This document shows, piece by piece, positions 1 through 36,529 of a DNA stretch of 36,529 nt. The notes under the pieces were generated by a model, which worked only from the letters and a program-made list of their open reading frames with translations, did no database searches and was not told the DNA's origin. A program made the translations under genes and the position numbers. The DNA lies in NCBI GenBank assembly GCA_027100635.1, contig JAMOOQ010000035.1:1-36529 (forward strand), written 5' to 3'. This stretch comes from Campylobacteraceae bacterium (GTDB taxonomy: Bacteria > Campylobacterota > Campylobacteria > Campylobacterales > Sulfurovaceae). Position 1 is the first letter of the stretch. Each line of letters opens with the position of its first letter.

Positions 1-2
1 AT

Positions 3-1217
3 TTAAAGAATTATCTCAAAAATATTATTTTCATTTTTATATTTATAATTTAGTTTGTAATCTAACTTCTCTAATATAGAGTTTACAATATAAAGTCCAA
101 GTCCAAATCCATTTTTTCTTTTTTCTTCCTGTGAAAAAGCTTCTACATAATAATCAAGTGTGTATGTAAGTGGTTTACCTTTTGAGATTATCTCTATTGA
201 TTTTCTTGTTGCTATAAAAATTACTTGTTTATCAACTCCATATTTAATTGCATTATCTAAAAGATTTTTTATTGCAAGAGATAGTAATTTACTATCAGTT
301 TTTAGCTTAAAGTTGGTAAATTGTGCCGAAATTTTGCTATTTTCTATCATTAGCATAAGTTTTGATTTTTCAAAAATATCCGATAATGTTGTATCTTCAA
401 ATACAGGTTCAAATGTTCTTGTGCTTATTCGCTCAACTTGTGCTAACTCATTTATAAGTTCATTCATTCTATCAAAAGCACGAATTAATATACTCTGAAG
501 TTGCCCTTCATCAAGTGTTTGAGCAACTATTCTACCTTTTGTAATAGGTGTTTTTAGTTCATGCATAATATTACGCATAAATAGGTTTTTAGATGCTGTA
601 AGTTGATTGATATGTTTAATTGCATCATTAAAACTTTTAGCAATTTTACCTATTTCATCATCATTTTTATAAGATATATCAATATCTTTATCTCCATTTG
701 CAAATTTTTCTATCTCTTTATGAAGTTTTTTCAATGGATATAATTTTCGTAGAATTGCTATATATAATATAAGTAAAATAGAGATGATTATCAGTCCAAT
801 AGATATAACCTTATGTAAAGTATATTTTTTTGGACGATTATCTTTTAACATTAGATTATAACCCAATTTTTGTATATAAATATAATGGTTTTCTTTTGTT
901 TGAAATATTCTTACTTGACCATATATTGATTTTCCTGTAAATATTGTTTTACCCTCTTCTTTGATTTTTGGTTTTGCAATATCTGATGGAATTGGTTTAA
1001 CATTAAAATTTTTATATAGTTTTTTGAGTTTTTCTTCACTTGGATTTAGTTCAACTGTTGATAAAAATGTTTCTGCAATAAGAGTATAATGTTTAATTTC
1101 TTTTATTCTAGTACTATCTCTATCCCAAGATAAAAAAAGAAAAATAGTAACCACCAATATCATAATAGCTATAGAAAATAGAATATGAATAAATGTGGTA
1201 ACTGATAGATTTCTCAT
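3..1217 (-). CDS. arsS: ArsS-like membrane sensor histidine kinase
   Basis: A 404-residue inner-membrane sensor kinase, complete inside the window. Residues about 8-30 form TM1, 31-133 an extracytoplasmic sensor region, and 136-156 TM2. A HAMP-like linker follows, then the dimerization helix with phosphoacceptor His219 in MHELKTPITKGRI. That sequence is characteristic of ArsS-family kinases of Campylobacterota; in Helicobacter pylori ArsS senses acid. The N-box is NLLDNAIKYG and the ATP lid is GFGLGLYIV near the C-terminus. The G1 region (EIISKGKPL) lacks the usual DxGxG, as I recall for this family. It starts 5 bases after the response regulator's stop, so the two are probably co-transcribed. 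The family call is strong; the stimulus here is not known, and acid sensing is inferred from the family only. Confidence 0.85.
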   Translation of the reverse strand: MRNLSVTTFIHILFSIAIMILVVTIFLFLSWDRDSTRIKEIKHYTLIAETFLSTVELNPSEEKLKKLYKNFNVKPIPSDIAKPKIKEEGKTIFTGKSIYGQVRIFQTKENHYIYIQKLGYNLMLKDNRPKKYTLHKVISIGLIIISILLILYIAILRKLYPLKKLHKEIEKFANGDKDIDISYKNDDEIGKIAKSFNDAIKHINQLTASKNLFMRNIMHELKTPITKGRIVAQTLDEGQLQSILIRAFDRMNELINELAQVERISTRTFEPVFEDTTLSDIFEKSKLMLMIENSKISAQFTNFKLKTDSKLLSLAIKNLLDNAIKYGVDKQVIFIATRKSIEIISKGKPLTYTLDYYVEAFSQEEKRKNGFGLGLYIVNSILEKLDYKLNYKYKNENNIFEIIL

Positions 1218-1222
1218 TATAA

Positions 1223-1897
1223 TTAGAGCTTTGTAGATAATAGGTACCCAACACCTCTAATTGGTTTAATATAACTTTTAGAATCATCTAATTTAGCTAT
1301 TTTATGTCTTACTCTTGAGATAATTACATCTATGTTTTTTATTGAACTATCATCATCTATATGTTCACTTTCATATAAGAGTTGTTCTCTTGAAACAGAA
1401 CCATTTTGATGATGAATTAACATTGATAGAATATCATATTCAGCTGCTGTTAAATCCATCATTATCCCTTTAAATGTAATCATCCTTGAATTTTTATCTA
1501 CATGAAATAGTTCAGGAATTTCCTCTTTTGGCTGAGTTATAGTTGTTCTTCTCAATATTGTTTTAATTCTAGTAACGAGCTCTCGTGGGTCATAAGGTTT
1601 TGGCATATAATCATCAGCTCCTCTTTCTAACCCAATAACTTTATCTGTAATATCATCTCTGGCAGAAGATATTATAATTGGTATGGTAAAATCATCTCTA
1701 ATCTTCTGAATAACCTCTAATCCATCCATACCTGGAAGAGTTAAATCTAATATAATCAAATCAAATTTATGTTGTGTAAGAAGAGAGAGTCCTAGATATG
1801 GATCTTCTGCACATATAGTTTGCATATCATACTTTTTCAAATAATTTGATAATACAAATGATAGTTCTGGATCATCTTCTATAATTAATATTTTAAT
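1223..1897 (-). CDS. arsR: OmpR-family response regulator, ArsR-like, apparent ATT start
   Basis: Receiver plus winged-helix DNA-binding regulator, partner of the kinase just downstream. The receiver has the acidic pair E7-D8-D9 (LIIEDDPEL), phosphoacceptor D51 (IILDLTLPGMDG), the switch Ser in IIISSARDD and Lys in MPKPYDP. The C-terminal half ends with the wing motif IRGVGYLLS. The first NTG codon in frame is a TTG at 1840, which would remove beta-1 and the acidic pair. The frame stays open upstream and encodes the missing IIKILIIEDD, with no ATG, GTG or TTG. ATT codons lie at 1900 and 1897, 6 or 9 bases after an AGGAG (1911-1907). I use 1897, giving 224 residues, the normal family length. 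A sequencing error in an original ATG is the alternative. Confidence 0.8.
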   Translation of the reverse strand: MKILIIEDDPELSFVLSNYLKKYDMQTICAEDPYLGLSLLTQHKFDLIILDLTLPGMDGLEVIQKIRDDFTIPIIISSARDDITDKVIGLERGADDYMPKPYDPRELVTRIKTILRRTTITQPKEEIPELFHVDKNSRMITFKGIMMDLTAAEYDILSMLIHHQNGSVSREQLLYESEHIDDDSSIKNIDVIISRVRHKIAKLDDSKSYIKPIRGVGYLLSTKL

Positions 1898-1910
1898 AAT
1901 AACAGGCTCC

Positions 1911-1940
1911 TAAGATAAAGTTTATTTTAGTAGTATCTTA
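1911..1940. promoter_or_regulatory. Inverted repeat upstream of the arsR-like gene
   Basis: TAAGATA (1911-1917) is mirrored by TATCTTA (1934-1940), with 16 bases between. It lies in the 67-base gap between the hybrid kinase stop and the regulator start and touches the Shine-Dalgarno sequence. It could be an operator for autoregulation or a weak transcript hairpin. The sequence does not decide between these. Confidence 0.25.
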
Positions 1941-1964
1941 CCATACTCTTGTTAATGAATCCTT

Positions 1965-4127
1965 TTATTTTTCTATACTTCTAAGATAAATTTCAATTTC
2001 AATATTTAAATTATCTAACTCTTGAGTGTATCTATGGGTATATTTATCAATTTTCTTATGCTCTTGTTCTTTAAATAGAGTATTAATCTGAGTTAATAGT
2101 GTAAACATATCATGTGCACTTATCATATTCATTAAACCTCTCATATTTGAGCATAAATTTTTAGCCTCTTCATATTTTCCCTCTTCAAGAAATTTTTTAA
2201 ATGTATTTGCACTATCTCCATAAACATTTTTAAATTCTCTTAATAGTTGGATATATACAGAACTATCATTATTTGATTGCATAATCCCTTGTGTAATATC
2301 TAATATATGCCTATGCTCTATTAATGATTTATTATTTAAATAGTTTAAAAATAATGTATATATAGTACCTATTTTAATTGGACTAAAAATGTAAGCATCT
2401 ATCCCATTTTTATATAAATTATCTCTATTATCCCTACTATCTAAAAGAGTTGCTATAGGAATTTTGTCAAACTTTTTATTTTCTCTAACTGTTTTAGACA
2501 GAATATGACCTTTATGATTAGATATATTTATGTCAAATAAAATAAGATCAAAATTATGATAATATTTATCTAATTCTGATAAAGCACCATCAATAGTCTC
2601 TGCAAAAGCATATTTTATTCCTGTATCTTTTAGAATATTAAGAATAATTTTTTGATTTGTAGGATTATCCTCCACTACTAATATGTTAGCACCTTCAAAC
2701 TTATTAAGAGAACTTTTATCTATATTTTCCGTTTCAAAAATCTGTTTTGCATATCTTTTCATCCTTTTTTTACCTTTTCTCTTAATTTTCATATCTATAG
2801 AATCTTCATTATCATCTAATTCCAAAGAGTTATATTCAGCTAAGAATAGTGTTAAAAAATCTAAAGGACTAGACTGTTTTAATATATATCTTTTCACATA
2901 AGAGTTCATTATTTTATTTGGATTATTATCTAATATACTTGAAAGTGCAATTACTCTAAAATCTTTCTCTTTTTTTATTTTTGACACATTAGATAAAAAA
3001 AGGACATCAATAAGTTTGTAGTCTATAAATATCATATCATATTGTTTTAATGTTTCAGAATTTTCTAAATCACTTTGAGATATTACACTAACACTATATA
3101 AAAAGTGTTGTATCATATTTTTAATTGTACGAGCCGTATCTCTATTTCTATCAATAATAGCTATATGTTTTTTATCGAGTTTATGCTCTGATTCTAGTTT
3201 ATAACTTTGATCTTTATTTGTATCAAGAATTAGAGGGATATTCATATAAAAAGTACTTCCTCTATTATGTTTACTTATTACATTTAGTTCTCCACCCATT
3301 AGACTAACAAGCTCTTTTGACATAAATAAACTTAAAGTATTTTTATTATTAAATCCATCATTTTTAAATGGCATAAATATAGATTTTAGCTTATCCTCTT
3401 TAATTCCTATTCCTGTATCAACTACTTTAAACTCTATTATTGGTTCGGTTATAGTTTTAAAAAACTTTGAGATAATCAGTTTTACTTCACCAGATTCTGT
3501 GTTTTTTATTGCATTGTTCATAAGATTTATTAAAATTTTACTAATATAATTAAAATCACTAATAATATATCTACCGAGTTTAGTATCTATATTATATATT
3601 ATTTCAATATCTTTTGTTTTATATTTTTGAGATATAAAGCTATTAATAGTATTAAATAGTGAATTAATATCAAAAGTTTGATTATTTAGCTCTAATTTTC
3701 CAGATTTTGCTTGTAAAAAACTTATAATTTGATGTGTTGTATCAGTTAAAATAGTATCTGCTTTTTGCAAAGACTTAAATTTCTCATCTAAACTCTCTTT
3801 AGTAAGCTCTTTTATTGGTTCATTTATTATCTTATCTCTAGCTTTTATCATCTCTTTTGTTGTTGATTCTAATTTATAACCTAAATTAGATAAGAGTTCA
3901 TTATGTTCATCTTTAACGTTAGCATATTTTGTTTGTAATCTTTGATATTTATTTGTTAAGACTTCATTCTTTTTTGATGCTTGTTTAAGTTGTCTGTAAC
4001 CTACAGCAATAACCACAAAAACAAATAATCCAACAGATATTACAGAAGAAAAACTAAAAGACTCATCTGTAATATCAAGAGAGAATAACAGATATGGTAA
4101 AGTTATAAGTATAATAATATTTTTCAT
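1965..4127 (-). CDS. Hybrid histidine-kinase-like protein, degenerate (probable pseudokinase)
   Basis: 720 residues: a hydrophobic N-terminus (1-16), TM at about 27-45, coiled coil at 46-80, a histidine-kinase core, two receiver domains and a C-terminal HPt-like domain. The N-box (LMNNAIKNT), G1 (VVDTGIGIKED) and GSTFYMNIPL are recognisable. The dimerization helix (KIINEPIKEL) has no His where HExxTP is expected. The ATP-lid GTGLGL is KNTLSL. The second receiver keeps its acidic pair (VVEDNP) and Asp (LFDINI) but has FSPI where SKPI is usual. The HPt motif AHxLKG is CSNMRG. The protein therefore probably does not run a normal phosphorelay; it may bind ATP or act as a scaffold. It shares strand with the arsRS-like pair, 67 bases downstream, so a role in that circuit is plausible but inferred. 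Confidence 0.75.
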   Translation of the reverse strand: MKNIIILITLPYLLFSLDITDESFSFSSVISVGLFVFVVIAVGYRQLKQASKKNEVLTNKYQRLQTKYANVKDEHNELLSNLGYKLESTTKEMIKARDKIINEPIKELTKESLDEKFKSLQKADTILTDTTHQIISFLQAKSGKLELNNQTFDINSLFNTINSFISQKYKTKDIEIIYNIDTKLGRYIISDFNYISKILINLMNNAIKNTESGEVKLIISKFFKTITEPIIEFKVVDTGIGIKEDKLKSIFMPFKNDGFNNKNTLSLFMSKELVSLMGGELNVISKHNRGSTFYMNIPLILDTNKDQSYKLESEHKLDKKHIAIIDRNRDTARTIKNMIQHFLYSVSVISQSDLENSETLKQYDMIFIDYKLIDVLFLSNVSKIKKEKDFRVIALSSILDNNPNKIMNSYVKRYILKQSSPLDFLTLFLAEYNSLELDDNEDSIDMKIKRKGKKRMKRYAKQIFETENIDKSSLNKFEGANILVVEDNPTNQKIILNILKDTGIKYAFAETIDGALSELDKYYHNFDLILFDINISNHKGHILSKTVRENKKFDKIPIATLLDSRDNRDNLYKNGIDAYIFSPIKIGTIYTLFLNYLNNKSLIEHRHILDITQGIMQSNNDSSVYIQLLREFKNVYGDSANTFKKFLEEGKYEEAKNLCSNMRGLMNMISAHDMFTLLTQINTLFKEQEHKKIDKYTHRYTQELDNLNIEIEIYLRSIEK

Positions 4128-4149
4128 TTAGACCTTTCATGATAAATTT

Positions 4150-4155
4150 ATTATA
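4150..4155 (-). promoter_or_regulatory. Candidate -10 box for the hybrid kinase gene
   Basis: The minus strand reads TATAAT at 4155-4150, 22 bases before the ATG at 4127, with an AAAGG ribosome-binding site between them. No clear -35 is seen, as is usual in Campylobacterota. It lies in the divergent spacer shared with the arsC-like gene. Confidence 0.4.
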
Positions 4156-4174
4156 ATAAAAAACATATGAAATA

Positions 4175-4204
4175 TTGCTAAAATAATTGATTTTATGTTA
4201 TAAT
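4175..4204 (+). promoter_or_regulatory. Sigma-70-type promoter of the arsC-like operon
   Basis: TTGCTA (4175-4180), an 18-base spacer and TATAAT (4199-4204), with the TG of an extended -10 just ahead. The start codon at 4228 follows an AAGG 6 bases upstream. Confidence 0.55.
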
Positions 4205-4227
4205 AAATAAAAAAAGTAAGGTAATAG

Positions 4228-4575
4228 ATGAGTAGTATAGAAATATGGCATAATAATAATTGCAGTAAATCAAGAAAAGCACTGGAGATATTAAAAGATA
4301 AGGGTGTTGATATTAAAATATTAAAATATTTAGAAACTAATTTAAATAACAATACTATAAAAGATATTTTAAAAATGCTTAATATGAAACCAAAAGAACT
4401 TATGCGAAAAGATGAGAGTATTTATAGAGAGCTTAATTTAGAAGATGAAAATGATGAAGATAGTCTTATTGAAGCGATGATTAAAAATCCAATACTGATA
4501 CAAAGACCTATAATTATAAAAGATAATAAAGCTGTAATTGCAAGACCCATGGATAATATTGATAAATTATTTTAA
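4228..4575 (+). CDS. arsC: Arsenate reductase family protein (ArsC, glutaredoxin type)
   Basis: 115 residues, the full length of the thioredoxin-fold ArsC/Spx-like family. The single Cys near the N-terminus lies in WHNNNCSKSRKAL, matching the catalytic CxxSR region of glutaredoxin-dependent arsenate reductases. The downstream signature is present as KNPILIQRPIIIKDNKAVIARP, where the first RP contains the arsenate-binding Arg of the family. It starts at ATG with AAGG 6 bases before. The next gene begins 1 base after its stop, and that gene's product is a lipoprotein unrelated to arsenic. No arsR/acr3/arsB genes are nearby, so detoxification is a family-level assignment; several family members have other thiol-redox roles. 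Confidence 0.8.
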   Translation: MSSIEIWHNNNCSKSRKALEILKDKGVDIKILKYLETNLNNNTIKDILKMLNMKPKELMRKDESIYRELNLEDENDEDSLIEAMIKNPILIQRPIIIKDNKAVIARPMDNIDKLF

Positions 4576-4576
4576 G

Positions 4577-5158
4577 ATGAAATTTTTATTATTATCCATT
4601 TTAATTGTAGTGGTAACAAGTTGTACAAAACAACAGATTATCACTACATATACAATAGATACAAAAACCAATACACAAAAAATAAAAAACTCTTATTATA
4701 AATATAATACTATTAAAATAGCATATCCAAAAGGTATAAATAGTATGATGGGTAGAAATATATTATTTAACTATCAAAATAATCAAGATGCAATATATCA
4801 AAATGGTATATGGTCAAATAGTATAAATAGATTAATTATGTCATATATATATCATACAATTGAGAGTTCAAAGCTTTTTAGAAATACAATAGATTATTCA
4901 TCTTATGTAAAATCTGATTATTTATTAGAAAGTAATGTATATAAGTTTTATCATAAAGTAAGAAAAGATTATTCAAAAGCAATTTTATCAATAAGATTTA
5001 ATTTAATTGATATGAGGAGCCAAAAAATAGTAAAAAGTAAACAATTTGATTATCAAATTTCTACATCATCAAAAGATTTAACAGGCTATATAGAAGCTAC
5101 ACAAAAAGCATTTAATCTATTAAATATTGATTTAATAAATTGGCTAAAAAAATCTTAA
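4577..5158 (+). CDS. Outer-membrane lipoprotein, ABC-transport auxiliary (PqiC/YmbA-like)
   Basis: 193 residues. I place the start at the ATG at 4577 because it yields a classic lipoprotein signal, MKFLLLSILIVVVTSC, with the acylated Cys at 16; an upstream in-frame start at 4538 would bury this signal. The body has the pattern of the ABC-type auxiliary lipoprotein family: an early YxI strand, a conserved W in GIWSNSINRLI, a YLLESNVYKF strand, then AILSIRFNLID and a C-terminal helix ending in INWLKK. Such proteins partner Mla/MCE-type lipid transporters. An MlaF-like ATPase lies close by on the other strand (6257-7009). Functional partnership is inferred. The MlaE-type permease and the MCE protein are not in the window. 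Confidence 0.6.
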   Translation: MKFLLLSILIVVVTSCTKQQIITTYTIDTKTNTQKIKNSYYKYNTIKIAYPKGINSMMGRNILFNYQNNQDAIYQNGIWSNSINRLIMSYIYHTIESSKLFRNTIDYSSYVKSDYLLESNVYKFYHKVRKDYSKAILSIRFNLIDMRSQKIVKSKQFDYQISTSSKDLTGYIEATQKAFNLLNIDLINWLKKS

Positions 5159-5177
5159 ATTATATGAGGATTCAGAT

Positions 5178-6255
5178 ATGATAAATAAGACATACCGTAA
5201 ATATATTATTATTGGTAGTACAATAATGGCAACTCTTTTGATTGCAAGTGAAGATACTGATGTTGGCAGAATATGGCATAGTTATAGTATCTTTGCCCAG
5301 CAGATATTTTTTGGAATTTTAACATTAGATTTTATATTTCGTATAAAGAAATCTATAAAAAAGAACAAATTAAATTTCTATTTTAAATCTTTTAGTGGAA
5401 TTATTGATTTTATAGCTGTAGTCCCTTTTATATTAACTTTTTTTAATTCAGAATTATCTAATAATATAAAAACCATATTTGGGATTTTATCTTTTTTAAA
5501 AATTGCTAGATTTTCTGATGCTTTGGGTATTTTTAAAAATGTTGTAATAAATGAAAGAAAATTATTATTAGCATCTTTATATCTAATGGTTTTACTTACA
5601 TTCTTTTTATCTACAATCTTATATTTTATTGAACGAGATATAAATCCTGATGGATTTTCTAGTATTATTGCTTCTATGTGGTGGTCCACAATTACTTTGG
5701 CAAGTGTAGGTTATGGTGATGTCGTTCCAATTAGTGTACTTGGAAAGTTGATGGGTGTTATTGCATCTATTGTTGGGCTTGGTATGTTTGCACTTCCTGC
5801 TGGTGTTTTGATTAATGGTTTTGCTCAAGAGTTAGCTAGAATTAAATATGTAGCAAGTTGGAATTTAGTAGCAAAAGTTCCAATCTTTGAAGATTTAGAT
5901 AAAGGTACAATATCAAATATTGCAAGATTACTATTTTTTAAAAGATTTGGTGAAGATAAGATGATTATCAAAGAGGGAGATATTGGAGATAGTATGTATT
6001 TTATCTTAGACGGGAAAAGTGAGAGTTACAAATCAAAATGAAGATATAAGTGTTATTTTAAAAAAAGGAGATTTTTTTGGAGAGATAGCTCTTTTAAAAG
6101 ATGTTAATAGAACAGCCACTGTTACTGCAATCAAAAGATCAGAGATGTTGGAGCTTACCACTTATGATTTTAAAAAACTTATTACGGCAAAACCTCAACT
6201 AAAAAAGAAATTTGAAGAGATAGCTCAAGAGAGATCTTGTTCTTATAAGGATTAA
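5178..6255 (+). pseudogene. Voltage-gated-type K+ channel with cyclic-nucleotide-binding domain, frameshifted
   Basis: The first frame (5178-6041) gives six hydrophobic segments over residues 1-215, including the selectivity filter TLASVGYGD (173-181) between the last two. A cNMP-binding domain then begins (IFEDLDKGTI...MYFILDG). The frame breaks at GGGAAAA (6012-6018) and ends in TGA. The other frame continues the same domain without a gap, as GKVRVTNQ...GDFFGEIALL...RTATVTA, ending at 6255. FGEIALL and RTATV are the phosphate-binding cassette of cNMP domains. Removing one base restores about 358 residues. As written, the pore is intact but the ligand domain is cut. The start follows AGGA by 7 bases and lies 19 bases after the lipoprotein gene. 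Real decay, slippage or a base-call error are all possible. Confidence 0.8.
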
Positions 6256-6256
6256 A

Positions 6257-7009
6257 CTAAGAGTATCTATTTGATACATAATCATTTTTAAAAAATTTCT
6301 CTATAAATGGGTGATTTGATTTAAGAACATCCTCTAACTTTCCTTCTGCTATCACCTTTTTATCAGCCAAAATAGAAAATCTATCCACAATAGAGAATAT
6401 AGAATCTAAATCATGAGTGATAATCACAATTGTGATACCTAATAAATCTCTTAATTCAACAATTAGTTTATCAAAAGCTCTTGCTCCCACAGGGTCTAAT
6501 CCAGAAGTTGGCTCATCTAAAAAAAGAAGCTTTGGATCCATTGCTAATGCTCTAGCTAATGCTACTCTTTTTATCATCCCTCCACTAAGTTGAGATGGAA
6601 ATAAAGATGCAACCTCCGTTTTTAACCCTACCATATTTAATTTACTTAAAATTATATTATCTCTTAAAGATTTTGAAATATTTGTATATTCATCAATTCT
6701 TATACCTATATTTTCTGCCACAGTTAAGGATGAAAACAAAGCTCCAAATTGAAATAAAACACCCCATTCTTTTCTAAGCTTTTGAGCCTCTTTATAACTA
6801 ATATCATTAAGATTGTAATCTAAAATACAAATATCACCACTTGTTGGAGTAAGCAACATTATCATCTCTTTCATTAATAGTGTTTTACCACTGCCACTCT
6901 CTCCTAAAATTGCATAAATTTCACCCTGTTGAATATCTAAATTAATCCCATTATGAATCACTTTTTTGCCAAAGCTAGTTACTAAATTTCTTACAGATAT
7001 TATACTCAA
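6257..7009 (-). CDS. mlaF: MlaF-like ABC transporter ATPase
   Basis: 250-residue ATP-binding subunit of a lipid/MCE-type ABC transporter. Walker A is GESGSGKT (36-43), the Q-loop is in LFQFGALFSSLTV, the signature is LSGGM, Walker B is LLFLDEPTSGLDP and the H-loop is in IITHD. LFQxGALFxSLTVxEN is typical of the MlaF/Ttg2A subgroup. The start is a TTG at 7009 directly abutting the TAA of mqnF, so translation is probably coupled. Its stop is one base from the end of the convergent channel gene. The permease and substrate-binding genes that normally accompany it are not here, so the transporter is encoded at more than one locus. Phospholipid traffic at the envelope is a family inference. Confidence 0.75.
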   Translation of the reverse strand: MSIISVRNLVTSFGKKVIHNGINLDIQQGEIYAILGESGSGKTLLMKEMIMLLTPTSGDICILDYNLNDISYKEAQKLRKEWGVLFQFGALFSSLTVAENIGIRIDEYTNISKSLRDNIILSKLNMVGLKTEVASLFPSQLSGGMIKRVALARALAMDPKLLFLDEPTSGLDPVGARAFDKLIVELRDLLGITIVIITHDLDSIFSIVDRFSILADKKVIAEGKLEDVLKSNHPFIEKFFKNDYVSNRYS

Positions 7010-8236
7010 TTAAAGAACTTTCTTTCCAGCTATAAAAACGCTATCAACCTCTTTTGTATGCAATATACTCCATAATGATATATGCTTTAAAGTTGAGGGA
7101 ATATCAGGAAGAGTTAGTGTGATTATATCTGCGTTATATCCTTCTTTTAATTCTCCAGAATTTAAATTTAAAACCTCATTCGCATTTTTAGTTACACTTT
7201 TTATAAGCTCATCAGCAAGTAGTTCAACAGAAATATCACTATGAATCATAAGTGCCGATTTTAACTCTTCAAATATATTTAAAGAATAGTTTGAACTCAG
7301 CCCATCTGTGGCAGTTGTAAATTTAATTTTATTATCTATAATACTCTTAAGAGGTAAATTTGTTGTTCCTAAAAATCTATTTGAGCGTGGACAATGTGCA
7401 ATTGTATGGTTATTCTCCGCTATTTTTTTTATATCATCATTATCTATCTGTGTTGCATGAACTAAATGAGTTGAGTAATTATCAAAAAGATTTAAAAAAT
7501 CCTCTTTTGAAGTTACTGCACTATTTTGAGATAAAAACTTAGAAAAAAACTCTTTAAAATCTCCTTCATTTGTATCTAACCACTCTTTTTCAGCCATAGA
7601 CTCCATAAAGTGTGTAGATAAAGTTAGTTTTTTATGCTTTGCTAAATTAATAGCTTTTTGAGCAACAATTGGATGAACTGAATAAGGGGAATGGATAGCA
7701 ATTGCAGGAGTTATAAGCGAATCAGCGTAGTTAGATGATTGATTTAACCTCTCTAAAAAATCATTATATAGCACATCCACCATTTTAGGGTCACTTCCAA
7801 TTAACTCATTAAAAAAAACTACCCTTTGAGGTGCTTCTATACAAGATTGCAAATCAGAACCATAACTGCTAATTGCTCCAAAACTTGTGATACCTGAACG
7901 AAGCATATCATTAATAGCACTACTCATAACCAAATCATCACATGAATTTATAAGCTCATCTCTACTTTTTATAACACTATATAACCAAGGGACAAATGAA
8001 CCATACTCAAGAGTTGTCTTATTTGCCGAAAATTCAAGATGTGTATGAGTATTAATAAACCCAGGGTATATTACCGTTAAATCTGACAATATCTCTACAG
8101 TTGCTTGTGGATATAACTCTTTTAAATTCTCTAATGAATCAATCTTAATTATCTTCTTATCAAATGCTATTGCACTATCACAGAGATACTCACCATCTTG
8201 ATATATATATCCTGCTTTTAATATTTTAATGTTCAT
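7010..8236 (-). CDS. mqnF: Aminofutalosine deaminase (amidohydrolase family)
   Basis: 408 residues of the metal-dependent amidohydrolase superfamily. The metal-binding motif is NTHTHLE (62-68). Further ligands are the His in LSTHFMES, the His in HLVHATQID and the Asp in TTATDGLSSN. This arrangement matches the cytosine-deaminase-like enzymes that in Campylobacterota deaminate 6-amino-6-deoxyfutalosine in the futalosine pathway of menaquinone synthesis. The MlaF-like gene follows without a gap, and the preceding gene ends 9 bases upstream. A related adenosine- or chlorohydrolase-type substrate cannot be excluded from sequence alone. Other mqn genes are not in the window. Confidence 0.7.
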   Translation of the reverse strand: MNIKILKAGYIYQDGEYLCDSAIAFDKKIIKIDSLENLKELYPQATVEILSDLTVIYPGFINTHTHLEFSANKTTLEYGSFVPWLYSVIKSRDELINSCDDLVMSSAINDMLRSGITSFGAISSYGSDLQSCIEAPQRVVFFNELIGSDPKMVDVLYNDFLERLNQSSNYADSLITPAIAIHSPYSVHPIVAQKAINLAKHKKLTLSTHFMESMAEKEWLDTNEGDFKEFFSKFLSQNSAVTSKEDFLNLFDNYSTHLVHATQIDNDDIKKIAENNHTIAHCPRSNRFLGTTNLPLKSIIDNKIKFTTATDGLSSNYSLNIFEELKSALMIHSDISVELLADELIKSVTKNANEVLNLNSGELKEGYNADIITLTLPDIPSTLKHISLWSILHTKEVDSVFIAGKKVL

Positions 8237-8245
8237 ATTTATCCT

Positions 8246-8890
8246 TTATTTATCTGTTATTATTAAAATATTTCTTTTTTCTGTTTTATTTTGAGATTCT
8301 AATTTATCTAATTCTATCTCTTTTTCTATTTTAATCAATTCTTTAATTTCTACATTTTTTATCTCTATAATATTATCTGTATTTTGATATTTAGTATAGC
8401 TTAATTTCTCTTTAGATTCCATAGAATCATTAATATACTCTTTTACCTCAGAAAATTTATTATTGAAAGTTGATTTAATATTATTATTTGAAACATAGAT
8501 AAAAAGCATTATAGTGATAAGAGTTAATAATACAATATTTTTTAATAAATTTCTACTCTTACTCCTATTATCTCTGTTATTTCTTCTTCTATAAGCAGAT
8601 TGGTTTACTTTTTTATTAATAGTTAAGTTATTTAATCTATATATAGATTGTTCTGCAACTCTTTTATATCTACTAAAATTATTTATTTTAAAAGAACTCT
8701 CATGCATAGATTTATTTCTTATGGTAGCAATATATCTTAAATCTTTAACTAACTGTATCTCTATTTTATTTTCTATAGAATCTATATAAGTATGTAAGCC
8801 CTTACCTTCTGCTTTAAATTTATCTTTTAAAATAGTCTCTATCTCTCTGCTAAAATATATAATTTTTGCAAGTTCTTCTTCATTTGTCAT
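8246..8890 (-). CDS. HEPN/DUF4145-like membrane protein, tandem copy 1
   Basis: 214 residues, not a named family that I recognise with certainty. Residues 1-90 are helical and contain IRNKSMHES, an Rx4H motif (R58, H63) in the RNxxxH form typical of HEPN and DUF4145 domains. A basic linker (about 90-115) leads to one TM segment (117-134). A charged, low-complexity C-terminal tail ends in ILIITDK. The N-terminal 80 residues are nearly identical in pattern to the neighbour at 8959-9573. HEPN domains are often RNases of toxin or defence systems, but many are not catalytic. No antitoxin-like partner is seen. Function is unknown; the HEPN link is inferred from the motif. Confidence 0.65.
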   Translation of the reverse strand: MTNEEELAKIIYFSREIETILKDKFKAEGKGLHTYIDSIENKIEIQLVKDLRYIATIRNKSMHESSFKINNFSRYKRVAEQSIYRLNNLTINKKVNQSAYRRRNNRDNRSKSRNLLKNIVLLTLITIMLFIYVSNNNIKSTFNNKFSEVKEYINDSMESKEKLSYTKYQNTDNIIEIKNVEIKELIKIEKEIELDKLESQNKTEKRNILIITDK

Positions 8891-8958
8891 ATTATAATAC
8901 TCCTTTATTAGTCACAAAATCTTTGATTTATCTGTTATTATCAAAATATTTCTTTTTT

Positions 8959-9573
8959 CTATTTTATCATTAAAAAAATTTCAAAAAGTACTATTGTCAT
9001 AATAGCTAAGAACCTATAATCTTTTACTAAATTACTACTATTATTCTTACGATTCTTTGTGGAACGAGGTAATAATACCTTTGTTCTAGCTTTCTGTGAG
9101 GCTGAAGGTATCACTTCCGATGAATCTAAAGGAAGAGATTTATTATTTATTTTTTTATTAACAATTGTAACTACTTTTCTCTTAATAGGTTTAACCATTT
9201 TTCTATTAGCAGGTTGAGATATTTCTCTATTAAGATTTAAATTCTTTATTCTCTTAGGTTTAACTACTTTTCTATTAACAGGTCGAGGTATTTCTCTATT
9301 AATATTTAAATTCTTTAATCTATTTATAGATTGTTCAGCAATTTTTATATATTTACTTAAATTATCTACTTTAAATGAACTATCATGCATAGAGTTATTT
9401 CTTATATGGGTAATATATCTTAAATCTTTAACTAACTGTTTCTCTATTTTATTTTCTACAGAATTTATATAAGTACCTAAACCTTGACCTTTAGCTTGAA
9501 ATTTAGTTCTTAAAATAGTCTCTATCTCCCTGCTAAAATATATAATTTTTACAAGTTCTTCTTCATTTGTCAT
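8959..9573 (-). CDS. HEPN/DUF4145-like membrane protein, tandem copy 2
   Basis: 204 residues, paralogue of 8246-8890. The N-terminal domain keeps IRNNSMHDS (R58, H63). The middle has an internal tandem repeat: KNLNINREIPRPVNRKVVKP is followed by KNLNLNREISQPANRKMVKP. From residue 152 it carries a decayed copy of the palindromic element (SEVIPSASQKA), absent from copy 1. A C-terminal TM (about 188-203) ends the protein. DNA just downstream (8929-8970) still encodes KRNILIITDK in another frame, so this copy has lost its original tail by a frame change. It overlaps the aguB stop by 4 bases (ATGA), which suggests co-transcription. Function unknown. Confidence 0.65.
   Translation of the reverse strand: MTNEEELVKIIYFSREIETILRTKFQAKGQGLGTYINSVENKIEKQLVKDLRYITHIRNNSMHDSSFKVDNLSKYIKIAEQSINRLKNLNINREIPRPVNRKVVKPKRIKNLNLNREISQPANRKMVKPIKRKVVTIVNKKINNKSLPLDSSEVIPSASQKARTKVLLPRSTKNRKNNSSNLVKDYRFLAIMTIVLFEIFLMIK
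9061..9120 (-). repeat. Palindromic element, decayed copy inside a gene
   Basis: On the minus strand it begins TCGGAAGTGAT, continues with CTTCAGCCTCACA and matches the other copies for about 60 bases with many changes toward the 3' end. It lies within the gene at 8959-9573 and is translated in the same frame as the two better copies, giving SEVIPSASQKARTK. Confidence 0.7.
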
Positions 9574-10463
9574 TTTATAATACTTCTTGATTGGTCACAA
9601 AATCTTTGATTTAAATCTTTATAGCATTCAATTCGTCTATCTCGTAAAAAAGGCCAAATATCTCTTGTCTCTTTAGTTAAATTAGAATCAATCTTAGCAT
9701 ATAATATCTTCTCAGAAGTTTTCGCTTGAGCAATAATTTTGCCTCCAGCATCGCTTACAAAACTATTTCCCCAAAATCTAATTCCATCTGTTACACCACT
9801 ACTATCAGATTCAAAACCCACACGATTACAGCTAATTACAGCAACTCCATTTGCAATTGCATGAGAGCGTTGAATAGTTATCCAGCTATCAAGTTGTCTA
9901 TCTTTTTCATCTTGTGAATCTTCATCAAACCATCCAATAGCAGTTGGATAAATCAAAATTTCTGCACCTTTTAAAGTCATAATTCTTGCCCCCTCAGGAT
10001 ACCATTGATCCCAACAAATCATCACTCCTAGCTTTCCAACACTTGTATCAATTGGCTTAAATCCATCTTCATCACCTTGAGTAAAATAAAACTTTTCATA
10101 AAATTGTGGGTCATCTGGGATATGCATTTTTCTATATTTTCCAGCAATTGTTCCATCTTTCTCAAATACTACAGATGTATTATGGTAAAGTCCTGCGGTT
10201 CTTTTTTCAAACAAAGAAGTTATGAGTACGACTTTATACTTTTTTGCAATCTTAGAAAAGTATTTAATATCTTCTTTAAAACTTAGTGCATAATCAAAAA
10301 ACTTTACATCTTCACTTTGGCAAAAATACTCATTTTGATGAAGCTCTTGAAGTACCACAAGTTTAGCTCCATTTTTTGAAGCCTCTTGAATCATCTTTTT
10401 TGTATATTTTATAGTTTCTTTTTTAGAGCCTTTATACTCTTGTTGAATCAATGCTACTTTCAT
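9570..10463 (-). CDS. aguB: N-carbamoylputrescine amidase
   Basis: 297-residue nitrilase-superfamily enzyme with the Glu-Lys-Cys triad: E40 (VLQELHQNEYF), K112 (KYRKMHIPDD) and C150 (GVMICWDQWYPEGAR). It hydrolyses N-carbamoylputrescine to putrescine, ammonia and CO2, the last step of the agmatine route to putrescine. The start is the ATG at 10463, overlapping the aguA stop (TAATG). A TTG 60 bases upstream is in frame but lies inside aguA and adds no domain. The partner enzyme directly upstream makes the assignment firm. The last codons overlap the start of the HEPN-like gene. Confidence 0.92.
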   Translation of the reverse strand: MKVALIQQEYKGSKKETIKYTKKMIQEASKNGAKLVVLQELHQNEYFCQSEDVKFFDYALSFKEDIKYFSKIAKKYKVVLITSLFEKRTAGLYHNTSVVFEKDGTIAGKYRKMHIPDDPQFYEKFYFTQGDEDGFKPIDTSVGKLGVMICWDQWYPEGARIMTLKGAEILIYPTAIGWFDEDSQDEKDRQLDSWITIQRSHAIANGVAVISCNRVGFESDSSGVTDGIRFWGNSFVSDAGGKIIAQAKTSEKILYAKIDSNLTKETRDIWPFLRDRRIECYKDLNQRFCDQSRSIIK

Positions 10464-11452
10464 TATGCTACCTGCATTGTAGAACAATGAAGAGAACCAC
10501 CCTCTTCTATCAAAGCTAAACAATCCACAGGGATAATCTCTCTATTTGGAAATATCTCTCTTAATATATCTTGAGCTTTTTTATCATTTTTATCATTATA
10601 AGATGGGACTATTATAGCTTTATTTGTAATTAAAAAATTAGCATAAGTCGCAGGTAATCTATCGCCATCAGTATTATATTTAGCCTTTGTCATAGGCAAT
10701 GAGATGAGATTATATTTTTCTCCGTTATATTGTCTAAACTCTTGTAACTCTTTTTCCATTAGATTTAACTCTATATAATGTTCATCCTCTTTATCATCAC
10801 ATTTAAGATAAACAATTGTATCACTACTTACAAATCTTGCAAGTGTATCAATATGACTATCTGTATCATCTCCTGCTAAATATCCATAATCTAGCCATAA
10901 TACTCTTTTTGCCCCTAAATACTCTTTTAATTTATCTTCTATTTGTAATTTTTCTAAGCCATCATTACGATTAGAGTTACATAAACATTTACTAGTAGTC
11001 ATAATAGTATCTATTCCGTCACTCTCAATAGAACCACCCTCTAATACAAAATCTATTGTTTTAAGTGGAGTTGTTCCCATATATCCTTTTTGATATAACG
11101 CCTTATTTACCATATTATCAAGATTTGATTCAAATTTATTACCCCACGCATTAAATTCAAAATCTAATAGTTTAATCTCTCCATCTTCTAGTACTGAAAT
11201 ATATCCATAATCTCTTATCCAAGTATCATTAGTTTTTATCTCTATAAAACTCATATTTCTAGTGCTACAAAATAAATTTAATATATCCTCTTTGTTATCA
11301 CATATAATATAAACAGGTTGAGAATAAGCGATAGCTTGTGCTATACGGATAAAAGGGATTAAAGCCTTTTGTAAATTATCACTCCAATCACTATTTTTAT
11401 GAGGAAAACTCATTAATACGGCTCTTTGTTTTTGCCACTCTGCTACTACCAT
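10463..11452 (-). CDS. aguA: Agmatine deiminase
   Basis: 329-residue member of the peptidylarginine-deiminase/agmatine deiminase family; converts agmatine to N-carbamoylputrescine. Visible motifs are NDTWIRDYG (substrate-binding Trp, Arg and Asp), VLEGGSIESDG, the catalytic His region GDDTDSHIDTLARF and the nucleophile Cys323 in GGSLHCSTMQ near the C-terminus. The start is an ATG preceded by AAAGGA. The aguB gene overlaps its stop by one base, so the two form a translationally coupled pair for putrescine synthesis. Confidence 0.92.
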   Translation of the reverse strand: MVVAEWQKQRAVLMSFPHKNSDWSDNLQKALIPFIRIAQAIAYSQPVYIICDNKEDILNLFCSTRNMSFIEIKTNDTWIRDYGYISVLEDGEIKLLDFEFNAWGNKFESNLDNMVNKALYQKGYMGTTPLKTIDFVLEGGSIESDGIDTIMTTSKCLCNSNRNDGLEKLQIEDKLKEYLGAKRVLWLDYGYLAGDDTDSHIDTLARFVSSDTIVYLKCDDKEDEHYIELNLMEKELQEFRQYNGEKYNLISLPMTKAKYNTDGDRLPATYANFLITNKAIIVPSYNDKNDKKAQDILREIFPNREIIPVDCLALIEEGGSLHCSTMQVA

Positions 11453-11463
11453 TTTTTTTCCTT

Positions 11464-13785
11464 TTATACATTACTTGAATATGGTAAAGATATAATAAAA
11501 TCCTCCATAAACTTCCAATCAGGATTACCATTTTTATCTTGTGGTAATTTAATATCTGTTGTTTTTATTCTTAATTGAGCAAATTTTCTACCATATCCAT
11601 ATCTTATTTTCTCCAAATTAATTATAGTGACTAAAAATAAAGCACTATAAATATTCATATTAAATTTAGGAATTAGCTTTTCTACATGGTCACTAGCTGA
11701 GAAGTTATATTTTTGATAAAAACAACTACCTACTGTTGCAGAATCTATAGTTAATACATTACCCTCTTCTGTATATCTATCATAAAGTCCTTGAACTCCA
11801 TTATTTTCAGATGAAGTTACGACATAAGGGAACTTTCCATCTTGATAATTCTTAATTTCAGATTTTGTAAAACTTTTTGAGCCTTTTACCTTAAATATAG
11901 TTTCAATATTAAAATATTTCCAATTTTTAATATCTAAGAGAAGTGAGTTATTCTCTTTTTTAGGAACTTTTGTAATCTCTTCTAAAAATTCATATTTGAA
12001 ATAATGTAAAACTATCTCTTTTATAGATAATTTAAAATTATTTAGCTTTAATAATGAATAATCTGTCTGCATAAATGCCTCTACACACCATTCATTTTTA
12101 AAACCAACAACTTTTTTTATACTATGTCCTGCAATTTCATCTTTATTTCTATAGTTATTAATCCACTCTTTTTTTATGTTAGCCCATTTATTCTCATAAT
12201 CATTTCTTCCACCAGTTTTCTTTTTAGAAAATCCATCATTTTTCCAATACGCGAAATAAGTCTTAAAACCATTAGGATGCTTCTCTTTTGCTTTAAATAT
12301 TATTATACATGTATTAACACCTACTTTAGAATTATGAAATAGTTCATTTGGCATTGAAAAAACTGCTTCTAGTGTATGATTTTTTAATAGTTTTTCTTTT
12401 AATAATAACCTATTACCACTAATTGCTAATACACAAGACATTGGAATAATAGCAATAGACAAGCTACCTTTTTCTAACTGTTCCAAGTTATTTAAAATAA
12501 AATCTAACTCTTCTATATCATCTTTTGATGATTTATACGGTGGATTTAAAAAACCTACATTCGGTTTATATTGTGCCACTTCCTCTTTAATATTAATATC
12601 AAAACATCCACCTTTTAGTAAATTACTTCTACCATCTCCATGAATATACATATTTGAACAAACTAAAGAAAATATATCATGTTGAATTTCAACTCCAACT
12701 ATTTGCTTTGATTTTATCTCTAACTCTTTTTTTTCATCGCCACCTGCATCAATTATCATCTCTCGCATTGCAGATATTAAAAATCCGCCAGTCCCTGTAC
12801 AAGTATCTAGAACTATACTATCTCTATTTATATTAGCAAGTTCTGTAAATAAATCTGTAATATGAGGAGGTGTTAAGACAATTCCTAAACCTTTATCATT
12901 ATTTGCATATCTTAAAAATTCAATATAAAATTGTCCTAAAGTATCAAAGTATTTATATGTTTTAATAAAATTATTAATTTTTTCATCAATTTCATCAATA
13001 ATATCTCTTAGTTTATTCTCTTTGATAGATAAAATTGTATGTGATTTAATAAATGAATATGATGAAATAATATTTTCTATATGTCTATTTTGAACATCTA
13101 TTAATTTTTCTTCGATTGTAGTTATTAAATAGTTAGCTAATGATTTTGGATTTTTTAATTTATAAGCACTACAAAAAGATTTATCTGTTAAAGCAATTAG
13201 CGTACCACTTATTAGTAAACTTCTCTCACTCTCTTTTACTTTTAAAGTATGAAGTTTATCATTAAGTGTTTTAGAATATTTTAATAATTCTTGAAAATCT
13301 TGATTAAACTTTCTTTCATCTGTTTTATAGCCATTTTCATAATCCAATAGAGTTAAAAGTTTATCATCATTAAAAATAGGGTGAGCCTCTTTTGTATTCT
13401 TTAGCTGTAGATAATGTGATATATTTAATTTTTCTTCGCCACTTACTGCAATTGCTAAAACATCATACTCTTTTGAAAGAAATGAACTATATAATAATAC
13501 ACCATCAACGGCATAATCTTTGTATTTATTTAACAAATCAGATTTATGTTTTTTTTTATCTGCTTTTGATTCAATTACTATTATAAAATTTGGATTCTCT
13601 TTATATTGAATGATAAAATCAGGGTAACCTTTACCTTCACCATTTTTTGAAGCATTTTTTAATAATTTATCTATTTTTATATTTTTTGATGATTGTCTTT
13701 CCATAGTTACTTGATTATTTTTGTAAAGTTCATTAGTTTGAAAAAAATCTCTTATAATATCATCAGTTATACTTTCATTTGCCAT
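11464..13785 (-). CDS. Type IIG restriction-modification enzyme (nuclease + N6-adenine methylase + TRD)
   Basis: 773 residues fused in the order nuclease, methylase, specificity. The N-terminal PD-(D/E)xK nuclease shows YPDFI (54-58) and VIESKAD (E72, K74). The N6-adenine methyltransferase has the SAM-binding motif LDTCTGTGGF (325-334) and catalytic NPPY (413-416). From about residue 625 a single target-recognition domain of HsdS/BcgI-B type begins (NWKYFNIETIFKVKG) and includes VVTSSENNGVQGLYD. It ends with PDWKFMEDFI, a common end of such fusions. One polypeptide would cut and protect DNA. It is a solitary gene between rplT and aguA, 11 bases from aguA, with no separate HsdR/M/S nearby. This suggests a horizontally acquired cassette. 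The recognition sequence cannot be predicted here. Confidence 0.88.
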   Translation of the reverse strand: MANESITDDIIRDFFQTNELYKNNQVTMERQSSKNIKIDKLLKNASKNGEGKGYPDFIIQYKENPNFIIVIESKADKKKHKSDLLNKYKDYAVDGVLLYSSFLSKEYDVLAIAVSGEEKLNISHYLQLKNTKEAHPIFNDDKLLTLLDYENGYKTDERKFNQDFQELLKYSKTLNDKLHTLKVKESERSLLISGTLIALTDKSFCSAYKLKNPKSLANYLITTIEEKLIDVQNRHIENIISSYSFIKSHTILSIKENKLRDIIDEIDEKINNFIKTYKYFDTLGQFYIEFLRYANNDKGLGIVLTPPHITDLFTELANINRDSIVLDTCTGTGGFLISAMREMIIDAGGDEKKELEIKSKQIVGVEIQHDIFSLVCSNMYIHGDGRSNLLKGGCFDINIKEEVAQYKPNVGFLNPPYKSSKDDIEELDFILNNLEQLEKGSLSIAIIPMSCVLAISGNRLLLKEKLLKNHTLEAVFSMPNELFHNSKVGVNTCIIIFKAKEKHPNGFKTYFAYWKNDGFSKKKTGGRNDYENKWANIKKEWINNYRNKDEIAGHSIKKVVGFKNEWCVEAFMQTDYSLLKLNNFKLSIKEIVLHYFKYEFLEEITKVPKKENNSLLLDIKNWKYFNIETIFKVKGSKSFTKSEIKNYQDGKFPYVVTSSENNGVQGLYDRYTEEGNVLTIDSATVGSCFYQKYNFSASDHVEKLIPKFNMNIYSALFLVTIINLEKIRYGYGRKFAQLRIKTTDIKLPQDKNGNPDWKFMEDFIISLPYSSNV

Positions 13786-13890
13786 ATATTATCCTCGTAT
13801 AGTAAATTAAATTAAATTTATTATAGCATAAATAATTAAGTATAAATTTGAAGAGAGTTTAATAATAAAAAATAGGGATAGGTAAAGTTG

Positions 13891-13920
13891 TTAGCAAGAT
13901 GATAAATTTCATCTTGCTAA
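13891..13920. terminator. Perfect 12-bp hairpin downstream of rplT
   Basis: TTAGCAAGATGA (13891-13902) and TCATCTTGCTAA (13909-13920) pair perfectly around a 6-base loop. It lies 15 bases past the end of rplT. There is no T-run on either side, so it may be a processing or stabilising hairpin rather than an intrinsic terminator. Confidence 0.5.
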
Positions 13921-13935
13921 GGAGGTAGAATATAT

Positions 13936-14292
13936 TTATGAAGCTAAAGCATCTTTTGAAGCTTGTGCTACTTTTGCAAAACTTACAGGTTCATTCATTG
14001 CCATATCAGCCAAGATTTTTCTATCTAGTTCAATATTAGCTAATTTAAGACCATGCATAAATGTTGAATAATTCATATCATTTAATCTTGCAGCAGCATT
14101 AATTCTTGTAATCCAAAGTCTTCTAAAGTCTCTTTTTTTGTTTCTTCTATCTCTATAAGCATAAACTAATGAACGTTCTAATTGCTCTTTAGCTTTTCTA
14201 AAATGTTTTCTTCTACCACTGTAGAAACCTTTTGCCTGTTTTAATAATTTCTTGTGTCTTCGGCTTCTAACGACACCTGTTTTTACTCTCAT
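13936..14292 (-). CDS. rplT: 50S ribosomal protein L20
   Basis: 118 residues, the standard L20 length, highly basic. It begins [20 protein letters not shown] and contains the family segment [21 protein letters not shown]. It binds 23S rRNA early in large-subunit assembly. The gene is separated from rpmI by 108 bases, more than usual. That spacer includes GCCCTTTTTGGGG-type pairing and TATAGT/TATAAT-like boxes, so a separate promoter or the known L20 leader control is possible but unproven. Confidence 0.98.
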
Positions 14293-14400
14293 ATATTTTC
14301 CTTTACCTGATAAATAGCTCTATGGCTTTTGAAGGTGTCAAATACTATAATATTTGAACTTGCCCTTTTTGGGGGAACTCATTAATATTTTTTTAGATAA

Positions 14401-14592
14401 TTATACAATCATCTCTTTGATATTTTTAGCATCAGCACCATCTACATATTTTGGACTTCTCATATTTCTATGACTTTTTCCATCAACTTTTGATAAGATG
14501 TGACTTCTAAAAGCAGTTCCTCTTTTTACAAGACCACTTTTTTTAACTTTAAAACGCTTTACAGCACCTTTTTTACTTTTCATTTTAGGCAT
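14401..14592 (-). CDS. rpmI: 50S ribosomal protein L35
   Basis: 63 residues, normal L35 size and strongly basic: MPKMKSKKGAVKRFKVKKSG, then RSHILSKVDGKSHRNMRSPKYVD. It is a small structural protein of the large subunit. The ATG follows a GGAG ribosome-binding site (plus strand CTCC at 14603-14606). In many bacteria infC precedes rpmI-rplT; here the upstream gene is ppx, so infC is elsewhere. Confidence 0.98.
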   Translation of the reverse strand: MPKMKSKKGAVKRFKVKKSGLVKRGTAFRSHILSKVDGKSHRNMRSPKYVDGADAKNIKEMIV

Positions 14593-14653
14593 ATTGGTTA
14601 TCTCCTTTATAGTTTTTAGATTACAAAAATAAAATAAACAAGATTATACCCAA

Positions 14654-16159
14654 TTAAATCTTAATAATTGAATCAATTGTTGGTATCTTAGATATATCAT
14701 CTATTATTATATCAAAGTTTTTAATTCTTTTTATCTTTTTAATATTATCTTTGGCTAAATATAAAGATTTATTTGATGATATATAAAGTATATTTTTATT
14801 AAATCTAAACTTGATATTAGCATTTTTAGAGATATTATAAATCTCTACTATAACAATATATACAAAATTTAATAATTTAAATATTTTCTTTTTAGGTAAC
14901 ATATTTTTATACTTATTATATAATTCATTCTTTTTTATATCTTTTATATTTGTTCTTAAAAGCATTGATATTAATATAATTTGAGAATGGGTATATTTAT
15001 ATTTCAGCTCTTGAGATGCAATATAAAAAGCATGTTCATTTGCATTATATATTGTAAGTGACTTCCCAATATTTGAGAGTAAAATTGCAGATATTAACTC
15101 ATCTTTATAATCACACTCTATATTTAAATTTGTTTTTAAAAGAGTTAATAATTCCACAGAACTACTAACTTTATTTATATAATTTTTATTTGTATTATCA
15201 AATCTATCTTGCATACTAACTAAACTGGGATTTAAATTATCAGGAAATATATAATTATAATTTTTAAGCAATAAACTCAAAAATATCCCCTCTCTAACGC
15301 CAACCCCACTAGTTATCATATTCCTTGCACTGATAGCTTCAAGTATTTTAACAAATATAAGAGTTCCCTCCCTAATTGTATCAACTCTATCATCTTTAAT
15401 ATAAAGTTTTTTTAAATTATCATTATCAGATAAAATTATTTGATTAAAATAATCTCTGTAGTCTTCTATTTTATAAGTAAAACCATGAAGTTTTTTAAAT
15501 GGATAATCAATTTTTAGCATAATTGCTTTACTTAATGCTCTAATTGTACCACCAAGTCCAATAACCTGTTTATCTTTAAAACTGTTTGGAAGTTTTTCTA
15601 ACTCTTTAGATATATATTCTTTTATTCTATTTGTATCTGTATTTTCATCTGAAAAAAGCTCTTTTAATCTTACTGTTCCTAGATTTAAAGAGATTGTATC
15701 AGTGACTTTACCATTTTTAATAAGAGATAAATCAGATGAACCTCCACCGATATCAATAGTAATTGCATCGATTATAGGCAAAAGGTTACTAGTTGCAACA
15801 GCTCCATAAAAAGCTTCTTTCTTACCATCAATAATCTTTATATCTAGTCCTAAATATCTCTTTATCCATAAAATAAATTCATTTGCATTTGGTGCATCTC
15901 TTAAGGCAGAAGTAGCTACACAAAATATTTCATCAACACAATATTCATCAATTGATTGAGTAAAACTTTGAAGTGCTAAATATGCTCGTTGTATACCTAT
16001 AGGCTGAAGATACCCATTTTGTTTATATGCTCCCTCACCTATTCGAACTCTACTTTTTTGTTCACTAATAAGATGAAAACCAAATTTACTACTTCTTTCA
16101 AATATTACTAATCTAGCTGAATTTGAACCTATATCTATAATAGCTACTCGTTTATTCAT
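14654..16159 (-). CDS. ppx: Ppx/GppA phosphatase family protein
   Basis: 501 residues. The N-terminal two-thirds has the actin-like ATPase fold of exopolyphosphatase/pppGpp phosphohydrolases: phosphate-1 motif IDIGSNSARLVIF, CVATSALRDAPN, phosphate-2 motif IDIGGGSSDLSLI and adenosine-motif VIGLGGTIRAL. TSGVGVREGIFLSLL is the usual C-terminal signature, followed by an HD-like helical domain that is divergent and very AT-rich. It would hydrolyse polyphosphate or pppGpp; the sequence does not separate these. It ends about 60 bases before rpmI. The adjacent upstream ferredoxin is a common neighbour in Campylobacterota. Confidence 0.87.
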   Translation of the reverse strand: MNKRVAIIDIGSNSARLVIFERSSKFGFHLISEQKSRVRIGEGAYKQNGYLQPIGIQRAYLALQSFTQSIDEYCVDEIFCVATSALRDAPNANEFILWIKRYLGLDIKIIDGKKEAFYGAVATSNLLPIIDAITIDIGGGSSDLSLIKNGKVTDTISLNLGTVRLKELFSDENTDTNRIKEYISKELEKLPNSFKDKQVIGLGGTIRALSKAIMLKIDYPFKKLHGFTYKIEDYRDYFNQIILSDNDNLKKLYIKDDRVDTIREGTLIFVKILEAISARNMITSGVGVREGIFLSLLLKNYNYIFPDNLNPSLVSMQDRFDNTNKNYINKVSSSVELLTLLKTNLNIECDYKDELISAILLSNIGKSLTIYNANEHAFYIASQELKYKYTHSQIILISMLLRTNIKDIKKNELYNKYKNMLPKKKIFKLLNFVYIVIVEIYNISKNANIKFRFNKNILYISSNKSLYLAKDNIKKIKRIKNFDIIIDDISKIPTIDSIIKI

Positions 16160-16169
16160 AAGAGATTAC

Positions 16170-16421
16170 CTACTCTTCCTTTTGTAATTGATCATATTTA
16201 AATTTAAGTTCATCAATATTTTCTAGATTATTAGGGTCTAAAACTATACAATCAACAGGACATACAGCAATACAAGATGGATCATCATAATCCCCTACAC
16301 ATTCCGTACATCTATCTGCATCAATTATATATATTGGATCATTCTCTTCAATTGCATCGTTTGGACACTCTTCTCTACAAGCATCACATGCGATACACTC
16401 ATCATTTATTAAAAGTGCCAT
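16170..16421 (-). CDS. 4Fe-4S dicluster ferredoxin, YfhL type
   Basis: 83 residues with two cluster sites. The first is CIACDACREECP. The second is CTECVGDYDDPSCIAVCP with Cx2Cx8Cx3C spacing, the extended loop that defines YfhL-type ferredoxins. It should carry two [4Fe-4S] clusters and serve as a low-potential electron carrier in the cytoplasm. It ends 10 bases before ppx and probably shares its transcript. Its physiological partner is not indicated. Confidence 0.93.
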   Translation of the reverse strand: MALLINDECIACDACREECPNDAIEENDPIYIIDADRCTECVGDYDDPSCIAVCPVDCIVLDPNNLENIDELKFKYDQLQKEE

Positions 16422-16476
16422 ATTAATTCCTCTTCTTTTTAAGAGTTATATCTTATAAAAGCTTATTCTTTATTTA

Positions 16477-16499
16477 AATATTAAATTTAATTTAATATT
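16477..16499. terminator. AT-only inverted repeat at the end of the hsrA-like gene
   Basis: AATATTAAAT (16477-16486) pairs with ATTTAATATT (16490-16499) around a 3-base loop. It overlaps the stop codon of the regulator gene. Being A/T only it is a weak terminator candidate, and it could instead be an AT-rich protein-binding site for the ferredoxin promoter. Confidence 0.3.
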
Positions 16500-17175
16500 A
16501 TGGAGTTATTTTTTTTGGAAAACAAAATCTATAACCTCGTCTTCTTACAGTTTCAATGGTTGTGATATTAAGAGGTTTATCCATCTTTTGTCTAATTTGA
16601 TTAATCGCCACCTCAATAACATTAGGAGTAACAAGCTCAGGTTCTTCCCATATCGCGTCAAGTAGTTGCTCTTTTGATACTATTTGATCTTTGTGCATTG
16701 CTAGATGAGTTAAAACTTCAAAAGGTTTTCCTTTTAGCTCTATCTCTTCATCATTATATATTATTTTTTCCTCTTCAGGATTAATTATTAAGTTATTTAT
16801 TTTGATGATATTACTTGTGCCAAATCTAAGTTTAGCTTCTATTCTAACGAGTAAAATTTCAAAATCAAAAGGTTTTTTAATATAATCATCTGCACCACTT
16901 TTCAAAGCTTCTATTTCACTTTCTTTATCCTCTTTTTCAGATATCATAATAATAGAAGTTTTTGAAAATTTTTCTTTAATCTCCTCTATAATATCTATCC
17001 CTTTACCATCAGGAAGCATCCAATCAAGCAATACTAAATCATAATTTCTTATTCCTAAATAGTACCTAGCATCACCTAGATTTTCAGCTGTATCAATTTG
17101 ATAATCAACCTTTCTTAATTCCTCCGAAAGTGTTTTACTTAGTGGCACTTCATCTTCAATAATTAACAATCTCAT
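16498..17175 (-). CDS. hsrA: HsrA/CosR-like OmpR-family response regulator
   Basis: 225 residues. The C-terminal half is almost the signature of the orphan essential regulator of Campylobacterota (HP1043/HsrA, Cj0355c/CosR): KGKPFEVLTHLAMHKDQIVS, QLLDAIWEEPELVTPNVIEV and RRRGYRFCFPK. In those organisms it governs oxidative stress, energy metabolism and growth. Unlike the H. pylori protein, whose receiver is atypical, this receiver looks complete: E7-D8, D51 in LVLLDWMLPDGKG, Ser in MISEKED and Lys in YIKKPFD. No kinase gene is adjacent, so it is an orphan here too. The ATG start follows AAGGA. Confidence 0.9.
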   Translation of the reverse strand: MRLLIIEDEVPLSKTLSEELRKVDYQIDTAENLGDARYYLGIRNYDLVLLDWMLPDGKGIDIIEEIKEKFSKTSIIMISEKEDKESEIEALKSGADDYIKKPFDFEILLVRIEAKLRFGTSNIIKINNLIINPEEEKIIYNDEEIELKGKPFEVLTHLAMHKDQIVSKEQLLDAIWEEPELVTPNVIEVAINQIRQKMDKPLNITTIETVRRRGYRFCFPKKITP

Positions 17176-17216
17176 GATTAACTTCCTTTATACTACAAGC
17201 TTAATTTTTTTTTAAT

Positions 17217-17222
17217 ATTATA
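17217..17222 (-). promoter_or_regulatory. Candidate -10 box of the hsrA-like gene
   Basis: TATAAT on the minus strand at 17222-17217, about 40 bases before the ATG at 17175. It is followed by a TTAA, T-run, TTAA stretch that might hold an autoregulatory site. No -35 is evident. Confidence 0.4.
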
Positions 17223-17252
17223 GCATATTTTTGGTTTATTCGTAAATAATTA

Positions 17253-17579
17253 TTAAAAAATCCACTTTTTAGAGATAGATACAATACAATTAGGGATAAT
17301 ATCAGGTTTTTTAATCTCTATTTCAAGCTCTTCCATCTTAGGATAAAGGTGAATAATCTCTTTTTGTATGATTAATAACGCATCTTCAATAAGTAAAAAC
17401 TTACTTTTTATAATTATTTTTTCTACTAAATTTGATATATCTGCATAATTAATAAAATTATTTTTATTATAATCATATAATATTTTCATATCTACAATTA
17501 TTTTTTGCTTTGAAACTCTTTCAGCATCTAAAATACCTATAATAGCATATATCTCAAGATTTTTTATGTGAATTGTCAT
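17253..17579 (-). CDS. folB: Dihydroneopterin aldolase family protein (FolB)
   Basis: 108 residues with the T-fold pattern of FolB: a first strand with IKNLEIYAIIGILDAERVSK, where the GI/LxxER segment is the family hallmark, then KIIVDMKILYD, and a Glu in LLIEDALLIIQKEII. The end is IEIKKPDIIPNCIVSISK, equivalent to the usual KPxA region. It would cleave 7,8-dihydroneopterin in folate synthesis. It overlaps plsY by 4 bases (ATGA), a gene pair common in Campylobacterota. It is slightly divergent, so an epimerase-like relative cannot be ruled out. Confidence 0.8.
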   Translation of the reverse strand: MTIHIKNLEIYAIIGILDAERVSKQKIIVDMKILYDYNKNNFINYADISNLVEKIIIKSKFLLIEDALLIIQKEIIHLYPKMEELEIEIKKPDIIPNCIVSISKKWIF

Positions 17580-18184
17580 ATAGCTTTTTCTTCTTTATAT
17601 ATTAATCGTGTAATATTAGGTATATGTTGATAAAAAACTATAATAGCAATTATCCAAATTGGTGAATGAGTCATTAGAGGATAGAAAATATAGCTAGAGA
17701 TTACAAGTGCTACTAATGCAATAAGTGAGGCAACTGATGATACTTTGAGTACTTTACCAGAAAATGCCCAAACCAAAATTCCAACTAAGGCAGAATATGG
17801 CACCATTATAGCTAATACTCCAATTGCTGTAGCAACACCTTTACCACCCTCAAAACCTAAGAATATAGAGTAACAATGACCAATAACAGCTAATATAGCA
17901 ATTGCCCAAAGAGTATTCTCTGGAACATCTAATAACATAGCTATTATTAATATAATAACACCCTTTATTGCATCTAAAAATAGTGTAATAGCACCTAATT
18001 TTTTTGCTAAAATAGGGTCTGTTTCTTTAACAACTCGCAATACATTTGTTGCTCCAATATTACCACTCCCTGAGTTCTTTACATTTACATTCGCAAATTT
18101 TAATGCTAAAAGATAACCAAAAGGTATACTTGATAGTATATATACTGATATATATAAAACTATATTTTGATTTAAAAATTCCAT
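17576..18184 (-). CDS. plsY: Glycerol-3-phosphate acyltransferase PlsY
   Basis: 202 residues with five to six TM segments. PlsY motifs: SIPFGYLLA, NVKNSGSGNIGATNVLR (motif 1), FLGFEGGKGVAT (motif 2) and a C-terminal HIPNITRLI (motif 3). The enzyme transfers the acyl group from acyl-phosphate to glycerol-3-phosphate in the inner membrane, the first step of phospholipid synthesis. It is the first gene of a minus-strand pair with folB; nadA is divergent upstream with an 80-base shared spacer. Confidence 0.95.
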   Translation of the reverse strand: MEFLNQNIVLYISVYILSSIPFGYLLALKFANVNVKNSGSGNIGATNVLRVVKETDPILAKKLGAITLFLDAIKGVIILIIAMLLDVPENTLWAIAILAVIGHCYSIFLGFEGGKGVATAIGVLAIMVPYSALVGILVWAFSGKVLKVSSVASLIALVALVISSYIFYPLMTHSPIWIIAIIVFYQHIPNITRLIYKEEKAI

Positions 18185-18210
18185 TATACTCCAATTTAAA
18201 ATATTTATAT

Positions 18211-18239
18211 TTGGAATTTTAACTCAATTTAGATAAAAT
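18211..18239 (+). promoter_or_regulatory. Sigma-70-type promoter of nadA
   Basis: TTGGAA (18211-18216), a 17-base spacer and TAAAAT (18234-18239), 24 bases before the nadA ATG, which has AGAGGT as its ribosome-binding site. Confidence 0.5.
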
Positions 18240-18263
18240 TATTATAAAAAAAAAGAGGTATTT

Positions 18264-19256
18264 ATGGATATTGATTATAAAAACGAGATAAAACGCTTAA
18301 AACAAGAGTTACCTGTAACAGTTGTAGGACATTATTATCAAAGAGATGAAGTATTTGATATGGCTGATATTACAGGAGATAGTTTAGAATTAGCAAGAAA
18401 ATGTAAAGCCGATAAAAATCCATGGGTTGTCTTTTGTGGTGTAGGATTTATGGGTCAAAGTGTAAAAGTTATTGCTCCACATAAAAGAGTTATTATGCCT
18501 AAAATGGCTTGTTGTGCAATGGCAAAGATGATTGATGGTGTTACTTTTGATCAAAGTGTAGATTTTATGGTAAAAGCAGGGATTAAAAAAGAGAATATTT
18601 TGCCAATTACATATATAAACTCTGATGTAAGTGTAAAATCTAAAGTTGGAGAGATGGGTGGACTTGTTTGTACTAGCTCAAACGCTTTTAAAATTATTGA
18701 AAAAGGGTTAGAGAGTGGCAAAAAAATCCTTTTTGTTCCTGATAGATGTTTAGGGCAGAATTTTGCAAACTCAATGGAGCTTAAATCTTGTATAATTGGT
18801 GATAATCAAGATCCAAATAATTGTGATGTGATATGTTATGATGGTTTTTGTTCTGTTCACCAACTTTTTACAGTTGAAGATATAGAGTTTTACAGAGAAA
18901 AATATCCTAATATTTTGATTGCTGTTCATCCTGAATGTGACCCAAAAATTGTAGAAAAAGCAGATTTTTCTGGTTCAACTTCTATGCTTATAAAATATGT
19001 AAATGAGCTTGATATTAATCAAAAAGTGGCAGTTGGAACAGAGTATAACTTGGTAAATAGAATGAGAGAAAAGAATACTTTTGTACTATCTTCAACAAAA
19101 CCCGAATGTCCAACAATGAATGAAACAACACTAGAAGATTTGTATCTTGCATTAAAATCAATAGAAGATAATAATCCAATTAATGAGATAGCTATTGATG
19201 AACATACAACTAAATGGGCAAATATTGCACTTGAGCGAATGTTAGATATAAAATAG
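18264..19256 (+). CDS. nadA: Quinolinate synthase NadA
   Basis: 330 residues, a 4Fe-4S enzyme that condenses iminoaspartate with dihydroxyacetone phosphate to quinolinate in NAD synthesis. Family motifs are VVGHYYQRDEV, ADITGDSLELA, FCGVGFMGQSVKV, MPKMACCAMAKM (cluster Cys), FVPDRCLGQNFA, CYDGFCSVHQLF, HPECDPKIV and STKPECPTMNETT. The start is a clean ATG with AGAGGT upstream. It is divergent from plsY and followed by a 344-base non-coding stretch starting with a palindromic element. Confidence 0.97.
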   Translation: MDIDYKNEIKRLKQELPVTVVGHYYQRDEVFDMADITGDSLELARKCKADKNPWVVFCGVGFMGQSVKVIAPHKRVIMPKMACCAMAKMIDGVTFDQSVDFMVKAGIKKENILPITYINSDVSVKSKVGEMGGLVCTSSNAFKIIEKGLESGKKILFVPDRCLGQNFANSMELKSCIIGDNQDPNNCDVICYDGFCSVHQLFTVEDIEFYREKYPNILIAVHPECDPKIVEKADFSGSTSMLIKYVNELDINQKVAVGTEYNLVNRMREKNTFVLSSTKPECPTMNETTLEDLYLALKSIEDNNPINEIAIDEHTTKWANIALERMLDIK

Positions 19257-19264
19257 TAAACTTA

Positions 19265-19336
19265 TCGGAACTGATGGCTTCAGCCTTACATAAATTTGGA
19301 GTTAAAGCATCAGTTCCGAATTTTGAAAGAAGTATA
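19265..19336 (+). repeat. Palindromic element, 72-bp intergenic copy
   Basis: It starts 8 bases after the nadA stop. Ends of the core are perfect 12-bp inverted repeats: TCGGAACTGATG (19265-19276) and CATCAGTTCCGA (19308-19319). The right extension AATTTTGAAAGAAGTATA to 19336 matches the in-gene copies, so the full 72-bp unit is present. It could also act as a 3' hairpin for nadA. Confidence 0.8.
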
Positions 19337-19338
19337 TT

Positions 19339-19362
19339 AGCTAAAAATATATATTTTCAGCT
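19339..19362. terminator. AT-rich hairpin in the nadA-nlpC spacer
   Basis: AGCT at both ends encloses AAAATATATATTTT, giving a near-perfect stem immediately after the palindromic element. T-rich sequence follows. It may end nadA transcription. The rest of the spacer (19257-19600) holds a -10-like box and two micro-ORFs. Confidence 0.35.
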
Positions 19363-19382
19363 GATATTATATATATTTTTGT

Positions 19383-19388
19383 TATAAT
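19383..19388 (+). promoter_or_regulatory. Candidate -10 box upstream of the NlpC/P60 gene
   Basis: TATAAT within TTGTTATAATAATT, preceded by AT-tracts as in Campylobacterota promoters that lack a -35. It would give a long leader of about 200 bases before the gene at 19601, containing the micro-ORFs at 19491-19522. Confidence 0.35.
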
Positions 19389-19490
19389 AATTTTTATACA
19401 TTATACAAATTTTAAACCAAATTCAATTCAAAATTATTTTTTATATAAGACTTTTCAATTATTTTTAGATTAAACTTATAGGAGCTTATT

Positions 19491-19522
19491 ATGGTAACTT
19501 AATGATTAAGCCATTATATTAA
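19491..19522 (+). other. Two overlapping micro-ORFs in the leader of the NlpC/P60 gene
   Basis: A strong AGGAG (19480-19484) lies 6 bases before ATG GTA ACT TAA (peptide MVT, 19491-19502). The TAATG overlap then opens MIKPLY (19502-19522). They may be leader peptides or simply chance; nothing further supports translation. Confidence 0.25.
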
Positions 19523-19600
19523 ACAAAAAAAACAAAATTTCAAGACTCTACATATTTTATATTTTCACACTTTTATTTCATAATTTTATAAGGATGCATT

Positions 19601-20155
19601 ATGTTTAATTTTAAACATATCTTTTTATTTACTATTTTACTACTTATACTATCAAGTTGTGGTTCATCAGCCATTATTTATGACCCAAGATACTACTTTT
19701 TAAAATCAGATATTTTTTATAAAGAGTTTAAAATGGCAATAAAGGGGATAAATATATCTCAAAAAGATATTCTTAAGATTGCTAAATCATACAAAGGGAT
19801 AAAATATATATGGGGTGGTGCCAATGTATCTGGATTTGATTGTTCTGGTTATACTAAATTTGTATATAAGAAAAAAGGTATTTCTATACCTAGGAACTCA
19901 AAAATGCAATCAAAATTTGGTGAGTTTGTTCCAAAAAATAAATTATTAGCAGGTGATTTAATCTTTTTTGATACTTCTAAAGCTAAAAAAGGGACAGTAA
20001 CTCATGTTGGTATTTATATAGGAGATAATAAATTTGTACACGCAAGTAGTACAAAGAAAAAAGTTATTGTAAGTAGTCTTGCAAAACCATTTTATCAGCA
20101 AAGATTTAGGTTAGCACGAAGAGTAATAAATGTTAGAGAGTCAAAAAAAAATTAA
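19601..20155 (+). CDS. NlpC/P60 cell-wall peptidase lipoprotein
   Basis: 184 residues. A lipoprotein signal ends at Cys20 (LLLILSSC). The NlpC/P60 domain (about 54-170) shows catalytic Cys81 in GFDCSGYTKFVY, His135 in THVGIYIGD and His147 in FVHASS. The family consists of gamma-D-glutamyl-diamino-acid endopeptidases (Spr/MepS type) that cut peptidoglycan stem peptides, probably here from the outer membrane. AAGGA precedes the ATG. It is a single-gene unit, followed by a short CTCTAC/GTAGAG hairpin (20163-20180) and then nested palindromes. Confidence 0.88.
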   Translation: MFNFKHIFLFTILLLILSSCGSSAIIYDPRYYFLKSDIFYKEFKMAIKGINISQKDILKIAKSYKGIKYIWGGANVSGFDCSGYTKFVYKKKGISIPRNSKMQSKFGEFVPKNKLLAGDLIFFDTSKAKKGTVTHVGIYIGDNKFVHASSTKKKVIVSSLAKPFYQQRFRLARRVINVRESKKN

Positions 20156-20238
20156 TACCTACCTCTACCTTTTAGTAGAGATAGTATATCTTACTTACTT
20201 AAGGAAAATTATGTTTACCATAAAAATTTAACTTCTAC

Positions 20239-20432
20239 AGGGCAACCACAAGTGATTACCCCAATGCCAATGAATTAAGTTTTTTTTGGACGAGATGGCT
20301 TTCTTTAGCCTCTCCCTAATATACGGAGAGACCTAAAGCACCATGTCCAAAAGCATAATAATCCTTATTTCATTGGCATTGTGGATTGCTTATATAAACC
20401 CATTTTGTAGGGGGGTACCTTTTGTAGGTACC
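20239..20432. repeat. Nested palindromic elements (three levels)
   Basis: The outer level is AGGGCAACCACAAG..TACCCC (20239-20262), matched in inverted orientation by TGTAGGGGGGTACC..GTAGGTACC (20406-20432), the same unit pair as at 31273-31357. The middle level is CAATGCCAATGAA (20262-20274), with its exact reverse complement at 20369-20381, extending to 18 bp with one mismatch. The inner level is a hairpin (20284-20352) with arms TTTTGGAC.. and ..GTCCAAAA and a TCTCC/GGAGA stem. This accounts for nearly all of the 299-base gap between the NlpC/P60 gene and the lipoprotein gene. Confidence 0.75.
20287..20348. repeat. Divergent palindromic element, innermost of the nest
   Basis: It runs GGACGAGATGGCTTTCTTTAG.. 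to ..CTAAAGCACCATGTCC. GATGGCTTT..TAGCCTC and CTAAAGCACCA match the core of the 72-bp family, but the ends are GGAC/GTCC instead of GGAA/TTCC and the stem is longer. It is possibly a sixth, older member. Confidence 0.5.
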
Positions 20433-20454
20433 ATAAAATTATATTTCTATTATT

Positions 20455-21660
20455 TTATTTTTTACTAGGTGTTGATTCTCTTTCTGCTGGAGCTTCTTCC
20501 GCATCATCAGGAGTTTCAACATCAGGAGTTTCAACATCAGGAGTTTCAACATCAGGAGTTTCAACATCAGGAGTTTCAACATCAGGAGTTTCAACATCAA
20601 AAATATTATTATCAGGTATTTTTACCTCAAGATCATCTGCTGTTCCATTTTTACCAGTACTAGGTACTTCATCAACATCAGGAGTTTCAATATCATTATC
20701 ATTAATATCATTAATATCAACATCAGGAGTTTCAAAATCATTATCATTAATATCAACATCAGGAGCATCAAAATCATTATCATTAATATCATTAATATCA
20801 ACATCAGGAGCATCAAAATCATTATCATTAATATCATTAATATCAACATCAGGAGTTTCAACATCAGGAGTTTCAAAATCAGGAGCATCAACATCAGGAG
20901 TTTCAAAATCAGGAGCATCAACATCAGGAGTTTCAACATCAGGAGTTTCAACATCACTATCATCAACTTCTGTATCTGTAGTAGTATCCACATTTGGAAC
21001 AGCAGGTGTTACTCCTGGTTTTTCACCATTTACCCATTTGTTTTTACTATCATCATGATGTATAATAGCTTTATCTAAATCAACATCAATAATACCATCA
21101 CCATTTTCATCAATTAGAGCTTTCATTCTTGGATGAAGTCCAATAATTCCCTCTTCATTAAAATCTGATAAAAGAGTTGGTTTAAATTCAGGCTTAGTAA
21201 ACTCTTCTCTAATATCTTTCGGAATTTCGATACCATTTTCAGGATTATTATCAGCATCTATTGATTGTAAAACTCTAAGCATTAAACCTTCAGCCTCTAC
21301 TTTATCCTCTTCACTAATAATATCATCAGGAATAATATTCTTTGGTGTAACAAGACCATCTTCTGCTGGTTCTGCTTCTCCTAATTCAAGATTACCTACA
21401 GAGAATCTAACTATATCACCATCAACATAATCAAATGAACCATTTTCATCTGTTACACCAGTTTTACCTGATGGAGTTGCATTATAATCAAGACCTTCAA
21501 CTCCTGAATCAACAAAATATCCCTGTTTTACATTACTTCCTGTATCTGCTACCATTGGTGTTGTAGAATCATTAGATGAAGTTGAAGAACCACCTCCACA
21601 ACTTGATAGTGCTAATATAGTGATAATAGAAAGTGTACTGATTTTAAAAATGTTTTTCAT
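20455..21660 (-). CDS. Repeat-rich acidic lipoprotein
   Basis: 401 residues. Lipoprotein signal with Cys21 in ILALSSCGGGSS, then a Ser/Thr-rich spacer. A folded domain of about 170 residues follows, starting VKQGYFVDSGVEGLDYN and containing TGVTDENGSFDYVDGD..FSVGNLELG, a pattern found at the N-termini of many bacterial surface proteins. It includes Asp-rich DADNNPENG and DENGDGIIDVD (possible calcium loops). From about residue 230 the protein is built of VETPD, VDAPDFETPD and DINDINDNDFDAPD units. It is probably an outer-surface protein whose length varies by repeat number. Function unknown; calcium binding is inferred from acidity only. Confidence 0.75.
   Translation of the reverse strand: MKNIFKISTLSIITILALSSCGGGSSTSSNDSTTPMVADTGSNVKQGYFVDSGVEGLDYNATPSGKTGVTDENGSFDYVDGDIVRFSVGNLELGEAEPAEDGLVTPKNIIPDDIISEEDKVEAEGLMLRVLQSIDADNNPENGIEIPKDIREEFTKPEFKPTLLSDFNEEGIIGLHPRMKALIDENGDGIIDVDLDKAIIHHDDSKNKWVNGEKPGVTPAVPNVDTTTDTEVDDSDVETPDVETPDVDAPDFETPDVDAPDFETPDVETPDVDINDINDNDFDAPDVDINDINDNDFDAPDVDINDNDFETPDVDINDINDNDIETPDVDEVPSTGKNGTADDLEVKIPDNNIFDVETPDVETPDVETPDVETPDVETPDVETPDDAEEAPAERESTPSKK
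20506..20955 (-). repeat. Coding minisatellite (15-bp and longer units)
   Basis: Six perfect tandem copies of ATCAGGAGTTTCAAC (plus strand, 20506-20595) encode VETPD. After a unique stretch, 20674-20955 has higher-order units that alternate the 15-mer, variants with GCATCAAAATC, and ATCATTATCATTAATATC blocks (DINDND). All units are multiples of 3, so gain or loss of units keeps the frame. Confidence 0.9.
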
Positions 21661-21733
21661 TTGTTATCCTTATTTTGTTTTGATAATAAAATTATAACTA
21701 AGATTTGTTACTTTAGTGTTACTTCATACTAGT

Positions 21734-22768
21734 TTAAAAAGATAATGAGGTGGTAACTATTTTATCTTTAACCTCTAATTTTATTGTAACATCTAACTCT
21801 TTAGATAATTTGGAAACAATATGAAGACCTATTCCTAAGCCTCTATCACTCTCTTTATAAAATCTATCAAAAACTTTGGATGGATTATCAATACCATAAC
21901 TATCATTTATAATAATAAGTTTTTTATTTTTTAAAATTATTTTAATAAAACCATTAGTTGTATTATATCTACACGCATTATTTAAAAGGTTATATATTAT
22001 TCTCTCCATTGCCTCATAATTTGACTCTATCTCTATATCTTCATTAATAGATATATTCCAATCTATATAATCATATATTGATATAAAAAAATTACTCTGT
22101 TTCGTTATAATATTTTTTATAGATATTTTCTCTTTTAATAGTATAGATGAATTACAGTAGTTATCCAAATTTTTATGCAAAGATGCCAGAATATTAACAC
22201 TTTGTTCAATCACTTTAATTTCATAAGATGGATTTTGAATCATTTTTAAATTTATCATAATAGAACTGATTGGTGTATTTAAATCATGAATAATATCTCT
22301 CATAAACTCTTGAAGCATTAGTAATGATTTTCTAAGTGGATTTAAAGAGTAAAAAGAAAATATAAGAGCTATTATGATATTTATAAGAGTTAAAACTATA
22401 AATTTTAAGATTAAGGTATTATAGATACTATCTAATTTAAGAAAATAATCATTTTTAGAATATATTATTTTCATAAACGATGAACTATCCATTGGAAGAG
22501 GTACTAGTATATACAATTCATTTTTATTAAAATACAGCTCATATAATTTTTTATTATTTTTATTAACTATATCAATACTATAATTATATATATACTTATC
22601 TAAAGTGATACTATAGTTTTTCATCTTTAAGAATATCTCTTTTTCTAAATGATCTTTTTCAATTAATGTATAATTATAAAATATAAAACTTAAAAAAAAT
22701 TCAATAACAAAAAAAAATAATATAAAACTTTTTTTAAGAGACTCTTGTTCTGAATTAGATAATCTTAT
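21734..22768 (-). CDS. Sensor histidine kinase, apparent ATA start
   Basis: Read from 22768 it is 344 residues. The TTG/ATG-based start at 22624 would drop TM1. The frame upstream of that ATG is open and encodes a charged start (RLSNSEQESLKKS) and a hydrophobic segment SFILFFFVIEFFLSFIFYNY, typical for kinases of this group. There is no NTG codon before the in-frame TAG. ATA at 22768 stands where ATG is expected, with GAGG 8 bases upstream. TM2 is at about 121-139, His161 in IIHDLNTPISS, N-box NLLNNACRYN and ATP lid DRGLGIGLHIV. It overlaps the response regulator by 14 bases, so it is its cognate kinase. The signal is unknown. Confidence 0.75.
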   Translation of the reverse strand: MRLSNSEQESLKKSFILFFFVIEFFLSFIFYNYTLIEKDHLEKEIFLKMKNYSITLDKYIYNYSIDIVNKNNKKLYELYFNKNELYILVPLPMDSSSFMKIIYSKNDYFLKLDSIYNTLILKFIVLTLINIIIALIFSFYSLNPLRKSLLMLQEFMRDIIHDLNTPISSIMINLKMIQNPSYEIKVIEQSVNILASLHKNLDNYCNSSILLKEKISIKNIITKQSNFFISIYDYIDWNISINEDIEIESNYEAMERIIYNLLNNACRYNTTNGFIKIILKNKKLIIINDSYGIDNPSKVFDRFYKESDRGLGIGLHIVSKLSKELDVTIKLEVKDKIVTTSLSF

Positions 22769-23384
22769 AGCCTATCCCTCTTACATTTTTAATATCTATT
22801 CTTAGTTTTCTTTTTAGTTTAGATATATTAACTCTTAATGCTAAATCAGATGGTTTTTCCAAAAAATCAAAGAGATTATCTTTTGTTACAGGATTTGGAT
22901 AGTTTTTGATTAAAGAGATAAGTATTCTTTTTTGAACTATTCCTAAATCTAACTCTATATTATTCAGTAAAATATTATTATTCAATATATCTATCTCAAA
23001 TTCTCTAAATATAAGATTTCTTTGTCCAAACTCTGTTTTTGCTTTAATTCTAACTACTAGCTCTTCTGGGTCAAATGGTTTTTTTATATAATCATCTGCT
23101 CCTGCTATAAATCCTTTTGTAATTGATTCTATATCAATCAAAGCACTAATTAAAATAGTTGGTGTTTTATCTCCATATTCTCTTAATGAATCTAATAAAT
23201 CTATTCCATTTAAACAAGGAACATTTATATCAAAAAGGTAAATTATATATGAGTTTTTATAACAATAATCTAAAGCTTCTTCACCATTTTTAACCCAATC
23301 AATATTATATTTATGTAATTCTAAATATCGAATAAGAGTTTTAGCCAAAAGTGGGTCATCTTCTAGTAAAAGAATACTATTCAA
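22755..23384 (-). CDS. OmpR-family response regulator
   Basis: 209 residues. The receiver has E8-D9-D10 (LLLEDDP), D52 in IYLFDINVPCLNG, Ser in TILISALID and Lys in YIKKPFDP. The C-terminal winged helix is short, ends NVRGIGYKII and is weaker than usual in the recognition helix (RVNISKLKRKL). The start is a TTG at 23384, overlapping the 3' end of the beta-barrel gene by 8 bases, so translation is coupled. With the overlapping kinase it forms a two-component pair that follows two envelope-protein genes and may regulate them. Confidence 0.85.
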   Translation of the reverse strand: MNSILLLEDDPLLAKTLIRYLELHKYNIDWVKNGEEALDYCYKNSYIIYLFDINVPCLNGIDLLDSLREYGDKTPTILISALIDIESITKGFIAGADDYIKKPFDPEELVVRIKAKTEFGQRNLIFREFEIDILNNNILLNNIELDLGIVQKRILISLIKNYPNPVTKDNLFDFLEKPSDLALRVNISKLKRKLRIDIKNVRGIGYKII

Positions 23385-24168
23385 AAACTCTACCTATAGA
23401 TAATGAAAAGGCATTTTTATAAGAGTTATCATCTAAACCTCTATCATAACGCATTTTTATAAAAACTTTTTCTGATACTTCATAATAATTACCAAAAGAT
23501 ATATTATGGTAGTTATCTTCATTTTCATAACTTGAATCACTATAGTTATAATTAAAATTTACTTGCCATTTATCACTCATCATATAACTTGTTCCAACCA
23601 TCAAACTACTGTAATTCTTATAGTTTTGTTTATCACTATCACCTGTTAAAGTATATCCATAACTACCATATATATTTTGAGCATTACTTAATCTATAATT
23701 TAAATTTATAGATGCAAAAAAATCAAACTCTTTAGAGCTAATATCACTATCATTATTTGGTATTTTCATACCCAAAGAATATTGTGTTGTAAATTTATTA
23801 TGCTTATGACTATACCCTCCAATTAGATAATAGTCTCCCCAAAGATTTAAATTATTATAAAGATTATCAAAAATATCATAAGATGAAGTACTCAAAGAGA
23901 GTGACCAGTTATTATATCTATAATTAGCATAGAAATTAAGAGAATTTGTTTGTAAATCACTCTTACTATATGCTATTTTTTTGCCAAAACTAAGGATTAA
24001 TTTTCCTCTATAACTCTGATTATAAGGACATCCATCCTCTCCCACCTCATCATCAAAAGATGTGTTTAAACATTTATCAATAGAATCATCAACTCCATCT
24101 ATATCCAAATCTTCATATCCATACAAAAATAGACTTAAAAAAGCCGTTAATATTACTACTCTTAACAT
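23377..24168 (-). CDS. Outer-membrane beta-barrel protein with thrombospondin type 3-like repeat
   Basis: 263 residues. Signal peptide 1-17 (VILTAFLSLFLYGYE). Next comes an Asp-rich calcium-type loop, DLDIDGVDDSIDKCLNTSF..EDGCP, as in TSP3/OmpA linker repeats, with two Cys likely disulphide-bonded. From about residue 55 there are alternating aromatic strands (NFYANYRYNNWSLSLSTSSY, YNYSDSSYENED) consistent with an outer-membrane barrel of some ten strands, ending in a terminal aromatic-type strand SLSIGRVFE. The start ATG overlaps the upstream gene by one base. Exact function is unknown; co-expression with the Pro-rich protein and the two-component pair is indicated by the overlaps. Confidence 0.65.
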   Translation of the reverse strand: MLRVVILTAFLSLFLYGYEDLDIDGVDDSIDKCLNTSFDDEVGEDGCPYNQSYRGKLILSFGKKIAYSKSDLQTNSLNFYANYRYNNWSLSLSTSSYDIFDNLYNNLNLWGDYYLIGGYSHKHNKFTTQYSLGMKIPNNDSDISSKEFDFFASINLNYRLSNAQNIYGSYGYTLTGDSDKQNYKNYSSLMVGTSYMMSDKWQVNFNYNYSDSSYENEDNYHNISFGNYYEVSEKVFIKMRYDRGLDDNSYKNAFSLSIGRVFE

Positions 24169-25004
24169 TAAAAGATTCTCCTAATATGTTGAGGTTGCTC
24201 TTGAACTGTTGGTTCTTGTGTTATTTGAACTTCTGGTTGATTATTATTAACCTCAACAGGAGTAGTAGGTTCTTGTGGATTTTTAATCTCATGAGGAAAC
24301 TCTTGTATTGGAGTTTCAACCAAAGGTTCTTTAATAATAGCAGGAACTTCAATTTGTGGAGTTTCAATTCTTGGCTCAGGAATAACTACTGGAACTTTAA
24401 TCTTAGGAATTTCAACTTTTGGTTCATTAACTGCTGGAATAATAGGGTTATTCATTTTAGGAGTTTCAATTATATCTTCTTGGACAACTACAGGAACTGG
24501 AATCTCAATCTTAGGAATTTCAATAGTTGGCTCTTTTTTTATAATAGGATTATCTATTTTAGGAGTTTCAATTATAGGTTCTTGAACTACTACTGGAACT
24601 TTAACCTTAGGTATCTCTAGTTCTGGCTCAGGAACTACTACTGGAACTACTACTGGAACTTCAATCTTAGGAATTTTAACTTTTTGAATTATCGGTATAA
24701 TATTTAATGATGATTCCATATTATCTCTTTGATTTATGATAAGAGGTTTTTTATATCTAATAGTATTAGATCTTTGACTTAAAGATTTTTTAATCTCTTT
24801 AATTATTTTTACTCTTTTTAATTTATTGATAGTTCTAACTTTTACTTTAAGTTTATTAATCAGAACTCTTTTTTGAGATTGAGGTGCTTTTTTAATCTCT
24901 TGTACTAATCTTTTAATATCATTATTAAGCTCTCTATTATCTTTAGCTTGAAGTGTTTGATATGAAAAAATAATATATATAAAAATAATTTTAATATAAA
25001 AAAT
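24168..25004 (-). CDS. Secreted Pro-rich repeat protein, apparent ATT start
   Basis: The first ATG is at 24719, but the same frame is open to a TAA at 25037 and encodes a basic N-terminal part and a good signal peptide (FYIKIIFIYIIFSYQTLQA). No ATG, GTG or TTG occurs in it. ATT at 25004 lies 6 bases after AAAAGGA (25017-25011); this gives 278 residues. After cleavage, residues 20-95 are Lys/Arg-rich and helical. The rest is Pro-Glu-Val repeats of the type KIEVPVV, PEPELEIPKVKVP, as in TonB-like or periplasm-spanning linkers. It is the first gene of a four-gene overlapping operon with the barrel, regulator and kinase. A periplasm-spanning or wall-binding role is a guess. Confidence 0.6.
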   Translation of the reverse strand: MFYIKIIFIYIIFSYQTLQAKDNRELNNDIKRLVQEIKKAPQSQKRVLINKLKVKVRTINKLKRVKIIKEIKKSLSQRSNTIRYKKPLIINQRDNMESSLNIIPIIQKVKIPKIEVPVVVPVVVPEPELEIPKVKVPVVVQEPIIETPKIDNPIIKKEPTIEIPKIEIPVPVVVQEDIIETPKMNNPIIPAVNEPKVEIPKIKVPVVIPEPRIETPQIEVPAIIKEPLVETPIQEFPHEIKNPQEPTTPVEVNNNQPEVQITQEPTVQEQPQHIRRIF

Positions 25005-25062
25005 AATATATCCTTTTAAGTTATAAATATAATTTTATCATATAATTGTTAATTAATTGTTA

Positions 25063-26001
25063 CTAGAACTTATATTTACGCTCATATCTTTTTATCATAC
25101 TCTCATTTCCAATCAATCCACCTTGATGAATATATAAAGTTTCTTCATTAAATATATCACTATATTTTTCTATCACTAACCATCCTTTTGGATCATATAA
25201 TAAGTCAAATTCTATTTTAGATTTCTCTTTTAACTCTAACCAAATTTCATAATTATTTTTATATAGTTTTCCAAAATGATATTTTTTATCTAAAAGTAAA
25301 ATTTCAGGATAATATTTTGAATTTTCTTCTAGCATTTTAAATTGCTCTAAAAGATACTCTTTATCTCCTACACAAGGGATTGTATAAACTTTTATATTCT
25401 CTTTTGTAAGAGCTTTTGATAAAAATAGTGCAGTTGTTCCAGTACCCGAGGGGAGGATAACTTTAAGATTAGAAAAGTTATTTTTATTTTTCCACTCAAC
25501 TATTTCAGAAGCTAAAATATCAATACCAACTTTTGCCTCTAAATCTCTACCACCCTCTTGAATAATTAAAGTATCATTATCTATTAGAGTTCTTTCCAAG
25601 TTTGGAACTGGTGCTTTAGCTCCAGCTTTTGGTGAGGCTGAAGCCATCACTTCCGAAATATTTTCACCAATAATTAAATTCATCCCATTTTCAAGAGCAT
25701 ATTTATAGTTTCCCTCTGGATTTTCTTGTAGATATGAGGGAATATGATTAACCAAATAGTCAAATTTCCAGTTTCTTTTTTTACATAAAACAGATAATGA
25801 ATACATTGCATTTGACTGAACTGAACCATAAGATATAACTTTTTTAATATTAGGGAAATCATTAATTAGATAAAAATATAATTTTCTTGCTTTATTTCCA
25901 GAAAAGTCATCACTTAAAAGGTCATCTCGTTTAATAAATATCTTTTTATTTTTAAAGCTAATTTGTTCTATTGGAGATATTTGAAAAGGGTTGTTTCTCA
26001 T
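25063..26001 (-). CDS. PLP-dependent ACC deaminase/D-cysteine desulfhydrase family protein with in-frame element insertion
   Basis: 312 residues, fold-type II PLP enzyme. Cofactor Lys37 is in DDFSGNKARKL. SYGSVQSNAMYSLS binds the substrate carboxylate, LPSGTGTTALFLSK forms the phosphate loop, and YIHQGGLIGNES lies near the C-terminus. Substrate choice between ACC, D-cysteine or others cannot be read. Residues 116-139 (SEVMASASPKA..APVPNLERTL) are encoded exactly by the 72-bp palindromic element at 25585-25656 and interrupt the usual path from NGMNLIIGEN to DTLIIQEGG. The frame is kept on both sides, so the protein may still fold with an extra loop. It starts at ATG and stands alone. Confidence 0.8.
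   Translation of the reverse strand: MRNNPFQISPIEQISFKNKKIFIKRDDLLSDDFSGNKARKLYFYLINDFPNIKKVISYGSVQSNAMYSLSVLCKKRNWKFDYLVNHIPSYLQENPEGNYKYALENGMNLIIGENISEVMASASPKAGAKAPVPNLERTLIDNDTLIIQEGGRDLEAKVGIDILASEIVEWKNKNNFSNLKVILPSGTGTTALFLSKALTKENIKVYTIPCVGDKEYLLEQFKMLEENSKYYPEILLLDKKYHFGKLYKNNYEIWLELKEKSKIEFDLLYDPKGWLVIEKYSDIFNEETLYIHQGGLIGNESMIKRYERKYKF
25585..25656 (-). repeat. Palindromic element, 72-bp copy inside a PLP-enzyme gene
   Basis: On the minus strand it starts TCGGAAGTGATGGCTTCAGC, continues through AAAGCTGGAGCTAAAGCACC and ends GGAAAGAACTCTA. It matches the copy at 30298-30369 at nearly every position. It is 24 codons, with no stop in the gene's frame. Confidence 0.9.
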
Positions 26002-26017
26002 ATTAGATTCTTTAAAT

Positions 26018-26090
26018 TATAATTTTAGGAATAACTTCCAAAAGGCAACCATAAAGGATTGCCTCTACTATATTCTATCCTAAAATTATA
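26018..26090. repeat. Cruciform repeat between fba and the PLP-enzyme gene
   Basis: Outer arms TATAATTTTAGGA (26018-26030) and TCCTAAAATTATA (26078-26090) are exact inverses. Inside lies GGCAACC ATAAA GGATTGCC, half of the AGGGCAACC-type unit found at 20239 and 31273. It starts 4 bases past the fba stop, so it may also terminate fba transcription. Confidence 0.7.
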
Positions 26091-26093
26091 TTA

Positions 26094-27173
26094 TTAATTA
26101 CGATTAAGTGCATTTAAATCTTCAAATGCCACTTTTAATCTTTTAACCAAAGTTAGCTCACCATCTCTAAGCCATTTTCTAGGGTCATAATATTTTTTAT
26201 TTGGTTTATCTTCGCCATCTGGATTACCAATTTGACCTTGAAGATAGTCATTATTTTTTTCAATATAATTTTTTACACCATCCCAAAATGCCCATTGAGT
26301 ATCTGTATCAATATTCATTTTAACAACACCATATCCAATTGCTTCTCTAATATCTTCTAGTGATGAGCCAGAACCACCATGAAATACGAAATAAACAGGT
26401 TTACTACTATCTTTAGTATTGTATTTCTCTTGGATAAATTTTTGAGAATTATCTAATATTTTTGGAGTTAAAGTAACATTACCAGGTTTATAAACACCAT
26501 GAACATTACCAAAAGATGCAGCGATTGTAAATTTATCACTAATTTTACTTAACTCTTCATAAGCAAAGGCCACCTCTTCGGGTTGAGTATATAAAAGTGA
26601 ACTGTCAATATTAGTATTATCAACTCCATCCTCTTCTCCACCAGTAACACCAAGTTCTATCTCAAGAGTCATATCAATTTTACTCATTCTCTCTAAATAC
26701 TTTTTACAAGTTGCAATATTGTCTTCTATAGATTCTTCTGATAAATCTATCATATGAGATGAAAAAAGAGGGATACCATATTTTTTATAATGCTCTTCAC
26801 TTGCATCAAGTAAAGCATCAATCCAAGGTAAAAGTTTTCTTGCAGCGTGGTCTGTATGAATTACAACAGGCACACCATAAGCTTTTGCCATACTATGAAT
26901 ATGATTAGCCCCTGATATCGCACCTAATACAGCAGAGGTATCAGCATCTAAACCTTTACCACCATAAAAAGAACCACCACCATGAGAAAATTGAATAATA
27001 ATTGGAGAGTTTACTATCTTAGCAGATTCTAAAACAGCATTAATTGAGTTTGTTCCAACGACATTTACAGCAGGAAGGGCAAAACCCTCCTTTTTCGCTA
27101 TAGAAAATAATTTATTAAGATTATCACCAGTTACAACACCAGCATCAATAGAATCTAAAACTTTTAAAGACAT
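26094..27173 (-). CDS. fbaA: Fructose-bisphosphate aldolase, class II
   Basis: 359 residues, the long class IIA form. Zinc and catalytic motifs are FSHGGGSFYGGKG, VVIHTDHAARKLLPW (metal His and catalytic Asp), LEIELGVTGGEEDG, AASFGNVHGVYKPG and FVFHGGSGSS; NIDTDTQWAFW follows. It cleaves or forms fructose-1,6-bisphosphate in glycolysis and gluconeogenesis. In Campylobacter the order nth, peb4, fba is conserved; here one extra gene sits between peb4 and fba. An ATG start. Confidence 0.97.
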   Translation of the reverse strand: MSLKVLDSIDAGVVTGDNLNKLFSIAKKEGFALPAVNVVGTNSINAVLESAKIVNSPIIIQFSHGGGSFYGGKGLDADTSAVLGAISGANHIHSMAKAYGVPVVIHTDHAARKLLPWIDALLDASEEHYKKYGIPLFSSHMIDLSEESIEDNIATCKKYLERMSKIDMTLEIELGVTGGEEDGVDNTNIDSSLLYTQPEEVAFAYEELSKISDKFTIAASFGNVHGVYKPGNVTLTPKILDNSQKFIQEKYNTKDSSKPVYFVFHGGSGSSLEDIREAIGYGVVKMNIDTDTQWAFWDGVKNYIEKNNDYLQGQIGNPDGEDKPNKKYYDPRKWLRDGELTLVKRLKVAFEDLNALNRN

Positions 27174-27197
27174 ATATCAATTCCTTTGGTTAAAAAA

Positions 27198-27683
27198 TTA
27201 TTTAATTACCACTTTAGCTTCTTTCATAAGAGCATCAATAAGTTTTTTCTGTTTAAGTTGCATTTTAATAAAATCTTGAACTTTTTCAAAAGTCAATTGT
27301 TTACCTTTTGCTTGATATGTTTTTTTATTTTTTTCATAAACCGTTTTTGCTTCAGCGTCAGTAGCTTTATATTTTGCTAACTCTTTTTGCATCCAATAAT
27401 TTGCAATTAACTGCTCTTTTTCCTCTTTTGTTACAGCTATTTCTGCTTTACTTTTAATTAATATACCAGGAGCTAAACTTTGTATAATAGACTTTTTTTG
27501 ATCTTTGTCTAATTTATCATAAGTTTGAACTTTTTTATCTTTTGGAGTTACTGCCTTAAGAAATTTATTAGCCTCTGTTTTTGTTATATCTAATCCATCT
27601 ACTGTACCAATTACATCTCCTGCTATTGTAGATGATGTTGCTAATACGATTGCCAACACTGATGTTTTTAAAATTTTGTTCAT
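27198..27683 (-). CDS. SurA-N-like periplasmic protein without a PPIase domain
   Basis: 161 residues. Signal peptide MNKILKTSVLAIVLATSSTIAG. The mature part begins DVIGTVDGLDITKTEANKFL, parallel to DTIATVNGKNITADDAELFV of the neighbouring PEB4-like protein. It has the chaperone helices of the SurA/PEB4 N-domain (NYWMQKELAKYK, then AEAKTVYEKNKKTYQ) and closes with the C-terminal helix FIKMQLKQKKLIDALMKEA. The parvulin domain is absent. It is probably a paralogue of peb4 that acts as a periplasmic holdase. That role is inferred. Same strand as peb4, 86 bases downstream, and 24 bases before fba. Confidence 0.7.
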   Translation of the reverse strand: MNKILKTSVLAIVLATSSTIAGDVIGTVDGLDITKTEANKFLKAVTPKDKKVQTYDKLDKDQKKSIIQSLAPGILIKSKAEIAVTKEEKEQLIANYWMQKELAKYKATDAEAKTVYEKNKKTYQAKGKQLTFEKVQDFIKMQLKQKKLIDALMKEAKVVIK

Positions 27684-27769
27684 ATTTTTTCCTTTTATTT
27701 ATAAAAATTTGTTAAGTAATATATTAACCAATTAAAGTAAATAATTAGTTAATAGTTAAACCGCTACTT

Positions 27770-28609
27770 TTACTTTGAGCTATTTGTATCAAGAAGATTT
27801 TTTACATCTGCCTTAGATTTCAACTCTTTTGCAATCTCTGTTAATTTAGAGTTAAACTGCTTTTGTCTTAACGATTGAATGATATTATCTTTTACTTTAT
27901 CAAACTCTATTATTTCAGCTGGATTTAGTTTTTCTAAATAGATTATATGAAAACCAAATTGAGTTTTAACAGGAGTTGTTGTAATAGTTCCATCTTTAAG
28001 TGCAAATGTAGCTTTCGAAAACTCTGGTACCATTTGATCTGCTGTAAAGCTACCTAAATCTCCACCATTTGGTCCAGAAGGTCCAGTTGATTTTGATTTT
28101 GCCAACTCTATAAATTTATCCATTAAAGCTTTATCTTTAAGTTTTGACATTAAAGCTATAATATCTTTTGCCTCTTTTTCTGTCTCAACCAAAATATGTT
28201 TAGCTTGTGCAGTTTGAGGATTTTTGAATTTATCTCGATTCTTTTTATAAAAATCTTTAGCTTCACTATCACTTACAATAGTATGTTCCATCTGTTTTTT
28301 CATCCATAAATTTACAAAAAGCTCATCTTTTAATTTTTCAAGATTCTCTTTAAAAAGAGGAGACTCATCTACTTTATCTTTTTTTGCAGCTTCAATAAAT
28401 AAACTTCTTTCAATTAGTCTATCTATAATCATAACTTTTTGTTCATTGGGTAAAGTTGCAAAAGTTGCTTGTGGAGCAGAAGCTTTTACAAATAACTCTG
28501 CATCATCTGCTGTTATATTTTTACCATTTACTGTTGCAATTGTATCACCTGCATGTAATCCTGACAATGCTAGTGATATAATAATTAGAGAACTTTTAAC
28601 TATCTTCAT
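27770..28609 (-). CDS. peb4: PEB4/CBF2-like peptidyl-prolyl isomerase
   Basis: 279 residues. Signal peptide about 1-20 (LALSGLHAG). The SurA-like chaperone domain uses residues about 21-130 and the C-terminal helix. The parvulin (PpiC) domain is at about 132-235, with TAQAKHILVETEKEA, GPSGPNGGDLGSF, MVPEFSKATFAL and TQFGFHIIYLE. It assists folding of outer-membrane proteins in the periplasm, as in Campylobacter PEB4. It is divergent from nth, with promoters for both in the spacer. Confidence 0.9.
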   Translation of the reverse strand: MKIVKSSLIIISLALSGLHAGDTIATVNGKNITADDAELFVKASAPQATFATLPNEQKVMIIDRLIERSLFIEAAKKDKVDESPLFKENLEKLKDELFVNLWMKKQMEHTIVSDSEAKDFYKKNRDKFKNPQTAQAKHILVETEKEAKDIIALMSKLKDKALMDKFIELAKSKSTGPSGPNGGDLGSFTADQMVPEFSKATFALKDGTITTTPVKTQFGFHIIYLEKLNPAEIIEFDKVKDNIIQSLRQKQFNSKLTEIAKELKSKADVKNLLDTNSSK

Positions 28610-28640
28610 TCTATTTCCTTAAGTTTTAAATATTAACTAT

Positions 28641-28668
28641 TTGTATAATTATGGTAATATTTTATAAT
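28641..28668 (+). promoter_or_regulatory. Promoter of nth-mltD
   Basis: TTGTAT (28641-28646), a 16-base spacer and TATAAT (28663-28668). A second TATAAT is at 28644-28649. Both lie at or past the ATG at 28651, which argues that translation of nth starts later, at 28705 or 28732. Confidence 0.45.
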
Positions 28669-28704
28669 ATTTTAGATAACAAATTCTTTAGTAAGGTAAA
28701 CAAG

Positions 28705-29367
28705 TTGATAAAAAAAGCTAAAAAAATAAAAATGGCAACAAAAAAAGAGATTTTAGAGATAAAAGATATATTTTTAGAAAAATATCCAGATTCTGTAACA
28801 GAGCTTCAATATGATAATTTATATCAACTATTAATTAGTGTGATGCTTTCTGCTCAATGTACAGATAAACGAGTTAATGTTATTACTCCTGCTCTTTTTA
28901 AAGAGTATCCATCTGTAAAAGAATTGGCAGTTGCTGATATTAATGATATAAAAAAGTATATTAATAGCTGTTCATTTTTTAATAACAAGGCAAAAAATCT
29001 TTTAAAAATGGCACAATTAGTGGTAAAAGAATATAATAATGAGATACCTTTAGAGCAAAAAGAGTTGATTAAATTAGCGGGAGTTGGGCAAAAAACGGCA
29101 AATGTTGTTATGATTGAATATATGGGTGCAAACTTAATGGCAGTTGATACACACGTTTTTAGAGTTGCTCATAGATTAGGATTAAGTGATGCTAAAACGG
29201 CAACCACTACAGAGGAACAGTTATCAAAAAAATTTAAAACAGAGTTACATCTTCTTCATCAAGCGATGGTTCTTTTTGGAAGATATCAATGTAAAGCTTT
29301 ATCTCCAATTTGTGAAGATTGTTTTTTGGCAGATTATTGTAAAAGTAAAGAGAGATTTAAAGTTTAA
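28705..29367 (+). CDS. nth: Endonuclease III
   Basis: A 220-residue base-excision-repair glycosylase/lyase for oxidised pyrimidines. The helix-hairpin-helix LAGVGQKTANVV has the catalytic Lys, VDTHVFRVAHRLG the catalytic Asp, and the C-terminal iron-sulphur loop CKALSPICEDCFLADYC has Cx6Cx2Cx5C spacing. The start is uncertain. ATG at 28651 lacks a ribosome-binding site and overlaps promoter boxes. TTG at 28705 has AAGG 8 bases upstream. ATG at 28732 starts MATKKEILEIK, closest to typical N-termini. I chose 28705. The mltD ATG follows the stop directly. Confidence 0.92.
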   Translation: MIKKAKKIKMATKKEILEIKDIFLEKYPDSVTELQYDNLYQLLISVMLSAQCTDKRVNVITPALFKEYPSVKELAVADINDIKKYINSCSFFNNKAKNLLKMAQLVVKEYNNEIPLEQKELIKLAGVGQKTANVVMIEYMGANLMAVDTHVFRVAHRLGLSDAKTATTTEEQLSKKFKTELHLLHQAMVLFGRYQCKALSPICEDCFLADYCKSKERFKV

Positions 29368-30570
29368 ATGTTGAAAAAAAGAAAAAGAATATTTAAACTT
29401 TTTTTATTTTTTGTAACCACCTTTTTATATAGTGATAATTACATTATAAATAAATATCCAACTTATAATTATGTTTTATCTCAATTTGGTGTAGATAATA
29501 ATTATATTTATAATAATTCTTTTAATAAATTTGTAATTAAAAAAGAGAAATCTTTAACTAGGTTTTATAAAAACTCTATTAAAAGAGGGAAAGATTATAT
29601 TCCAACATTTAAATATATGCTAAGAGATGATGGATTAAGTGACTTGTTTATATATATGTCAATGGTTGAATCAGGATTTAATCCAAATGTAATATCACCA
29701 AAAAAAGCTGTTGGAATTTGGCAATTTATGCCATCAACGGCAAGACATTATAATTTAAGTGTAAATAAATATATAGATGAAAGATATAATCCAATATCAT
29801 CAACAACTGCTGCAATTAAATATCTTAAAAAATTAAAAAAAGATTTTGGAAAGTGGTATTTGGCGATTATGGCTTATAATTGTGGAGAGGGGAGAGTGGC
29901 AAAGGCTATTAAAAAAGCTGGAAGTGATGATATTGTAGTTTTACTTGATGAAAATCAAAAATATATCCCAAAAGAGACAAGAGAGTATGTAAAAAAAATT
30001 TTATTATTATCAATGATTGGAGAAAATAATCCATATAACTCAAATATTCCACTTGCATTTAAATTTAAAGAAAATACAATTATTAATTATGATGATGAGG
30101 GAGTTGTTGAGGTATTTGTAAAAAGGGGAACTAATTTGTCAATTTTGGCTCAAATTATAGGAGTTGATAAGAATATATTATCAAAGATGAATAGCCATAT
30201 TAAAAATCAAAATTCTATGGTAGAAGAGATTACAAATATAACTATTCCAAAAAATAAATTAGCTCAATTCTACCTTTTATATGATATTGATAATTCATCG
30301 GAAGTGATGGCTTCAGCCTTACCAAAAGCTGGAGCTAAAGCACCAGTTCCAAGTTTTGAAAGAACTCTATCAGAAATAAAACCTAAAGATGAGTATTTTT
30401 TATCTTATATAGTAGAGAATAATATTTCTATATATAAGTTAGCTAATGAGTATAATATAACTATGGGTGATATATGTAAGGCAAATAGATTTTTAAAAAC
30501 AAATTTAGAGATAGGAGAGATTATATTAATCCCTACAACAGAAGAGCATTTTAATACTTTAGTGAGATAG
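29368..30570 (+). CDS. mltD: MltD-type lytic transglycosylase with in-frame element insertion
   Basis: 400 residues. Signal anchor at 8-22. SLT catalytic domain at about 75-215, with Glu101 in MSMVESGFNPNVISPK, GIWQFMPSTARHY, and AYNCGEGRVAKAI. LysM 1 is around VFVKRGTNLSILAQIIGV, LysM 2 is YIVENNISIYKLANEYN to the end. It cleaves the glycan strand of peptidoglycan in the periplasm. Residues 311-334 (SEVMASALPKA..APVPSFERTL) are encoded by the palindromic element at 30298-30369 and fall in the linker between the LysM domains, where extra residues should be tolerated. It begins right after nth. Confidence 0.9.
   Translation: MLKKRKRIFKLFLFFVTTFLYSDNYIINKYPTYNYVLSQFGVDNNYIYNNSFNKFVIKKEKSLTRFYKNSIKRGKDYIPTFKYMLRDDGLSDLFIYMSMVESGFNPNVISPKKAVGIWQFMPSTARHYNLSVNKYIDERYNPISSTTAAIKYLKKLKKDFGKWYLAIMAYNCGEGRVAKAIKKAGSDDIVVLLDENQKYIPKETREYVKKILLLSMIGENNPYNSNIPLAFKFKENTIINYDDEGVVEVFVKRGTNLSILAQIIGVDKNILSKMNSHIKNQNSMVEEITNITIPKNKLAQFYLLYDIDNSSEVMASALPKAGAKAPVPSFERTLSEIKPKDEYFLSYIVENNISIYKLANEYNITMGDICKANRFLKTNLEIGEIILIPTTEEHFNTLVR
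30298..30369 (+). repeat. Palindromic element, 72-bp copy inside mltD
   Basis: TCGGAAGTGATGGCTTCAGC starts it, GGAGCTAAAGCACCAGTTCC is the opposite arm, and a second small hairpin around TTCCAAGTTTTGAA leads to AGAACTCTA. It is 24 sense codons in the same frame and orientation relative to its gene as the copies at 25585 and 9061. Confidence 0.92.
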
Positions 30571-30606
30571 ACTAAACTTCACTAACTAAAAATATTAAAG
30601 TAGCCC

Positions 30607-30636
30607 TTGACAAATATAGACTAAATGTTGTATAAT
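30607..30636 (+). promoter_or_regulatory. Consensus sigma-70 promoter of grpE-dnaK
   Basis: TTGACA (30607-30612), an 18-base spacer, TATAAT (30631-30636): both hexamers perfect, which is rare in Campylobacterota. grpE starts about 60 bases downstream after AAAGGAG. No CIRCE (TTAGCACTC-N9-GAGTGCTAA) or clear HspR site was found nearby. Confidence 0.8.
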
Positions 30637-30697
30637 TCTCTTAAGCATCTTTAAAAATGTAAAGAATGCAATAATTAAATTTGATAAAAGGAGTTTT

Positions 30698-31267
30698 ATG
30701 AGTGATAAAACAGAACAATCAAAAGAAGAAGAGATAGAAAATCCTTTAACTGAAGAGATTGCGACAGAAGAAGTTAAAGAAGTTAAAGAAGATACTCCTG
30801 AAATTGATGAACTTGCAGTTGCAAAAGCAGAGGCATTAGATTATAAAGATAAATATCTAAGAGCTCACGCTGATTTTGAAAATTCTAAAAGATTAATGCA
30901 AAAAGACAAAAATGCAGCGGTAGCATACTCTAATGAAAAATTTGCCACTGATATTTTAGGTGTTCTTGATTCATTTGAACAAGCTATTAATACAATTAAT
31001 GCTGTTGAGATTGAAGAGGAAAATGAAATTTTAAGTAAAATTAAAGAGGGTGTGGATTTAACATTTCAACAACTTAAAAAAGTTTTAGAAAAGAATCATA
31101 TCGTTGAAATTAATTGTGATGGTGAACTTGACCCAAATCTTCATCAAGCAATTATACAAGTAGATAGTGATGAGCATGAAAGTGGACATATAGTTGCTGT
31201 TATGCAAAAAGGTTATATGATAAAAGAGAGAGTTTTGCGTTCACCAATGGTTAGTACAGCAAAATAG
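30698..31267 (+). CDS. grpE: GrpE nucleotide exchange factor
   Basis: 189 residues. Acidic disordered N-terminus (1-45), long coiled coil (about 46-110: EALDYKDKYLRAHADFENSK) and a C-terminal beta domain with the hallmark NCDGELDPNLHQAIIQVD..HIVAVMQKGYMIKERVLRS. It releases ADP from DnaK. It begins the grpE-dnaK unit; the hrcA gene often found upstream is absent here, mltD being in its place. Confidence 0.97.
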   Translation: MSDKTEQSKEEEIENPLTEEIATEEVKEVKEDTPEIDELAVAKAEALDYKDKYLRAHADFENSKRLMQKDKNAAVAYSNEKFATDILGVLDSFEQAINTINAVEIEEENEILSKIKEGVDLTFQQLKKVLEKNHIVEINCDGELDPNLHQAIIQVDSDEHESGHIVAVMQKGYMIKERVLRSPMVSTAK

Positions 31268-31272
31268 ATAAA

Positions 31273-31357
31273 AGGGCAACCACAAGGGATTGCCCCTACA
31301 ATTGTGCAATGTTAAATATTGTTACAATTGTGTAGGGGTGCCTCTTGTAGGTACCCT
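31273..31357. repeat. MITE-like element between grpE and dnaK
   Basis: Two related units face each other: AGGGCAACCACAAGGGATTG plus CCCCTACA on the left, TGTAGGGGTGCCTC plus TTGTAGGTACCCT on the right. Each unit folds by itself (GGGCAA/TTGCCC; GGGTGCC/GGTACCC). The two pair with each other through CCCCTACAATTGT (31293-31305) and ACAATTGTGTAGGGG (31324-31338). Three hairpins result, a clover-leaf-like shape. No open reading frame inside. It sits in the operon's intergenic RNA. Confidence 0.8.
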
Positions 31358-31396
31358 AATTTAAAATAAATAATAATTAAACAAGGAAAGATAAAA

Positions 31397-33283
31397 ATGG
31401 CAAAAGTATTAGGAATAGATTTAGGAACAACAAACTCAGCAATGGCAGTTTTTGAAAATGGTGAAGCTAAAATTATAGCAAATAAAGAGGGTAAAAATAC
31501 AACTCCTTCAATCGTAGCATTTACAGATAAAGGTGAAGTTTTAGTAGGTGAGACTGCAAAAAGACAAGCGATAACAAACCCTGAAAAAACAATTTATTCA
31601 ATTAAAAGAATTATGGGTTTAATGTTTAAAGATGACCATGCAAAAGAGGCTCAAAAACATCTTCCATATCATATTATAGATAGAAGTGGTGCTTGTGCAA
31701 TTGAAGTTGCTGGTAAAACTTATACTCCTCAAGAGATTTCAGCAAAAGTATTAATTAAGCTTAAAGAAGATGCAGAAGCATATCTTGGAGAGACTGTAAC
31801 TGATGCAGTTATTACAGTTCCTGCTTACTTTAATGATAACCAAAGAAAAGCTACAAAAGAGGCGGGAACAATTGCAGGACTTAATGTTCTTAGAATTATC
31901 AATGAGCCAACTTCAGCTGCGTTAGCGTATGGACTTGATAAAAAAGATGCAGAAGAGATTGTAGTTTATGACCTTGGTGGTGGTACATTTGATGTTACAG
32001 CACTAGAAACCGGTGATGGTGTAGTTGAAGTTATGGCAACTGGTGGTGATGCATTCCTTGGTGGAGATGATTTTGATAATAGATTAATTAATTATATTGC
32101 AGAGCAGTTTAAAAGTGATACAGGAATTGATATTAAAAACGATGTTATGGCACTTCAAAGAATTAAAGATGGTGCAGAAAATGCTAAAAAAGAGCTTTCA
32201 AGTGCAACTGAAACAGAGATTAATTTACCATTTATCACAGCAGATGCAACTGGACCAAAGCACCTTGTTACAAAAATTACAAGAGCAAAATTTGAATCAT
32301 TAATTGGTGATTTAGTAACTAGCACAATCAAAACTATTACTGGTGTTATATCTGATGCTGATTTAAGTACTTCTGATATTAAAGAGGTAATTATGGTTGG
32401 TGGTTCAACAAGAGTTCCTTTAGTTCAAGAAGAGGTTAAAAAATATTTTTCAAAAGAGCTTAACAAATCTGTAAACCCTGATGAAGTTGTAGCTTTAGGT
32501 GCTGCTATTCAAGGTGGAGTTTTAGCTGGAGATGTAAAAGATGTATTACTTCTTGATATTACACCACTTTCTCTTGGAATTGAAACTCTAGGTGGAGTAA
32601 CAACTAAGGTGATTGAAAAAGGTACAACAATCCCTGCTCAAAAGTCTCAAACATTCTCAACAGCAGAAGATAACCAACCAGCAGTATCTATCCATGTTCT
32701 TCAAGGTGAGAGAGAGTTTTCTAAAGATAATAAATCTTTGGGTATGTTTGAACTTAGTGATATTCCAGCAGCAAGAAGAGGAGTTCCACAAATTGAAGTA
32801 ACTTTTGATATTGATGCAAATGGTATCCTTACAGTTTCTGCTCAAGATAAAGGAACAGGTAAATCACAAGAGATTAAAATCACTGGTTCGTCGGGATTAA
32901 GTGATGAAGAAATTGAAAAAATGGTACAAGATGCAGAGGCAAATAAAGAGGAAGATGAAAAAAGAAAAGAGCTTGTAGAAGCTAGAAATCAAGCTGATGC
33001 ACTTATCCACCAAACAAAAAAATCAATAGAAGATTTAGGTGAAAACTTTGATGCAACAGAAAGAGAGAATATTGAAAAAGCATCAAAAGAGTTAGAAGAG
33101 ATTATTAAAGATGACAATGCAACTAAAGAGCAAATTGATGAAAAAGTAAAAGCTTTAACAGAGATTAGTCATAAATTAATGGAAGCAGTTTATGCAAAAG
33201 AGCAAGAAAAACAAGGTGGTGGAGCAAATCCAGCAGATAAAAAAGCAAAAGATGACGATGTTATCGATGCAGAAGTAGAGTAA
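31397..33283 (+). CDS. dnaK: Chaperone DnaK (Hsp70)
   Basis: 628 residues, full length. ATPase motifs [48 protein letters not shown] and [15 protein letters not shown]. Interdomain linker [19 protein letters not shown]. Substrate-binding domain, helical lid, and acidic C-terminus ending [10 protein letters not shown], the usual co-chaperone tail. It folds and holds client proteins with GrpE and a DnaJ not in this window. Ribosome-binding site AAGGAAAG precedes the ATG. Confidence 0.99.
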
Positions 33284-33309
33284 AAAACTTTAAACATATA
33301 AATAACTAC

Positions 33310-33364
33310 TCGGAATTGGTGCTTTAGCTCCAACTTTTTGTGAGGCTAAAGCCATCACTTCCGA
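33310..33364 (-). repeat. Palindromic element, core copy between dnaK and htpG
   Basis: Core only (55 bp). TCGGAA at 33310-33315 and TTCCGA at 33359-33364 are perfect ends; inside, GGTGCTTTAGCTCC pairs imperfectly with GAGGCTAAAGCCATC. The TTTTGAAAGAAC extension of the 72-bp copies is missing. It occupies the dnaK-htpG spacer and may act as a hairpin in that RNA. Confidence 0.85.
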
Positions 33365-33417
33365 TTGGTTTTAATATACAAAAAAATCAAAAAATATAAT
33401 AAAATAGGAAAATATAA

Positions 33418-35280
33418 ATGGCAAAACATCAGTTTCAAACAGAAATCGGACAACTTTTAAAATTAATGACTCACTCTCTATACTCAAACAAAGAGATTTT
33501 TATAAGAGAACTTGTATCAAATGCAAGTGATGCACTAGATAAATTTAACCACCTTAACCTTACAGATGATAACTTTAAAAACACAGATTGGAAAGGTCAA
33601 ATTAACATCAAATTAGATGATGCTGATGGTACTTTATCAATTATGGATAATGGTCTTGGAATGAACGAAGATGATTTGATGAATCACCTTGGTACTATTG
33701 CAAAATCAGGAACAAAAGCATTTGTAGAAAACTTAACAGGTGATGCTAAAAAAGATTCTAATTTAATTGGTCAATTTGGTGTTGGTTTTTACTCTGTATT
33801 TATGGTAGCAGACCAAGTAGATGTAATCACAAAAAAAGCTGGTGAAGACCAAGCATATAAATTTACTACAGATGGAACTGGTGAGTTTGAGATTTCTCCT
33901 GTTACAAAAGAGACTCATGGTACTGTAATTTATATTAAACTAAAAGATGAAGAGAAAGAATTTTTAACAAAATGGAAAGTTCAAGAGATTATCAAAAAAT
34001 ACTCAAATCATATTCCATATCCTATTACAGCACAGTTTACTGAAGAAGAAACAGAAGGTGAAGGTGATGATGAAGTTACAAAAACAGTAAATAAATCAGA
34101 ACAAATCAATGAAGCAACAGCACTTTGGACAATCAATAAATCAGAGCTTAAAAAAGAGGATTATATAGAGTTTTATAAAGGTTTTGCTCACGGTGATGAT
34201 GAACCAATTAAATATCTTCATAACAGAGTTGAGGGTGCAAATGAGTTTACAACACTATTTTATATCCCAAAAACAGCTCCAATAGACTTATACAGAGCAG
34301 ATTATCAAGCAGGTGTAAAACTTTATGTAAAAAGAGTGTTTATCACAGATGATAATAAAGAACTTTTACCATCATATTTAAGATTTGTAAAAGGTATTAT
34401 TGATAGCGAAGATTTACCTCTAAATGTAAGTAGAGAGTTACTTCAAGATAATAGAATTTTGGCAAATATTAGGCAAACTTCTGTTAAAAAAATCTTAACA
34501 GCAATCAAAAAGCTAAAAGATGAAGATGCAACAACATTTACAGAACAATACAATAGAGTGATGAAAGAGGGAGCTTACCAAGATCAAGTAAATAAAGATC
34601 TAATCTTAGAAATCATTAAATATAAAAGCTCAAATCAAGATGGTATGGTTGGACTTGATGATTATATCAGTAGAGGTGACAGCGAGAAAAAAGAGATTTA
34701 TTACATCATTGGTGAAAATGAGGTAACTCTTAGAAACTCTCCGCTACTTGAAGCTTATAAAAAAGCAGAGATTGAAGTTTTAATCCTTGATGATAAAGAG
34801 GTTGATAGCATTGTAACTCCAATGTTTGGAACATTCAAAGAGTGGGCATTTAAAGATATTACAACTATTGAAGCACCAACTACTCAAACAAAAGAGGAAG
34901 AGGAAAAAACTCAAGAGGAGTTTAAATCTTTGACTGATAGATTAAAAGAGGTTTTAGGCGAAGAGATTAAAGAGGCTAAAACTACAAATAGATTAACAAC
35001 AAGCCCAAGTTGTGTAGTAAAAGATTCTAATGATCCAATGGCTGGAATGGCAGCTATGTTTGCTCAAATGGGACAAGATATTCCAGAAACTCCATTAATT
35101 TTGGAAATCAACCCAGAACATGAGATGATTAAGAAATTAACAAACCTTGAAGATAGTGAAAACTTTGCTGATATGGCATGGATTTTACTTGATAATGCTA
35201 AATTGTCTGAAGGGATTGAACCAAAAGATAAGATTGCATTTGCAAATAGAATTTCTAAGATTGCTACGAGAGCGATATAA
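33418..35280 (+). CDS. htpG: Chaperone HtpG (Hsp90)
   Basis: 620 residues. N-terminal GHKL ATPase: RELVSNASDALDKFNHL, SIMDNGLGMNEDDL, GTIAKSGTKAFVE and IGQFGVGFYSVFMV. The middle domain has GVKLYVKRVFITDD and RFVKGIIDSEDLPLNVSREL, and the C-terminal dimerization domain starts at about 500. A dimeric stress chaperone. It lies 134 bases after dnaK on the same strand, separated by a palindromic element. It may be part of the grpE-dnaK transcript or have its own promoter. Confidence 0.98.
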   Translation: MAKHQFQTEIGQLLKLMTHSLYSNKEIFIRELVSNASDALDKFNHLNLTDDNFKNTDWKGQINIKLDDADGTLSIMDNGLGMNEDDLMNHLGTIAKSGTKAFVENLTGDAKKDSNLIGQFGVGFYSVFMVADQVDVITKKAGEDQAYKFTTDGTGEFEISPVTKETHGTVIYIKLKDEEKEFLTKWKVQEIIKKYSNHIPYPITAQFTEEETEGEGDDEVTKTVNKSEQINEATALWTINKSELKKEDYIEFYKGFAHGDDEPIKYLHNRVEGANEFTTLFYIPKTAPIDLYRADYQAGVKLYVKRVFITDDNKELLPSYLRFVKGIIDSEDLPLNVSRELLQDNRILANIRQTSVKKILTAIKKLKDEDATTFTEQYNRVMKEGAYQDQVNKDLILEIIKYKSSNQDGMVGLDDYISRGDSEKKEIYYIIGENEVTLRNSPLLEAYKKAEIEVLILDDKEVDSIVTPMFGTFKEWAFKDITTIEAPTTQTKEEEEKTQEEFKSLTDRLKEVLGEEIKEAKTTNRLTTSPSCVVKDSNDPMAGMAAMFAQMGQDIPETPLILEINPEHEMIKKLTNLEDSENFADMAWILLDNAKLSEGIEPKDKIAFANRISKIATRAI

Positions 35281-35286
35281 AAATTT

Positions 35287-35312
35287 GTAGGGTGGGTGAG
35301 AACCCACCGTAT
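35287..35312. repeat. REP-like hairpin after htpG
   Basis: GGTGGGT (35291-35297) and ACCCACC (35302-35308) pair around GAGA, within TGTAGGGTGGGT..ACCCACCGTAT. It is a different family from the AGGGCAACC unit. There is no T-run after it, so a REP-type repeat is more likely than a terminator. Confidence 0.65.
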
Positions 35313-35327
35313 AATAAAGGTATAATA

Positions 35328-35872
35328 TTGAAATTAAAAAAGTATTCAAATTGGAAATATTTAAAACAATTAAACTCTTCTAAATTTATAAATTCAATGT
35401 ATATATATTTCTTTTTAGTTCCAATATTTGTAAAAACTTCGGAACTAATTAGTTCAAAAATATATATTCAAGTTAATGTACCTTTTTCATTAATATGTTT
35501 CTATTTTAGTGCTTTATTTTTTATTATTGGAAAAATTTTATTAAAAATAAACTGTCCATTAATCATTAAAGAAAATGATTCATTTAGTGATTTTTTAAAT
35601 TCAGGGAAAAAGTTATTTCAATTAAAGCCTTATATAAAAGATATTGATTAGATGATGAAGCTTTTAAAATATTATTTGAAGATAAAGATAAATCTATAAA
35701 CGATCATGAAAAACTACAATCTTATTTTTCGGAAATATATAATGAAGCAAATACTAGAAATGAGTATTTAAGAAATTTTATTGGAGCTTTATATATTTTA
35801 GGCTTTGGTTTATTATTTATAGTCATAGGAGAAAATCTTAACTATATGATAAATTTTATTATAGGAGATTAA
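35328..35872 (+). pseudogene. Two-TM membrane protein broken by a frameshift
   Basis: The start is TTG at 35328 with AAAGG 7 bases before. The first frame, MKLKKYSNWKYLKQLNSSKF.. to ..YIKDID, has TM segments at about 23-39 and 54-71 and stops at 35651. The next 220 bases are open in another frame without a start: DDEAFKILFEDKDK..NEYLRNFIGALYILGFGLLF..NFIIGD, ending at 35872 with a third TM. One lost T in GATTAGATGATG (35646 region) would explain the break; restoring it gives about 181 residues. PFSLICFYFSALFFIIGKIL and NCPLIIKENDSFSDF resemble a widespread hypothetical family. Function unknown. Decay and base-call error are both possible. Confidence 0.65.
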
Positions 35873-36373
35873 ATGAAAAATAAAAAAAATATAATCATTT
35901 TTATATTAGTGATAATTATAATTAGTTTAGGTATATTAGTCAATTATACAGAGGATAAAAATTGGAAAATGATATCTAAATCTATGAGAGAACATTACAT
36001 TTGTAAACTAGATTATGATGAACTAGATATAAAGTTAACAGAATTAAAAGAAAAATATGCAAATGATATATCTGAAATAAAAATAGAATTATCAGAGTCT
36101 AAAAATAAAATTGAAACTTTAGAGGATAAACTATTATATCCTGATGATGAAGTTTGTGATATATGTAAAGATGAAGATTACAATAATGATAAATCAATAT
36201 TAGTTGATATTTTGAAAACTAAAAAAGATAATACACCTCTTACATCAAATGAACGTTTAAATATAATAATCATGAGAAATCAAGGCTATAAAGATAATGA
36301 AATAAAAGATTTTTATTCTAAAAAAAATATAAAATTATTTTTAAATTCACTAGGAAAAAATCAAAATGAATAA
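35873..36373 (+). CDS. Small membrane-anchored coiled-coil protein
   Basis: 166 residues, no family recognised. An N-terminal TM (6-24: IIIFILVIIIISLGILVN) is followed by a heptad-rich helix (about 50-90: LDIKLTELKEKYANDISEIK), a CDICKDED pair of Cys, and a helical C-terminal part with LTSNERLNIIIMRNQGYKDN, which looks like a short helix-turn-helix. AGGAG lies 5 bases before the ATG, which abuts the stop of the preceding broken gene. Codon use is as AT-rich as the rest. Function unknown. Confidence 0.6.
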   Translation: MKNKKNIIIFILVIIIISLGILVNYTEDKNWKMISKSMREHYICKLDYDELDIKLTELKEKYANDISEIKIELSESKNKIETLEDKLLYPDDEVCDICKDEDYNNDKSILVDILKTKKDNTPLTSNERLNIIIMRNQGYKDNEIKDFYSKKNIKLFLNSLGKNQNE

Positions 36374-36449
36374 TTTAGTTTATTAAAGATTATTTTGATA
36401 TAATAACCGACATTCATCACCCCTCTAAACTTAAACTAATATAAAACAA

Positions 36450-36529
36450 CTAATCATAAAACTCTTCATAATCATCCCCTAAGCACTCCAAAATAATCTC
36501 ATGATTTTCATTAAAATAATCCAATTGAG
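36450..36529 (-). CDS. C-terminal end of a minus-strand gene (partial)
   Basis: The minus strand reads, in one open frame to the window edge, QLDYFNENHEIILECLGDDYEEFYD followed by TAG at 36452-36450 (here broken into two parts for reading: QLDYFNENHEIILE and CLGDDYEEFYD). It is convergent with the gene ending at 36373. Too short to name, but the composition and end look protein-like. Confidence 0.4.
   Translation of the reverse strand, partial: QLDYFNENHEIILECLGDDYEEFYD

Follow-up and report, generated by a model that had tools for sequence, protein, structure and literature searches.

A palindromic repeat in frame within a PLP-dependent enzyme of a Sulfurovaceae-type bacterium

Coding palindromes and the type A repeat

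Palindromes that code for protein are familiar above all from Rickettsiales. The RPEs of Rickettsia lie in frame within many genes, and a guanylate kinase that bears one is translated and active, with a changed affinity for its substrate (PMC2229807). REPs are also known from inside ORFs, and two Xanthomonas species carry different REPs at approximately the same position in recB (PMC3733652). Among the papers searched, none dealt with palindromic elements together with Arcobacter. The repeat described here, termed type A, belongs to a Sulfurovaceae-type lineage and is of the same kind as the RPEs and the intragenic REPs, so that the phenomenon is already known; our analysis places it at genome scale in Sulfurovaceae-type Campylobacterota, with empty sites at hand in the same genus. 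One copy lies within the gene for a PLP-dependent enzyme, where an RPE-like coding palindrome has very probably been inserted in frame, and recently, and has been tolerated by the enzyme.

Like the RPEs of Rickettsia and their equivalents in Wolbachia, type A is a small, dispersed palindrome with hairpin potential that lies in frame in many unrelated genes; unlike the RPEs, which measure 105-146 bp, it spans approximately 62-95 nt. Judged by an exact 22-base type A pattern, which matched only records from Campylobacterota, no relation in sequence to the RPEs was apparent. With the GTAG/CGTC-tagged REPs it shares its form as a small palindrome and the presence of some copies in ORFs, but neither tetranucleotide occurs in the type A consensus on either strand. 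Long type A copies resemble MITEs (Correia/NEMIS, ERIC, RUP) in their outer inverted arms ending in TA. In contrast to MITEs, copies within genes often lack these arms, and the MAG, which is 77% complete, yielded neither a transposase with ends matching type A nor a transposase of the DDE_3 (IS630-type) family.

Structure, spread and host genes of type A

The MAG holds about 36 copies of type A. A working consensus assembled from the copies reads (TTTAGACTTCTTTCA)AAACTCATCGGAAGTGATGGCTTCAGCCTCACCAAAAGCTGGAGCTAAAGCACCAGTTCCAAG(TTTTGAAAGAACTCTAATA), in which the brackets denote the outer arms; the core measures about 62 nt and the long form, including the outer inverted arms, about 95 nt. The long consensus forms a hairpin of -37 kcal/mol (z -6.7), and that of the 72-nt copy within the PLP enzyme is weaker (z -2.1). 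Present in the long copies, the outer arms are cut or missing in many of the copies within genes, that of the PLP enzyme included. Within genes, the repeat is found in both orientations, and the resulting peptides are of two types, SEVMASASPKAGAKAPVPSFERTL and KLGTGALAPAFGEAEAITSDE.

Type A probably spread as a MITE-like or REP-like element. The TA at the ends of the long copies is only suggestive as to a target-site duplication. A RAYT/Y1 transposase was considered as the mobiliser and rejected, the sole Y1 gene being flanked by inverted repeats of its own and not by type A. The outer arms of the long copies are common to another, modular repeat of the same genome (L172-L201), which has the ends TAGANTTCTTTCAAAACT / AGTTTTGAAAGAANTCTA and variable internal units (GTCATTCCGTGC..., GTCATTCTGAAT...); the pattern AGTTTTGAAAGAANTCTA gave 52 matches in its own genome, as against 10 for the reversed control. 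A 113-bp MITE, designated type B, has inverted ends CAATGCCAATGAATTAAG and a core related to type A, and is nested in type A copies at L065, L066, L073 and L061 with an apparent duplication of about 10 bp around GGCTTCAGCC.

ORFs of 211-1114 aa span 20 of the 36 type A copies (each copy counted once), and the remaining 16 lie in no ORF longer than 79 aa. The related 113-bp MITE has no open frame on either strand, and none of its 14 copies falls in an ORF longer than 72 aa (p=1.6e-4 for 20/36 versus 0/14). Survival in a coding frame exceeds that of a non-coding repeat three-fold, as would be expected under selection against disruption, and such selection has probably been at work. Host ORFs of type A include those for a DnaX-like protein (two copies), metH, mnmG (at the C-terminus), recJ, an SdhB/FrdB-like iron-sulfur protein, an M20/M42-type peptidase, an HI0933 flavoprotein, a Suv3-like helicase, a PglB-like protein, an alpha-2-macroglobulin (A2M), an FtsX-like permease (two copies, in frame and about 150 nt apart at L059:1986-2200), an ABC ATPase and an MltD-like protein. 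In a few ORFs, the pilin-like one of L056 and that of L062, the type A copy is near an end and may fall outside the translated or conserved part.

Alignments within the genus reveal an empty or shorter site in ten genes besides that of the PLP enzyme, namely those for metH, the iron-sulfur protein, recJ, the peptidase, HI0933, the ABC ATPase, MltD, Suv3, PglB and A2M; mnmG was left out of this comparison because its copy lies at the C-terminus. Relative to the same-genus orthologues, the net gain in length at type A sites is mostly 20-31 residues. It amounts to 8 residues in metH, where the copy is truncated, and to 14-24 residues in HI0933 and Suv3, for which the alignments are less clean.

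The PLP-dependent enzyme and its insert

The window, that is, the whole stretch of 36,529 nt that was analysed, contains five type A copies, one of them in an intact ORF of 312 aa (25063-26001, minus strand) for a PLP-dependent enzyme resembling ACC deaminase / D-cysteine desulfhydrase. A Pfam search of this protein gave no match at 1e-3, and NCBIfam and PDB sequences were used in its place for the family assignment. Residues 7-309 match PDB 9jqf, an ACC deaminase / D-cysteine desulfhydrase (E=2.7e-58), and the NCBIfam model TIGR01275 scores 47.7 bits (E=1.3e-12), below its cut-off of 289.4 bits. Judged by sequence, the protein is a relative of ACC deaminase / D-cysteine desulfhydrase that its score does not place in the curated subfamily TIGR01275.

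The copy within this ORF occupies 25585-25656 on the minus strand and encodes residues 116-139 (SEVMASASPKAGAKAPVPNLERTL); its right edge may reach 25579. An earlier note on this DNA had taken these residues to be exactly element-encoded. That they are encoded by the repeat is upheld, but 'exactly' is slightly too sharp: ...CTAATAGAT stands at the right end of some other type A copies, as it does in the enzyme copy, and I140-D141 may therefore be derived from the element as well. In its own MAG, the segment gives 46 matches, including several that belong to a related MITE, and the best besides itself is to 30298-30369 (E = 1.7e-26, 94% over 72 nt). The copy shares 96% identity with the working consensus over the matched part and so appears to be young. 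Its left outer arm is absent or degraded, and on each strand exactly one of its frames is free of stops. An Rfam search of the insertion site gave no credible RNA family.

Two of the other copies in the window are also in ORFs. That at 30292-30369 (plus strand) lies within the ORF of an MltD-like lytic transglycosylase (29368-30567), in the same frame as in the PLP enzyme, and this ORF is a net 21 residues longer than its orthologue in G001; a partial copy at 9085-9123 (minus strand) lies in frame within a 211-aa ORF (8962-9594) with no NCBIfam match. The copies at 19258-19339 (plus strand) and 33308-33372 (minus strand) are outside any ORF of at least 60 aa.

Within the enzyme, the insert loop follows the lysine motif (GNKARK, K37) and precedes the phosphate-binding motif (SGTGTT, residues 185-190). 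As the earlier note had held, the element peptide is placed inside the fold rather than at a terminus. In a single-sequence AlphaFold model, whose mean pLDDT of 50 is too poor for the loop to be judged, residues 116-139 fall between predicted strands at 109-111 and 144-147. Same-genus orthologues (L020, L021 and L024) are without the segment, and the enzyme described here is a net 22-23 residues longer than they are at that point. A similar segment of 24 residues lacking the repeat, which the earlier note had named as evidence that would speak against its reading, was not found in close relatives, most of which have 25-31 residues from NGM to EGGR, as against 48 in the enzyme of the window. 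Sequence alignment with 9jqf gives the enzyme of the window about 14 extra residues in the insert loop. The distant homologue 1j0a aligns over the insert region with little gap, its native segment there being similar in length, and a longer native segment at this point is therefore compatible with the fold. No second genome was found with the same type A insertion in the enzyme.

The residue is kept at all 74 of the columns outside the insert that are conserved in at least 95% of 81 related sequences, an alignment in which a few loci are represented twice. K37 and the SGTGTT motif are among these positions, in agreement with the claim that the cofactor motifs on either side are intact. As far as its sequence goes, the enzyme is free of any sign of decay outside the insert, and with its insert it most likely still folds and works. 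The protein is presumably translated with its activity retained, and selection has presumably had a role in this. The insertion might instead have abolished activity so recently that the gene, though dead, has had too little time to collect further mutations. A copy as young as this one, with its 96% identity to the consensus, would fit such a gene; the open frame and the 74 conserved positions would not be expected of it, relatives with other inserts in the same loop have intact genes, and many host genes in the same genome share the pattern. We consider a dead gene unlikely.

Unrelated repeats in two loops of the enzyme

The loop that holds the type A copy has received other repeats in other genomes. 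In G033 it carries YCHCETLKKSWQSSVSNGLPQSFGLRND, the DNA of which has 10 matches in that genome; in G025 it carries IPAKAGIQQDMDPRVKHEDD, with 23 matches in G025; and in G064 and G094 it carries CHSEFISESKNKEILKQVQYDD, which is multicopy in G064. The loops of G156, G188 and G035 also look repeat-derived, with weaker support from short or few extra matches. A second loop, at residues 184-214, is likewise variable among relatives, and in G192 (L143) it contains a repeat that recurs in full or in part dozens of times in that genome and whose ends resemble type A by eye. Because repeats have been accepted there several times independently across the Sulfurovaceae, the enzyme possesses two permissive loops. 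The position of the type A insert is thus permissive rather than surprising, given that this hypervariable loop took other repeats and that 1j0a has its native segment there.

Two pairs of species (G033/G071 and G064/G094) share an insert, with dN/dS values of 0.14 and 0.20 for the sequence outside it. Since the nucleotide alignments of both pairs are mosaic from recombination, these values support, rather than prove, function after insertion. Between G064 and G094 (L106 and L111), the insert is identical over 66 nt, against a difference of about 17% in the remainder of the gene; this pattern points to a recent tract exchange, to homogenisation or to insertion in parallel.

The same loop bears on the idea that the peptide is a functional segment, altering substrate access, assembly or regulation and kept by selection. 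Its location inside the fold, in a loop whose length and sequence vary between relatives, would suit such a role, and an RPE altered the substrate affinity of the Rickettsia guanylate kinase (PMC2229807). Against this, relatives hold unrelated peptides in the same loop, and the peptide reads as the element's generic translation and has diverged little from other copies; we judge a selected function to be very improbable. That two loci were wrongly joined at a repeat is scarcely credible even for a MAG in 57 contigs, where repeats can break or misjoin assemblies, since both halves belong to one enzyme collinear with its orthologues and ten other genes show the same in-frame pattern with empty sites.

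On the most probable account, the short palindromic type A element disperses through Sulfurovaceae genomes, and insertions into genes survive where they combine a stop-free frame, a net length divisible by three and a permissive loop, mostly as 20-31 added residues; other insertions within genes would be removed by selection. The copy in the loop of the PLP enzyme between GNKARK and SGTGTT is, on this account, one recent survivor. Type A may in addition have been shaped by survival in genes, as a mobile sequence adapted so that proteins tolerate its peptide, for which enzymes like the present one would be repeated safe landing sites. This extension is prompted by the single open frame on each strand, by the small peptides, rich in Ala/Pro/Lys or in Ala/Glu, and by the reduction of many copies within genes to a core of about 20-24 codons; we regard it as doubtful.

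A single enzyme with several unrelated repeats in two loops across species provides independent replicates on the permissive positions of a protein, and these replicates also bear on the extent to which mobile DNA is a source of new protein sequence. The loop of the PLP enzyme is, in this sense, a well-replicated natural test of protein tolerance.

Other features of the window include an array of a 15-nt tandem repeat unit at 20461-21046 and two direct copies of 300 nt at 8587-9569, with 85% identity and 683 nt apart. An ORF of 183 aa at 24168-24719 is rich in Pro, Val and Glu and contains internal repeats.
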